64,000 nucleotides of DNA from Bacillota bacterium (lineage in GTDB: Bacteria; Bacillota; Clostridia; Peptostreptococcales; Anaerovoracaceae), in the NCBI GenBank assembly GCA_022790955.1, contig JAAVYD010000034.1, forward strand, positions 1 through 64,000, in the 5' to 3' direction. The first letter of the stretch is position 1; each line of letters starts with the position of its first letter. Below the pieces are notes generated by a model, which saw only the letters and a program-made list of their open reading frames with translations, was not told the origin of the DNA and made no database searches. Positions 1 to 64,000 of this stretch are shown piece after piece. The position numbers were made by a program, and so were the translations under genes.

Positions 1-566
1 ACCTTATCGGGCAAAAGATATTTTATGCTTCGCCCTTCCATACGCCTTATACGTATGTTAGTCGACGAAATATCCACTTTCGGAATATTAATAATATAAA
101 TCTTTGTTCCATATGCGGATCTCAAATGTTCCGCATATGAATACAATTCTTCATCTTTATATCCTGGTCTTGTGCCTACCGCAAAGCTGTATTCCTTCAA
201 CAGTTTATCTCTGTCTTTCCATTTTTCGATCCCAAGCATGGAATCCGTTCCTGTAATAAAACACAGTTCGTCGTCAGGATAATACATTTCACGTATTTCA
301 TCAAGAGTATCCGCCGTATAAGAAATCCGACCCTTATCTATTTCGTAACTGGAAGTTTTTATAAAATCATTTCTTTCGACCGCAAGTTCGACCATGTTCA
401 TTCGATGCTCCGTTCCGGCTCCGCTGCGGCCTATTTTAAAAGGTGATTCAAAAGCCGGCATTATAATTATCTTATCCAGACCTGCTCCTTCCCGAACGTT
501 CTCAGCCAAAACGAGATGACCGTAATGAATCGGATCGAAGCTCCCGCCGAAAATACCGATCTTCAT
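1..566 (-). CDS. nadD: Nicotinate-nucleotide adenylyltransferase, partial (3' end outside window)
   Basis: Reverse-strand translation MKIGIFGGSFDPIHYGHLVLAENV... with nucleotidyltransferase GGSFDPIHxGH motif; not in ORF track because it runs off the edge. Confidence 0.93.
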   Translation of the reverse strand, partial: MKIGIFGGSFDPIHYGHLVLAENVREGAGLDKIIIMPAFESPFKIGRSGAGTEHRMNMVELAVERNDFIKTSSYEIDKGRISYTADTLDEIREMYYPDDELCFITGTDSMLGIEKWKDRDKLLKEYSFAVGTRPGYKDEELYSYAEHLRSAYGTKIYIINIPKVDISSTNIRIRRMEGRSIKYLLPDK

Positions 567-573
567 ATCTGAT

Positions 574-2349
574 TTACTCCTGATCGGCGATCTTGCTTAT
601 TGCCAATTCGTCGAGCTGCTCCTGCTCTATCTCTCCCGGAGCCTCTGACATAAGACACTGAGCGTTCTGATTCTTAGGGAACGCTATTACCTCGCGTATA
701 CTGGATTCGCCTAACATCAGCATTACGAGCCTGTCGAGTCCGTAGGCGAGCCCTCCGTGAGGAGGAGTTCCGTATTTGAACGCTTCGAGCATAAATCCGA
801 ATTTTTCGTTTACTTCTTCTTCCGAAAGTCCAAGGCTCTTAAACATTTTCTGCTGAAGTTCTCTGTCGTGTATTCTGATGCTGCCTCCGCCAAGCTCAAC
901 GCCGTTAAGCACTATATCGTACGCTTTGGCTTTTACTTCTCCGGGAGCTGTTTCGAGCTTTTCTATATCCTCGTCGCGCGGAGCTGTAAACGGGTGATGC
1001 ATAGCATAATATCTGCCGTCCTCTTCACTATATTCAAAAAGAGGAAAATCAGTTACCCAAAGAAAATTAAACTGCGCGTCGTCTAAAAGACTTAGCGTCG
1101 ACGCTATATCCCTTCTTAAAAATCCCAGAGAATCGTATACTACTTTTGCGCTGTCGGCAACTATTAATATTAAATCTCCTGCAGAGGCTTCCATTCTGCC
1201 GAGTATCTCGTTAATCTTACCGTCGTCAAAGAATTTCGCGATAGGCGAACTTACTCCGTCGTCTGAAACTTTCAGCCATGCAAGACCTTTTGCTCCATAG
1301 GATTTTATTTTTTCCTGCAGCTTGTCTATATCCTTTCTGCTGAACTTATCCGCGCCGCCGTTAATATTAATGGCTTTAACCATGCCGCCGCTTTCAATAG
1401 CGCCCGTAAACACCTTAAATCCGCAGCCTGCGACTATATCTCCCAGTTCCTTAAGCTCAAAGCCGAAACGGGTATCGGGCTTATCGCTGCCATAACGCTC
1501 CATAGCTTCGTCGTATGTTAGTCTTGCGAACGGAATCTGAACGTCGGCGCCGAGGACTTCTTTAAACAGTTTCTGCAGAAAACGTTCCTGTATCTCTATG
1601 ATATCGTCCGGCTCTACAAATGAAAGTTCCATATCTATCTGCGTGAACTCCGGCTGTCTGTCCGCGCGCAGATCCTCGTCACGGTAACAGCGAGCTATCT
1701 GATAGTATCTGTCTAGTCCCGAAACCATTAATATCTGCTTGAACATCTGCGGCGACTGAGGCAGCGCGTAAAATCTGCCGTGATTTACGCGGCTCGGAAT
1801 CAAATAATCTCTTGCGCCTTCCGGTGTAGGTTTGATAAGCGTAGGCGTTTCTACTTCTATAAAGCCTTCCTGATCGAAAAAATTTCTTGCGCAGATAGCG
1901 ACTTTATGTCTTGTTTCCATGTTCTTTTGCATCTTGGATTTTCTCAGATCGAGATATCTGTATTTCAGTCTGAGATTTTCGTCGACATTATCGTCGTCCT
2001 TAATGTAGATAGGCGGCGTTTCTGAGGCGGAATATATTTTAAATTCTTCAACTATCACCTCAATATCTCCGGTAGGGAGTTCCTTGTTCTTTGACTCTCT
2101 CTCCACTACTTTGCCCTTAGCGCCTATTACGTATTCGCTTTTCAGCTCGTCTGCCGCTTCAAAGATCTCTTTTTTTACTTTATCTGTAAATACTATCTGG
2201 GCGATACCGCTTTTGTCCCTGAGATCACAGAATATAAGACCTCCGAGGTTTCGTTTCTTGCTGATCCAGCCGTTTAAAACTACTTCCTTTCCCGTGTCGC
2301 TCATCCTGAGATTTCCGCACATATCCGTTCTTTTCCAGACATTTCTCAT
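574..2349 (-). CDS. aspS: Aspartyl-tRNA synthetase
   Basis: 591 aa; OB-fold N-terminus and class II motifs (RYRDEDLRADRQPEFTQIDME, GGLAYGLDRLVMLM). Confidence 0.97.
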   Translation of the reverse strand: MRNVWKRTDMCGNLRMSDTGKEVVLNGWISKKRNLGGLIFCDLRDKSGIAQIVFTDKVKKEIFEAADELKSEYVIGAKGKVVERESKNKELPTGDIEVIVEEFKIYSASETPPIYIKDDDNVDENLRLKYRYLDLRKSKMQKNMETRHKVAICARNFFDQEGFIEVETPTLIKPTPEGARDYLIPSRVNHGRFYALPQSPQMFKQILMVSGLDRYYQIARCYRDEDLRADRQPEFTQIDMELSFVEPDDIIEIQERFLQKLFKEVLGADVQIPFARLTYDEAMERYGSDKPDTRFGFELKELGDIVAGCGFKVFTGAIESGGMVKAININGGADKFSRKDIDKLQEKIKSYGAKGLAWLKVSDDGVSSPIAKFFDDGKINEILGRMEASAGDLILIVADSAKVVYDSLGFLRRDIASTLSLLDDAQFNFLWVTDFPLFEYSEEDGRYYAMHHPFTAPRDEDIEKLETAPGEVKAKAYDIVLNGVELGGGSIRIHDRELQQKMFKSLGLSEEEVNEKFGFMLEAFKYGTPPHGGLAYGLDRLVMLMLGESSIREVIAFPKNQNAQCLMSEAPGEIEQEQLDELAISKIADQE

Positions 2350-2380
2350 TATACCATCTCCTGCCTCTTACGAATTGTTA

Positions 2381-3640
2381 TTATTCAGATACTTTTAATT
2401 CCTTTATCAGTTCTTCCGCTGAGATCTGCTTCTGTTCCGATGTTTTCATGTTTTTGAGTGTAAGCCTGTTTTCGGCTATTTCTTCTTCGCCTATTACCGC
2501 TGTAAATCTTGCGTTTACTCTGTCGGCATATTTAAACTGACCTTTCATATTGCGTTCAGCCACATCTGCCATGACTTTAAAGCCCTGTTTCCTCAGCTTT
2601 CTTGCAAGCCCCTGAGCGTACAGCCTGGCTTCGCCGCCCACAAAGGCGATAAAGAGATCTGTTTCCGGTTCCTTAGGCAGGAATGCGCCTGTGGCTTCCA
2701 TTACTATTAAAAGCCTCTCTATTCCGAGTCCGAAACCTATGCCCGGAGTCGCCGGACCTCCTAACTCCTCAACTAAGTGATCATAGCGTCCTCCGCCACA
2801 GACCGTACCCTGAGCGCCTATGGTGTTAGTCACTATTTCGAAGGCTGTTTTTGTATAATAATCAAGCCCCCTCACTATTCCCGGATCTACCGTATATTCT
2901 ATTCCCATAGCTCCGAGATTCTTTTTAAGCTCCTTAAAAGCTCCGCTGCATTCCTCACATAAATAGTCTATCATACGAGGAGCTCCTTCGGTAATTTTTT
3001 TACAATCCGGATTCTTGCAGTCCAATATACGCATCGGATTTCTTTCAAACCTGTCCTTGCATGTATCGCATAATTCATTATACGATTTGCGCAGAAAATC
3101 CTGCAGCGCCTGTCTGTATTCAGACCTGCACTGCGGACAGCCTATGCTGTTTATCCGCAGCTCCAATTCTCCTACTCCCAGCGTTTCAAAGAAATCCATT
3201 GCGAGGGAAACGACCTCGGCATCCGCCATCATGCTTTCCGCGCCGAATATCTCAACGCCGAGCTGATGAAATTCCCTGAGTCTTCCTGCCTGGGGTCTTT
3301 CATAACGGAAGCACGGCGTTAAATAACAGAATTTAGCAGGCTTCGTATCCGCATACAGCTTATTCTCTATATACGATCTCACGACTCCCGCCGTGCCTTC
3401 CGGCTTCAGTGAAATACTCCTGCCAGCGTGATCCTCAAATGTATACATTTCTTTCTGAACTATATCCGTAGTATCTCCAACGCCTCGCTGAAACAGCTCC
3501 GTGTGTTCAAATACAGGCGTTCTTATCTCTTTCATTCCGTAGCCCGCGCATATATCGCGAAAGGTTTTTTCTATATACTGCCATTTTACCGACTGCTCCG
3601 GAAGAACATCTTTCGTTCCTTTAGGTGCTTTTGTCAGCAT
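2381..3640 (-). CDS. hisS: Histidyl-tRNA synthetase (start likely at MLTKAPKGTKDVLP)
   Basis: Class II motifs, PKGTKDVLP start, GLDYYTKTAFEIV, GGRYDHLVEELGG; ORF track start at 3688 is probably too long. Confidence 0.96.
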   Translation of the reverse strand: MLTKAPKGTKDVLPEQSVKWQYIEKTFRDICAGYGMKEIRTPVFEHTELFQRGVGDTTDIVQKEMYTFEDHAGRSISLKPEGTAGVVRSYIENKLYADTKPAKFCYLTPCFRYERPQAGRLREFHQLGVEIFGAESMMADAEVVSLAMDFFETLGVGELELRINSIGCPQCRSEYRQALQDFLRKSYNELCDTCKDRFERNPMRILDCKNPDCKKITEGAPRMIDYLCEECSGAFKELKKNLGAMGIEYTVDPGIVRGLDYYTKTAFEIVTNTIGAQGTVCGGGRYDHLVEELGGPATPGIGFGLGIERLLIVMEATGAFLPKEPETDLFIAFVGGEARLYAQGLARKLRKQGFKVMADVAERNMKGQFKYADRVNARFTAVIGEEEIAENRLTLKNMKTSEQKQISAEELIKELKVSE

Positions 3641-3709
3641 CTTTTCCTCCTTATATATCGACAGCTTCGCCGATGCAGCCGAAAACACAGCGGCACGGCA
3701 AAGAAAATA

Positions 3710-5155
3710 TCACGCCTCAAAAGGCAGATATAATTTGTCTTCTTTTCTCTTTATCATATCGTCTATCCTGTCTATGTAAACCTGATAATTGGAAACATTA
3801 GGCACTCTTTCTAGGCGATTTTCTTCTTCGTAATACGCCTTACTGATACCGCCCGCTCCGAGAGCGATTATGCTCTGATGCTCGTCCATTATTCTTATAT
3901 TGTATACGGATTCCGTACCTTTCTTTGCATAAGAAACGTTTTCAAAGTTTCCCGTCATATGCTTCTGACGATACATATAATATGGATAATAACCGTTTTC
4001 AGCTAAAATTTTACGGGCTTCGCCGACCATTCTGCCAGCGTCCGTATCACGCCTGTAATGATAATCTGCGTCCTTTTCTATAAGCCGCGAGGCTCTCTTA
4101 ACCGCCAGAGTATGAACCGTGATATTAGCCGGCGCAAGGTTTATAACCTCGCGCAGCGTATGCATAAACATATCGAAATCCTCACCGGGAAGTCCTGCGA
4201 TTATATCGGTATTAATGAGAGGAATCCCGCTTTTTTCCGCCATATCGAAAGCCCGATAAATATCCTCCACGCTGTGAGATCTGCCTATCGCCCTCAGGGT
4301 TTCTTCGTTCATGGTCTGAGGATTGATACTGATCCTGTTTACTCCATGGCTTTTGAGCGCTCTGAGCTTTTCTTCTGTAATGGTATCCGGCCTGCCGGCT
4401 TCCGTACAAAATTCCGCTGCATTTCTTAGATCAAAGAATTTATTAATGTGTGAAAGCAGGCGGTCGAGCTGTTCGGCGTTTAAAGACGTAGGCGTTCCGC
4501 CGCCTATATACATGCTTTCTATATCGACATTAAGCCCGCCGAGCCTTTTTCCCACAGACTCTATCTCTAAAAACAACGCGCCGAGATATCTCTCTGCAGC
4601 TTCGCCCTCTGCCTGGTTCGACGTAAAAGAACAGTACAGACACCTGGTCGGGCAGAAAGGGATGCCTATATAAACTCCCGCGCTCCTGCCCGCGGATGTT
4701 CCCGTCAGAAATCTCTGATTCCTGCAGGTTTCGAGCAGCAGGCTTATTTTTTCATCATTAATATAATAATCTTTGCTCAAAATCTCTGCGGCTTCTTCAT
4801 AACTCAGATCTTCCTTAGCCATCATTTCATTCGCCAACTTTGCAGGTCTTACCCCCGTCAGCGTCCCCCACTCCGGACTGTATCCGGTCAGCTCGGAAAA
4901 TCTGTCGTAAAGAAATCTCTTGGCTGCGTTTCTTTCCATTCCATATTCCGGCAGCTTTATATTTACCTCGGAAACCTCTCCGCAGCTCTCCTGCAAAGCC
5001 AAAACTTTAGCGGAGTAAAGAGATTCGTATTTTTCATCATCCGTAAATATGAATTCTTCGGGACGGACAAACTCTCTTACGAGAGCATCAAGCTCGTAAC
5101 GGTTTTTCTGACCGTCAGGATCTATTTTATAAAAACGGGTTGTATTGTTTTTCAT
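3710..5155 (-). CDS. hemZ: Oxygen-independent coproporphyrinogen III dehydrogenase-like radical SAM protein (HemZ-type)
   Basis: CPTRCLYCSF radical SAM motif, GGGTPTSL, HemN/HemZ-like layout with Firmicutes HemZ N-terminus. Confidence 0.85.
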   Translation of the reverse strand: MKNNTTRFYKIDPDGQKNRYELDALVREFVRPEEFIFTDDEKYESLYSAKVLALQESCGEVSEVNIKLPEYGMERNAAKRFLYDRFSELTGYSPEWGTLTGVRPAKLANEMMAKEDLSYEEAAEILSKDYYINDEKISLLLETCRNQRFLTGTSAGRSAGVYIGIPFCPTRCLYCSFTSNQAEGEAAERYLGALFLEIESVGKRLGGLNVDIESMYIGGGTPTSLNAEQLDRLLSHINKFFDLRNAAEFCTEAGRPDTITEEKLRALKSHGVNRISINPQTMNEETLRAIGRSHSVEDIYRAFDMAEKSGIPLINTDIIAGLPGEDFDMFMHTLREVINLAPANITVHTLAVKRASRLIEKDADYHYRRDTDAGRMVGEARKILAENGYYPYYMYRQKHMTGNFENVSYAKKGTESVYNIRIMDEHQSIIALGAGGISKAYYEEENRLERVPNVSNYQVYIDRIDDMIKRKEDKLYLPFEA

Positions 5156-5744
5156 GACCTATCGTTGTAGTTCCCATATGACCTGGTAATACGAAAGTAT
5201 CGTCAGGCAGCACAAACAGCTTTGAATGAACGGCTTGTTTAAGCACAGAAAACGAGCCGCCTTTAAAATCCGTTCTTCCGATGGAATCTGCGAACAGAGT
5301 ATCGCCGCTGAACAGTATATTATCTACTAATATTGATATTCCGCCCGGAGTATGACCAGGGGTGTGGAATATTTTAAGCTCCATGTTTCCCACTTTCAGC
5401 GTATCGCCTTCGTCTACATAAATATCAGGCGTAAACTCTATGCGCTTTCCGACAAACTGCAAAGACAAATTCTCGTTAGCGTCGTTAAACAGGAAATTAT
5501 CATCTTTGTGTCCCACTATCGGCGCATCGTAAAGCTCCTTATAATGCAGAACACCACATACGTGATCTCCGTGACCGTGAGTAAGGATAATATACTCGAT
5601 ATTATATTCGTTTGAGTCTATATAGTTTTCCAGCGGTTTTGAAGCGCCGCCCGGATCTACTATAAATCCTTTCTTGGAGGACTCGTCTACGCACAGATAA
5701 GTATTTACCTGCATAGGTCCTGTATAAAATAATTTAAGATCCAT
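5127..5744 (-). CDS. MBL-fold metallo-hydrolase (glyoxalase II-like)
   Basis: THGHGDHVCG, HTPGHTPGGIS, FSGDTLF motifs. Confidence 0.9.
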   Translation of the reverse strand: MDLKLFYTGPMQVNTYLCVDESSKKGFIVDPGGASKPLENYIDSNEYNIEYIILTHGHGDHVCGVLHYKELYDAPIVGHKDDNFLFNDANENLSLQFVGKRIEFTPDIYVDEGDTLKVGNMELKIFHTPGHTPGGISILVDNILFSGDTLFADSIGRTDFKGGSFSVLKQAVHSKLFVLPDDTFVLPGHMGTTTIGHEKQYNPFL

Positions 5745-5756
5745 ATTTTTCTCCTT

Positions 5757-7922
5757 TTATGAATTATTTCCTCTGTGAACATCTATAACGCCTCTCATAG
5801 ATTTAAAACGCTTCATAAGCTGAGCTATCTGGTTTACGTTCGATATCTGGACTGTCAGAGCCACGCTTGCAGTATTATCGCTGTTGCTCTTAGCCATAAC
5901 TCCTGTTATATGAACGTCCATATCTTCACAGATCTTGGAAACATCTGAAAACAGACCTTTTCTGTCTTCACTGAGCACGGTGACGTCAGTTTCAAATGAA
6001 CGAAACTCTTTTTCAAGATCCCACTCGACTTCTATAAATCTGCCTTTTTCTTCCTCCGGCAAAGACGTTATATTAGTACAATCGCTGCGGTGAACGGATA
6101 CGCCTCTGCCTTTTGTAATGAAGCCTATAATATTGTCGCCGGGCACAGGATTGCAGCACTTGGAAAGTCTTACCAGAATATTATCTATTCCTTTTACTCT
6201 TATGCCGCCCGTAGCCTCGTGCTTCGCTTTCTGTTTGGGCTCGAAATTTTTAATTTCTTTCTGTTTTTTCTGTTCGTTCTTCTTTTCCTCATCGTAGAAC
6301 TTTACAAGAAAATCCAAAACTTTTGACAGCATGGTTCCGCCGTAGCCAAGCGACGAATACAGATCTTCCGTATTTGAACAATTAAGCTCCTTGGCGACTC
6401 GGTTTATCCTCTGCAGCTTTATTATCTGCTGCGGATCGTAACCCTTGCGCCTTATATATCTGTCGAGCATGGATTTGCCCTTTTCTACGTTTTCGCTCTT
6501 ATTTTCTTTTTTCAGCCACTGACGTATTTTATTCCTCGCATTGCTGCTCTTAGCGATTTTAAGCCAATCTACGCTCGGACCTTTGCTGTTTGCAGACGTT
6601 ATTATCTCTACAATATTTCCGTTTTCCAGCCTGTGATCTATCGGCACCATCTTACCGTTTATCTTTGCGCCTATGCATTTGTTTCCTACTGCCGAATGTA
6701 TCTTGTATGCAAAATCTATCGGCGTAGAACTTGACGGAAGTTCTATTACCTTGCCCGCCGGCGTAAATACGAATACCTGATTTGAAAACAGATCGACTTT
6801 AAGCGCCTCCATAAATTCGCTGGAATCGTCCATATCTTTATTCCATTCCAGAGTCTGACGCAGCCAGGCGAGTTTTCCTTCTTCACGATCCGATTTCACG
6901 CCTTCTTTGTATTTCCAGTGAGCTGCGATACCAAATTCTGCAATCTCGTGCATTTGGTACGTTCTTATCTGTATTTCAAAAGGCGAACCGTCTTTTCCGA
7001 ATACGGTGGTATGCAGCGACTGATACATATTAGATTTAGGCATAGCTATATAATCCTTAAAACGTCCCGGAATAGGCCGCCACATTGTGTGAACCGTTCC
7101 CAAAACCGCATAACAGTCCCTTACTGTTTCCACGAGAACTCTTATAGCTAATAAATCAAATATTTCGTCCAACTGTTTATTTTTATCGCGCATTTTTTTA
7201 TAAATGCTGTAAAAATGCTTGGATCTGCCTTTTATCTCGTATTTTATATTAAGTTTATCCAGCGCTTCCGATAATTCTTTTATGATTACGTTAATATTTT
7301 CTTCCCGCTGTTCTTTTCGCTGATTTATCTGCATCGACAGATCTGCGTAAAATTCCGGTTCAAGATGCTTTAACGCGATGTCCTCAAGCTCAAACTTTAT
7401 ATTGAACATACCGAGCCTGTTCGCAAGAGGCGCGTATATTTCAAGCGTTTCTTTACATTTTTCTTTGATTTTGTTCGGAGGCATAAAATCTATGGTTCTC
7501 ATATTGTGCAGCCTGTCGGCTAACTTTATTATAAGAACCCTTATATCCTTAGACATGGCGAGAAACATTTTCCTGAGATTTTCCGCCTGAGCCTCCTCTT
7601 TTGTTTCAAACACCAGACTTCCCAACTTGGTCACACCATCTACAAGCAAAGCTACTTCTTTTCCGAAGTTTTCTTCAAGCTGCTCTTCGGTGTAATCTGT
7701 GTCCTCTACGACATCATGAAGCAGACCGGCTATGACAGTCTGAGTATCCATACCTAATTCCGCAAGAATTTTTGCAGTTTCAACAGGATGAATTATATAC
7801 GGCTCTCCAGACTTTCTGAACTGGTTTTTATGCATTTTATCCGCTACTTCATATGCTTTACTAATAGCCTCGAAATCATAATTTTGATTAAGAGTTTTAA
7901 GATATTCCAAGAAATTGTTCAT
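5757..7922 (-). CDS. relA: Bifunctional (p)ppGpp synthetase/hydrolase RelA/SpoT
   Basis: 721 aa, HD domain (HPVETAKILAELGMDTQTVIAGLLHDVVEDT), synthetase, TGS and ACT domains. Confidence 0.96.
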   Translation of the reverse strand: MNNFLEYLKTLNQNYDFEAISKAYEVADKMHKNQFRKSGEPYIIHPVETAKILAELGMDTQTVIAGLLHDVVEDTDYTEEQLEENFGKEVALLVDGVTKLGSLVFETKEEAQAENLRKMFLAMSKDIRVLIIKLADRLHNMRTIDFMPPNKIKEKCKETLEIYAPLANRLGMFNIKFELEDIALKHLEPEFYADLSMQINQRKEQREENINVIIKELSEALDKLNIKYEIKGRSKHFYSIYKKMRDKNKQLDEIFDLLAIRVLVETVRDCYAVLGTVHTMWRPIPGRFKDYIAMPKSNMYQSLHTTVFGKDGSPFEIQIRTYQMHEIAEFGIAAHWKYKEGVKSDREEGKLAWLRQTLEWNKDMDDSSEFMEALKVDLFSNQVFVFTPAGKVIELPSSSTPIDFAYKIHSAVGNKCIGAKINGKMVPIDHRLENGNIVEIITSANSKGPSVDWLKIAKSSNARNKIRQWLKKENKSENVEKGKSMLDRYIRRKGYDPQQIIKLQRINRVAKELNCSNTEDLYSSLGYGGTMLSKVLDFLVKFYDEEKKNEQKKQKEIKNFEPKQKAKHEATGGIRVKGIDNILVRLSKCCNPVPGDNIIGFITKGRGVSVHRSDCTNITSLPEEEKGRFIEVEWDLEKEFRSFETDVTVLSEDRKGLFSDVSKICEDMDVHITGVMAKSNSDNTASVALTVQISNVNQIAQLMKRFKSMRGVIDVHRGNNS

Positions 7923-8044
7923 GTTATCAACCCGATTTTTTAATATGGAGTAAATATCGTTTACTGTATTGACATAATATCAACAAAGTCTGCCGCTGAA
8001 ATAAAATCGGCGAAACCGGCTTTGTTCCAAAATTTATATACAAT

Positions 8045-8074
8045 CATACACGCAGCACTTCTACTGCGTGTATG
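8045..8074 (-). terminator. Perfect 11-bp hairpin downstream of secF
   Basis: catacacgcag-cacttcta-ctgcgtgtatg. Confidence 0.6.
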
Positions 8075-8115
8075 ACCCTGATTCATATATTAGTATATCG
8101 TTTCATATACAAAAT

Positions 8116-9072
8116 TTATGCAGTCTGACCTGCAGATTTCTTTTCTTTTTTATGATTTTCCTTAGCCTTGCCTTTATACGAAGATTTATCAAAGAACCTC
8201 ATAATATCGAACCACAGTGAAGTTGCAATAAGTATTGATGAAAGCGTGCTCGCTATTACGCCTACCAAAAGCGGCAGTATAAAACTTCTTATTGTAGAGC
8301 CGCAGATTATGAGCATAGGAATCATTACCATAATTGTAGTGAGAGAAGTTACTATGGAACGTCCTATTGTCTGTCTTATACTTTCGTCTACCAGCGGTTT
8401 CAGACCATTTATGCTCCTCTTTGTCGAAGCGTCCGTATTTTCTCTGATTCGGTCGAATATTACGATAGTATCGTTTATACCGTAACCCAATATAGTAAGC
8501 ATAGCCGCTATAAACGGACTGTTAATTGAAATATGGAATATTCCATAAAAACCTATTACTATAAGCAGCGTGTTTGCAAGAGCAAGGATCGCCGCTATGC
8601 CGTAATGCCACTTAAATCTCACTGCGATGTATATTAACATTAATATTACCGCTATGCCTACTGCTTTGAATGCACTTGATTTCAGCGTTTCTCCAACAGA
8701 AGGCCCGATATTCTCAACGGACAGTACATCGTCGTCTGTAACTCCGTACTTTTCTTCCAGCGAAGCAAGCAGTTTTGTTCTCGTATCGCTGTCCAGCGAA
8801 TCCTGAGTCTTGATAATAATCTGCGTATTGCCTTCTCCCGCGTGAGTTATAGAACCCGTGAGAGAATTTTCCTGAAGAACTTTATCCAGCTCGGAGGTTT
8901 CAACCATCTTTCCCATCTCGATCTGCATAAGAGTACCGCCGGTAAAATCTATTCCGAAATTATAACCTCTTAAAAGCCCGATCGCGATAGATATTATGAT
9001 TAAAGCGACCGTTACTATATAATATATTTTTCTTTTCTCCATGAAAGGAAATTGTTTCAGTTTCTCATTCAT
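8116..9072 (-). CDS. secF: Protein translocase subunit SecF
   Basis: GIDFTGGTLMQIEM, GYGINDTIVIFDRIREN. Confidence 0.96.
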   Translation of the reverse strand: MNEKLKQFPFMEKRKIYYIVTVALIIISIAIGLLRGYNFGIDFTGGTLMQIEMGKMVETSELDKVLQENSLTGSITHAGEGNTQIIIKTQDSLDSDTRTKLLASLEEKYGVTDDDVLSVENIGPSVGETLKSSAFKAVGIAVILMLIYIAVRFKWHYGIAAILALANTLLIVIGFYGIFHISINSPFIAAMLTILGYGINDTIVIFDRIRENTDASTKRSINGLKPLVDESIRQTIGRSIVTSLTTIMVMIPMLIICGSTIRSFILPLLVGVIASTLSSILIATSLWFDIMRFFDKSSYKGKAKENHKKEKKSAGQTA

Positions 9073-10388
9073 TAGTGCACGGCCTCCTTTACTTCAGTTT
9101 TTGCCGGTTTTTCCATTTTAATACCAAAAAACTTTTTTGTTCCAAAGGTTTTGCTTTCAGCAAATATCTGAAGATATATATTTGTTACAACTGTCGCCGT
9201 AAATATGCTGAGTATAATACCTATCATCAGAGTGAGGGCGAAACCTCTTACATCTCCCGAACCGAATTCGTAAAGAGCTATACTGGCGATAAGCGTCGTT
9301 ACCTGAGAGTCTATTACCGTAGCAAGGGCGCGCTTGTAACCTTGAGTTGTAGCAACTCTTATAGTCTTTCCTTTACGCACTTCTTCCTTGATTCTTGCAA
9401 ATATTATTACATTCGCGTCTACCGCCATACCGGCTGACAGGATCATACCTGCAATTCCCGGCAGTGTGAGAACCGTTCCGAAGCCTGCCAGAATCCATAT
9501 GAATATAAGGCAGTAACATAGCAGCGCAACATCCGAAGCTATACCCATAATCCTGTATACCGCAAGCATGATTAAAAATACCAGAATTATACCGATAACG
9601 GCAGCCATAACGCTCTCAGACAACGAGTTCAGTCCTAATGTAGGACCTACTATACTGGTCTGTACTTCGGTAAGTTCTGTAGGCAGCGCGCCGCCTCTTA
9701 TAAGCGCCGCAAGCTCGGATGCGCCCTCCTGAGTAAAATTACCCTCTATCTGACAGCTTCCGCCCGATATAACGCTGCTTACAGCCGGATACGAGATAAG
9801 CTCGTTATCTAAAACAATTCCTATCATATCAGCCTGCAGTCCCGTATTTTCAGCCGCAGTTATCTGCTTATTAACGATAGCCTGAGTAGCCGCTTCAAAC
9901 GCCGCCGAACCCTGAGAATCAAACTCAAGAGTTACTACATAACCCGCGCCCTGAGTATTTATAGCCGTACCTGCGTCTTTAACGCTTCCTCCATCAAGAA
10001 TAACGTTGCCGTCCGCCGTAATAAACTGAAGCTGAGCAGTCTTTCCGATGGTTTCTATCGCTGATTCCGCGTCTTCCGCTCCCGGCAGCTCTACTCTTAT
10101 TCTGTTTTCTCCTTCTATTGAAACGATCGGGTTAGTAAGACCCATTTCGTTTACTCTCTTTTCTATTACAGCCTGGGTCTGATTCATAAGCTCAGTAAGC
10201 TCAGCGCCCGTAGCATCTGTTTCTGAAGCTTCCAAGACTACGTAAACTCCTCCCTGGAGATCGAGTCCTAACTTCATATGATCCTTTATCGACCCAACCT
10301 TATCACCTATGCCGAAAATCGTTACATACCAACCTGCAACGAGGGCCAGAATAATAAGGACAGCCATTACTTTTTTGAAAACTTTCAT
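9072..10388 (-). CDS. secD: Protein translocase subunit SecD
   Basis: LGLDLQGGVYVVLEA, GMAVDANVIIFARIKEE; overlaps secF. Confidence 0.96.
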   Translation of the reverse strand: MKVFKKVMAVLIILALVAGWYVTIFGIGDKVGSIKDHMKLGLDLQGGVYVVLEASETDATGAELTELMNQTQAVIEKRVNEMGLTNPIVSIEGENRIRVELPGAEDAESAIETIGKTAQLQFITADGNVILDGGSVKDAGTAINTQGAGYVVTLEFDSQGSAAFEAATQAIVNKQITAAENTGLQADMIGIVLDNELISYPAVSSVISGGSCQIEGNFTQEGASELAALIRGGALPTELTEVQTSIVGPTLGLNSLSESVMAAVIGIILVFLIMLAVYRIMGIASDVALLCYCLIFIWILAGFGTVLTLPGIAGMILSAGMAVDANVIIFARIKEEVRKGKTIRVATTQGYKRALATVIDSQVTTLIASIALYEFGSGDVRGFALTLMIGIILSIFTATVVTNIYLQIFAESKTFGTKKFFGIKMEKPAKTEVKEAVH

Positions 10389-10416
10389 TTTTCAAATAAC
10401 TCCTTCCTTATGTTTT

Positions 10417-11772
10417 TCACATTTCCTCCGATAAAAACGCCTGAATCCCTACGGCGCACTCTACACGCTTTTTTTCCATCTCACATCCAAGCGAGTACGG
10501 TTTCATTATATCTCCGTTGGTATTCCACGCGTTCGCATGACAGCCTCCGCTGCAGTAAAACTTAGCCCAACAGTTAAAACACTCTGTCTTATTATATATA
10601 TGAGCTTTATTAAACGTGTTAAACAGCTTGTTTTCAAATTTTTCATCATTTAGATTTCCTATCATGAAATCCTTATTGCCTACAAACTGATGACACGGAT
10701 AAATATCTCCCTCAGGCGATACGGCTACATATTCCGTACCTGCGCCGCAGCCCGATACCCTTTTTATAAGACACGGACCCTGTTCCAGATCTACATTAAA
10801 ATGGAAAAAGTCAAAAGGCTCGCCTTTTAATGCGTTTTCTATATACAGATTCGACAGCCTGTCGTACTCTTTTAATATTATTTCCAAATCCTCATCTCTT
10901 AAAGCATAATCATACTCTTGAGAAGTCACCACCGGTTCTACGGATACGTTTTCAAATCCCATATCCAAAAGATGTTTTACATCTTCGGAAAAATCGAGAT
11001 TATATCTCGTAAATGTTCCGCGAACGTAATACAGTCCTTCGCGTTTTTCTGTAAAATTCTTATAATTGCGCATAATAATATCGTATGTACCCTTGTCGTT
11101 TACGGTCTTTCTCATACGATCGTTTACTTCCGGCCTGCCGTCTATACTGAGGATTACGTTATCCATATTTTCATTAATATATGCTATTTTATCATCATCT
11201 AAAAGAATGCCGTTAGTAGTAATGGTAAATCTTATATTTTTCCCGCGTTCCTTTTCTCTCTGCCTGCCGTACTTTACGAGCTCCTTTACCACATCGAAAT
11301 TCATCAGCGGCTCGCCGCCGAAAAAGTCTATTTCGAGATTTACTCTGCTGCCGGAATTATCAATAAGAAAATCTATGGCTTTCTTTCCTGTTTCTAAAGA
11401 CAGCATACATCTTACACCTTCAAAAGCTCCTTTATCTCCAAAACAGTACGCGCAGTTCATATTGCAGTCGTGGGCGACGTGCAAACACATAGCCTTTACT
11501 ATCGGCTCTTTTTTATCAAAAATAGCAGGCGAACTCATATCCTCGCAAAACAGCATTCCGGATGAAATAAGCTCATCTATATCGGAAACGGCGTCTTCTA
11601 TTTCCAAAACGCTGTATCTTGCAGACAAAACATCAAAAAGCTCCTGCTTTCTGCATTCCTTTCCGTCATAAAAATCAAGAGCTTCATATAAAACGGGTTC
11701 TACAAGATGCACCGCGCCGCTATTTACATCCATTACAATATGCTTGTCCCTAAAGACATACTTGTGTATCAA
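10417..11772 (-). CDS. scfB: SCIFF peptide maturase, radical SAM/SPASM thioether-forming enzyme (ScfB-type)
   Basis: CNMNCAYCF radical SAM motif; C-terminal SPASM cysteines (CSGGCHANAW); adjacent to SCIFF precursor. Confidence 0.92.
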   Translation of the reverse strand: MIHKYVFRDKHIVMDVNSGAVHLVEPVLYEALDFYDGKECRKQELFDVLSARYSVLEIEDAVSDIDELISSGMLFCEDMSSPAIFDKKEPIVKAMCLHVAHDCNMNCAYCFGDKGAFEGVRCMLSLETGKKAIDFLIDNSGSRVNLEIDFFGGEPLMNFDVVKELVKYGRQREKERGKNIRFTITTNGILLDDDKIAYINENMDNVILSIDGRPEVNDRMRKTVNDKGTYDIIMRNYKNFTEKREGLYYVRGTFTRYNLDFSEDVKHLLDMGFENVSVEPVVTSQEYDYALRDEDLEIILKEYDRLSNLYIENALKGEPFDFFHFNVDLEQGPCLIKRVSGCGAGTEYVAVSPEGDIYPCHQFVGNKDFMIGNLNDEKFENKLFNTFNKAHIYNKTECFNCWAKFYCSGGCHANAWNTNGDIMKPYSLGCEMEKKRVECAVGIQAFLSEEM

Positions 11773-11868
11773 AGAATCAACTCCCTTTCAAAAAAAGAAG
11801 CTGCCGCAAAACGCGCGATATCTGTGCATATCCGACGTTTTGGACACCCTCTTAAAATAATCGCTTGA

Positions 11869-12018
11869 TTATCTTCTTTTAATATTTTCGCACTTCTGAT
11901 TAGCTACTGTGCAGGAAGTTTTGCATGCAGACTGGCATGAAGTCTGACATTCACCGCATCCTTCGGCGCAGGCTGCGCTCTTTAATGTTGGTCTTGCAAT
12001 AGTCTTAACGTTTTTCAT
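11869..12018 (-). CDS. scfA: SCIFF ranthipeptide precursor, 49 aa
   Basis: Own translation: MKNVKTIARPTLKSAACAEGCGECQTSCQSACKTSCTVANQKCENIKRR; Cys-rich core CQTSCQSACKTSCTV; absent from ORF track (<60 aa). Confidence 0.93.
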   Translation of the reverse strand: MKNVKTIARPTLKSAACAEGCGECQTSCQSACKTSCTVANQKCENIKRR

Positions 12019-12098
12019 TATTGATATCCTCCTGTTTTCCTAAGAATTTATAGAGCGCGGCTGAACATTTTTTTCATACGCACCTTTATACATATTTA

Positions 12099-12401
12099 TA
12101 GTCAACATACTCAAAAATCGTTAAAGTTCTGCGGGTAAACCGTGGCGTAAGCTGCGTTGTCGTCCTTACCGGGCAAACAGCCCGCCTGCGTCCTCCTCGC
12201 CATTTTGTTAAAACACAGTAAAAGAATAATACAAAATGTGTTTTTAGAATGTAAAGAGGCAGACGTACAAAATGGGACAGCGCAGCAAAGCAATAGAGAT
12301 TAAAAGCTCTGAGAAGGAGTGCAGTAAGTGTGACAAGAACGATCTTGTTACACCGCATTTTCCCTCGCTTCCTTTTTAACGACTCTCAAGTGCAGTGACT
12401 A
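12099..12401. mobile_element. MITE-like element, family 1 copy A (about 300 bp, TA direct repeats)
   Basis: Imperfect terminal inverted repeats (GTCAACATACTCAAAAATCGTTAAAG / revcomp GTCACTGCACTTGAGAGTCGTTAAAAAG); homologous to 18803-19073 and 20610-20761. Confidence 0.8.
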
Positions 12402-12558
12402 ATGTATTTCGTATACTTGATTAACATTTACATTTTACCCTACTATATAGAACGTGTCAAGACACGAGGAAAATTCTGCATTTACCTTTTGCAGTACGAT
12501 TTGTTTTACAAAATTCTTCTGAAACTTCCAGTCAATGCCGCCTGCAAACATCTCCGCA

Positions 12559-12906
12559 TCAATCAAAAAATTTTCCTTTATAAAAATTTTCGTTTCCAAG
12601 TTGTTTAGCTGTAATCCTGAAAATAACGCAGCCATCCGGACACACTATATCTTTGCTGTACCTGCCGTCGCCGCCTATATTTTCCAAATTACCGCCGCTT
12701 CTTACGGCTTCCATTATAGGAAACATTATCATCATCACCTTTGAACAGATGCCCTGCCCTTCTGCGTTTACCGGACAGCCGTAAGTACACGTATATCTGT
12801 CTCCGATTTCCTCGCCGTTTCTGCAGTACCTTTCTGTACTGTCACCGCGCAGGAATCCCGTTACTTCAATATCAAACTCATATTCTTCCTCATACCATTT
12901 CTTCAC
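12559..12906 (-). CDS. Small Cys-containing uncharacterised protein (TIGR04076-like)
   Basis: 115 aa; ...DIEVTGFLRGD...CPVNAEGQGIC...CPDGCVIFRI. Confidence 0.6.
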   Translation of the reverse strand: MKKWYEEEYEFDIEVTGFLRGDSTERYCRNGEEIGDRYTCTYGCPVNAEGQGICSKVMMIMFPIMEAVRSGGNLENIGGDGRYSKDIVCPDGCVIFRITAKQLGNENFYKGKFFD

Positions 12907-12996
12907 GTTATCCTCCTGTTTTTGCTGAATTATATCACGGCAAAACAGCTAAAACAAGGTTTACAGCAAAACTGATGCCAAACAGTCTGCGCCGTA

Positions 12997-13386
12997 TTAT
13001 TTCCTGCCGACTCCAACTATGCCTCCTAACGCAGCGCCCGCTATTGGTATCAGAAACAACAGGCTTCTCACAGATACTACATGAGAATATCCCAAAACCA
13101 CTCCAAGCAGAATATTAAGCAGAATAATAAAGAAAAAACCAGATAATATCCCAATAAAAAATCCCTTTTTTCCTACTGCGGAAGCTGTAAGAAATCCTAA
13201 GATCACAGCGGAAACGGTAATAAACCCTATAAGCAAGGCAGGCGATGTTTCAATCTTTAAAGGCGTCACCATCAGCAAAAACCCGTTAATCAGCACGCCC
13301 GCCGTCGTAATAACGACCGCTGCAGCTATACCTGTAAATATCTTTTTGACCGCTATACCTACATTATTATTTTCCATAATAATCAC
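12997..13386 (-). CDS. Small multi-spanning membrane protein (TIGR04086-like)
   Basis: 129 aa, about four hydrophobic segments, position between yajC and the SCIFF genes. Confidence 0.6.
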   Translation of the reverse strand: MIIMENNNVGIAVKKIFTGIAAAVVITTAGVLINGFLLMVTPLKIETSPALLIGFITVSAVILGFLTASAVGKKGFFIGILSGFFFIILLNILLGVVLGYSHVVSVRSLLFLIPIAGAALGGIVGVGRK

Positions 13387-13547
13387 ACTCCTGTAAAATT
13401 TTAATATAATATATATTTAAAATATATCAACCGCATTTTTTTAAGTATATGCATTTTTTAGGAGAAAAATAACAGATATAATAATATTAATAACAAATCA
13501 TTACAAAATTTTTATTCAGAGATTAAAGTTTATAAGTTAAATATTAA

Positions 13548-13654
13548 TAAGAAAGTCGCCTGCAGAGATTATACATTAAAATAAATGTAGACTTTCTTGT
13601 TATTCCGTCATATCGTTTTATAAATTTAAAACGATATTTCTTTCATAATAAAAA
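13548..13654. repeat. Dispersed palindromic repeat, family 3 copy A
   Basis: ataagaaagtcgcctgc...gtagactttcttgttattccgtca..atcgttttataaatttaaaacgat...cataataaaa, near-identical to 42141-42247; two internal inverted repeats. Confidence 0.85.
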
Positions 13655-13684
13655 CAGCCTGATTCCTATTGGAAAACAGACTGT
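13654..13684 (-). terminator. Intrinsic terminator of yajC
   Basis: Minus-strand ACAGTCTG-ttttccaataggaat-CAGGCTGT-TTTTT. Confidence 0.75.
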
Positions 13685-13737
13685 ATATTAATGATTTAAT
13701 ATTCTTACTGAAAATAATAATATTATAATAAAATATT

Positions 13738-14163
13738 TTATTTATCTTCAGCAGTATCTTCTTCAGCGTCTTCGCGCCTTGAAAGTTTTTTAATGTTCTT
13801 TTTTTTCGGAGTTTCATCTTCTGTTTCAGCAAGATCGGCTTCCTTTTCCTTTACAGGCTTTTCAACCTTTTTAGTTACCTCTGAAACAGCCCATTTTTTG
13901 AACTCCATTTTCGTTTTATCCGCGCCGCAGTAAATAATTAACGAATCTTCCTTTACGCTCAGGACTTTGCCCACGATTCCTCCTATTGTAACGATTTCGT
14001 CGCCTTCCTGTATACTGCTTCTCATTTTGCGTGTTTCGTTATCTCTTTTTTTCTGAGGTCTTATCATAAAAAACCACAGACAGAAGAAAAGAAGTATCAG
14101 CGGTAAAAATAATTGTAAATATGCTCCGGCACTCGTAGTATTAGCTGCTGTATCGCCCATCAA
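13738..14163 (-). CDS. yajC: Preprotein translocase subunit YajC
   Basis: LLFFCLWFFMIRPQKKRDNETRKMRSSIQEGDEIVTIGGIVGKV. Confidence 0.95.
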   Translation of the reverse strand: MMGDTAANTTSAGAYLQLFLPLILLFFCLWFFMIRPQKKRDNETRKMRSSIQEGDEIVTIGGIVGKVLSVKEDSLIIYCGADKTKMEFKKWAVSEVTKKVEKPVKEKEADLAETEDETPKKKNIKKLSRREDAEEDTAEDK

Positions 14164-14232
14164 TCGGCCTCCGTATTATTCTCTTTAAACTAATTCCCCG
14201 CAAAGCAATGCAGGGAATCCCATTAATATCTA

Positions 14233-14319
14233 TGGTGCCGGCGATCGGGGTCGAACCGATACGGTGTTGCCACCACGGGATTTTGAGTCCCGCACGTCTG
14301 CCAATTCCATCACGCCGGC
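14233..14319 (-). tRNA. tRNA-Leu (anticodon CAA)
   Basis: GCCGGCGTGATGGAATTGGCAGACGTGCGGGACTCAAAATCCCGTG..GTTCGACCCCGATCGCCGGCACCA; class II tRNA with long variable arm, encoded CCA. Confidence 0.95.
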
Positions 14320-14376
14320 GTGATACGGTAAATATATTAACACACTTACCATTAAATATCAATCATATTTTCTTTT

Positions 14377-15090
14377 TTATACTGTTTTTTCTCGCCTGTT
14401 TCTATAAATAGATATGATATCCTGTGTATGCTCTTTGGAATACTTATACGCACTTTCCGTATCGTGTTCTTCCACTGCCTTTAATATGAGATCATGATAT
14501 TTTTCAAAACTGTCAAGAACTCTGTTAAAATCCAGGTTCGTCCACACACTGTACCACTCCGTGCAGCTCGCTATGAACATAGGCAGGGACCGGCTTATTA
14601 TCTGATTTCCGCAGCCCTCTATGACTGCTTTGTGGAATTCCACATCGAGCCGCCTGAATTCCTTAAGGGAAATATAATCCCCCCTTCTGTAATCTGCCAG
14701 AAGTTCTTCTTCCGCTCTGCGGATCTCTTTCATATGTTCTATACTTTCTGCCGACGCCTTGCTCGCAGCAAGCCTCACAAGCTCAGGCTCAAGAAGCTCG
14801 GACATCTCGAAGATATCGTTTTTAAGCTGTTCTTCATCCATATCCTTAGAACCAAACGGATCTGCCGGAACTCCGGGATGCTCGCAGACATAAGTCCCGT
14901 GCCCTCTTCGTATTTCCAGCATATTTCTTGAACATAATATCTTTACAGCTTCTCTTATGGTAGTCCTGCTTACGCCCAAAAATTCTGCCAGTTCCATCTC
15001 CGCCGGAATCCGTTCGCCTGGTTTATACTGGCGGTCTATTAACTGCCCGATCCTGTCCGCAGTCTGTTCAGATAAAACCACTCTCGCCAT
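14377..15090 (-). CDS. GntR-family (FadR-type) transcriptional regulator
   Basis: N-terminal wHTH (GERIPAEMELAEFLGVSRTTIREAVKIL) and FCD-like helical C-terminus. Confidence 0.92.
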   Translation of the reverse strand: MARVVLSEQTADRIGQLIDRQYKPGERIPAEMELAEFLGVSRTTIREAVKILCSRNMLEIRRGHGTYVCEHPGVPADPFGSKDMDEEQLKNDIFEMSELLEPELVRLAASKASAESIEHMKEIRRAEEELLADYRRGDYISLKEFRRLDVEFHKAVIEGCGNQIISRSLPMFIASCTEWYSVWTNLDFNRVLDSFEKYHDLILKAVEEHDTESAYKYSKEHTQDIISIYRNRREKTV

Positions 15091-15435
15091 ATTAAAAACC
15101 TCCTCGCTCTCCGAATTCCTGATATCGTTTTACACATTTCATCAATTTATTTTTATCATTATATATCATAATCTTTACAGTTACAAGCCCTGAGAAAATC
15201 TGCCGCACAAACGATGTTCTGACTTTAACATCCAAATACTGCACGTTTAAATCAATATCTAATCCCATATTCTCACACTATAATCCTGCATATTAAAATG
15301 AACTTCGGCTACACCATACTCAAACTGAACTTTTTACTGATTTTTCACTTTTCTTCTAATTCTAATTTTCATTAATTTGCGCTCGATTTTTTATTAGCAG
15401 ACTTTCTTAAATATTGACGTTTAATCTGCTTAAGC

Positions 15436-15673
15436 TAACGCGTCGTGATAATAAAAATTAGATACTCAATATCAATATATTGTATTATCAGCAGAAATCA
15501 ATACTATATACAAAATTACTTAATAATGCTATTATTATCTAATGAGTCATTTTGCAGTTTTACTATAAATCACTTTTATTGTTTATCAATATATTGCTTT
15601 ATTGATAACATTAAATGCTATTTCTTGATTATAATACTGCTAAAACGCTCCAATTTAATAGCTCAACGAGTTA
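15436..15673. mobile_element. MITE-like element, family 2 copy A
   Basis: TIR TAACGCGTCGTGATAATAAA / revcomp TAACTCGTTGAGCTATTAAA; flanked by direct repeat ttaagctaa (15430-15438, 15671-15679); homologous to 33199-33439. Confidence 0.78.
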
Positions 15674-15810
15674 AGCTAAGAAAATCCGGACAGATATCCG
15701 GATCTCTTAGTCAAAATATTTATATTACCTTTTTATATCTGTTATCGCATCAACGTAATTCTTAAATCTAATCTTATCTGATCCGCAATCTTAAACTTTG
15801 TTTTTAATTA

Positions 15811-17442
15811 TTACAATTTCATTCTTTCTTTCAGATTTTCAGGATAAGGGAATTCTTCCGGAGTTTCCCAATTCTTCACTTCCTGCATCCACGGCGCTCT
15901 CTTTACGAACTCGTCGTGAGCGAGAGGCAGCGGCGGATGGCATATCCACAGCGGGTCAAACACAGCTTTCAAATCTAATATCCACTCGTGATATCCCGGA
16001 CCATACGCAGGACCCGTCAGATAAAGCGGCTGATGTGAACTCAGCAGTGCAGGATAACAGCCGTTTTGTATATTCATCTTGGCGCTCTCTACATAGAACT
16101 GATCCATACCGTTGGTATCTTCTCTCTGATCCCAGTATATAAGATATTCATAATATCCCAGATGACCCATCTCGCAGCTCTGGAACCAGCCCAGATCCTT
16201 GCAGTCAGGCATAAGAGGCGGCGTGTACTGAGCTTTAAGGTCGCGGTAATTAGGACCCTGCTTAAACGCCTGAGTGAAAGTATCCATTACGTAGTCTACG
16301 GATACATAAGAACCTGTCATGAGCCACATGCCCGCTGAATCGGCGTTCTTAAACCAGGATTCATCTGAAGGCTTCGTGCGGCGTTCCTTTCCGCCAAGTT
16401 CTTCTATAATATCGCAGAGTACGTTGTAATCGTATTCCATCTGTTCCTCAGAAGTATAGCCGATAAGAAGAACTCTTACGAGGAAGAAATTGGCTACGGA
16501 TTCTTCCGTTTCCTTCTGCCAGATATCCCAGAATTCCTCTTTGCACTCAGCCTTTGCAATAGCGCGCCAGAAAGTCGGCACTTTGGTAACGGCTCCGCCG
16601 ATCTCAGCGTTTCCTATCATTATGTGCGCCTGTTCTATTGATTCGAGGCTCGGCATGGTGAAATTTATCCATCTTACGCGCTTAGGATCGAGCGCCAGCG
16701 TTGTTTCAGGCGATATTCCCGTGGGCTCAGGGATAACAGGCTGAAACGGCAGCGTCTTTATGGCCATCTTAGTACAGATGCCCAGGCAGCCCAACAGTCC
16801 CGTATAACCTCTCATGATTCCTCTGAGATCCGGACCTATGCCCTCGCCCCAGAACGGATCGTCGCCGTCTGCGAGAGAACCCATCTTAACCAGTTCGCCG
16901 TCAGGCATTACTACTTCCATTCCGAGGATTCTTCTCTGAGGCAGACCTACCCTGAAACTCAGCGGCGACCAGCCGTCGTTAAGAAGATTAGCTACAGCGG
17001 AAGTCTGCGCTCCGCCTCCGCCGATTACTACATAAGCGCCTTTCTCGAAACATTCCTGCTGTATCTGAGAATATATCACACCTGGCTGAACCGTTATAAA
17101 GAAATGCTTTTCGTCTATTTCAAAATCCCGCATTCTCTTCATATCTATTATAAGCTCGTTTTCTACGTGAGGATGAGATCTCGGACCGTAAAAACCCGTA
17201 GAATACGGTACGAAAGGAAGCCCGTATCGTCCGCAGATTTTTACTATCTTCTGCACGTCCTCAGTAGTGCGCGGCATTACTATCGCGCCCGGCAGCTTTG
17301 TCATCACCCGTTCGTAACCCGTGCCGCTCTCATATCCGCCGGGACCCGAACGGTATCCTTCGCAGTCCACAGGGTCCTGAGTTATGTAATTGCTGCCTAC
17401 GACAGCTTCTATCGCTTTATATGCGTGAATATTAATACTCAT
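15811..17442 (-). CDS. FAD-binding oxidoreductase (VAO/PCMH family, 4-cresol dehydrogenase/GlcD-like)
   Basis: 543 aa; FAD-binding PCMH pattern (PGAIVMPRTTEDVQKIVKICGRYGLPFVPYSTGFYG). Confidence 0.85.
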   Translation of the reverse strand: MSINIHAYKAIEAVVGSNYITQDPVDCEGYRSGPGGYESGTGYERVMTKLPGAIVMPRTTEDVQKIVKICGRYGLPFVPYSTGFYGPRSHPHVENELIIDMKRMRDFEIDEKHFFITVQPGVIYSQIQQECFEKGAYVVIGGGGAQTSAVANLLNDGWSPLSFRVGLPQRRILGMEVVMPDGELVKMGSLADGDDPFWGEGIGPDLRGIMRGYTGLLGCLGICTKMAIKTLPFQPVIPEPTGISPETTLALDPKRVRWINFTMPSLESIEQAHIMIGNAEIGGAVTKVPTFWRAIAKAECKEEFWDIWQKETEESVANFFLVRVLLIGYTSEEQMEYDYNVLCDIIEELGGKERRTKPSDESWFKNADSAGMWLMTGSYVSVDYVMDTFTQAFKQGPNYRDLKAQYTPPLMPDCKDLGWFQSCEMGHLGYYEYLIYWDQREDTNGMDQFYVESAKMNIQNGCYPALLSSHQPLYLTGPAYGPGYHEWILDLKAVFDPLWICHPPLPLAHDEFVKRAPWMQEVKNWETPEEFPYPENLKERMKL

Positions 17443-17452
17443 ATTAACCCTC

Positions 17453-18781
17453 CTACTTTATCGCTTTAGCTAAAAGCTGAGCTATATCCAAAATATCAAT
17501 AGTTTCTCCATCCTTCCCGGCGGTCTCGCTGAAATTACTCTTGCACCACGGACAGGCGGACACGACCGCTTCCGCGCCTACGTACTTCACTTCTTCAAGT
17601 CTGTCCCTTGCAGCAAATTCGGCTAATTCAGGGAATGCCTGCTTAGTGCCTCTGCCGCCGGCGCAGCACAGAGAATTTTCTTTCATACGAGGCATTTCCG
17701 TAAAATCGAGTCCCGGAACGGCATTAATAAGATTTCTTGCCTGAGCATATAACCCCTGACGACCTCTGCGGCGAGCAAGACGCGGTTCGATGGTTCCCAT
17801 CCAGCCTCTTTCGCCTTCGTATGGTTCCCAATCGTCGCAATTCCTGCTCACATTGCATGCATCGTGATAAGTAATACGCTGATTTACAGGCTCCGTGAGT
17901 TTCAGCCTGCCTTCTGCGAGAGCCTCATCAGCCACTTCCACAAAGTGCTTAACAGTAAAGCCCAGTTCGTCTGTACGGATATTTAAGAGCTTAGGATAAT
18001 CCACTTTCCACATACGATAGCACTCCGCGCAGCTCGTCATCAGTACCTTAGCCCCGGAATTTCTCACTACTTCAACATTTTTCTTCGCAATCTCTCTGGC
18101 TTCATCTACCATGCCCACAGAGAAAACGATATTTCCGCAGCATGATTCGTCTTTCATTAACATATACGGCACGCCTGCGCTCTGTAAAACCTTAGCTACA
18201 GCCTTAGGGATTTCCGTGTTTTCATAAGATGATGAACAGCCCACAAAGTACATGATATCGGCTTTTTCCGCAGGTTTAACGCTCGCGTCCATCCACGCAT
18301 TTCTATCTTTTTTTGCTCCATAGCAGTTTCCCGTTCCGTCGATATAAGCCGCGATATCTTTATGAACAGGCAGCGGGCCCGCTCCGTCCTTTACAGCCTT
18401 TACCCTGAGAGCCTCAAGAGTAAGACCTACTTCAAGATCAAGATTTCTCTTGCAGCCCACATCGCAGGCTCCGCACAGAGGGTCGGCGTATATTAATTCA
18501 AGCAGATGATCCGTCCATTCCATTTTACCTTCGTTCAGCTTAAGCCCGATCCTCATTTTGCCGAAAGCTCCGTAGGAATCAAATTCTTTCCACAGGTTGC
18601 TCGGACATCTCACGGAATGTTTCATTCCCGGCATATATGTATGATCTACCCAATAACAGCCTTTGCATTTAATACAATGCTGCATATCGTATACGAAATT
18701 ATCTAAATTTTCAATATCAAGCGCAAATTTTTCCTTTGGAGTATCGTATCTCTCCGGATTATTCTTATCGATTACAGACAT
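17453..18781 (-). CDS. (Fe-S)-binding protein with two CCG domains (GlcF/HdrB-like)
   Basis: CIKCKGC; CGACDVGC; CCGNIVFSVG; CCAGGRGTK; SACPWCKSNF. Confidence 0.87.
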   Translation of the reverse strand: MSVIDKNNPERYDTPKEKFALDIENLDNFVYDMQHCIKCKGCYWVDHTYMPGMKHSVRCPSNLWKEFDSYGAFGKMRIGLKLNEGKMEWTDHLLELIYADPLCGACDVGCKRNLDLEVGLTLEALRVKAVKDGAGPLPVHKDIAAYIDGTGNCYGAKKDRNAWMDASVKPAEKADIMYFVGCSSSYENTEIPKAVAKVLQSAGVPYMLMKDESCCGNIVFSVGMVDEAREIAKKNVEVVRNSGAKVLMTSCAECYRMWKVDYPKLLNIRTDELGFTVKHFVEVADEALAEGRLKLTEPVNQRITYHDACNVSRNCDDWEPYEGERGWMGTIEPRLARRRGRQGLYAQARNLINAVPGLDFTEMPRMKENSLCCAGGRGTKQAFPELAEFAARDRLEEVKYVGAEAVVSACPWCKSNFSETAGKDGETIDILDIAQLLAKAIK

Positions 18782-18802
18782 TTTCTTCTCCTTTCACCAT
18801 TA

Positions 18803-19073
18803 TAGTCAACGCACTCAAAAATCCGTAAAGTTCAGCGGTTAAAATGTGGTGAGATGTGCTGTCGTCCTCGCCCATTTTGTTAAAACTCAGTAAAAGAATA
18901 ATACAAACTGCGTTTTTAGCATGTAAAAAAACAAGCGTACAAAATGAAACAGCGCAGCAGAACAATATGGATTAAAAGCTCTGCGAAAGAGTTCAGTAAG
19001 TTTGACAGGAACGATCTCGTCACACCGCATTTTTCTTTGCTTCCTTTTTAATGATTCCCAAGTACGGTGACTA
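18803..19073. mobile_element. MITE-like element, family 1 copy B
   Basis: About 270 bp, homologous to copy A throughout; ends inside the stop codon of the CDS 19071-20525. Confidence 0.8.
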
Positions 19074-20525
19074 AAAGCATAGATTGCCCGGATTCATAAC
19101 ATTATTCGGATCAAACAGAGTTTTGACCTTTTTAAGCGCCGCGGTATACGAAGCCGCGCGGTCGTAAAGACGCTCTGCCATATCTCCATAAGGTCTTGTG
19201 AAATATGCGCCCGCATCGTGCATAGCTTCAAAAGCATCGCGGTAAACAGCCTTTACCGCCTCCGCGGATTTCTCGCATTCAGCATCGTAATAGAACGTGA
19301 ACATCATCTGACATGCTCTGTTGTGTTCTATAGGCTGCTTATATATTCCAATAGATTCAAACGTATACGATCTCTTTCCGCATATATCTTTCATTATCTC
19401 AACAAAGCACTCCGCCTTTTCCGGTTTAGTTATAAAGAAAAGATCCTGATAAGCCCCCGCAGGAACGTTCTTCCAGTATGGTCTGCTCTCCGACCATGCG
19501 CTTCTTAAAATATCTATGAGCTTATTCGACGCTCCGGGAAATCCCGGCAGTGTGTCTGTTAAAACTATATTCTGGAATTCATTTCTCATAACGTCGCTTA
19601 AAAAATGTTCTTCGTAAGCTATTTTTTCCTCCGGTCTTCGAATAAGACCGCTTATGGTTAATATTAATGTATAATGCGGCAGCCCTGCTTTGTATTTCTG
19701 AAATTCTTCCGCATCTGATGCTAAAAGCGCAGCCAGATCCACGTTGTTTAACACCAGACATTCCTGACCGATCCTCCTCGGAAGTATTCTGTAAAGGAAC
19801 CCCGACGCGTCGTCCAGCTTATCTAACGCAGCGAATTTTATCTTATCTATGCGCGGAATACTTTGTATCTTGAGTGACATCCACGTAACAATCCCCATAG
19901 TGCCCTGAGCGCACTGAAGCAGTCTGTAAAAGTCCAGACCCGGACCTGCAGGATTCGCGCCCCTTGCAGGAGAATACGGGAACTTCGGCGCGCTGGCGGA
20001 ACCCGTGCGGAAAATATCGCCGTTAGGAAAAACCACCTGCATAGACTGAGTAGGTTCGCCGTAATCGTATACCATACTCGTAGTTACTTCTCTCTCAAGA
20101 TGATCCGTAGCCACGGAACGATTTCCTCTCGGAGCCAGCGGCATTATTACCCTCATGCCTTCTTTTTTAAGCTCAGACGTAAGTTTTTCCCATGAAACGC
20201 CAACGCCGAAACGTACGAATCTGTTTACGGTATCTATTTCAAGAACTTCGTCGAATCTTTTCATATTAACGATCACGCCGCCCTGTTTAGGAACGGTTGT
20301 GCCGTAAAGATGAATCGGCGAGCTTACCGGAATCAGCGGCATATTGTTCTCGTTTGCCCACTTTACTATCTTGCTGACTTCCTCCGCCGTGCCGGGATAA
20401 ACTACCGCCTCTGGCTTAGATGCTTTCGTAAAACTCAGATCCGCGGTATACTCCGACAAAACACTGTCGTCACAGGTTACGAATTTCTCGCCCGCTATTG
20501 CAGCCAAATCCTTCAAAATATCCAT
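19071..20525 (-). CDS. FAD-linked oxidase (PCMH type)
   Basis: 484 aa; PEAVVYPGTAEEVSKIVKWANENNMPLIPVS; LFDPNNVMNPGNLCF C-terminus. Confidence 0.87.
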   Translation of the reverse strand: MDILKDLAAIAGEKFVTCDDSVLSEYTADLSFTKASKPEAVVYPGTAEEVSKIVKWANENNMPLIPVSSPIHLYGTTVPKQGGVIVNMKRFDEVLEIDTVNRFVRFGVGVSWEKLTSELKKEGMRVIMPLAPRGNRSVATDHLEREVTTSMVYDYGEPTQSMQVVFPNGDIFRTGSASAPKFPYSPARGANPAGPGLDFYRLLQCAQGTMGIVTWMSLKIQSIPRIDKIKFAALDKLDDASGFLYRILPRRIGQECLVLNNVDLAALLASDAEEFQKYKAGLPHYTLILTISGLIRRPEEKIAYEEHFLSDVMRNEFQNIVLTDTLPGFPGASNKLIDILRSAWSESRPYWKNVPAGAYQDLFFITKPEKAECFVEIMKDICGKRSYTFESIGIYKQPIEHNRACQMMFTFYYDAECEKSAEAVKAVYRDAFEAMHDAGAYFTRPYGDMAERLYDRAASYTAALKKVKTLFDPNNVMNPGNLCF

Positions 20526-20609
20526 ATTGACCTCCCTACAAATTAAACGGAAATTATAAATATATTTCCATGACCGCCCTCAGAGGACGGCAGCGATTAA
20601 GGTATCTTA

Positions 20610-20761
20610 TAGTCGCCGCGCTCAAATGATAAAGTGCGTCGGGTAAAACGTAACGGGTGCGTTGTCGTCCATGACGGGCAATGAGCCTGCCTACGTCCTC
20701 CATCCTGCCGCACCGCATTTTTTCTCGTTTCCTTTTTAACGATTCTCAAGTGTGGCGACTA
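20610..20761. mobile_element. MITE-like element, family 1 copy C (internally deleted, about 150 bp)
   Basis: tatagtcgcc...ggcgactata termini; retains both ends and lacks the centre of copies A/B. Confidence 0.75.
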
Positions 20762-21156
20762 TAAACTCTGCCGAGCTTTTCCTTTTCCTGTTTATAACAT
20801 AACACGATAGACATCATATGTCAATCATCATATTTGTTTTAGATATAATATTTCTGCTAACTATACGTAAAACCGTTGATAATCAATACAGTGCGGCTGA
20901 AACTTTTTTAACCGCATAAAAAAACAGGAATAAGCATCTTATACCTATACCTGTTTTATGCAGTAATATCGCTCTTTCTGTCCATTGGCAGAAAGAATAT
21001 TTTATATCTGTATTTTTGTACAAAAATATAATCGCCAAACAATATTTTAATCCAAACCTTTTATATACATAACCTATTTTCTAAATTCGTATTAACATAC
21101 ATTTGAAAAACTTCCAAACGCCGAAACAATAAATTTATGTATTAAACGCTCATTTT

Positions 21157-23217
21157 TTATACATTTGCATAAGAAATGGAAATACTGCCTTTTACATTCT
21201 TTAAAGTATCCTCTGTTGCACGGATAAAGAGTTTATATTTGCCGGGTTTTACAGGAGAGCTAAAGGTAATATCAGCTGTACATTTAAGCGCATTACCGTT
21301 TTGACGCAAATTCTGTGTAGAATAATAAACAGTATTCAAAAATTTATCTTCGACTTTAGCAAATCCGACCTGCAGTCCATTTCCCGTTTCCGCCAAAACA
21401 TCGTACCAAATTCTGTCGCCGTAGGATAACATATATTCTCCCAGATAGACAACATCTCCGCCATCTAAAGTTTTAATATTAACAGGAATGATTTCTGGTT
21501 CGTCATCCGCATCCATATCTTCCAATATCTCCTTAGCTTCCGTTTCCGTCATATAATCTACGCCTGTAATTTCATTAGCCCCGTTTCGTATAATTTTAAT
21601 GTTGACTGCGCCCTTAGGGTTAATATTCAGCGTATAAAACGAACCGTTACTGCGCGCATCCATAAATATATTAACGAGTTGATTTTTATAATAACATTCT
21701 TTTCCATTAAAAACAACGCCGTGAGATTTATATTCTTCCATCTGCTGCATCTCTAACTGTTCTTCTAACGTGTCAAGTTCGTCATCTTTGTCCAGCTTTT
21801 CGAATAATATAGACTGAAAATTCCAACGCATGTCTTCAATCGCTCTATCGAGCCATAATTCCAGTGATTCTTTGCTCATACGATTTGTTAAAACAGAAAA
21901 AAATGATATTGAACGATCTGCATAGGTTTTTTCCGCAAGTAATTTAATTAAAGCGCCGTCGGTTTTTAACTGACTAATGCTGACAGAAAAAAAAGCAATT
22001 TTTCCATCTTCATAAATCTTATTCAGCCACATTTGCTGCATTTCTTCATCTAATTTAGAAAATACGATCTGAAACAACGGAAGACTTCCAGCATTATAAT
22101 ACTTCTCCGCCTGCGCGGAATACAAAATCTTCACGTTATTATCTGATATATAATCTCCTCTTTTTCCTTCCTGACCTGAATATGCCGACACTTCCGGATA
22201 CACGCCGATAAAAGACGCTCCAAAAATAATTAACAGTGTCAGCGTACCTGTTAAAAAAATTGTCGCCTTAGATTTTTTCCTGAAACTCATAATCGCCCCC
22301 AACCTTTCTTTTAATAATACTTTGTTTTCGCTTAAAGTAACCGCGCCTAAAGATTCCTTGTATTTTCCAACTGACGCCATAGCGTCAAGCAGGGTTTTTC
22401 CGTAATCCTGCGCATTTTCTCTTCCTATTCTTGCAACGACCGCTTCATCGCATGAAAATTCACATGACTTTATAATTTCCCTGCCCATAAGATGTACAAA
22501 AGGATTAAACCAGTGCAGGCAAACCGTTATTTGAACCAGCCATTTATAAAATATATCCCGACGCTTATAATGCATAAGTTCATGAAACACGATATATTTA
22601 AAATCCTTTTCGACAATATTTTCACTTGGAAGAACTATATACGGATGAAAAAATCCGATTAGCAGCGGCGAAGCGATCAGCGGATTGATACAAAGTTCCA
22701 CTGGTTTTTTAATACCGATCTGTCTCGAAATAACGGCAAGCCGATCTAAAATTTCAATATCGGAAACAGGAACCAAACCTGCATTTATATATCTTATAAA
22801 ACTCTGATATATCGTTACTTTCCGTATCATAAAGCCCGCAGCAACCGCCAGCCAAATCAGCCATATATAATCCATAAATAACGAAATAACATTCCAAAGC
22901 GAACGTTTGTATTCTGAACTTTCCGTTCTTTGACCGTTCTTCTCTGAACTGACAACAACATCCGTATCCTCCGAAACATCGTATATATTTTGCTGAAGTA
23001 AAGAATCTGACTGAATCACAGTCTGATATACTTCTTCCATAATATTTATTTCCAGTCCAAAGGGACACAGCAGCCTCAGTATGACAATAAGCCATATATA
23101 ATACTGCCATTGTCTGCTGATTTTGTCTTTCAAAAATCGTTTCACCAAGAACAATATCAAAATAAGACAAGCTCCGGTAAATGACATAGACAGGAATATT
23201 CTAAAAACTGCACGCAT
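21157..23217 (-). CDS. BlaR1/MecR1-type M56 metallopeptidase with HEAT-like helical repeats in C-terminal region
   Basis: HELMHYKRRDIFYKW...WFNPFVHLM...CEFSCDEAV; long C-terminal extension. Confidence 0.9.
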   Translation of the reverse strand: MRAVFRIFLSMSFTGACLILILFLVKRFLKDKISRQWQYYIWLIVILRLLCPFGLEINIMEEVYQTVIQSDSLLQQNIYDVSEDTDVVVSSEKNGQRTESSEYKRSLWNVISLFMDYIWLIWLAVAAGFMIRKVTIYQSFIRYINAGLVPVSDIEILDRLAVISRQIGIKKPVELCINPLIASPLLIGFFHPYIVLPSENIVEKDFKYIVFHELMHYKRRDIFYKWLVQITVCLHWFNPFVHLMGREIIKSCEFSCDEAVVARIGRENAQDYGKTLLDAMASVGKYKESLGAVTLSENKVLLKERLGAIMSFRKKSKATIFLTGTLTLLIIFGASFIGVYPEVSAYSGQEGKRGDYISDNNVKILYSAQAEKYYNAGSLPLFQIVFSKLDEEMQQMWLNKIYEDGKIAFFSVSISQLKTDGALIKLLAEKTYADRSISFFSVLTNRMSKESLELWLDRAIEDMRWNFQSILFEKLDKDDELDTLEEQLEMQQMEEYKSHGVVFNGKECYYKNQLVNIFMDARSNGSFYTLNINPKGAVNIKIIRNGANEITGVDYMTETEAKEILEDMDADDEPEIIPVNIKTLDGGDVVYLGEYMLSYGDRIWYDVLAETGNGLQVGFAKVEDKFLNTVYYSTQNLRQNGNALKCTADITFSSPVKPGKYKLFIRATEDTLKNVKGSISISYANV

Positions 23218-23597
23218 TACTTTTCCCGATCCCTTTCCAATATTTTTTTCAATTCCTCGTATTCTTCATCCGTCAGCAAATCCCCTGAAATTAAATTGGA
23301 AATCAGACCTTTTGCGTTTCCTTCATAGATTTTATGAAGAAAATTCTTAGTCTGAACCGTCTGGTATTCGGTTTCCGAAATAAGAGGAGTATACTCGTTT
23401 CTGCGTCCTGTTTTCTTCGCCTTTAAAAAGCCTTTGTTTACAAGCCGATTCAAAAGTGTAATAAGAGTATTTTTTTGCCAGAGCTTTCCTTTTGAAGCTA
23501 ATTCATCCGTCAAATAAGCAAAAAGCGTCGGACCTTCTTTATTAGCCCAAATTACTTTCATGATTTCCAGTTCGGCATCCGATATTTTCTGCGACAT
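23217..23597 (-). CDS. BlaI/MecI-family repressor
   Basis: MSQKISDAELEIMKVIWANKEGPTLFAYLTDELASKGKLWQKNTLITLLNRLVNKGFL; track start at 23624 overlaps the operator. Confidence 0.93.
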   Translation of the reverse strand: MSQKISDAELEIMKVIWANKEGPTLFAYLTDELASKGKLWQKNTLITLLNRLVNKGFLKAKKTGRRNEYTPLISETEYQTVQTKNFLHKIYEGNAKGLISNLISGDLLTDEEYEELKKILERDREK

Positions 23598-23616
23598 CTT
23601 GGCTTCCTCCTCAATG

Positions 23617-23659
23617 TATGACAATGCGTTATCCTTTTTTAAGATAACATATTGTCATA
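23617..23659. promoter_or_regulatory. Probable BlaI-type operator
   Basis: Inverted repeat TATGACAATGCGTTATC..GATAACATATTGTCATA immediately upstream of blaI-like gene. Confidence 0.7.
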
Positions 23660-23966
23660 CTTTAGTCAATCTGATTTCAGAAAAATACATATAATTTCTT
23701 CCAATAAATATTTTATATATTCTGTCTTCAAATATAATTTTTATCACTTTGCGATTGATTCATTTTACAAACAATCCTGCCGATAGCACCTAAAACATCA
23801 ACATACATATATAATGACTTTATGCTATAATATTTTTATAATTCTCCTCAAGACTAAATGTAAGTACGATGTTTTTCATTATCACAAAATCAAACCTGAA
23901 TAAATAATAATACAAAATAATATTACAGATAAAAATTTACACTTAAACGATAAAAAGGAGCTTACC

Positions 23967-25550
23967 ATGAAACGATTCAAACAAACCCTGCGGCTGAGCA
24001 TACCGCTTTCTCTCATAATCGTCCTATGCTGCGCACTTTTTACTCTTCCTGCAGCAGCTTTCTCCGACGTAGCGCCGGGAAGCTGGTACGAAAAGGCCGT
24101 AACGCAAATGACCGATTCCGGTCAGCTCTCCGGCTACCCCGACGGGACTTTTCGCCCAAACCAAACTATATCGACAGCCGAATTCGTAGCAATTACCGCT
24201 CGGCGCGCAGGTCTTTCTCCCGTTTCCGCTGAGTCCGCTCACTGGGCTGCCGGCTATACTCAGGCGGCTCTGCAGACCGGCTGGTACGACTGGGACGAAA
24301 TCCCGCCTACAGGAGAAAAATTCAACCAACCTATTACAAGACAGCTTGCCGTAAAAATCATTATGAAAGCCTTTATGCCCGATGCAAGGGGCGATTTCAA
24401 TAAGGAATCAAGTAAGATCAGCGATTTCAGCCAACTCGACGGGCGCTATTACGAAGCTGTTCTCGCAGCTTATTCAAAAGGCATAGTTACAGGCGATTCT
24501 TCCGGTACGTTCCGTCCGAAAAGCGGTCTGAGCCGCGCTGAAGCCTGCGTACTTATTCAACGGGCAGGCGAATTCTCTCAGGGTCAGATGCCGGTACAGC
24601 CGGAGCCTGTCGTTTCCGATCCTGCTGTTCCGCCGCGAACTGAAACAATTCAGGGAGGCGTATCTAAAAACGGCTGGCTTAAAGTAGTCGGCGCTTCACT
24701 ATGCAACGATCAGGGGCAGCCTGTCGTTCTGCGCGGAATGAGCAGTCATGGTCTGCAGTGGTACGGTCAGTTCGCATCATCGCAGGCGATAAAAAACACT
24801 GCAGATTACGGCGCAAATCTTTTCAGAATAGCAATGTATACAGACGAAGACGGATATCTCAGCAATCCGGACAAAATCAGACAGCAGGCTATATCAGCAA
24901 TAGACGCAGCTGTTTCAAACGATATGTATGTAATAATAGACTGGCATATCCTGTCTGACGGCAATCCTATGTTCCACGTATCCGAATCCGAAGCATTTTT
25001 TACAGATATTGCTCAGCGCTACAAAGACAATCCCGCTGTTTTATACGAAATCTGCAATGAACCCAACGGAAATGTAAGCTGGCAAAACGATATAAAACCT
25101 TACGCTCAGCGCATTATAAACACAATAAGAAGCCAATCTCCTAAATCAATAATCCTTGTGGGAAGCGGCACATGGAGCCAGGATATACACATCGCGGCGG
25201 CAGATCCGCTGCAATATGAAAATATTATGTATACGCTGCACTTTTATGCAGGTACTCACGGAAATGAACTGAGAAACCGCATAGATCAGGTTATGGCTCA
25301 GGGATTTCCTGTATTCGTATCCGAATGGGGAACCAGCCGTGCTGACGGCAGCGGCGGTGTGTTTATTAATGAGTCCTGCCAGTGGCTTGACTTTTTAAAT
25401 CAACGCGGCATAAGCTGGACAAACTGGTCGCTGTGCGATAAAAACGAAACCTCTGCAGCTCTGCGTCCGGGAACTTCACCTGCCAAACCGTGGACTCAGG
25501 CAGAACTCACGGAATCCGGCAAATTCGTATTTTCCAGATTCAACGGGTAA
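23967..25550 (+). CDS. Secreted GH5 endoglucanase with three N-terminal SLH domains
   Basis: Signal peptide; FSDVAPGSWYEKAV...GYPDGTFRPNQTISTAEF SLH repeats; GH5 YEICNEPNG and FVSEWGTS catalytic motifs. Confidence 0.94.
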   Translation: MKRFKQTLRLSIPLSLIIVLCCALFTLPAAAFSDVAPGSWYEKAVTQMTDSGQLSGYPDGTFRPNQTISTAEFVAITARRAGLSPVSAESAHWAAGYTQAALQTGWYDWDEIPPTGEKFNQPITRQLAVKIIMKAFMPDARGDFNKESSKISDFSQLDGRYYEAVLAAYSKGIVTGDSSGTFRPKSGLSRAEACVLIQRAGEFSQGQMPVQPEPVVSDPAVPPRTETIQGGVSKNGWLKVVGASLCNDQGQPVVLRGMSSHGLQWYGQFASSQAIKNTADYGANLFRIAMYTDEDGYLSNPDKIRQQAISAIDAAVSNDMYVIIDWHILSDGNPMFHVSESEAFFTDIAQRYKDNPAVLYEICNEPNGNVSWQNDIKPYAQRIINTIRSQSPKSIILVGSGTWSQDIHIAAADPLQYENIMYTLHFYAGTHGNELRNRIDQVMAQGFPVFVSEWGTSRADGSGGVFINESCQWLDFLNQRGISWTNWSLCDKNETSAALRPGTSPAKPWTQAELTESGKFVFSRFNG

Positions 25551-25556
25551 AATTTC

Positions 25557-25738
25557 CGACTGAATCCGCCTGCATATCTCCAAATCGTCAGTATAGGTCA
25601 GAATAATATACAAAATGATTGCATCAAACTGAAACTGCCTGAAAATATTAACAGCATCACTTCCGATAAGGGCTTTTCGGATGTTCTTAAATTCTTCTTT
25701 TATAAATACTCTATATCTTTTTCATCTTCAATCAACAT
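25557..25738 (-). pseudogene. Remnant of a response-regulator receiver domain
   Basis: Minus-strand frames give MLIEDEKDIEYL* then (shifted) KEEFKNIRKALIGSDAVNIFRQFQFDAIILYIILTYTDDLEICRRIQS. Confidence 0.72.
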
Positions 25739-25785
25739 GATTCTGCTCCATTATCACTTCAATCATTCTTTTACAGCATAAAAAT

Positions 25786-25823
25786 TATCCCTATGTCCGC
25801 ATCGTGCAGCCATAGGGATTGTT
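25786..25823 (-). terminator. Intrinsic terminator downstream of GPP34-like gene
   Basis: Minus-strand AATCCCTATG-gctgcacgatgcgga-CATAGGGATaattttta. Confidence 0.65.
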
Positions 25824-25911
25824 TAACAGATAAAAACCTCTGCATACATATTTAATATGCATAATCTTTATTTTAAATTTTTTAATATTAATAATTTAAT
25901 AAATCGATTTT

Positions 25912-26583
25912 CTAATTAACGATCAGTGAAACATTCATCACAGACATCATATTTACAATATTTTCTGCACATTCCACCATATGCCTTATATGAGGATTTT
26001 CTCCAGATTTAACGGCGCCTATAAGATTTTCTCTCATATCGTTTCTTTCAAAGATAGAAAAATATTCTTTCAGACACATGCTTCTATCCAAAAGAATAAA
26101 AAGTGCAGCTGTTTCTTCTGTCATATTCTCTGGTTCGAGCATATTTGAACGCATCTTATCGATTACTTTATTAATGATTTCCCGTTTCGGAAAATAAGTT
26201 TTTTTCTTCTTAAATACGCCGGATTTTATAGTTTTGACAAAATCTATACTTTCAAGAAAATCTCCGATATCTTTTGCCAATTCGTTTAATTGCCTGTCGT
26301 TAAACTCATAATCATATGCTTTCATAAATTCATCCATATCTATGGATTCATCTTTGGAGATTACATTATAAATCGACTTCAAATAATCCATTTCCTCCGG
26401 AAGCTCGCCAATTGAAAATATTGTTTTATTATCAAAAGCTATACAGCCTGCAAGCTGCAATTCTAATAAACCTCCGGCAACAAAACAAATCAATTTATCT
26501 TTGCCTAACCCTTCTATCTTCCCCTTTCCATTTAACATGCATATAAAATACTCCTGAGCAACAGACAACTCTTTCATTTCCAA
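25912..26583 (-). CDS. GPP34/GOLPH3-like protein
   Basis: 223 aa, ELSVAQEYFICMLNGKGK..., GGLLELQLAG..., helical layout typical of bacterial GPP34 proteins. Confidence 0.6.
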   Translation of the reverse strand: MEMKELSVAQEYFICMLNGKGKIEGLGKDKLICFVAGGLLELQLAGCIAFDNKTIFSIGELPEEMDYLKSIYNVISKDESIDMDEFMKAYDYEFNDRQLNELAKDIGDFLESIDFVKTIKSGVFKKKKTYFPKREIINKVIDKMRSNMLEPENMTEETAALFILLDRSMCLKEYFSIFERNDMRENLIGAVKSGENPHIRHMVECAENIVNMMSVMNVSLIVN

Positions 26584-26693
26584 CTCTCCCGTACTTATTA
26601 TTTATCGCTTGCTGCCGGCTCTCATTTTCAGCCTGCAATTACTTTTTAATATTTATTTCTATTATTATGCTATATCTTATCAAGATCTTTTCC

Positions 26694-27176
26694 TCATAAA
26701 GTCAGATCCGCCAACCCTGCTCCTGTAACGCTGCACAGATCATGAGTTCCAATCTTTAACTGCAGACCTATTCTGCCTCCGCTTACATAAATTTCATCAA
26801 ATAAACCTGCAACTTCATCTATCGCAGTGCGGAAATCTTTTTTCATTCCTATGGGCGAACAGCCTCCATGCACATATCCCGTAATTGGAAGCAGCTTCTT
26901 CATCGGCAGCATCTCAAGTCTTTTTATTCCGAAATACTTTGCCGCCTTTTTAAGATCCAACGCGCAGTCTACGGGAATAACGCAGACAAAATGCTCGCCT
27001 GTATTCGCCTCTGTTACAAGAGTTTTAAACACAGAATCCGGATCTAATCCCTGCATACGGGCTATATCCGAACCGCTGGTAAATCCATCCTCCAGATTAT
27101 ACTCAATACTTTCATAAGCAATACTCTTTTTATCAAGCATACGTAAAGCATTTGTTCTGCTTTTATTTGAAGACAT
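26694..27176 (-). CDS. ybaK: Cys-tRNA(Pro) deacylase YbaK/EbsC family
   Basis: SVFKTLVTEANTGEHFVCVIPVDCALDLKKAAKYFGIKRLEMLPMKKLLPITGYVHGGCSPIGMKK. Confidence 0.93.
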   Translation of the reverse strand: MSSNKSRTNALRMLDKKSIAYESIEYNLEDGFTSGSDIARMQGLDPDSVFKTLVTEANTGEHFVCVIPVDCALDLKKAAKYFGIKRLEMLPMKKLLPITGYVHGGCSPIGMKKDFRTAIDEVAGLFDEIYVSGGRIGLQLKIGTHDLCSVTGAGLADLTL

Positions 27177-27885
27177 TTGTCTTCTTCTCCTCTTTTTTTT
27201 CTACATTAGCGGACTTCATGGTTTCTATTTTATCCCTCAGCGCCATCATCCTCTTATCTGTATTTGCGATGGTATCCGCGCAGCTCTTAAGCTCCTCCTG
27301 TACCGCCTCCGTATCCGGAATATCCTGCTTATATCTGAGATCGTGTTCAAGACTTGCCCAGAAATCCATAGCGATGGTTCTTATCTGCACCTCGGCGCGC
27401 AGTTCTTCTTTCTTATCGGAAAAATAAACGGGTACCTGAATTATAAGGTGAAGACTTCTGTATCCGTTAGGCTTTGGATTTTTTATGTAATCCTTTACTT
27501 CAAGAAGCGTTACGTCATCCTGATTTGTCAGCATTTCCGCAACAGTATATATGTCGTCTACAAAAGAGCATATAACCCTGATACCAGCGACGTCGTTCAA
27601 ATTCTCAAAAACAGACTGAATACTGATCTCAAAGCCTCTCCTGTTCAGTTTTTCGAGTATGCTGTAAGGTTTTTTTACCCTGGTCTTAATAAACTCTATC
27701 GGATTGCGCTGATTTCTTATTGAAAGCTCATCGTTTAAAACCTCTAACTTGGTTTTTACTTCTCTTATCGCACAGCTGTACATCATAAGCGCTTCCTGAA
27801 GCTGATCGGCTGTCCCAAGTATTTTTTCCGGTGGAATCGCAGGAATAATAGAACTTTTAAGTACCTGTTTCTGTAAATAATCCAT
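27163..27885 (-). CDS. Small alarmone synthetase (RelP/RelQ-like GTP pyrophosphokinase)
   Basis: 240 aa synthetase domain only: RVKKPYSILEKLNRRG...DVAGIRVICSF...NGYRSLHLII...AEVQIRTIAMDFWASLEHDLRYK. Confidence 0.93.
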   Translation of the reverse strand: MDYLQKQVLKSSIIPAIPPEKILGTADQLQEALMMYSCAIREVKTKLEVLNDELSIRNQRNPIEFIKTRVKKPYSILEKLNRRGFEISIQSVFENLNDVAGIRVICSFVDDIYTVAEMLTNQDDVTLLEVKDYIKNPKPNGYRSLHLIIQVPVYFSDKKEELRAEVQIRTIAMDFWASLEHDLRYKQDIPDTEAVQEELKSCADTIANTDKRMMALRDKIETMKSANVEKKEEKKTNVFK

Positions 27886-27900
27886 ATTATATTTTTTCTC

Positions 27901-29148
27901 CTATTTCATCAGCGCGGCAAGATCAATATCTCTTCTGCTTATAATCGTTCCCGAATAAAGGGAGGTATCAGTGATAAGTTCAGCTATTCTCATTATATCA
28001 TCAATACTTACAGAATCAATCGCCGAAATAACATCTTCTATCGACCTCTGTCTGTTTCTGAACAACGCGTACTTTCCGTTCACGACCATTCTGTTGCTTG
28101 TATTTTCCAGACTGAAAATAAAACTGCCCTTAGTCTGCTGCTTTGATATCTCAAGCTCCTTAGAGGTAACTCCTTTAGCTGCCAGATTATTCAGTTCCTC
28201 CCTGACAGCCGCCACGGTATCCTCGATTTTATCATGAGCAACGCCTGCGCTTATAGCATAAAAACCGCTCTTATCATGAGAACCTGTATACGAATATACA
28301 GTATATGCCATACCCTTTTCTTCTCGGATATTTTGGAACAGTCTTGAACTCATACTGCCGCCCATTATATTATTTAAAATAGTCATAGTATACGAATCCT
28401 TGTCCGCAAATTTAAGCGCTCTTACGCCCAGACATATATGCGACTGCTCTATATCCTTGACTTTAGAACTAAAAGACGGCGCGTACAAAACGTTCTTATG
28501 CGTTTTTTCCGATTTAGACTTTCTCAGGAAAGATAATTTATGTTCAAACTGTTCACATATCTGTTCCTCATCGAAATTACCCGATACAGAAACGACTATA
28601 TTATCCAGCGTATATTCCCGATCTATATAGGACTTGATATCGTCCCGGGTAATGCTGTCCAGGCTTTCAGGCGTTCCAAGAATAGAATTTGACAGCGCTT
28701 CGTTTTTAAACAAAACCTCGTACAGCATATCCTGTACGTCATCCTCCGGCGTATCTTCCACCATTTTTATTTCTTCCTTAACAACCTGCTTTTCTTTCGC
28801 CATTTCTTCAGGAGCAAACTGAGAATCCGCTATCATATCTATAAGAATATCGCACGTCTTTTCCAGATTAGAGCTCAGCGCCCTCACATAATAACAGGTG
28901 CTTTCCTTAGACGTAAAAGCGTTTATCTGAGCGCCGAGAGAATCTATATCGGAAGCTATCTGACGCGCGCTTCTGCTGCCAGTGCCCTTAAACATCATAT
29001 GCTCAATAAAATGAGAAATTCCTCTGCATGAATTGTCCTCATCTACACAACCCGCCTTTACCCAAATTCCTACGGTGGCAGACTGAACATAAGGTATATA
29101 TTCTAAAGCTACGCGAAGCCCGCAATTTAAAGTTCTTATCTTACTCAT
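27901..29148 (-). CDS. M16-family zinc peptidase
   Basis: GISHFIEHMMFKGTGSRSA (HxxEH), full M16 layout. Confidence 0.93.
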   Translation of the reverse strand: MSKIRTLNCGLRVALEYIPYVQSATVGIWVKAGCVDEDNSCRGISHFIEHMMFKGTGSRSARQIASDIDSLGAQINAFTSKESTCYYVRALSSNLEKTCDILIDMIADSQFAPEEMAKEKQVVKEEIKMVEDTPEDDVQDMLYEVLFKNEALSNSILGTPESLDSITRDDIKSYIDREYTLDNIVVSVSGNFDEEQICEQFEHKLSFLRKSKSEKTHKNVLYAPSFSSKVKDIEQSHICLGVRALKFADKDSYTMTILNNIMGGSMSSRLFQNIREEKGMAYTVYSYTGSHDKSGFYAISAGVAHDKIEDTVAAVREELNNLAAKGVTSKELEISKQQTKGSFIFSLENTSNRMVVNGKYALFRNRQRSIEDVISAIDSVSIDDIMRIAELITDTSLYSGTIISRRDIDLAALMK

Positions 29149-29243
29149 AAATTTATCCTTTCATTAATATACTAATATTTACCCTTATTGTCAAATTAAT
29201 AAACATAACTTTAATTTTCTTTTTCACGATTTAAATGTATACT

Positions 29244-30953
29244 CTATTGTTCTATCTTATGCTTTTCTATCTTTATCCTGCAATTTTTTCTGAAAAACCC
29301 GATTCCCACATGCCAGCATTCCTCGTAGCCTTCATCTGCCAGCATTTCATCATATTTCCTATTTGATATCTGACACAGTGCTTCATGCGCCGCCTGCTCC
29401 ATCCGCTTCCTGTTATCCACGTTCTTCAGCTCTATAACCGCAGCCGGCCTCGCCGTATCTATGCCGTTATAAACACATAAATCAAACCTGCCATCTCCTG
29501 ATTCCCTGTTGGACTTAACCAGATAGTCGTTGTCCATATTTACAAAAACTCCTGCAAGAAAGCCATGATAAAACGCCTCTTTGCTGTCCATATAACTTAT
29601 ACTTCCCTTTAAAAGCCTCGATATTTCATTCTCTAAAGCCCTTGCGTCGCCTTCAAGCAGCGCTCTGTAAAGTCCGCTCATATCCCTTGTTTTCACGTGA
29701 TCGTCAAACCAGCTCTTGATATGCCTTTCGTAAATATACAAAACCTCCTGATTAGGAACGGCAAGACTCATGTAAATCGTTCTTTCCTCTATCCTCTCGG
29801 AGATTTTCTTCAAATATCCCGTAAAAAACAGAAAGTTCCATAAGTTATCCTGATTTTTATATATATCGTCGTATGTTATATCCTCATACACAGGCTTTTC
29901 GATAGTTCCTCCGGAAAGCAGAATTTCAAGCTCTCCTCTTACCTCTGTATCCGCCTTTTCTATCAGAGCCCGCACTATGCTGTTTGAACTCGTATTCGAC
30001 CAATAAGGACGCGGAAAAGAATTTATATCTGCTCTAAGATCATATATAAACTTTATAACGCTCCACGGATTATATATTTCCGATTTTCCGAAAATATATC
30101 CGTCGTACCATGAGCGCATATCTTCCATACGGCTCTCGCAGCCGTAATATCGCATCATATTTTCTACTTCGGCAGGCGTGAATCCAAAATACTCTCCGTA
30201 CCTGTTATCTATAACGGATACTATATTCAGATTGTTAAGACCTGTAAAAATACTTTCCCTGCTTATACGCAGACAACCTGTTATCACCGCAAACTCAAGG
30301 CTCGGATTCGTTTTCAGCGCCGACTCAAACAGCGAACGTACAAAGGATATCATTTTATCGTAAAATCCGCTGTAATAAGCGTTTTCCAGCGGAACGTCGT
30401 ACTCGTCTATTAAAATAACAGCCTTTTTGCCATACGCCTTTTCAAGACATTCAGATAAAAATGCAATTGATGTATAATATTCAGAATCATTCGCCGTCCT
30501 ATCTCTTAGTTTGCAATATTTATTTAAATCATCATTATATAACACCCCTGAAACCATCTCGTCATACCGTTTAAATTCTCCGGAAATATTATCTTTCAGC
30601 ATTTTAAACGATAGATCAAAACTGCTCTGCTTGGTCGATTTGAGCGACAAAAATATCACCGGATACTTTTGCATATACCGCATATAATCCTCGCCCGCCG
30701 CCGCGATATCAAGTCCGTCGAACAGCCTGCGGTTTTCCTCGTTTACAGCTTCATCTCTCGTATCTTCAAAGAAATATTTTATCATGCTGAGGTTCAGAGT
30801 CTTTCCGAAACGCCTCGGTCTTGTAAAAAGCGTTACTTTTGAATTTTCATCTGTTAATAATCTTATCATCGAGGTTTTATCTATATAATAAGAATCCTTG
30901 ATTATCATTTCTTTAAAATCGTCGATTCCTATCGCCAAAGGCTTATATTTCAT
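29244..30953 (-). CDS. AAA-ATPase-like/PD-(D/E)XK nuclease superfamily protein (AAA-ATPase_like plus PDDEXK_9 architecture)
   Basis: MKYKPLAIGIDDFKEMIIKDSYYIDKTSMI...TRPRRFGKTLNLSM...VILIDEYDVPLE; C-terminal GRFDLCVYNG...AAVIELK. Confidence 0.9.
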   Translation of the reverse strand: MKYKPLAIGIDDFKEMIIKDSYYIDKTSMIRLLTDENSKVTLFTRPRRFGKTLNLSMIKYFFEDTRDEAVNEENRRLFDGLDIAAAGEDYMRYMQKYPVIFLSLKSTKQSSFDLSFKMLKDNISGEFKRYDEMVSGVLYNDDLNKYCKLRDRTANDSEYYTSIAFLSECLEKAYGKKAVILIDEYDVPLENAYYSGFYDKMISFVRSLFESALKTNPSLEFAVITGCLRISRESIFTGLNNLNIVSVIDNRYGEYFGFTPAEVENMMRYYGCESRMEDMRSWYDGYIFGKSEIYNPWSVIKFIYDLRADINSFPRPYWSNTSSNSIVRALIEKADTEVRGELEILLSGGTIEKPVYEDITYDDIYKNQDNLWNFLFFTGYLKKISERIEERTIYMSLAVPNQEVLYIYERHIKSWFDDHVKTRDMSGLYRALLEGDARALENEISRLLKGSISYMDSKEAFYHGFLAGVFVNMDNDYLVKSNRESGDGRFDLCVYNGIDTARPAAVIELKNVDNRKRMEQAAHEALCQISNRKYDEMLADEGYEECWHVGIGFFRKNCRIKIEKHKIEQ

Positions 30954-31303
30954 TATACACCTCCTTAAACATTGCAATACCAACCTCCGTACAACAAAAC
31001 TCCGGATTTTTCGCAGACGCTGCGGCAGTAAAATTTATACATAATAAATAATTCTGCAAAAAAACTGATATTGTCCGAATAATTTCTTAATTATACGCTT
31101 GAAGTGAAAATCTGTCTATGGTATCTTAATATCTACACAAAATTTACCGGCGTCCATGCTGTAACGTTTCTGATACATTTAATTCGGACTTTCCGGTTTA
31201 TACTCACTTTTTATGCTGTCCGGTGAAAATTTATCTCAATGCTGCATATTATATATTTATTATACTGAAAAATCACACCGGCAGCTGCAGAATCGAGGGA
31301 AAT

Positions 31304-32152
31304 ATGGACAAAAATTTATTAAAAAAAATGATAAAGAACTGCATAATGGTAATAACAGGAAGTTTTATTTACGGTTTCGGCATAAATATTTTTATTAAAG
31401 CCAACGGGCTGGCTCTGGGAGGATTTTCCGGCATCGGGCTTTTAATAAACTATAACTTTGGTCTGCCTATCGGACTTTTTACATTAGTCGCAAATATCCC
31501 GCTCCTTATCATCAGCTTTAAAGTCTGGGGTCGCAAATACATACTCGGTACTCTGGTCGGGGTAATCGCTTCATCTATTGCTTTAGATGTACTGTCCATG
31601 CTTTCTCTTTCTGTGGACGATCCGCTGCTTCCCGCAATATACGGCGGTCTGTGCACGGGCGTAGGCACGGGAATAGTTATGAGAGGAGGTGGTACTTTGG
31701 GCGGTACCGACATTCTCGCTCAGCTCTGCAATAAATATAAAGGCACTTCCCTCGGTACGTTTTACCTGATCTTCGACGCCTGCGTACTTTCAGCCGTCGC
31801 CCTGATGTACGGTCTTACCGTTACCCTGTATTCTCTTGTAACCGTATTCATGTCCAGCACGGTTATAAATAAAGTTGTAGACGGTCTTGATTCCGGCAAG
31901 CAGGTTTTTATAATGTCTAAAAAAACAGACGAAATCGCCGATTTTATTACTAACGATATAAAACGCGGCTTTACATTTATGCACGGACAGGGCGGCTACC
32001 AGCGAAAGGAAATGGAAGTTATAGTCTGCGTGGTCAGCAGATGGCAGATATTCAGGCTCAGGCAGGGCGTTCACCATATAGATCCAGGAGCCTTCATAAT
32101 AATAAACGACGCTCATGAAGTATACGGAGAAGGATTTAAGCACAACTCTTAA
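31304..32152 (+). CDS. YitT-family membrane protein
   Basis: NIFIKANGLALGGFSGIGLLINY...; C-terminal DUF2179-like IDPGAFIIINDAHEVYGEGF; likely start MDKNLLKK. Confidence 0.9.
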   Translation: MDKNLLKKMIKNCIMVITGSFIYGFGINIFIKANGLALGGFSGIGLLINYNFGLPIGLFTLVANIPLLIISFKVWGRKYILGTLVGVIASSIALDVLSMLSLSVDDPLLPAIYGGLCTGVGTGIVMRGGGTLGGTDILAQLCNKYKGTSLGTFYLIFDACVLSAVALMYGLTVTLYSLVTVFMSSTVINKVVDGLDSGKQVFIMSKKTDEIADFITNDIKRGFTFMHGQGGYQRKEMEVIVCVVSRWQIFRLRQGVHHIDPGAFIIINDAHEVYGEGFKHNS

Positions 32153-32178
32153 AAATTCTAACCCGACACACGTCAAAA

Positions 32179-32211
32179 AGCCTGCCGGTATCCCTATAAT
32201 CCTGGCAGGCT
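32179..32211. terminator. Bidirectional terminator hairpin between yitT-like and metF
   Basis: agcctgccgg-tatccctataat-cctggcaggct. Confidence 0.65.
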
Positions 32212-32220
32212 CTCGTATAT

Positions 32221-33093
32221 TTATTTCTTTTCCAAACTTATCATGCTGCGGACAGCTTCATAAATTTTCTGCGCTACATGCGGATTATTCATAATATAAA
32301 GGTGTATTCCGTCAACGCCGTGAGCAATCAGATCCGCTATCTGATCTGCTGCGTAAGCTATACCTGCGTCCCGCATAGCTTCTGGATCATCTCCATACCT
32401 TTCCATCATCGCCGCAAACTTTTCCGGTATAGACGCGCCGCAAAGAGAAGCCATACGCTTTACCTGATTCTTATTTATCACAGGCATAATGCCAGCCTGC
32501 ACAGGAACGTCGATGCCCGCTATCTGACAGCGCTCCATAAAGGAATAAAAATAATCGTTGTCAAAAAACAACTGGGTTATAAGCTGGCTCGCCCCCGCAT
32601 CCACTTTTGTTTTAAGGTTATGAATATCCTCAATTCTGTTTTTACATTCGGCATGACCCTCCGGATAACACGCCGCTATAATATTAAAATCCCCGTGTTC
32701 TTTAATATATGAAATCAGATCGCACGCATGCTGAAAATCGCCGAAACCTTCAAAATCCTCAGGAATATCGCCCCTGAGAGCCAGAATATTCTCTATGCCG
32801 AGTTTTTTAAGCCCATCGAGCTTTTTTATCACGTCTTCTTTATTAAATCTTATGCACGGCAGATGCGCGACGCTTTCTATCCCGTACTCCCGCTTTATAA
32901 GACCTGCTATCTCAAACGTGTTATTATCCGTTTCGCTGCCGCCCGCGCCATATGTGACGCTTATAAAATCGACATCTATTCCATTTAAACCGTCTAAAGT
33001 TTTATGTATGGCTTCAACCGGCGTTTCGCATTTTGGAGGGAAAACCTCAAAAGACAGCGCCGTCTTTCTTTTCATAATCTCAATAATTTTCAT
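32221..33093 (-). CDS. metF: Methylenetetrahydrofolate reductase
   Basis: SFEVFPPKCE...FISVTYGAGGS...ALRGDIPED...GASQLITQLFFDNDYFYSF. Confidence 0.95.
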   Translation of the reverse strand: MKIIEIMKRKTALSFEVFPPKCETPVEAIHKTLDGLNGIDVDFISVTYGAGGSETDNNTFEIAGLIKREYGIESVAHLPCIRFNKEDVIKKLDGLKKLGIENILALRGDIPEDFEGFGDFQHACDLISYIKEHGDFNIIAACYPEGHAECKNRIEDIHNLKTKVDAGASQLITQLFFDNDYFYSFMERCQIAGIDVPVQAGIMPVINKNQVKRMASLCGASIPEKFAAMMERYGDDPEAMRDAGIAYAADQIADLIAHGVDGIHLYIMNNPHVAQKIYEAVRSMISLEKK

Positions 33094-33198
33094 TTTAAAC
33101 TCTTCTACTTCCGCATACTGACTTTTAACCGGCGGTTTAATACGACCGGTTATTTATAACTTATCCGTAAACCTTTGATATTCAGTCTTTTAAGTAAA

Positions 33199-33439
33199 TT
33201 AACGCGTTGTGCTAATAAAAATTAGATACTTAACATCAATATTTTGTATTATTAATAGTGATCCACACAAAATATGGAATTAATTGAATAGTGATATGAT
33301 TGTTCGATTAGTCATTTTACAATTTTAATATAGATCACTTTTGTTGTTTGTCAATATATTGTATTATTTATAACATTAAGCACTACTTATTGATTATAAG
33401 ACTGTTAAAACAAGCTAATTTAATAGCGCAACGGGTTAA
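33199..33439. mobile_element. MITE-like element, family 2 copy B
   Basis: TIR TTAACGCGTTGTGCTAATAAAAATTAG / revcomp TTAACCCGTTGCGCTATTAAATTAG; flanking direct repeat taaattaa (33195-33202, 33437-33444). Confidence 0.8.
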
Positions 33440-33527
33440 ATTAATGTTTTCTTATTATAACGTATATTGCCATTAAAATCAATCAAGCATAACAATAATA
33501 CAATATTTATTATTTCTTTATTAATGT

Positions 33528-34376
33528 TTATTTTTCTTCTATAAGTTCGGATAAAGTAACTGCTTCAATCCCTCTCTCCTTAAAAGTTTCAAGCAGCCTC
33601 GGCAGCGCTTTCAGCGTTTCTTCCTTAGGGTGCATTAATATGATCGCCCCGTCAAGTTCTTTTTCCACAATCCTGTTATAAATAACATCCGCTGTAGAAC
33701 CGTCTCGCCAGTCTATCGTATCCGCGCTCCACAAACTGAGTTTATATCCTAAATTTTTACATATCTTAACGGTATTTTCATCAAAATCACCGGAAGGCGG
33801 CGCAAATATATCGGGTCTTTTACCTATAAGGTTATGTAAAATATCGGAAGTCTTTTCTATTTCAGATTTTACTTCACCTGCAGTCACCTGTGAACACAGC
33901 TTATGACCGTAACCGTGACTTTGTATCTCATGACCTTTCAGGTACATTGTCCGCAGCATGCGCGGATTTTTCTCCGCCCATTTTCCCGTAACGAAAAAAG
34001 TTATCCTGACATTATTTTCCTCCAACACATCGAGCATTCCCGGCACTATATCCTCGCCCCAGTCCACATTGCACGTGACAGCGAGCTTTTTGCTTCCGGC
34101 TTCGCCGCTTCTTATTATAATCTCATCAGCAATTTCGGAAATCTCGCTGTTGTTCATCACATTCACATAAGACGACATCCCGGACGTCGGCCCGCACTCA
34201 CTTATAACCTTAAGCTCCTTTGACATATCGTCTTTAAACTTCATATCGAACTTAAAAAAAGCGTCGAGAAGCAAAAAAAAGACCAGCAAACACAAGATTA
34301 TAGCTATGATTTTCCTGTAATTTCTGACTATATCCCACAACCTGCTCAAATTCTTAAAATTATTCAAATCCTTCAT
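33528..34376 (-). CDS. Membrane-anchored polysaccharide deacetylase (NodB/PdaA-like)
   Basis: TCNVDWGEDIVPGMLDVLEENNVRITFFVTGKWAEKNP..EIQSHGYGHKLC...FAPPSGDFDENT. Confidence 0.92.
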   Translation of the reverse strand: MKDLNNFKNLSRLWDIVRNYRKIIAIILCLLVFFLLLDAFFKFDMKFKDDMSKELKVISECGPTSGMSSYVNVMNNSEISEIADEIIIRSGEAGSKKLAVTCNVDWGEDIVPGMLDVLEENNVRITFFVTGKWAEKNPRMLRTMYLKGHEIQSHGYGHKLCSQVTAGEVKSEIEKTSDILHNLIGKRPDIFAPPSGDFDENTVKICKNLGYKLSLWSADTIDWRDGSTADVIYNRIVEKELDGAIILMHPKEETLKALPRLLETFKERGIEAVTLSELIEEK

Positions 34377-34525
34377 TTTCCGCCCCGCATATAAACAAAC
34401 AGATAATTTAATTACTTTTACTGACTATATATATGCTCATAGATACAAAAAATGCAAGAATACCACGCTGATTTTTATTAATAAAATATCGGAATTTATT
34501 TTAAAAGTGTATTGACAAATTTAAA

Positions 34526-34560
34526 CTACTCTTGTAGACTTTAATTGTCTACAAGAGTAG
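34526..34560. promoter_or_regulatory. Operator palindrome overlapping predicted blaI2 promoter
   Basis: CTACTCTTGTAGAC-tttaatt-GTCTACAAGAGTAG perfect 14-bp arms; TTGACA at 34512-34517 with TAGACT 17 bp downstream. Confidence 0.85.
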
Positions 34561-34584
34561 AATGCTACACAGGAGGTCATTAAT

Positions 34585-34962
34585 ATGTCTATAAAAAATA
34601 TAAATATAGGAGAAGGCGAACTCGAAATAATGAAAGCAGTATGGAAAGCAAAAAAGCCCGTAAGCTCCTCGGAAATCGGCAAAGCCGTAGAACAAAAAGG
34701 CTGGAAGCGCACCACTATCGCAACTTTCCTCTCAAGGCTTGTAGAAAAAGGCGCTCTGACCGCCGAAAAGGAAGGCCGCAGCCTGTATTACACGCCCGCT
34801 ATCACTTCCGCCGAATATAAAAAATCCCAGATACGACATCTTCTTAAAAACGTATTCGACGGCTCGGTAAAGGATTTCGCCGTTTCCCTCTTTGACGAAG
34901 AAAAGCTGTCTGACGACGAAATAAAAGAACTTCGATCCGTATTCGACGATAAGGAGAAATAA
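34585..34962 (+). CDS. BlaI/MecI-family repressor
   Basis: GEGELEIMKAVWKAKKPVSSSEIGKAVEQKGWKRTTIATFLSRLVEKGALTAEKEGRSLYYTP. Confidence 0.95.
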   Translation: MSIKNINIGEGELEIMKAVWKAKKPVSSSEIGKAVEQKGWKRTTIATFLSRLVEKGALTAEKEGRSLYYTPAITSAEYKKSQIRHLLKNVFDGSVKDFAVSLFDEEKLSDDEIKELRSVFDDKEK

Positions 34963-34963
34963 C

Positions 34964-37291
34964 ATGCTCGAACAGCTATTCACAGCGATAATTCTAACTT
35001 CAGTCGTCGGCGCTGCGCTTACAATCATATTAATATTAATAAAACCTGTAACGCAAAAACGGTTTTCAAGCCGCTGGCACTATTACATGTGGCTCGCAGT
35101 CCTTATATTAATGGTCTGCCCCGTACGTTTCAGACTGCCTGCGGAAAACCCTCCGGCTCTTTCGCAAGCCGAGCAAACCCAGCCGGAAATAATTCAGACT
35201 TCATCTGAAACAGAAACGCAAAATATTCAAGCTCCTGTTTCAGAAAATATTGATATAACTCAGAACACAGCAAAACAAACTGAAACGTTTGAACATATCA
35301 GCTCTTTTGCAGGCATTCCCGAAAACATGCTCGCGCCCGCATCCCGCGTATGGATAATTGCAGCGGCGCTGCTGCTCGCTTACAAAATCATCAGCTACAT
35401 AATATTTATAATAAAAATAAAGAAAAATTCATGGGAAATACCGCGTTCTTACGAAAAAAACACAACAGATATCCATTGTCAGCCGCAATATTTCCTGCCG
35501 CCCTGCGATATATACGCTTCTATAAAAAATTTCACGAACCGCAATATAAATATAAGAATCAGCAGAAACCTGTCCTCGCCGCTGATCACAGGACTTTTCA
35601 GACCCATACTGCTGCTGCCGGACATAAAAATGACAGAAGAACAGCTTAACAATATCCTGCTCCACGAAATGACCCACTTTAAAAAACACGATATATTATA
35701 CAAATGGTTCGCCGCTTTCGTAAAAAGCGTCCACTGGTTCAACCCGACGATCTATTTTATCAACCGCCAAATAGACATGGAATGTGAAATTTCCTGCGAC
35801 CTGACGGCAACGCAGGACATGAGTCAAGAGGAAAAACTCAATTATATCAACACTATCCTCGACCTTTTATCCGAAGCAAACAAAAAAAGCGTGCCCCTTA
35901 CCACAGGCATGACGGGAAACATGAAAATTTTAAAAAGGAGGTTTACCATGATTAAAAACAAAAAAGAACCCGGCAGACTTACGCGAATAATCTCAGCCGT
36001 TTCGGCGGTATTAATAGTTTTCTGCGCGCTGTTTGCCAGCGGAGTGTCTGCTGACGAAATATTTAATAATAAATATAATATTAATGTTATAAACGACGGA
36101 CAAAAAATTGAACTGCGTCATAAACCATTCGTAGAAAATAACACGGTCTATCTGCCGCTAAGGGAAATGCTCAATCTTGAAAATGTTGATAACGATAACA
36201 TCACCTACGATAACGGCTACGTGCAATTTCTTATATATTCCGCCGATTACGACGGCACCCGCCCGGACGGCTCTGAATTCTGGATAAACCGCGTTCGGGT
36301 CGGAAGCCCTTACGCGTATATCCGCGGTCATAACTATGGAAGTACGGAAAACACCGAGCTTCTTGCAGCTCCTGTTATAAAAAACGGCACCGCTTACGCA
36401 CCTTACGACCTGTTTTATAAACTGCACGAATCATATCAGGAAATATTTTCTACCCTTCAGGTAACGGCTGAAAATATGAAATATCCTGATTCCGTGATCT
36501 CAGGCATACTTTATGAAAACAGCGACCTGAATTTTAAGATAACCCTGCCTCTTTCATGGATGGATATCGCAGAGCCGAAATTTTACGCTTTCGACCTTGG
36601 CGACAGCATACAATTCGTGCAGAGAGCCACTTATGATAAATATAAAGCAGGCACTCTGTTTTATATAGACTGCTACCTTCAGATCCTGAGCGATGAAGAG
36701 ATCGGCGCCGTCGTACCTCAACAGTTTCTGGCGTATCAGGGCGGATGTACATATATAATGACTACGCCTTCCGATGTACAATATCCTATCTGGACCGACC
36801 GCGACGAGGAGGATATCCCTATCGCCGCAGAATACGAAGCTATGGCGAGCGACCTGGATTTTATAAAAAACAGCTTCGATAATATTATTAAGATCACAAA
36901 CGACGACGGTGACTCTCAAACTCCTGCCGGATCTGAAACCGATAAATCTATGGCAAATCCTCAATACACCGCAAAGACATTCTTTTATGCCTTTGAAAAC
37001 AACGACTTTGATCTTATGAGAAGCTGCTGCACCGAAAACGGCGCGAGATTTTTTGACGAAAACAGTCATAACGTGTTTGGCATGACGGAATGCAGGCTTA
37101 AAAATCTTTATATAGATCCTCTCGAATACGCAAAATCTTCAAACGATTTTAACGTAAGAGTTACCGTCGATATGAAGCCTGCGCAAAACTCCGTTTACGC
37201 CCCTGACCAAACGGAAGCCACATTTTACGTATGCCTTTTAAGACAACCTGACGGCAGATACCTTATCAATGAACTTGCGACAGGGATTTAA
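34964..37291 (+). CDS. BlaR1-type M56 metallopeptidase with copper-amine-oxidase-N-like (stalk) domain in ectodomain
   Basis: LLHEMTHFKKHDILYKW...CEISCD; KIELRHKPFVENNTVYLPLREMLNLE stalk-domain signature. Confidence 0.9.
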   Translation: MLEQLFTAIILTSVVGAALTIILILIKPVTQKRFSSRWHYYMWLAVLILMVCPVRFRLPAENPPALSQAEQTQPEIIQTSSETETQNIQAPVSENIDITQNTAKQTETFEHISSFAGIPENMLAPASRVWIIAAALLLAYKIISYIIFIIKIKKNSWEIPRSYEKNTTDIHCQPQYFLPPCDIYASIKNFTNRNINIRISRNLSSPLITGLFRPILLLPDIKMTEEQLNNILLHEMTHFKKHDILYKWFAAFVKSVHWFNPTIYFINRQIDMECEISCDLTATQDMSQEEKLNYINTILDLLSEANKKSVPLTTGMTGNMKILKRRFTMIKNKKEPGRLTRIISAVSAVLIVFCALFASGVSADEIFNNKYNINVINDGQKIELRHKPFVENNTVYLPLREMLNLENVDNDNITYDNGYVQFLIYSADYDGTRPDGSEFWINRVRVGSPYAYIRGHNYGSTENTELLAAPVIKNGTAYAPYDLFYKLHESYQEIFSTLQVTAENMKYPDSVISGILYENSDLNFKITLPLSWMDIAEPKFYAFDLGDSIQFVQRATYDKYKAGTLFYIDCYLQILSDEEIGAVVPQQFLAYQGGCTYIMTTPSDVQYPIWTDRDEEDIPIAAEYEAMASDLDFIKNSFDNIIKITNDDGDSQTPAGSETDKSMANPQYTAKTFFYAFENNDFDLMRSCCTENGARFFDENSHNVFGMTECRLKNLYIDPLEYAKSSNDFNVRVTVDMKPAQNSVYAPDQTEATFYVCLLRQPDGRYLINELATGI

Positions 37292-37335
37292 ATTAATACA
37301 ATCAGCTCAACTCAATTAATACTTATTAAATAAAC

Positions 37336-38008
37336 TTAAAACGCCCTGCGGAAAACCCGCAGGGCGTTTGCTATACTGACATTTATTTGTATATAGCTTA
37401 ACTGATTATATACTGCATCTGATTTTTCCGTATATGGATACTTTCTGAGCCATTCCGCCTGAAAATTATATCCGTCAAGCTGAAAATCCGCAGTATATGT
37501 GTATATGCAATCAACTTCATTATAATCGCCTTCAGGAACGCCGATATTTATATTGTAATCCTTCGATAAAACAGCTTTTAATTCTTCATACGTCATCTCT
37601 CCGTTAAAATCATAACCGATATCCGCATTTTCACCTATTTCGATCTGAACAACTTTAGTACCTACAACTCCTATTGTAAAACCAGCGCTCAATTTCCTGT
37701 AATAATATGTATATCCGTTTTCCACATCAAAACACTTCATAATCATTACCCAATCCAGCAGTAACAGCATTAATATCATTGTCAAGATAATCTAAATATT
37801 TAATTTTTTACCATTTAAATTCTCTTTTTTATTATCATGCGATTTTTCTTGTTTTAATGCATCTTCATTACTTTTACCATTATTGTCTTTATTTAAAACC
37901 TTTCTTCCCTGCTGACCTCAGCAGAACCATTTACTGCACCATTGTTATCATGCGAACAGGCGCAAAATGACAGACATGATATGATTATCAATAACGCTAT
38001 TTTTTCAA
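37336..38008 (-). pseudogene. Decayed lipoprotein gene with several frameshifts
   Basis: RBS AAGGAGG, TTG AAA AAA TAG; shifted frames read IALLIIISCLSFCACSHDNNGAVNGSAEVSREERF / VLNKDNNGKSNEDALKQEK... / YLDYLDNDINAVTAGLGNDYE / CFDVENGYTYYYRKL... Confidence 0.75.
37338..37371. terminator. Terminator hairpin downstream of blaR1-like 2
   Basis: aaacgccctgcgg-aaaa-cccgcagggcgttt. Confidence 0.75.
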
Positions 38009-38057
38009 TCTATTTCCTCCTTATCTTTCAAACACACTTAACAGTATTTTGTAAATC

Positions 38058-39395
38058 CTATGAACGACATTTCCTGTAATATAAAAACCCAACAACGTCC
38101 GCAAGTATCCAGCCCACCGGTATTGACCACCAGATCGCCGTCACTCCGAGCGGCGTATTAGGCGCAAACAGATACGAGAGCAAAACCCGCGTTCCGAGAG
38201 AGAGCACCGTTAATATAAGCGACATTCCCGCCTGCTGCACGCCTCTGTAATATCCGTACAGCAAAAACAGACAGCCTATCCCGAAATAAAACGAACCTTC
38301 TATCCTGAGATATCTCACGCCTTCAAATATTATCTCCGTTTCTTCCGCTTCTACGAACATTCCCATAAAATCTTCCGAAAATATCCATATAATAACAGAT
38401 ATTATCAGACAAAATATTACGGATACGCAGACAGCTATCTTAGTTCCCCTGTATATCCGCTCGCTTTTTTCCGCTCCGAAATTCTGCGAAACGAAAAGTG
38501 AATACGCGTTTCCGAATTCCTGCGCAGGCATATACGCAAGCGTGTCTATTTTAACCGCCGCCGCAAACGCCGCCATGACAACCGCTCCGAAGCTGTTCAC
38601 AAGACCCTGTATCATCAAAATACCGAGATTCATAACAGACTGCTGCATTCCGGTAAGCACATCGTTTTTAATAATAACTCTCAGTCTTCCCTTCTGCATC
38701 CTGCCGCGCCTTTTCATAAGTTCCGGATATTTCCATACGATGTAAATAGTAATGCCGACGCCTGCAAGCCCTTGAGAGATTACCGTCGCCGCTGCCACTC
38801 CGGAAATCCCCAAGTCCAGCGAAATAACGAAATATAAATCCAGCGCTATATTCATTACGGAAGATACAACAAGAAAATACAGCGGCACGACGGAATTTCC
38901 CACGGAACGCAGCAGATAAGCGAAAAAATTATACAGAAAAGTAAACCCTATACCTATAAAAACGATCTTTACATAAACCCGCATCAGGCCGTATATATCT
39001 TCCGGAACAAAAAGCAGGCGCAAAATAACGTCTGTTCCTGGAAACACGATCAGATATATAACGATAGTAACAAATCCGATAAAATAAAAGGACAACCTTA
39101 CGTCCTGCTGCATCTCCTCCTGCCTGCCCGCTCCGTACCACTTGGAAAACAGCGCGCCGCTCCCCATGCACAGCCCTATGATAAGCGACGTTATAAATGT
39201 CATAAGTGTGTAAGCAGAGCCTACCGCCGCCAGAGCGTCAGCGCCCACAAATCGCCCTACTATAAGGGTGTCCGCGATATTATAGATCTGCTGCAGAAAA
39301 TTTCCCGCCATCATCGGCAGCGCAAACAAAAGCAGATTTTTTAATATAGATCCTTCCGTCAGATTTCTGTTTTTATTAATTCCATTAATTGCCAT
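38058..39395 (-). CDS. MATE-family efflux transporter
   Basis: 445 aa; LTEGSILKNLLLFALPMMAGNFLQQIYNIADTLIVGRFVGADALAAVG. Confidence 0.95.
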   Translation of the reverse strand: MAINGINKNRNLTEGSILKNLLLFALPMMAGNFLQQIYNIADTLIVGRFVGADALAAVGSAYTLMTFITSLIIGLCMGSGALFSKWYGAGRQEEMQQDVRLSFYFIGFVTIVIYLIVFPGTDVILRLLFVPEDIYGLMRVYVKIVFIGIGFTFLYNFFAYLLRSVGNSVVPLYFLVVSSVMNIALDLYFVISLDLGISGVAAATVISQGLAGVGITIYIVWKYPELMKRRGRMQKGRLRVIIKNDVLTGMQQSVMNLGILMIQGLVNSFGAVVMAAFAAAVKIDTLAYMPAQEFGNAYSLFVSQNFGAEKSERIYRGTKIAVCVSVIFCLIISVIIWIFSEDFMGMFVEAEETEIIFEGVRYLRIEGSFYFGIGCLFLLYGYYRGVQQAGMSLILTVLSLGTRVLLSYLFAPNTPLGVTAIWWSIPVGWILADVVGFLYYRKCRS

Positions 39396-39581
39396 ATGTC
39401 AATATCCGTTTCTTACTCTGAATTATATTCAAAAATTACAGATATATATAATACTGCATACCTTCCGTTTTTGCAATCGGCTTCCACCGCTTCATCGCAA
39501 GATATTGAATTTCTCAATCAAAATTCATAAATAAGGAAAATAAATATTGACTTTTTTGATTTATAGATATAAACTGAAAAT

Positions 39582-39601
39582 AAGTTTATAATTATAAACT
39601 T
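39582..39601. promoter_or_regulatory. Probable operator of third BlaI module
   Basis: Perfect 20-bp palindrome AAGTTTATAATTATAAACTT downstream of TTGACT (39547). Confidence 0.6.
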
Positions 39602-39659
39602 CATATGCTATTATGCAATTTTGAAGTCGATTTTAAAATTTAAAAAGGAGAATAATAAG

Positions 39660-40025
39660 TTGGATTTAAAATTATGCGACAGCGATTACCGCTTTATGAC
39701 GATAGTATGGGAAAATGCGCCGGTACGTTCAGGCGAGCTTGTAAAAATCTGTAATAATGAATTAGGCTGGAAAAAATCCACGACTTACACCATGATACGA
39801 AAGATGTGTCAAAAGGGATTTATTGAAAATAAGGATTCCGTGGTATCCGTGCTGATTCAAAAAGAAATCTGCCAAAAAGCGGAATCCGACTACTTTATAG
39901 AGCGAACTTTTTCCGGTTCACTTACGGGTTTTATAGCTTCATTTCTCGGCGGCAAAAATCTGACGGAGGATGAAGCCGACGAACTAAAGCAGCTTATCGA
40001 CAGCTATAAGAAAGAACAGTCATGA
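39660..40025 (+). CDS. BlaI/MecI-family repressor (TTG start likely)
   Basis: AAAAGGAG then TTG; LDLKLCDSDYRFMTIVWENAPVRSGELVKICNNELGWKKSTTYTMIRKMCQKGFIE. Confidence 0.85.
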   Translation: MDLKLCDSDYRFMTIVWENAPVRSGELVKICNNELGWKKSTTYTMIRKMCQKGFIENKDSVVSVLIQKEICQKAESDYFIERTFSGSLTGFIASFLGGKNLTEDEADELKQLIDSYKKEQS

Positions 40026-42127
40026 GTATATTAATAAACTCTTTAATCCTGCCCGTTTTCGACCGGATTTTATTTATCAGTATGATAACGATTCCTTTAA
40101 TTATCGTTATCATAATATTGCGATTCTGTTTAAGAAAACATCCGAGAAAATGGTCGTACAGGCTGTGGTTTTTATTATGGATATCGATCCTGATCTCGTT
40201 TACATCTGCCGTACCCGACAGTTTGGCATTTATAGCGGATTCTGCATTAACACAGGAGGCGTACATTAATACAGAATCCATTAATAAAAATACCGGCGGG
40301 AATATTGATGATCTGCCCCCAGCAAAAGATCCTTCTGCAGTCGAAGAACAAGATACGCGTCCGCCGTATTATAAATCTAATATAGAAGAATCTGAAACAG
40401 TTTCATCTAAAAAAGATATCATGACCGCCTCTGAGAAATTTCAAACCGTAAGATATGAAGTCCGCCATTATTTATATGACATAAAGCAACAACTCGGCGG
40501 AGCATATTACGCGGCGGCGATATTCTGGACAGCGGTAACTTTATTAATATTCTCTCTGCTGATACGTTCATACCTTAAAATTTACGTACGAATAAGAACC
40601 GCCGTGAAAATCTACGATAATGTATTTGAATCGGAAAACGTATCATCGCCTTTTGTCTGGGGTATTTTCAGGCAGAAAATACTCCTTCCCAATGGGCTTA
40701 CTCAAAACGATATTAAGTACGTGACGCTCCATGAAAAAGCTCATGTCGATCATTTTGACAACGCGGTTTTGCTGTTATCATGGATAGTTTCAGCGATATT
40801 CTGGTTTAATCCTCTGATATGGCTGTGCGTTTCGCTGTTTCGCAGCGATATGGAAATACGGTGCGACGAATACGCGGCTGCCGGACTGAACAGAAATGGC
40901 AAACTGGAATATCTGTCCGTATTGATACGATTTGCTGAAGGAAAAACTATCAGAAAACCTCTGGCTTCTATGTCGGGAAAATCATTTTTTAAGGAAAGGA
41001 TAAACAGTGTGATGAAAGAACCGAATAAAAATAAGATCGCAATAATCGTAACGGTCATTATATGCTTGTTCACGAGTGTGATCTGTATAAGTTTTGCAGC
41101 GGATTATAATAATGAAAAAGTTTCAGACAGCGCCGCCGAGGATATTAATATTAATAATAATGTCGATGCTGTCGATCCTGAATTTCAATTTCAGCTCGAT
41201 ATGATCACCAGACAGCTGAGCAACGAAGGACATAATGTAGACGCGGTCATATTAAACGATTCCGGCGAGATTCTCGCGCAGGAAGGAGATATTACAAAAA
41301 AAATCATGCCGCATTCAGCGATGCGTCCCGCCGCTGCAGCCTGCGTGCTCGCCGACCCGAAAACGGATCTGAACGCCAGCGTGCCCGCAAGCAGATTCAT
41401 CTATTCGGATTACGAACATCAAATCGCAAACTGGCTGTTTCATTATTACACAACGGATACGATACCGCTGAAAACCGCCCTGCGGGAAATATGCAGACCT
41501 GGTCTTGCATACGCGTTTTTAAATACCGATGATGAATATATTTCGGCTGTTTTAAAAAATACCGGACTTTCAACGGATTTTTTAAACGGCGATTCCGAGG
41601 AAATCATTAAAGATAAAAAAGTTGAACTTGCTGTCGGATACGTAGAAATGGATATTTTGCAGCTCGCTAATTTATACCGCAGCATTTTCGGCAGTGATTC
41701 CGCGCTGAGCGAAGATAAAAGGCAAATGCTTAAAGATATTTTTTCCGACAGCCTAAACTGGTATTACGATGAATATATATCAGACTTCTGTACGCCTGAA
41801 TTCGCAGAAAAATTCTGTTACGAAAAAGGCTCATTCAGCGGCGGCGTGCCGATAGCAGGATCTCTGGGTATTTATGATTCAATGTATGTTGATGATAAGC
41901 CCATTGAATTTTGTTCTGTATTCGCAGCGCAGACGCAGCTTATGGATGAACAGGTTTATATAGTAATTACAGAATCTTCACGTATTGATCTTGATATACA
42001 GCCTTGCGGAAATCTTATAGGCGCTTTAATAAACAAACTGGTAAACGGTAAGCTGCCGGTAATGCTGATGTATCTGCCATCTTCTGAAAAAACCGACCTG
42101 CATACCTCCACGCTCGCAGCCGTGTAA
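40022..42127 (+). CDS. BlaR1-type M56 metallopeptidase with degenerate penicillin-binding/transpeptidase-like sensor domain
   Basis: LHEKAHVDHFDNAVLLL...MEIRCDEYAAAGL; C-terminal VDAVILNDSGEILAQ...MPHSAMRPAAAACVL; ATGA overlap with blaI-like gene. Confidence 0.85.
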   Translation: MSILINSLILPVFDRILFISMITIPLIIVIIILRFCLRKHPRKWSYRLWFLLWISILISFTSAVPDSLAFIADSALTQEAYINTESINKNTGGNIDDLPPAKDPSAVEEQDTRPPYYKSNIEESETVSSKKDIMTASEKFQTVRYEVRHYLYDIKQQLGGAYYAAAIFWTAVTLLIFSLLIRSYLKIYVRIRTAVKIYDNVFESENVSSPFVWGIFRQKILLPNGLTQNDIKYVTLHEKAHVDHFDNAVLLLSWIVSAIFWFNPLIWLCVSLFRSDMEIRCDEYAAAGLNRNGKLEYLSVLIRFAEGKTIRKPLASMSGKSFFKERINSVMKEPNKNKIAIIVTVIICLFTSVICISFAADYNNEKVSDSAAEDININNNVDAVDPEFQFQLDMITRQLSNEGHNVDAVILNDSGEILAQEGDITKKIMPHSAMRPAAAACVLADPKTDLNASVPASRFIYSDYEHQIANWLFHYYTTDTIPLKTALREICRPGLAYAFLNTDDEYISAVLKNTGLSTDFLNGDSEEIIKDKKVELAVGYVEMDILQLANLYRSIFGSDSALSEDKRQMLKDIFSDSLNWYYDEYISDFCTPEFAEKFCYEKGSFSGGVPIAGSLGIYDSMYVDDKPIEFCSVFAAQTQLMDEQVYIVITESSRIDLDIQPCGNLIGALINKLVNGKLPVMLMYLPSSEKTDLHTSTLAAV

Positions 42128-42140
42128 ATTGCTATCTCTA

Positions 42141-42247
42141 TAAGAAAGTCGCCTGCGGCGATTATACATTAAAATTGTAGACTTTCTTGTTATTCCGTCA
42201 TTATCGTTTTATAAATTTAAAACGATATTTCCTACATAATAAAAAAA
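42141..42247. repeat. Dispersed palindromic repeat, family 3 copy B
   Basis: Near-identical to 13548-13654. Confidence 0.85.
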
Positions 42248-42275
42248 CTCCGCCGAAAGTCCTCGACGGAGTTTT
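42244..42275 (-). terminator. Intrinsic terminator of pnp
   Basis: Minus-strand AAACTCCGtcgaggactttcggCGGAGTTTTTTT. Confidence 0.75.
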
Positions 42276-42287
42276 AACTTTATATTT

Positions 42288-44369
42288 TTATAAATTCGTT
42301 CTCTTAAGATTTATTCTTCCCTGATGGTCTATCTCGTAAACTATTACTTCTACCACATCGCCGACGTTCATAACGTCCTCTACCTTTTCTACGCGGTGTT
42401 TCGCCATCTTGGAGATGTGCAGCAAACCTTCCTTGCCCGGCAGCACTTCTATAAACGCTCCGAAAGCCATAACGCGCTTTACTTCGCCTTTATATTTCTT
42501 GCCGACTTCTACTTCGGCAGTCAAAAGCTCGATCTCCTTCTGGGCGCGCTTAGCCGAATCCATATCGGGCGACGCGATGTATATCTGACCTTCTTCGTCT
42601 ATATCTATCTTTACGCCCGTATCGCTTATGATTTTATTTATAGTCTTTCCGCCCGGTCCGATTACAGTTCTGATCTTTTCTTTATCTATCTGCATAGTTA
42701 TTATGCGAGGCGCATAAGGCGAAAGCTCTGCTCTTGGTTCTGCAATCTCGTCTAACATCTGCTGTAAAATATGCTCCCTGCCCTCGTGAGCCTGCTTAAG
42801 AGCAGCCGTCAGAATCTCTTTTGAAAGACCGTGAATTTTTATATCCATCTGAATTGCAGTAACTCCCTTACGCGTACCTGCAACCTTAAAGTCCATATCG
42901 CCGAGGAAATCTTCCATGCCCTGGATATCGCTCAGAATAGCTATTTTATCTCCTTCTTTAATAAGCCCCATTGCGATACCCGCAACAGGCGCTTTAATAG
43001 GAACGCCTGCGTCCATAAGAGCCAGCGTGCTTCCGCATACGGACGCCTGAGACGTACTGCCGTTTGAAGAAAGTACCTCTGATACAAGACGGAAAGCGTA
43101 CGGAAACTCGTCCACAGACGGAATAACAGGGATCAGCGCTCTTTCTGCAAGAGCTCCGTGGCCGATCTCCCTCCTGCCCGGACTCCTTGACGCTCTCGCT
43201 TCTCCTACGCTGTAAGGCGGGAAGTTATAATGATGAATATATCTCTTTTCCGTTTCCTCGGAAATGCCGTCTATGCGCTGACCTTCTCCCACAGCTCCGA
43301 GAGTAGCCACCGTGAGCACCTGAGTCTGACCTCTCGTGAACAGACCGGAACCGTGAGTTCTCGGCAGGAATCCCGTTTCGCACCATATAGGTCTGATCTC
43401 CGTAGTTTTTCTGCCATCTGGGCGTACGCCTTCGTTTAATATAAGATCTCTCATCTGAGTCTTGCGTATTTTATACAAAATATCGTCTATATCCTTGCCG
43501 TTTTCCGGATACATCTCAAGGAATTTTTCTTTAACGCTCGCCTCAAGATTATCCATGGTTTCCTGACGCTCAGTCTTATCGTGAATTTGGATAGCGGCTC
43601 TCATATCTGCTGTTTCAAACTCCGCGATCTCTCTTTCGAGTTCCTCCGGAATCTCGTGTTCAGGCATAGGCTTCTTTTCCTTGCCCGTTTCCGCAACTAT
43701 CTGATTAATAAAATCAACTAATTTCTTAATCTCCTCATGAGCGAACATAATACCTTCGAGGATAACTTCCTCAGGCACTTCGTCGGCTCCGGCTTCTACC
43801 ATCATAATGGCGTCGTCTGTACCGGACACGGTAAGATTAATATCGCTCATTTCTCTCTGAGCCTCGGACGGATTCACGACAAATTCACCATCTACCCTGC
43901 CGATACGCACTGAACCCGTAGGACCGTCCCAAGGTATATCGGAAATGGCGAGCGCAACGGATGAACCTATCATCGCCGCTATATCAGAAGGGCAGTCGTG
44001 ATCCACGCACATTACGGTAGCTACTACCACCACGTCGTTATAATATCCCTTTGGAAACAGCGGTCTTATAGGCCTGTCCATAAGCCTTGACGAAAGTATC
44101 GCCCTCTCTGAAGGACGTCCTTCGCGCTTAATAAAACCGCCCGGAATCTTGCCCGCAGCGTACATTCTTTCCTCGTAATCGCAGCTCAGAGGGAAGAAAT
44201 CTATATCTTCTCTCGGTTCCGCGGAAGCAGTAGCGGTAACGTTTACCACGGTATCTCCGAGCCTTATGGTGGCAGCGCCGTTTGCCATTCCGGCTACTTT
44301 TCCGATCTCTACCTGAAGCAGTCTGCCTCCCAGAGCCGTTTTAAAAACTTTATAATCTTCAAATCTCAT
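42288..44369 (-). CDS. pnp: Polyribonucleotide nucleotidyltransferase
   Basis: 693 aa; PNPase RNase PH repeats, KH ([11 protein letters not shown]) and S1 domains. Confidence 0.97.
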
Positions 44370-44389
44370 AATATATCCTCCGCATATAC

Positions 44390-44424
44390 GTAAAGCGGGG
44401 CACAGTCAAGTAGCCCCGCTTTAC
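44390..44424. promoter_or_regulatory. Strong rpsO-pnp intercistronic hairpin (probable RNase processing stem)
   Basis: GTAAAGCGGGGC-acagtcaagta-GCCCCGCTTTAC perfect 12-bp stem without U-tract. Confidence 0.55.
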
Positions 44425-44431
44425 AGATGAA

Positions 44432-44698
44432 TTATTTTCTTAAGCCAAGACGTGCGATCAAATTTCTGTATCTTTCTACGTCTTTATTTTTAAGATAACC
44501 CAAAAGGTTTCTTCTCTGACCTACCATCTTCAGAAGTCCTCTTCTTGAATGATGATCTTTTTTATGAACCTGTAAATGTTCGTTCAAATCATTAATTCTG
44601 TAAGTAAGTATTGCAACCTGCACTTCAGGAGAACCTGTATCTCCTTCGTGAGTAGCATATTCAGCTATGATTTCTGCTTTTTTCTTCTGATCTATCAT
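44432..44698 (-). CDS. rpsO: 30S ribosomal protein S15
   Basis: [56 protein letters not shown]; track start 44821 is too long. Confidence 0.97.
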
Positions 44699-44812
44699 TT
44701 TTTTACTCCTTTTAAATAAACTTATCCAAAAACCAAGTAATGCGTCGGAGTGATCGCAGAACACAGTTTTGGTAAATGGGTTATTTACCCATCTGATACA
44801 TAATACGTTAGC

Positions 44813-44841
44813 ATTATACACGCATAAAACTCGTATGTCAA
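44813..44841 (-). promoter_or_regulatory. Consensus sigma-A promoter for rpsO-pnp
   Basis: TTGACA-17 bp-TATAAT on minus strand. Confidence 0.85.
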
Positions 44842-44851
44842 TAATAATATT

Positions 44852-45790
44852 TTACGCCTGCTGCCTCGCAGCCGAATGATACGCTTTCGCGTATTCCACG
44901 TCTATCTTTATTTGTTCCTTAAGTTCTTCTATACCTGAAAACTTTTTTTCGTCCCTTGTCTTTTTTAAAAATTCCACAGTTATCTTACGACCGTAGATAT
45001 TTTCGTTAAAACCTAATATATTTGTTTCGATATTTTTTCCGTACGTGCCCACAGTCGGTTTATTTCCTACATTCGTGATACTATTGTAATGCTTTCCATC
45101 TACGCTGCACCTTGTAACGTAAACCCCGTTTGGCGGAGATACCATCGCGTCGTCTATAACTATATTGCAGGTAGGAAAGCCTATCGTCCTGCCGATCTGG
45201 TTGCCGTATATGACCTCGCCCCTTATGGAATATTTCCTGCCCAGCAGCGCCTCGGCTTCCTCAAAGCTGCCCTTTTCTATCTTACGGCGTATAAGAGTGC
45301 TGCTGACTACCGTACCGCTTTCGAGCACAGGCGCCATTACCTGAACACTAAAGCCCTTTTTCTCGGCGGAAGCCTTCAGTGTTTCCGAATTTCCCATAGC
45401 TTTAAAACCATAAGTAAAATTAAAGCCGCAGATCGCCGTATCCGCATTAAAAGCCTTTACCAGCATATCGTCTATAAAATCTTCAGGCTGCTGACGCATA
45501 ATATTCTCGTCAAAATCTATATTGAAAAGATAATCCACACCTATTTTTTCGAGAATTTCTATTTTTTCATCTTCATATATAATATTTTTAACTATATTTT
45601 TCCCTGACAACACATTTCTGGGATGATTTGAAAAAGTAAAAACAGCGCTCTTTATATTTTTTTCTTTTGCGATTCTGACAGCTTCGTTTATAAGAACCTG
45701 ATGACCCTTATGTATACCGTCGAAATTTCCCAGCGCCACCGCTGTTTTTTCTATATTTTTTATTTCAGCTAAACTTCTGAATATCTTCAT
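44852..45790 (-). CDS. ribF: Bifunctional riboflavin kinase/FAD synthetase
   Basis: ALGNFDGIHKGHQVLI...; GRTIGFPTCNI. Confidence 0.95.
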   Translation of the reverse strand: MKIFRSLAEIKNIEKTAVALGNFDGIHKGHQVLINEAVRIAKEKNIKSAVFTFSNHPRNVLSGKNIVKNIIYEDEKIEILEKIGVDYLFNIDFDENIMRQQPEDFIDDMLVKAFNADTAICGFNFTYGFKAMGNSETLKASAEKKGFSVQVMAPVLESGTVVSSTLIRRKIEKGSFEEAEALLGRKYSIRGEVIYGNQIGRTIGFPTCNIVIDDAMVSPPNGVYVTRCSVDGKHYNSITNVGNKPTVGTYGKNIETNILGFNENIYGRKITVEFLKKTRDEKKFSGIEELKEQIKIDVEYAKAYHSAARQQA

Positions 45791-46773
45791 CTGAAAAATA
45801 CCTTGCCTACCGTAAAAATTTTTCCGTTTTTATCGAACAGAGCGGTTCCGAAAAATCTGTTTTCCGTATCATAAACCAGATACACATTTTCGTATTTTGA
45901 CCCCTTCTGTCTGCTGTTCCGCTTCACATCTTCGCAGTTGCGCAGCGCGATTTTCCCACCGTTTACGTACTTTCGGCTTTCGTTTTCATTTAATATTATG
46001 CTGCCGAAGCCTTCGAGCATACTGTCTGCAGGCATTATAAAATCCGACATATCCGCAGTAAGCGGAGTATCGTTTCGCTTCGCGAGCACATCGTCTATAT
46101 TAATGCCTTCTGCATCGCTTACGCGAGCGCAAAGCTGTTCTATCGTAACGGAATCTTCTGCAAAGAACTTTCCGCTTCTCGTCCTTACAAGACAGCTCAT
46201 AGCTGCTCCGCAGCTTAGCTTCTCGCCTATATCCGTACATACGGTTCGTATGTAAGTTCCTTTGGAACAGTCTACGTCAAATATCACCCTGCCGGGCTCA
46301 TGAAAAATATGTACAGGACGTATATCGTTAATATTAATAGTCCTCGGCTCCACTTCCACGGTTTCGCCTTTTCTCGCGTACTCATAAAGATGCCTGCCGT
46401 TTTTCCTGACGGCTGAATACATGGGCGGATACTGCTGCTGAATCCCTTTCATAGAAGAAAGAACGTTTCTCACCTGATTTTCCGTAACCAAAGCCGCAGC
46501 GTTTCTGTTTTCGTTAATAATACTTCCCCATATGTCGCCCGTATCCGTTTCGACGCCGAGAAGAAGCTCGCATCTGTATGATTTACTGTCCGCTTCAAGA
46601 TACTCAGCCGCCTTAGTGCCTGCGCCCACGCACATCACGAGTACTCCCGCAGCCATCGGATCGAGAGTTCCCGTGTGACCGATTTTCTTCATCCTGAGTA
46701 TTCGCCTGAGCGCCGATACCGCGTCGTGGGATGTCATTCCTGCGGGTTTCAGCAGATTAATAAAACCATCCAT
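45787..46773 (-). CDS. truB: tRNA pseudouridine(55) synthase
   Basis: GFINLLKPAGMTSHDAVSALRRIL...GHTGTLDPMAAGVL. Confidence 0.96.
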   Translation of the reverse strand: MDGFINLLKPAGMTSHDAVSALRRILRMKKIGHTGTLDPMAAGVLVMCVGAGTKAAEYLEADSKSYRCELLLGVETDTGDIWGSIINENRNAAALVTENQVRNVLSSMKGIQQQYPPMYSAVRKNGRHLYEYARKGETVEVEPRTININDIRPVHIFHEPGRVIFDVDCSKGTYIRTVCTDIGEKLSCGAAMSCLVRTRSGKFFAEDSVTIEQLCARVSDAEGINIDDVLAKRNDTPLTADMSDFIMPADSMLEGFGSIILNENESRKYVNGGKIALRNCEDVKRNSRQKGSKYENVYLVYDTENRFFGTALFDKNGKIFTVGKVFFR

Positions 46774-47771
46774 TAACGCGAAGCCTCTTCCATTACCTCT
46801 GTAATTGTTTTTCTTACTATATCGAGGGCTTCATCCATGGTCTTTAATATTGTGCAGCCCGCCGCATGCTTGTGACCGCCGCCGCCGAGCCGTTCGCATA
46901 CTTTGGAAACGTCTATATACTCTTTGCTTCTAAATCCCACCTTAATTTCTGTTTCGTGCATCTCTCGGAGCAAGATCCCCACTTCTACGCCCTTTATATC
47001 CCTGAGAGCTGTGTTTATGCCGTCGCTTTCGTTAGTCTTGGCGCCTGCTTCGTCATACATAGCGAGGGTAACGTGGGACATCGCTACTTGATTACCGCAC
47101 AGCATTTCCATGCGATTCATTATCATAGAATGAAGTTTTAACTTCTGCGGACGCTCATTCTGATAAAGTGTTATATTAACATTTTTAGTATCTATGCCTA
47201 AGTCGTAAAGCTCCGCTGTGATTATATGAGTTTTTTTCGTCGTATTTGTATACTTGAAATTTCCCGTATCGGTAACTATACCTGTATAGATCGCTTCGCC
47301 GGCTTCTTTATTAAGTTCGATTCCCATAAAACGATAAAGCTCATACATAAGCTCCGCCGTTGCCGCCGCCATAGGATCTATGAGATTTACCATAGCGAAC
47401 TGCGAATTGGTAAGGTGATGATCTATGCAGGCTGTGCGATCGCCTATCTCAAAAAACATCTTTTCCCTCTTTGGAAATCTGTCTAAACTACTGCAATCTA
47501 AAGCTATACAGAGATCTCTTTTCGGCATTTCCGTATCTCTGTCTACGATGGTCACATAATCCTTATCCATAAATTTCAGATTATCCGGAACTTCGTCTTC
47601 CATTAATATATCCGCCTGCTTTCCGAGTCCGCGCATAAGGCAGCACAGGGACGCGCAGGATCCGAGCGCGTCGCCGTCAGCTACCATGTGAGGAAAAATA
47701 TACATAGAATCTGCTTTTATAAGTTCGTCTGCAATCTGCTGCATGATTGGTTCTCTTGGATCTGCTGACAT
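46773..47771 (-). CDS. nrnA: DHH-family phosphoesterase (oligoribonuclease NrnA)
   Basis: HMVADGDALGSC...IDHHLTNSQFA...GGGGHKHAAGCTI. Confidence 0.93.
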   Translation of the reverse strand: MSADPREPIMQQIADELIKADSMYIFPHMVADGDALGSCASLCCLMRGLGKQADILMEDEVPDNLKFMDKDYVTIVDRDTEMPKRDLCIALDCSSLDRFPKREKMFFEIGDRTACIDHHLTNSQFAMVNLIDPMAAATAELMYELYRFMGIELNKEAGEAIYTGIVTDTGNFKYTNTTKKTHIITAELYDLGIDTKNVNITLYQNERPQKLKLHSMIMNRMEMLCGNQVAMSHVTLAMYDEAGAKTNESDGINTALRDIKGVEVGILLREMHETEIKVGFRSKEYIDVSKVCERLGGGGHKHAAGCTILKTMDEALDIVRKTITEVMEEASR

Positions 47772-47773
47772 TA

Positions 47774-48184
47774 CTATTTCACCTCTGTATCTTCTTCTGC
47801 CACGTCATCTTTTGGAATTTCGAGGCTGTCAATAATCTTTGACATGCGGCGTCCGTATTCAAGAGAATTGTCTATTTTAAACGAAAGCTCCGGCACATGC
47901 CTCAACTTAACATTCCTGCCGATCTCTTTTCTCATAAATCCAGACGCGCTTTTCAGCGCATTCAGGATTTTCTGCTTCTCTTCCTCGCCCGCATCGTCGC
48001 TTATACTTTCGCCCAGTACGCTTATATAAACTGTCGCGTAGCTGCCGTCATATGATACTTCCACATCTGAAATGCTGACCAAACTGTTCTGCAGCCTCGG
48101 ATCTTTTAATTCTCTAAGCAGCATATTGCTTATTATTTTCTTAATCTCCTCACCTAATCTGCCTGATCTGTAATTCTTGGCCAT
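47774..48184 (-). CDS. rbfA: Ribosome-binding factor A
   Basis: RLGEEIKKIISNMLLRELKDPRLQNSLVSISDVEVSYD. Confidence 0.95.
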   Translation of the reverse strand: MAKNYRSGRLGEEIKKIISNMLLRELKDPRLQNSLVSISDVEVSYDGSYATVYISVLGESISDDAGEEEKQKILNALKSASGFMRKEIGRNVKLRHVPELSFKIDNSLEYGRRMSKIIDSLEIPKDDVAEEDTEVK

Positions 48185-48200
48185 ATTTATTATTTCCTCT

Positions 48201-50672
48201 TTATTTTCTTTCTACTTCCACCATCTTAAAGGCTTCTATTATATCGCCTTCCTTGATGTCGTTGTAATTTTCGATTCCTATACCGCATTCAAAGCCGTGG
48301 CTGACCTCTTTAACATCGTCCTTGAACCTTCTTAAAGATGAAATCTTGCCTTCGTGAATCACGATACCGTCCCTTACGAGCCTTACCTGAGCGTTTCTTT
48401 CAACCTTGCCGTCGAGTACGTAAGCTCCGGCAACGATACCCACGTTAGGAACTTTGAATGTATTTCTTACTTCTATTGTACCGAGAACTTGTTCTTTATA
48501 TTCAGGCGCGAGCATGCCTTTTAACGCCGCTTCTACTTCTTCGATAGCTTCGTAGATAACTCTGTAAGTTCTGATCTCCACGCCATCTCTCTGCGCCATG
48601 CTGGTAACGGCGGCGCTCGGTCTTACGTTAAAGCCGATGATAATAGCTCCTGTGGTACTCGCGAGCATCACGTCGGACTCATTAACAGCGCCCACTCCCG
48701 TGTGGATTATTTTAACGGCTACTTCCTCGTTCTTCAGCTTCTCAAGAGATGTAACGAGAGCGCCCACGGAACCCTGTACATCCGCCTTTATTATAAGATT
48801 CAGCTCTCTCAGCTCGCCCTGCTCGATATGACTGAAAAGATCGTCAAGAGTAACGCCCGATGTTTTCTGCATTACCTGCTCCCTCTGGCGAATTTTTCTC
48901 TTTTCCGCTATATCCCTGGCAATCTTATCCGACCTTACCGCGTTAAACTCGTCGCCTGCTTCCGGAACGTCCGTCAAACCTAAAATCTCAACAGCTGTAG
49001 CCGGACCTGCTTTTTTCATGACGTCGCCCTTAAAATTAGTCATCGCTTTAATACGTCCGCTGCAGTTTCCTGCAACTATAGACATACCTGCATGAAGCGT
49101 ACCGTTTAATACTAACAGAGTTGCTACCGGGCCTCTCTGTTTATCTAAGCGGGCTTCAATGACCGTACCGAGCGCAAGCCTTGAAGGATTCGCTTTAAGT
49201 TCCAGAATTTCCGCCTGGAGCAGAATCATTTCCATCAGGCTGTCTAATCCCTCGCCTGTTTTAGCTGAAACAGGAACGCTGATAACATCGCCGCCCCAGT
49301 CCTCTACTAATATATTATGCTCGGAAAGATCCTGCTTTACTTTATCTACATTAGCGCCCGGCTTATCTATCTTATTAATAGCTACTATAATAGGAACATT
49401 CGCAGCCTTAGCGTGGCTGATTGCCTCTATAGTCTGCGGCTTAACACTGTCGTCCGCCGCTACTACGAGCACTGCGATATCCGTAACGTAAGCGCCCCTT
49501 GCACGCATTGCCGTAAAGGCCTCGTGACCCGGAGTATCTAAGAACACTATGCGCTGACCGTTATGAGTAACTTCGGAAGCGCCTATATGCTGGGTAATAC
49601 CGCCCGATTCGCTCTCGGTAACACTCGTCTTTCTGATCCTGTCGAGCAGGGAAGTTTTACCGTGGTCTACATGACCCATAACGGTTATAATAGGCGGTCT
49701 TTGTTTAAGATCTTCTTCTCTGTCGTCAAAATGCTCTATGCCTTCTTCGACTTCTTCCTGTTCTATCTTTCCGACTATAATCGTCTTTTTAAATTCTTCG
49801 CCTAAAATCAGGACTGTATCTTCATCTAAGTTCTGATTCATGTTTGCCATAATGCCCATTTTCATTAGAGTCATTATTATCTGAGATGCGGATACGTCTA
49901 TCTGCTCGGACAAACCTTTTACGGTAATAGGAACAGTAATTACAATAGCGCCTGCTGGAATTGCCATAGCTTCTTCCTCGGCTTTTCTTGCCGCTTCCTT
50001 GCGCTGTTCTTTTCTCGTATCTTTCTTATGGGAATGCTGAGGCTTAGACAGATTGCCTATATTGCCTCTCTTATTATTTTTCTTATCACCGGCGTTTTTA
50101 TTATCTCCGCGGCTGTCGTTCTTATGACTGCTGTTTTTAGAATTGTCGTTAGGTCTGTTCTTATCCTGACGATTATCCTTTTTAACCTTATCCCTGCCGC
50201 CTGTTCCTGGCTTGCCGCCCTGCTGCCTGCTGCCTGAAGACTGCCCTCCGGCGCTTCTTTCATTAGGTCTGCCGCTTTTTACTCTGTCGCCTACAGGAGC
50301 CTTTTTCTTCTTATCCTGAGGCTTTTTATCGCTTCTGCTCTGCTGATCGGACGACGCCTCCTGAATCTCAGGCTTTCTCTTAACATGTTGTTTCGCCTGA
50401 CCTCCCGCGCCTTTTTCTGATTTCGCCGATTTAATAGTTTCGCCGTCTTTTGCCGCCTTAACGTTTACCGTTTTATCAGAACCAGCCTGTCCGTCGCTCT
50501 GCGTACTTTTCGGCTGCTGAGATTTCAGATTATTTCTTACTCTTTCACAATCCTCGTCAGACAATACGTTCATATGTGACGAAGCATTTATTCCCATATT
50601 TTTTAATTTGTCTATAACCGCTTTATTGCTCATTCCAAGCTCTTTGGCCAGTTCATATACTCTTTTTGACAT
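48201..50672 (-). CDS. infB: Translation initiation factor IF-2
   Basis: [20 protein letters not shown]; basic/acidic low-complexity N-terminus. Confidence 0.97.
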
Positions 50673-50693
50673 AACCGCACCTCCTAAGGTCCA

Positions 50694-51017
50694 CTAATCA
50701 AGTGTTATTTTCTCATTGTCTATCTCCTTAATTATCACTTCTGCAAAATTTTTATCTGTAATGCCGTATATGCCCCGCTCCTTTAAACCGGTCATTTGGG
50801 ATAATCCCGCAATGTCGCCGAATTCCCTGAACGGCACATTATATTTTTCACAGAGAAATGAAAACTTTTGCTTTGTATTTTCAGATGTATCTGCTGCAAC
50901 TATTAATAATTTAATATCTTTTTTGCTTATCGTGTGGATACATGTCTGATAACCCGAAACAATTTTGCCTGCTCTCCTGGCAAGCCCCAGATAACTCTCG
51001 ATTTTACTCTTTTTCAT
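50694..51017 (-). CDS. ylxQ: Ribosomal L7Ae-family protein YlxQ
   Basis: LGLARRAGKIVSGYQTCIHTISKKDIKLLIVAADTSENTKQK. Confidence 0.88.
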   Translation of the reverse strand: MKKSKIESYLGLARRAGKIVSGYQTCIHTISKKDIKLLIVAADTSENTKQKFSFLCEKYNVPFREFGDIAGLSQMTGLKERGIYGITDKNFAEVIIKEIDNEKITLD

Positions 51018-51279
51018 ATTTTTTCAATTCTTCAAAAATGGCATCCAATTTCTCCGGTGTAATCGTAATCCCAAGACTCCGCGAAATCGCGTTTTTTTTC
51101 CTTGCGTTGTTAAAGCAACTCGTGTCCGGACAGAGATATACGCCTCTGCCCTGAGCTTTTCCTGTTACGTCAAGATTTAAACCGCCTTCTTTATCGTTTA
51201 CTATCCGTATAAGTTCTTTCTTAGGTTTGGATTCCATACAGCCCACGCACCTGCGCATAGGTATTTTCTTTGATTTCAT
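51004..51279 (-). CDS. ylxR: YlxR-family RNA-binding protein
   Basis: KKIPMRRCVGCMESKPKKELIRIV...GRGVYLCPDTSCF. Confidence 0.93.
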   Translation of the reverse strand: MKSKKIPMRRCVGCMESKPKKELIRIVNDKEGGLNLDVTGKAQGRGVYLCPDTSCFNNARKKNAISRSLGITITPEKLDAIFEELKKYEKE

Positions 51280-52676
51280 TACAGCTCACCGATTCCGTCA
51301 GTTTCTTCTTCCTGAGCTTCTTCAATTTCGACTATTCCGTCGTCTTCCTCCGCCTGCGATTCCTCAACTTCGATTATCTCGTCATTTTCCTCCGCCTGCG
51401 ATTCCTCGACTTCGACTATTCCGTCGTCTTCCTCCGCCTGCGATTCCTCGACTTCGATTATCTCGTCATTTTCTTCCGCCTGCGATTCCTCGACTTCGAC
51501 TATTCCGTCGTCTTCCTCCGCCTGCGATTCTTCGACTTCGACTATCTCGTCATTTTCCTCCGCCTGCGATTCCTCAACTTCGACTATTCCGCCGTCTTCC
51601 TCCGCCTGCGATTCCAGATCCCACGGTATGCCCTGCTCCTCAAACTGCGTATGACTCTTAATATCTATCTTCCAGCCGCAGAGTTTGGCTGCAAGCCTTA
51701 CGTTCTGACCCTCTTTTCCTATGGCAAGGGAAAGCTGATAATCCGGAACTATGGCGAGCGCAGACTGTTCAGCGGAGTTTATAAACACCTGTTCCACCTT
51801 AGCGGGACTAAGCGCGCTTTTTATAAGCTCATCCGGCTGATCGCTCCAGTTGATAATATCTATCTTTTCTCCGAAAAGCTCGTCTACTACCGCCTGCACT
51901 CTTGAACCTCTCGGCCCTACGCAGGAACCTACCGCATCAACATCGGGATCGTTTGTGGATACGGCTATCTTAGTCCTTGAACCCGCTTCCCTGGAAATAC
52001 TCTTGATTTCAACGATTCCTTCTCTTATCTCAGGCACCTCAAGCTCAAACAGACGCTTGACAAGACCAGGATGAGACCTCGACAAATACACCTGAGGTCC
52101 TTTTGTAGTCTTTTTAACATCCATAATATAAACTTTAAGTCTTGAATTTATATCATAATGCTCTCCGCGCGCCTGTTCCGTCACGGCAAGGATTCCTTCC
52201 GTCTTTCCCATATTAATGAACACGGTTTCATTGCTTATTCGCTGAACTTCTCCGGTAATGATTTCGCCCTGACGATTTGAATAATCGTCGTATATCATGC
52301 CTCTTTCGGCTTCGCGTATTCGCTGCACCACTACCTGCTTTGCAGTCTGAGCCGCTATTCTTCCGAAATCCCGCGGAGTGACTCTGTTTTCTATCACATC
52401 TCCGAGCTGATACTTGGGATCTATCTCGTGAGCTTCATCTAAAGTAAGCTCTCCGTATTCATCCATAACGTCCTCGTCGGACACCACTATTTTTCTCATG
52501 TATACGTCTATATCTCCTGTTACTCTGTCGATATTAACGCGTACATTCTGAGAATTGCTGTAATTTTTTTTATACGCTGACACAAGAGCCTGCTCTATGG
52601 CATCTATCAGAGTATCTTTAGATATATCCTTTTCTTTTTCAAGCGCTTCGACTGCAAGGATAAATTCCTGATTCAT
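51279..52676 (-). CDS. nusA: Transcription termination/antitermination factor NusA with acidic tandem-repeat tail
   Basis: NusA N-domain, S1, KH domains (VGPRGSRVQAVVDELFGEKIDIINWS; AIGKEGQNVRLAAKLCGWKIDIKS); C-terminal SQAEEDDGIVEVEE repeats. Confidence 0.97.
   Translation of the reverse strand: MNQEFILAVEALEKEKDISKDTLIDAIEQALVSAYKKNYSNSQNVRVNIDRVTGDIDVYMRKIVVSDEDVMDEYGELTLDEAHEIDPKYQLGDVIENRVTPRDFGRIAAQTAKQVVVQRIREAERGMIYDDYSNRQGEIITGEVQRISNETVFINMGKTEGILAVTEQARGEHYDINSRLKVYIMDVKKTTKGPQVYLSRSHPGLVKRLFELEVPEIREGIVEIKSISREAGSRTKIAVSTNDPDVDAVGSCVGPRGSRVQAVVDELFGEKIDIINWSDQPDELIKSALSPAKVEQVFINSAEQSALAIVPDYQLSLAIGKEGQNVRLAAKLCGWKIDIKSHTQFEEQGIPWDLESQAEEDGGIVEVEESQAEENDEIVEVEESQAEEDDGIVEVEESQAEENDEIIEVEESQAEEDDGIVEVEESQAEENDEIIEVEESQAEEDDGIVEIEEAQEEETDGIGEL
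51318..51611 (-). repeat. 42-bp tandem repeat, seven units (14-aa SQAEE[DN][DG][GE]I[VI]E[VI]EE)
   Basis: Direct reading of NusA C-terminus; alternating unit types. Confidence 0.95.
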
Positions 52677-52692
52677 CTGACTGTACTCCTCC

Positions 52693-53178
52693 CTATACAA
52701 TAACCGCCAGTTTGATTTTTGATATCTGTTCCTGCGGAATCTCAGTAATCCCTCCGGATTCGTTTTTCACCGAAACTATACCGTCGGCAAGACCGACAAG
52801 CTCAGCGCACATCTGCTTAATGCCGCCGATCGGTTTATACAGATTAATATCTACAAACCTGCCTGCGTACTTTACGTAATCCTCATCTTTAAGCAAAGGT
52901 CTGTCTAATCCCGGCGAAGAAACTTCCAATATATAATTGCTTTCTATAGGATCCTCCTCATCGAGTCTGTCGCTAAGATAACGACTTACTAACTCGCAGT
53001 CTTCAATACCAACGTAATTTTCGCTTCCATCGGCATTGTCCTGTTTATCTATATAGACTCTCAGATATCTCTCTTTGCCTTCTTTAACGTATTCTATATT
53101 AAATAATGAAAGCCCATGCTCCGCAAGAAAATCTGACAGAAGCTCAGCTGCTGTATCTTTTATCTTTTTCTTTGCCAT
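52693..53178 (-). CDS. rimP: Ribosome maturation factor RimP
   Basis: MAKKKIKDTAAELLSDFLAEHGLSLFNIEYVKEGKERYLRVYIDK...ILEVSSPGLDRPL. Confidence 0.94.
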   Translation of the reverse strand: MAKKKIKDTAAELLSDFLAEHGLSLFNIEYVKEGKERYLRVYIDKQDNADGSENYVGIEDCELVSRYLSDRLDEEDPIESNYILEVSSPGLDRPLLKDEDYVKYAGRFVDINLYKPIGGIKQMCAELVGLADGIVSVKNESGGITEIPQEQISKIKLAVIV

Positions 53179-53212
53179 GACTCCTCCTTTCGATGGTTTT
53201 CCCATACAATGC

Positions 53213-53242
53213 ACAGAGAGTGGGTTTTGACCCACTCTCTGT
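53213..53242 (-). promoter_or_regulatory. Perfect 13-bp hairpin in rimP-nusA leader
   Basis: ACAGAGAGTGGGT-CAAA-ACCCACTCTCTGT (minus strand), about 35 nt upstream of rimP ATG. Confidence 0.65.
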
Positions 53243-53348
53243 AAACAACTAAGTCATGCTTTTGACTTTTACCATTCAAATTATAACACACAAAACTCCG
53301 TGCTGCAAGGATAACTCGCCTGAGTTCTGTATTTTTCTGCGCCTTTTC

Positions 53349-54125
53349 CTACAAAGAAAAATCTCCCGCATCGCTGTGTATTTTATTTTTGCCGATTCTT
53401 TGTATACTTGCGGGTGTTATCTCTACTGTTTCGCCCGTAAGATCGCTGCGGTACCGGATACTGCCCGCGTCTGATACGAATTGATAACTAACGCCGTCTT
53501 GAAATATTACATCCGGAAGACCCGACGTATTGATAACATCGCTGGTAAGCTCTCCGGATTCAAAAGCGTGCTTCATCTGGAGCAGATAAAATGCAACGGC
53601 GATCACGCCCAGAACGATTAATATAAACAGCCACAACGCTCCCCAGACGTAAGCAAAGCCCAGACATAAAAGCGGCGGCCATATCAGACCAAGCAGCCGT
53701 GCATACGGATACCGAAAGCAGCGGATAAGCTGAAAGATATTCCAGATCACATACAATGTACATATAAAACTAAAAACGACGCGAAAACGCGGGATAAGCC
53801 ACGCAACAGCCAGCAGGCACACAATCGCAAGCCCGCCCCATGCATAAAACTCGCTGAGCACTCCTTCTTTGCGGCACTTTAACGCCTCTTTGCTAAGCAG
53901 CTTTGCATTTATTATGAGCATAAATTTCCACAAAACAGCGCACAAAACTCCTGCCGCCACTAATATGAGCAGCACCACAAAAGCACGCCATTCATAACCG
54001 CTGCTCAAAGTATATTTAATCAGATCATCGCCGAATTGCCTGTTCTTTTCAAACAGAGAATCCATTCCTGCAAAAAGTATCTTCTCATAAAACAACGATG
54101 TAATAGTATACAGTTTTTCCAGCAT
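53349..54125 (-). CDS. Uncharacterised multi-pass membrane protein
   Basis: 258 aa with several hydrophobic helices and soluble C-terminal domain. Confidence 0.6.
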   Translation of the reverse strand: MLEKLYTITSLFYEKILFAGMDSLFEKNRQFGDDLIKYTLSSGYEWRAFVVLLILVAAGVLCAVLWKFMLIINAKLLSKEALKCRKEGVLSEFYAWGGLAIVCLLAVAWLIPRFRVVFSFICTLYVIWNIFQLIRCFRYPYARLLGLIWPPLLCLGFAYVWGALWLFILIVLGVIAVAFYLLQMKHAFESGELTSDVINTSGLPDVIFQDGVSYQFVSDAGSIRYRSDLTGETVEITPASIQRIGKNKIHSDAGDFSL

Positions 54126-54183
54126 GCCAGGTATCCTCCTAAATAATCATGTCATCTGCACATAAAGCCGTATGGTATGCCTT

Positions 54184-54852
54184 TTATCCTTCGCTACGCT
54201 GAGAAACCAAAACATTTGTAAGCGGCTTCAAACATTTTACGAAAATCTTTACGATATTGCCCGTAATGAGCGCAGCTATTATCGTTCCTTCGCGCACGCC
54301 TACTAATTTATGTAAAAATACCAGACATATCACGCCCGCTATAACGGTCATAATCACATCTGAAACCACGCGGACTCCGCCGTACTCCCTGTTCAGCACC
54401 CTCGCTATCGCTCTTACGAAAGCATCTCCGTGCAGCATGACCACATCCGCCGTAAGCTGCAGATATGCCCCGAAAGCGATAATAGTACAGCCAATAAGCA
54501 GCGAAACTATTTTCATCGAATAAACTTCCGGCTGAAAACTTTTAAGGCAAAACATGGACAGATCTATTAAATATCCGAAACATACGGCAAACACTACCTG
54601 CAGCATAAGCTCTATCTTCTTTGCTTCTTTTCCTAATAAAACGATCTGACTGCCTATGAGCACGAACGCGAACACAATTGCCCAGTTTCCGAAGGTCAGC
54701 CAAGGCAGCACGAGGGACAAGCTGTACGGTATCGCCGCTATCGGCGACGTTCCGAGAGAAGCCTTTGTCGCGAAAGCCACGCCGAAAGCTGTTATTATCA
54801 ATCCTATCAAAAATATTATATATCTTTTTACGAGTTCTTGTTTGGTCATCAT
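54184..54852 (-). CDS. YczE/DUF6198-like integral membrane protein
   Basis: 222 aa; GLIITAFGVAFATKASLGTSPIAAIPYSLS. Confidence 0.75.
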   Translation of the reverse strand: MMTKQELVKRYIIFLIGLIITAFGVAFATKASLGTSPIAAIPYSLSLVLPWLTFGNWAIVFAFVLIGSQIVLLGKEAKKIELMLQVVFAVCFGYLIDLSMFCLKSFQPEVYSMKIVSLLIGCTIIAFGAYLQLTADVVMLHGDAFVRAIARVLNREYGGVRVVSDVIMTVIAGVICLVFLHKLVGVREGTIIAALITGNIVKIFVKCLKPLTNVLVSQRSEG

Positions 54853-54941
54853 TAATTCCTCCTTAACGGAATAGGTTGTATATAGTTAATAAAAGATATT
54901 ACGCGTATTTATTGATAAATTTATTAAATTTTAAAGTAAAA

Positions 54942-55109
54942 TTAGGGATAACCCTTCATCAATTTTAAAAAGAACTGTTCTTCTGCATATGAAAAATACG
55001 CCTGAGGCTTATTGTACTCATGACGGAGATTTTGATGATGACCTTTTAATTCTGCCGCGTCAGCGGTATTTGTTCTTATACTAAATATGCTTTTTCCTCT
55101 TATTAACAT
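54942..55109 (-). CDS. Possible 55-aa small protein
   Basis: Own translation MLIRGKSIFSIRTNTADAAELKGHHQNLRHEYNKPQAYFSYAEEQFFLKLMKGYP; AAAGG upstream of ATG; below ORF-track length cutoff. Confidence 0.45.
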   Translation of the reverse strand: MLIRGKSIFSIRTNTADAAELKGHHQNLRHEYNKPQAYFSYAEEQFFLKLMKGYP

Positions 55110-55272
55110 AATGCCGTACCTTTATATACTTCCTACACTTAGTTTATATTACCATACAAAGTTCTTTCGGTCAATTAATATATACATTTAATATTTAATT
55201 TTACATCTTTTTATACCGTTCAAAATAAATCTCGCTCTATATATTAATGAAACTTTTTGTATTATCTCAAAA

Positions 55273-55325
55273 AATCAAGCAGAGAATCAACCGCTGCAAA
55301 GCGGCAAATCCTCTGCTTTTACTTA
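55273..55325 (-). terminator. Intrinsic terminator of lipoprotein gene
   Basis: Minus-strand AAGCAGAGgatttgCCGCTttgcAGCGGttgattCTCTGCTTgaTTTTTT. Confidence 0.65.
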
Positions 55326-55374
55326 CATATTATTTATTAATAAATTTAACATCATAAACAGATTCATAAAACCG

Positions 55375-55824
55375 TTACTGAGGCTTTATCCAAAACCCGC
55401 CCGTATGATTTTTAGCCTGTATAATGACTTTATATGTTCCCGGAGAGTCTGTATTTACCTCAAAATCCTCCGTTTGAATATTACTTTCATCAAAAATCTT
55501 TTCTCCGTCGTCACTCTTTATTTCCATATCTAACTTTCCGCTTTCGGTGACACAAGAAATAGACAATTCCGTCGGGCTTGATATCTTGATTTCAAATGAA
55601 AGATTCTCGGCAGTCATATCATAATCTTCTCCGCCGATACTTTCGGGCCAGTTATCCTCAACAACAGACTCTATTTCCATTATCGGCGGTAATCCATTAT
55701 TCATTTCCTGCGAAACATTTTCCGGCGTTTCCGTCTTGTTATGAGTGGAAATCCTATCCGAATAACATCCTGTAAATAAAAAACAAACGCTGCATATGCA
55801 TAATATTATCATTATTTTTTTCAT
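55375..55824 (-). CDS. Putative lipoprotein
   Basis: MKKIMIILCICSVCFLFTGCYS lipobox; start in track (55938) too long. Confidence 0.75.
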   Translation of the reverse strand: MKKIMIILCICSVCFLFTGCYSDRISTHNKTETPENVSQEMNNGLPPIMEIESVVEDNWPESIGGEDYDMTAENLSFEIKISSPTELSISCVTESGKLDMEIKSDDGEKIFDESNIQTEDFEVNTDSPGTYKVIIQAKNHTGGFWIKPQ

Positions 55825-55924
55825 AATCTTAACTTCGTGATTGGATATTTTAATTAATTTAACAACTGCCGAAAAGACCTTATAATAAAAACATAAATAT
55901 TGTTTCTGCAGAAAATCAGCATGT

Positions 55925-58900
55925 TCAGCAAAACGCAAACAGCGTAAGCTGATCCGATTCCGGCAGACCTTCCAGTATACCGTGTTCCCGCATAGTTTCT
56001 ATATTACTGGAATTTACAGAAGTTCTCGTACTTATATCTTCTACCGAACTGAACGGCCCTTTCTTAAATTCTTCCGCCAGACTTACTGCCGCTGTTTCTC
56101 CCATGCCGTCGAGGGCGCGAAAAGGTATCCTCACTTTGCCATTCTCCACAGAAAATCTTAAAGCGTCGGAATTTCCAAAGCGTGCGGGCAGAAATTCATA
56201 TCCACGAGCAAACATCTCGTAAACTACTTCATATATGAGATATTCGTCCTTTTCTTTATTTGTAGCTTCGTTCCCCAATTTTTTTATCATATTCATCTTA
56301 TCGAGAACGGACTGCAAACCGCCCATTATCACATTAGTATTAAAAAAATCAACCTTCATAGTATAATGAACCGCATAAAATTCCGGCGGATAATACACTT
56401 TAAAATACGCTATGCGATATGACATCATAACATAAGCCACAGCGTGAGCCTTAGGAAACATATACTTAATTCTCTTGCACGATTCTATATACCAGCCCGG
56501 AACGTTGTTTGCAAGCATCAATGTTTCCTGTTCCTCGGTTATGCTCTTTCCTTTACGTACGCGTTCCATGATGGTAAATGAATCCTGCTTCGGAAGTCCT
56601 TTGTTTATAAGATAGTTCATAATGTCGTCTCTTGTGGCGATAGCGTCGTCCATAGTCGCCTCGCCGCTTCTTATAAACTCCTGAGCGTTATTTATCCATA
56701 CATCCGTACCGTGAGAAAATCCTGAGATACGCACCAACGCAGAAAATTTTTGAGGCTTGGTATCGTCCAGCATCTGGCGCGTAAAGCTCGTGCCGAATTC
56801 CGGTATCCCGAAAGTTCCATGACGCTGCTTATAATCGTCTATCTTAATATCGAGGTTTTCTGTTCCCAAAAATATGCTGTTCACTTTCTCGTCGCTGAGG
56901 GGCACCTCGTTAGGAGATATTCCAGTCATATCCTGAAGCATTCTTATCATGGACGGCACATCATGACCGAGGATATCCAGTTTAAGCAGATTTTCATCTA
57001 TCTTATGATAATCAAAATGGGTAGTAATGATATCTTTGCCCGCGCCTTCCGCCGGATGCATTACCGGACAAAACTCATATATCTCATGACCTTCCGGCAC
57101 GATTACTATGCCCCCTGGATGCTGGCCCGTTGTCTTTCTCACGCCAGTGCAGCCCAGAGCCAGACGTTCCGCCTCGCATTTATTAACAATTTGACCTCTT
57201 TCTTCAAAATACCGCTTTACATATCCCAGAGCCATTTTATCCTTAATCGTACCTATAGTGCCCGCCTTAAATACGTTTTTCGCTCCAAATATCTCCTCAA
57301 CATATTTATGAGCCGTCGCCTGATATTCACCCGCAAAGTTAAGATCTATATCAGGCTCCTTGTCGCCTTTAAATCCAAGAAACGTTTCAAACGGGATACT
57401 GAATCCGTCTTTTTTGTAATCGGTTCCGCAGACCGGACACTTTTTATCTGGCATATCTACGCCGCAGTCGTACGAACCATCCTCGATAAACTCAGAATGT
57501 TTACATTCCGGATTCGGGCAGATATAATGAGGCGGCAGCGGATTTACCTCGGTGATGCCGTCCATAGTGGCGGCAAAAGAAGAACCGACCGAGCCCCTCG
57601 AACCTACGAGATATCCGTCTGACAGAGATTTCTGCACGAGCATCTCGGCAGCCACGTACATCACTGCATAACCGTTTCCTATTATAGAATTAAGTTCTTT
57701 TTTTAAACGTTCTTCCACTATTTCAGGCAGAGGATCTCCATAAATCTCATGAGCCTTGCCGTAGCATCTTGACCTCAGACGATCCTCCGCACCGTCTATC
57801 TTAGGCGGGAATTTTCCCTTGGGAACCGGAATAAGTTCTTCCACAGAATCTGCTATGATCTTCGGATTTTCTATTACAACCCTGCGGGCTTCCTCCTCGC
57901 CGAGATACGAAAACTCCTCAAGCATTTCATCGGTAGTCCTGAGCCACAGCTTGGGCTTTTCGTCGAGCTCCTTAAAACCGTGAGCCGCCATTATTATATT
58001 TCTGTATATGTAATCTTCTTCATTAAGATAATGCGCGTCGCAGGTAGCTACAACGGGTTTATCCGTGATTTTCCCGAACTCGACTATCTTTCTGTTATAA
58101 TTAAGCAGATCCTCCGCACCGCTGACCATGCCTTTTTCCACCATGAACATATTATTGCTGCGCGGCTGTATCTCCAGATAATCGTAAAATTCTATAACCT
58201 TAAGCACTTCTTCGTCGGATTTTCCCTCGGTCATCGCGCGAAATACCTCGCCTGCCTCGCATGCGGAACCTATTATAAGCCCTTCACGAAGCTCTGCGAT
58301 AACGGACTTGGGCATGCGCGGACGCTTATAGTGATATTTTAAAAACGAAAAAGAAACCAATTTATAAAGATTTTTAAGTCCCGTCTGGTTCTTGGCGATA
58401 AGGATTATGTGCCTTGCAGGATTTGTCTTATAGTCCAGCTCGCCGTTCGGCAAAAGGATATCATCAACAAGATAACCTTCTACACCGAAAAGTATCTTAA
58501 TATCTCCGCCCGCAGCTTTGGCAGCGTCCGGGAAGGACTGTACCACGCCGTGATCGGTAACTGCAACGGCGCTGTGTCCCCACTTCTTTGCGGTATTAAC
58601 GAGTTCCTTAACATCCATAAGACCGTCTATCTGGCTCATCTTCGTGTGAGCGTGAAGCTCTATGCGCTTCTCATCACTAATATCTGTTCTCTCAGGTTTC
58701 TCTGAAAGTTCAATACTCTGCGCCATCATCACAATCATCTTCTCGAAATTATCAAACTCGCAGTTTCCTTTAACTTTAATATAAGAACCTGTTTTTATAT
58801 ACTCGTCGAAATCCTCTTGTTTTTTAGCCGTAACAAACATCTTAACACAAATGGAATCCGTTCCGTCCGTCATATAAATAAACGCTATGCTTTTACCATT

Positions 58901-59716
58901 TTTTATAGTTCTGGAATCCGTACGAAAAACGCTGCCTTCTATAATAACATCGCTGCTTTCACTGTTAAGATCTTTAATTTTAACGATCTCGCCGGAGATG
59001 GCCTTGCCTACAATCCGATTTCCGGCAACAGCGCCTTCATAAGAATTCCCCCTGCGGTATCCGCCGCCCGAACCATTACTATTTTTATATGCCAAACCGC
59101 TGCCGTTTTCAGCAGGATTATTTTTAGCATTTTCTCTTGCGGCTCTCGCCGCCTTTTCAGCCTCCGCGCTTATGCGCCTGAGTTCCTCATCCGTCTGATC
59201 TTCTATGGCTCTTACCTTTTCACCGTATTTTTCACTCTTGTTCCTGAAAGCAAATACTCTATCTATATTAAAATCGTGCTTGAGCATATTGCGCATGGCG
59301 GGCGCCGCCACCTTGTTTAAATGATTTACTGTCTGCTCACCCAGAGCGTAAATTATAATGCAATCCTGTTCCAGAGTAAAAGAACCCATATCCGCAGTGT
59401 GTCTAAGACCACCCAAATCGGACATAGATTCCATCATGTACGGTATAAACAACCGAATAATCTCCTCCTCAGAAAGCGCGGTATTTTCATATCTGAACCG
59501 GCATGAAACCGCGGAAAGATCGCCGAATTCCGCTTTTATCTTTCTCTTTATATTCTGAAGATCGTTATAAGGAATTATGTAATTTAACGATATATCGAGA
59601 TGCAGTTCGTTTTCTTCTTTTAATAGAAACGCATTTTCTATATTCATACTAAACTCGCTCCTGTCGTGAGGAGCGAGTTCATTCCATGAAACATTTTCTT
59701 CTATAAAATTTTTCAT
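55925..59716 (-). CDS. polC: DNA polymerase III alpha subunit, PolC type, apparently lacking exonuclease insertion
   Basis: 1263 aa; OB, PHP, zinc motif CPNPECKHSEF...CPVCGTDYKKDG, PDIDLNFAGEYQ; no ETTGL-type DEDDh domain between YLVDD and KTNPARHIILIAKN. Confidence 0.95.
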   Translation of the reverse strand: MKNFIEENVSWNELAPHDRSEFSMNIENAFLLKEENELHLDISLNYIIPYNDLQNIKRKIKAEFGDLSAVSCRFRYENTALSEEEIIRLFIPYMMESMSDLGGLRHTADMGSFTLEQDCIIIYALGEQTVNHLNKVAAPAMRNMLKHDFNIDRVFAFRNKSEKYGEKVRAIEDQTDEELRRISAEAEKAARAARENAKNNPAENGSGLAYKNSNGSGGGYRRGNSYEGAVAGNRIVGKAISGEIVKIKDLNSESSDVIIEGSVFRTDSRTIKNGKSIAFIYMTDGTDSICVKMFVTAKKQEDFDEYIKTGSYIKVKGNCEFDNFEKMIVMMAQSIELSEKPERTDISDEKRIELHAHTKMSQIDGLMDVKELVNTAKKWGHSAVAVTDHGVVQSFPDAAKAAGGDIKILFGVEGYLVDDILLPNGELDYKTNPARHIILIAKNQTGLKNLYKLVSFSFLKYHYKRPRMPKSVIAELREGLIIGSACEAGEVFRAMTEGKSDEEVLKVIEFYDYLEIQPRSNNMFMVEKGMVSGAEDLLNYNRKIVEFGKITDKPVVATCDAHYLNEEDYIYRNIIMAAHGFKELDEKPKLWLRTTDEMLEEFSYLGEEEARRVVIENPKIIADSVEELIPVPKGKFPPKIDGAEDRLRSRCYGKAHEIYGDPLPEIVEERLKKELNSIIGNGYAVMYVAAEMLVQKSLSDGYLVGSRGSVGSSFAATMDGITEVNPLPPHYICPNPECKHSEFIEDGSYDCGVDMPDKKCPVCGTDYKKDGFSIPFETFLGFKGDKEPDIDLNFAGEYQATAHKYVEEIFGAKNVFKAGTIGTIKDKMALGYVKRYFEERGQIVNKCEAERLALGCTGVRKTTGQHPGGIVIVPEGHEIYEFCPVMHPAEGAGKDIITTHFDYHKIDENLLKLDILGHDVPSMIRMLQDMTGISPNEVPLSDEKVNSIFLGTENLDIKIDDYKQRHGTFGIPEFGTSFTRQMLDDTKPQKFSALVRISGFSHGTDVWINNAQEFIRSGEATMDDAIATRDDIMNYLINKGLPKQDSFTIMERVRKGKSITEEQETLMLANNVPGWYIESCKRIKYMFPKAHAVAYVMMSYRIAYFKVYYPPEFYAVHYTMKVDFFNTNVIMGGLQSVLDKMNMIKKLGNEATNKEKDEYLIYEVVYEMFARGYEFLPARFGNSDALRFSVENGKVRIPFRALDGMGETAAVSLAEEFKKGPFSSVEDISTRTSVNSSNIETMREHGILEGLPESDQLTLFAFC

Positions 59717-59733
59717 AATTTTAGTATCCGTTA

Positions 59734-60657
59734 CTATATATCCTTTGAAACCAATTCCCTTACAGATGTGGCAAGACCGGCAAGACCCGCTATATTGGAA
59801 GGGATAATGAGTTTTGTAGCCTTACCGTCCGCAGCCTGAGCAAAGGCTTCCAGGCTCTTGAGAGAAATAACCTCGTCTGTCGGGCTGGATTCTACTATCA
59901 TCTTAATACCGTCAGCGGTAGCCTGCTGCACCATCCTGATAGCTTCAGCTTCGCCCTCCGCAGTCCTGATTGCAGCTTCCTTGCTTGCCTCGGCTTCAAG
60001 AATAGTCGCCTGTTTGCTCGCTTCAGCTTTAAGAATCTCCGCCTGTTTATTACCTTCAGCGATTAAAATAGCCGATTTCTTTTCTCCTTCTGCTTTGAGA
60101 ATTGCTTCTCTTCTTTCTCTTTCCGCACGCATCTGTTTTTCCATAGCTTCCTGGATATCCCTCGGCGGAACAATATTTTTTACTTCAACACGGTTAATCT
60201 TAATACCCCAGGCATCGGTAGCTTCATCTAATACTATCCTGATTTTGGAATTTATGATCTCGCGACTGGTCAGCGATTCGTCAAGCTCCAGCTCGCCGAT
60301 AATATTTCTCAGTGTAGTAGCCGTAAGATTTTCTATCGCAGCCATAGGATTAGCCACTCCATAAGTATAAAGTTTCGGATCTGTTATCTGAAAATAGATT
60401 ACCGTATCTATTTCCATAGTTACGTTATCCTTCGTAATAACCGGCTGAGGAGGAAAATCTATAACGTGTTCTTTTAAAGATACCTTCTTCGCTATCTTAT
60501 CTATAAGAGGGATCTTAACGTGAATGCCCACCTCCCAGGTTCCGCTGTACGCGCCAAGACGTTCCAGCACATAAGCATTTGCCTGAGGAACTATCCTTAT
60601 ATTAACAGCAATAAGAATCGCCGCTATAATAAGAATTATCATCATAAAAATCAGCAT
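59734..60657 (-). CDS. SPFH/band 7 (stomatin/QmcA-like) protein
   Basis: VPQANAYVLERLGAYSGTWEVGIHVKIPLIDKIAKKVSLKEHVIDFPPQPVITKDNV. Confidence 0.95.
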   Translation of the reverse strand: MLIFMMIILIIAAILIAVNIRIVPQANAYVLERLGAYSGTWEVGIHVKIPLIDKIAKKVSLKEHVIDFPPQPVITKDNVTMEIDTVIYFQITDPKLYTYGVANPMAAIENLTATTLRNIIGELELDESLTSREIINSKIRIVLDEATDAWGIKINRVEVKNIVPPRDIQEAMEKQMRAERERREAILKAEGEKKSAILIAEGNKQAEILKAEASKQATILEAEASKEAAIRTAEGEAEAIRMVQQATADGIKMIVESSPTDEVISLKSLEAFAQAADGKATKLIIPSNIAGLAGLATSVRELVSKDI

Positions 60658-60658
60658 A

Positions 60659-61126
60659 CTAATTTTCCTTTCTAACTATAAGTTTGACACCTTCAATCGC
60701 TAAAACAATAACCCTGTCTCCTGAGGAGATTTCCGGAGAATCTTCCGCCAAAACGGCAGTCCATATCTTGTTATCAGCTTTTACGGTACCGTTTTCATAT
60801 TTCCTAATATCGGACTCCGCCGATCCGGTCATTCCCACAACAGCGTCGACATTAGTCTTTACAGTATCTTTGTTTAACTTTTTTACTGCAAGAGGTCTTG
60901 TAAAATAAAGCAGCAGCAAAGATACCAGTATAAATATTAAAAGCTGTAAAAGAAAATTATCCGTAAAAAAAGATGCAACCGCCGCGATCAACGCGCCTCC
61001 TGCAAACCAGATAGTTCCAAGTCCCATAGTCATCGCTTCCACTATACCGAGCACCACCGCCGCAGCCAGCCACAATACCCACATCGGCATCCATTCGTCT
61101 GCCATACTTGATAAAAAATCAAACAT
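60659..61126 (-). CDS. NfeD-family membrane protein
   Basis: 155 aa membrane N-terminus plus OB-fold VVGMTGSAESDI...GDRVIVLAIEGVKLIV, adjacent to SPFH gene. Confidence 0.9.
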   Translation of the reverse strand: MFDFLSSMADEWMPMWVLWLAAAVVLGIVEAMTMGLGTIWFAGGALIAAVASFFTDNFLLQLLIFILVSLLLLYFTRPLAVKKLNKDTVKTNVDAVVGMTGSAESDIRKYENGTVKADNKIWTAVLAEDSPEISSGDRVIVLAIEGVKLIVRKEN

Positions 61127-61249
61127 AAAGCTCCTTCCGCTTAATCAGAGAATATATTATATGTATTTCATTATCTATTATACCTTAATTCAAAGGCAAA
61201 AAGCTAAATATTCAACAGAAAATACAATAAATATTAAAAAAGAAAAATA

Positions 61250-62341
61250 TTAACGCTCTTTCAGATTTTTTATCAATTCCGCCGTTTCCGAAAGCAGTAC
61301 TTCCTCAATCTCCATTTCGTCTACCCTTTTTATTATTTCGCCTTTTTTGAAAATTACGCCCATACGCTCGCCGCACGCCACGCCTACATCCGCCTGAGCA
61401 GCCTCGCCTGGACCGTTCACCGCGCAGCCCATTACCGCAATGGTTATCTGCGGCAGATTTCGCTTTATCATTTCCGCTTCGAGCGGAGCGATTTTTTTCA
61501 TGAGCCTATCTGTTATCTCCGGCATATTCGTCCGGCATCTTGCGCAGGTCGGACAGGAAACCACATTAATACCCGAATCCAGATTGCCCGTACACTTTAA
61601 TATTTCCATAGCAACAGGAATCTCTTTCAGAGGATCGCCCGTGAGCGAAACCCGCAGGGTATCCCCGATGCCCGCAAGCAGGATCGCTCCAAGTCCTACC
61701 GAAGACTTGACCGTCCCACGCCGCTCGTCGCCGGATTCCGTCACGCCTATATGAAGCGGATAATCCGTTTTCTCGGACATTAAAAGATACGTTTTGTAAT
61801 TTAATATTACATCCGAAGCCTTAACAGAAATTACTATATCTTCAAAATCCATGCTCTCCACGAGCCGAACCTTTTTCAGCACGCTCTCCACGAGTCCTGC
61901 CGCGGTAACGCCGCCGTATTTCGCAAGAATATCTTTCTCCACTGAACCGGAATTTACCCCGATCCTTATAGGAATCTTCCGTGCCTTCGCCGCGTTCACC
62001 ACCGCGCGCACCCTGTCCTCAGAACCTATATTCCCCGGATTTATGCGCACCTTATCCGCGCCCTTTTCTATCGCCGCCACCGCCAGCCTGTAATCAAAAT
62101 GGATATCCGCAACAAGCGGCATATCCGTGCGCTTTCTTATCCTGCCGAACGCCTCAGCCGCCTCGGCATCAGGCACCGCCAGCCTTACAATCTGACATCC
62201 TGCTTCCTCAAGCGCCTTTATCTGCGCCAGAGTAGCCTCCGCATCCCTCGTATCCGTATTCGTCATCGACTGAATAACGACCGGCGCGCCTCCTCCGATC
62301 TTGATCCCTCTGCAGGTTATTTGTTTTGTGATTTTTTTCAT
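61250..62341 (-). CDS. ispG: 4-hydroxy-3-methylbut-2-enyl diphosphate synthase
   Basis: GGGAPVVIQSMTNTDTRDAEAT...NPGNIGS...CPTCARCRTN...MGCAVNGPGEA. Confidence 0.97.
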   Translation of the reverse strand: MKKITKQITCRGIKIGGGAPVVIQSMTNTDTRDAEATLAQIKALEEAGCQIVRLAVPDAEAAEAFGRIRKRTDMPLVADIHFDYRLAVAAIEKGADKVRINPGNIGSEDRVRAVVNAAKARKIPIRIGVNSGSVEKDILAKYGGVTAAGLVESVLKKVRLVESMDFEDIVISVKASDVILNYKTYLLMSEKTDYPLHIGVTESGDERRGTVKSSVGLGAILLAGIGDTLRVSLTGDPLKEIPVAMEILKCTGNLDSGINVVSCPTCARCRTNMPEITDRLMKKIAPLEAEMIKRNLPQITIAVMGCAVNGPGEAAQADVGVACGERMGVIFKKGEIIKRVDEMEIEEVLLSETAELIKNLKER

Positions 62342-62449
62342 AATGTACTCCGTGAAAGGGTTGAATGGTTGTATTGATAAATATATAGATTATCTTATTA
62401 TTGTATATTAACTACTGTATATTGCATATTTTTAGTAAAATATATAATA

Positions 62450-64000
62450 TCACTCTACTCCGAGAGCTTTAAATACAGCATCTTCTGCAGTGCTATAAAA
62501 AATTAAGTTAAAACATCCTATAAGTTCTGCAGGAACAGTACCAAGATCTGCAGCCGATGTAATTGGCAGCAGGACTTTTTTAGCTCCGCTGTCAAGACAC
62601 ACTTGCAGAGAATTTGCTAATTCTTCAACCTTAATCATAGTTCCGCTGATGCTAATTTCTCCTAACACTGCTGTTGAACTTAAAATCGGTTTTCCGATAG
62701 CAATAGAACATAATGCAATTAATGTTGGCAATGCCAATCTGCTCATCATTCCTATACCCTGCAAATCCTGATAATTTACAATATAATCCTTAGTGGTAGT
62801 ACTTATAGCTCCACTGATCCGATTTCCGTTTGCTTTCAGAAAATTAAACGCTGTATTTGAAGATTCTTTTGCTTCACGATCAGAACCTATACCAGTTCGT
62901 TCAAACTTACCGCTACCTGGCAGCATCTGAGATTCCAAACGAAATACACCTATCATTCCTGATTTTCCATGTCCTACAGTATATACCTGCCCCGGATTAC
63001 ACATTCCCTCTGGTATTAGTTTTCCGCCGCCTTGTTCCGGTACAGATACATAATTTTCTTCAAAAGTATCGTTATCAATATATGAAAAATTCACATCATA
63101 AAATTCCATTCCTCCCAGCTTCTTCAACTGTTCCTTAACACGACGTCTCATTTCCAGCGATAACTTTAAAATCTCCTCTAATTGCTCTTTTGAAAACTCA
63201 CCATGTGGATACAACAGTTTTAAAAAACCTCCAACCATCTTTCTTACAGCAATCGTATCACGTTGATTCAGATTCTTTCCCAAATGAAAATATTTGTCTA
63301 AAGCATCTCCATACTGTTCTTTACGAAGTTCACGAACAAACTCTGCAAGATAATCCGTAATGAAACCATAATCATCTGTAAAATGTTCCGGTCTAAATTT
63401 TGGTATTTCCCAGCCGGGAATATAACAATGCATACGATCAAGGAACGCTGTATCTGTTCCCATTTCTGTAGGAAACGGATCGAATAAACTCGAAGTTTTA
63501 AGCAGAACATCCACACTTTGATTTATATTACCTACAAACACCATTGATGCGGAAGCCGCTTTTTCTTCTTTCCCACGGGCAAAAGAACCTGAAGCCATGT
63601 AATCTTTCATAATCTGAATACCGTCTTTATCCTTAAAGTTGATACCTGCGACCTCATCAAATGCTACACAGTCCCACATACCAACTAAACCAACTGTCTT
63701 TCTTCCCATATTGTAAAAAAGGTTCGCAACCGTTGTCTGACCGCCGGAAACAAGAATACTATTTGGCGAAATTTCTTTATAAAGATGAGATTTTCCTGTG
63801 CTTCTCGGACCAAGCTCACAAAGATTAAAATTATTTTCTATAAGCGGAATCATTCGTGTAAGTAAAAGCCACTTTTCACGCTCCTGCAGATTATCCGGCT
63901 CCATACCGATAGAACGAAGCAATACGTCTATCCATTCTTCTTTCGTAAACGCTTTTCTGCCTTCTTTTACTTCATTAATATTTATATGCGGCATCTGAAT
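62450..64000 (-). CDS. brxL: BREX system Lon-like protease BrxL, 5' end outside window
   Basis: RSTGKSHLYKEISPNSILVSGGQTTVANLFYN...GNINQ...; frame stays open to the window edge (..IQMPHININEV). Confidence 0.9.
   Translation of the reverse strand: MQMPHININEVKEGRKAFTKEEWIDVLLRSIGMEPDNLQEREKWLLLTRMIPLIENNFNLCELGPRSTGKSHLYKEISPNSILVSGGQTTVANLFYNMGRKTVGLVGMWDCVAFDEVAGINFKDKDGIQIMKDYMASGSFARGKEEKAASASMVFVGNINQSVDVLLKTSSLFDPFPTEMGTDTAFLDRMHCYIPGWEIPKFRPEHFTDDYGFITDYLAEFVRELRKEQYGDALDKYFHLGKNLNQRDTIAVRKMVGGFLKLLYPHGEFSKEQLEEILKLSLEMRRRVKEQLKKLGGMEFYDVNFSYIDNDTFEENYVSVPEQGGGKLIPEGMCNPGQVYTVGHGKSGMIGVFRLESQMLPGSGKFERTGIGSDREAKESSNTAFNFLKANGNRISGAISTTTKDYIVNYQDLQGIGMMSRLALPTLIALCSIAIGKPILSSTAVLGEISISGTMIKVEELANSLQVCLDSGAKKVLLPITSAADLGTVPAELIGCFNLIFYSTAEDAVFKALGVE

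Follow-up and report, generated by a model that had tools for sequence, protein, structure and literature searches.

Polymerase III alpha subunits of the PolC type that lack the exonuclease (Exo) insertion were described by Timinskas et al. (2013, PMC3919608), who found them to make up 6% of PolCs and to occur almost exclusively in Clostridia and Negativicutes. In genomes encoding both PolC and DnaE1, the insertion is absent from 16% of PolCs, and the PHP domain ligands are generally conserved in PolCs (PMC3919608). How the two polymerases divide the work in such bacteria was stated there to be an open question, with the suggestion that DnaE1 may be able to replicate the genome alone (PMC3919608). 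A 2026 survey by the same authors recognizes active PHP domains by the motif HHDHEH[C/H]DH (PMC12926913). The nine-ligand PHP domain of Mycobacterium tuberculosis DnaE1 is an active three-zinc exonuclease, and that of Geobacillus kaustophilus PolC, in which one ligand is changed, is reported to be inactive as an exonuclease (PMC5636811).

The 64,000-nucleotide stretch analysed here (the window) carries the only PolC gene in the genome of a gut bacterium of the Anaerovoracaceae (Table 1). The encoded protein exceeds the cut-offs of two curated NCBIfam PolC models (NF001688, 1509.6 bits, cut-off 873; TIGR01405, 1336.6 bits, cut-off 1043), the match being broken in two at the expected position of the exonuclease. 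OB, PHP, DNA_pol3_alpha, finger and HHH_6 domains are recognized by Pfam, and the chain aligns with G. kaustophilus PolC (PDB 3f2b) across residues 247-1261, the OB and PHP domains lying N-terminal to the polymerase core; both model scores and this domain placement identify the protein as a PolC-type DNA polymerase III alpha. It is not a canonical PolC, in which a DEDDh exonuclease interrupts the PHP domain. A Pfam scan of the full 1263-residue protein found no RNase_T domain anywhere in the chain, ruling out relocation of the exonuclease within the protein, a possibility that the earlier note had allowed for. The absence of an Exo insertion, a co-encoded DnaE1 and a lineage within the Clostridia are the features of the exonuclease-less clostridial PolC variant.

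Table 1. The polC gene of the window, its domains and PHP ligands, and its conserved neighbour (window coordinates; residue numbers are those of PolC)
Feature	Coordinates	Strand	Remarks
polC, exonuclease-less PolC-type DNA polymerase III alpha	55925..59716	(-)	1263 aa, one open frame
N-terminal PolC domain region, residues 1-245	58982..59716	(-)	without a Pfam model of its own; relatives align across residues 1-1261
OB domain, residues 257-336	58709..58948	(-)	Pfam PF01336; predicted structure
PHP domain, uninterrupted, about residues 353-600	57917..58660	(-)	Pfam PF02811; AlphaFold2 model
PHP metal ligands 1-3: H355, H357, D364 (HAHTKMSQID)	58625..58654	(-)	
PHP metal ligand 4: H389 (TDHG)	58550..58552	(-)	
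PHP metal ligand 5: E413 (GVE)	58478..58480	(-)	
22-residue loop, residues 414-435, GYLVDDILLPNGELDYKTNPAR	58412..58477	(-)	position of the DEDDh exonuclease in other PolCs
PHP metal ligand 6: H436 (ARH)	58409..58411	(-)	
PHP metal ligand 7: C486 (SAC)	58259..58261	(-)	
PHP metal ligands 8-9: D560, H562 (CDAH)	58031..58039	(-)	
ispG (gcpE), conserved polC neighbour	61250..62341	(-)	close to polC in all 46 relatives for which 15-kb loci were compared

PHP ligands 5 and 6 are separated by 22 residues in the window PolC, compared with 207-237 residues in 60 exonuclease-bearing PolCs, where the interval holds an intact DEDDh exonuclease. An AlphaFold2 model of the OB and PHP part (pLDDT 93) is confident through the excision loop and has 3f2b as its best PDB match. 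All nine PHP ligands are present, reading HHDHEHCDH, i.e. the motif of a PHP proofreading polymerase. Thus, the earlier note, made from the DNA letters, was correct in reporting a PolC without a DnaQ-like exonuclease, in placing the gap at 58400-58490 (a range spanning E413-H436) and in describing a complete nine-ligand site, which the alignment confirms; its statement that the last motif reads GNVH in Bacillus subtilis PolC holds for G. kaustophilus PolC, the species compared in its place. In another exonuclease-less PolC (L060, genome G121) the same site is occupied by a 68-residue stretch, which was considered as an exonuclease remnant and rejected, as it is an Ala/Ser/Gly-rich loop.

The constant proximity of ispG and polC among relatives indicates that the gene is native and in its original place. 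The window PolC is the sole PolC of its genome and a member of the known exonuclease-less clostridial class. Two genes, one for a protein with an SPFH domain and one for an NfeD-like protein, lie between ispG and polC (59734-61126, minus strand); among the 46 relatives with long loci, SPFH is found in this interval in two and NfeD in one. Beyond ispG, positions 62450-63994 (minus strand) encode the BREX defence protein BrxL, the match covering positions 167-680 of the 680 in the PADLOC BrxL profile; the reading frame has not closed where the window ends, and the gene therefore probably extends past it.

Relatives were surveyed because the genome that includes the window is 88% complete, in 208 contigs. 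Such MAG-level quality could favour an assembly deletion or a pseudogene as the cause of the missing domain, but the polC frame and domains are intact, and the identical junction recurs in six further families of its class and in 93 other Anaerovoracaceae genomes, among them the closed single-contig genome of Eubacterium minutum (CP016202.1); a survey of close relatives for the same deletion had been proposed in the earlier note. Independent assemblies rule out an artefact, and the probability left to this explanation is negligible. Among 150 Anaerovoracaceae genomes, 94 have an exonuclease-less PolC, 16 an exonuclease-bearing one, and 40 either no PolC or fragments only, so that the domain is absent in 94 and kept in 16 of the 110 genomes with a scorable PolC. 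Named relatives in the family are Mogibacterium, Emergencia, Hornefia, Aminicella and Eubacterium minutum, and the exonuclease-less state includes cultured species. Outside the family, PolC frames in the order sample are near-uniformly of full length, and the class sample contains 16 PolCs without the exonuclease, from six other families, all confirmed by sequence. The architecture is therefore real, lineage-wide and previously described; that most PolCs of the clade might prove equally short and already known (PMC3919608) had been foreseen in the earlier note as an outcome that would refute its proposal. Four PolC frames in the class sample, all from one family (f47; G322, G344, G386 and G404), are of 1646-1705 aa, ~200 aa over the usual length.

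In the tree built from the polymerase core, the basal positions are taken by exonuclease-bearing PolCs from other families and from two Anaerovoracaceae lineages; exonuclease-bearing genomes are likewise basal on the DnaE1 tree of the family, so that the absence of the exonuclease is derived. A third exonuclease-bearing group (G008, G049, G088 and G119) is placed among the exonuclease-less PolCs on the core tree. Constraining all exonuclease-less PolCs to one clade gave a borderline result (AU test, p 0.049), and hence one loss, two losses or a regain are compatible with the data. The DEDDh domain was thus lost within the Anaerovoracaceae, probably once or twice.

From these features the earlier note had proposed that proofreading may have moved, either to the PHP domain or to a separate DnaQ; the comparison does not bear out a move to the PHP domain, and there is little support for a separate DnaQ. 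The nine-ligand PHP set is complete in 158 of the 158 exonuclease-less PolCs in which the region is complete (Anaerovoracaceae and six other families), but is equally complete in 58 of 60 exonuclease-bearing PolCs (16/16 from the same family, 42/44 from the same class), so that the intact PHP site was inherited and not gained, one of two candidate proofreaders having been dropped. The divergence of the PHP domain relative to the polymerase core is near equal in the two groups; with the ligands equally intact in exonuclease-bearing PolCs there is no sign of extra work by the PHP domain, and a tighter constraint on it after exonuclease loss was rejected. A contrast between sites that are always intact without the exonuclease and sometimes broken with it has an exact chance of ~0.075 with relatedness ignored, and is therefore not counted as a finding. 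The two exceptions among the 60, both from one other clostridial family (L305 and L312), have badly broken PHP sites (HHADDKGDR and EHDTESGSR) with an intact DEDDh domain, the reverse of the window PolC. Metal-dependent folding could also account for the conservation of the PolC ligands.

Were a free-standing DnaQ-like exonuclease to proofread in trans, it would here have to be the one RNase_T protein of the genome, of 455 aa (contig C123, L001:664-2031), which has a zinc-ribbon/TPR-like part at its N-terminus and a DEDDh exonuclease at its C-terminus. This domain scores best against PolC-type exonucleases (31-37% identity), and some RNase_T protein is present in all six sampled relatives of the subclade to which the window belongs. 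The 455-aa protein is, however, full-length in only two of the 150 family genomes (its own and G046) and is encoded between restriction-modification-like genes, so that it was rejected as the relocated PolC exonuclease, and the other RNase_T proteins of the subclade belong to different subfamilies and are not orthologues. RNase_T proteins are absent from 94 of the 150 family genomes, a count equal to that of the exonuclease-less genomes by coincidence, and from 50 of the 84 of best quality. No conserved stand-alone DEDDh exonuclease co-occurring with exonuclease-less PolC was found among the 150 family genomes, nor a shared orthologue within the subclade. It is therefore unlikely that a DnaQ replaces the lost domain across the family, and proofreading in trans by the 455-aa protein is very improbable.

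Elsewhere in the family PolC is absent altogether from several well-complete genomes. Many PolC-less genomes are 90-98% complete, including G063 and four same-genus pairs at 91-98% completeness (G037/G112, G038/G113, G046/G117 and G067/G126), and in several cases both sampled members of a genus are without PolC. A TIGR01405 search of 30 PolC-less genomes gave no match above 144 bits (cut-off 1043, which all three PolC-bearing control genomes exceeded), and what it did find was at the level of DnaE or confined to the exonuclease. On the DnaE1 tree the exonuclease-less genomes follow the basal exonuclease-bearing ones, and the PolC-less genomes are nested among the former, forming one clade of 11 rows, a second of 14 and scattered cases; this is a quick tree without bootstrap, in which the second clade is weakened by low-completeness genomes. 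HHDHEHCDH is kept in 76 of the 76 DnaE1 rows with a complete region, and the PHP site of DnaE1 in the genome under study is complete. MutS is also present in that genome. Its DNA polymerase I family matches number two, a 931-aa frame and a partial one of 352 aa close to the start of its contig (contigs C28 and C96); the second may be a second gene, a strain variant or contamination.

The nested PolC-less pattern fits the 2013 suggestion of replication by DnaE1 alone (PMC3919608), and is also compatible with a PolC that can be dispensed with beside a DnaE1 that would proofread its own synthesis. It may be that PolC has become a relaxed accessory polymerase, with a PHP-proofreading DnaE1 copying both strands, in which case the fidelity of PolC would be irrelevant and its PHP site need not be active. 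This alternative, raised for PolC plus DnaE1 systems in 2013 (PMC3919608), accords with the outright loss of PolC in at least two nested clades and with the uniformly intact DnaE1 PHP sites, but a relaxed enzyme would be expected to have broken sites in some members, whereas the ligands are perfect in every exonuclease-less PolC scored, and PolC shows good conservation of its core and synteny with ispG; we regard it as rather unlikely. The explanation that best accommodates the evidence as a whole, and which we hold to be probable, is that the PHP domain of this member of the known exonuclease-less class, whose DEDDh domain was lost in the family, proofreads in cis, and that PolC is dispensable beside DnaE1. 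In mechanistic terms, loss of the DEDDh domain left a short loop in an otherwise unbroken PHP domain, and the inherited nine-ligand, three-metal site would still act as a 3'-5' nuclease, proofreading in cis. The loss may have been tolerated because mismatch repair is available and the PHP site of the partner polymerase DnaE1 is equally intact, and PolC would no longer be the indispensable main replicase of the lineage, as several relatives nested among the exonuclease-less ones keep DnaE1 without PolC. More tentatively, PolC in the Anaerovoracaceae may have been dismantled stepwise, from an enzyme with its exonuclease, to one proofreading by PHP only, to no PolC, with DnaE1 replicating the whole chromosome.

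Stepwise dismantling, if correct, would allow close relatives to be compared so as to test whether PolC or DnaE1 copies the chromosome where both are present; since the Anaerovoracaceae hold all three PolC states, comparisons within the family could separate what PolC, its PHP domain and DnaE1 each do. As PolC serves as a drug target, gut clostridia that lack it or have it in altered form may bear on the selectivity of PolC inhibitors.

Comparison with the described systems places the window PolC closest to the exonuclease-less PolCs of Timinskas et al. (PMC3919608), with which it shares the architecture without the Exo insertion, the pairing with DnaE1 and the conserved PHP metal site, and from which it shows no architectural difference. 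G. kaustophilus PolC has the same domains, and its crystallographers excised the exonuclease at the same place (PMC12592400), giving a fold that works and binds DNA; by contrast with the window PolC, however, the natural enzyme carries the exonuclease, and has N in place of D560. M. tuberculosis DnaE1 likewise has the nine-ligand PHP set in a chain without a DEDDh domain, but is of the DnaE1 type and has demonstrated activity, which for the window PolC is a prediction. What is added to the 2013 description is a family-wide survey, a reconstruction with one or two losses, and the nested PolC-less genomes; the value of these additions lies in a step series of exonuclease-bearing, exonuclease-less and PolC-less members inside one family.
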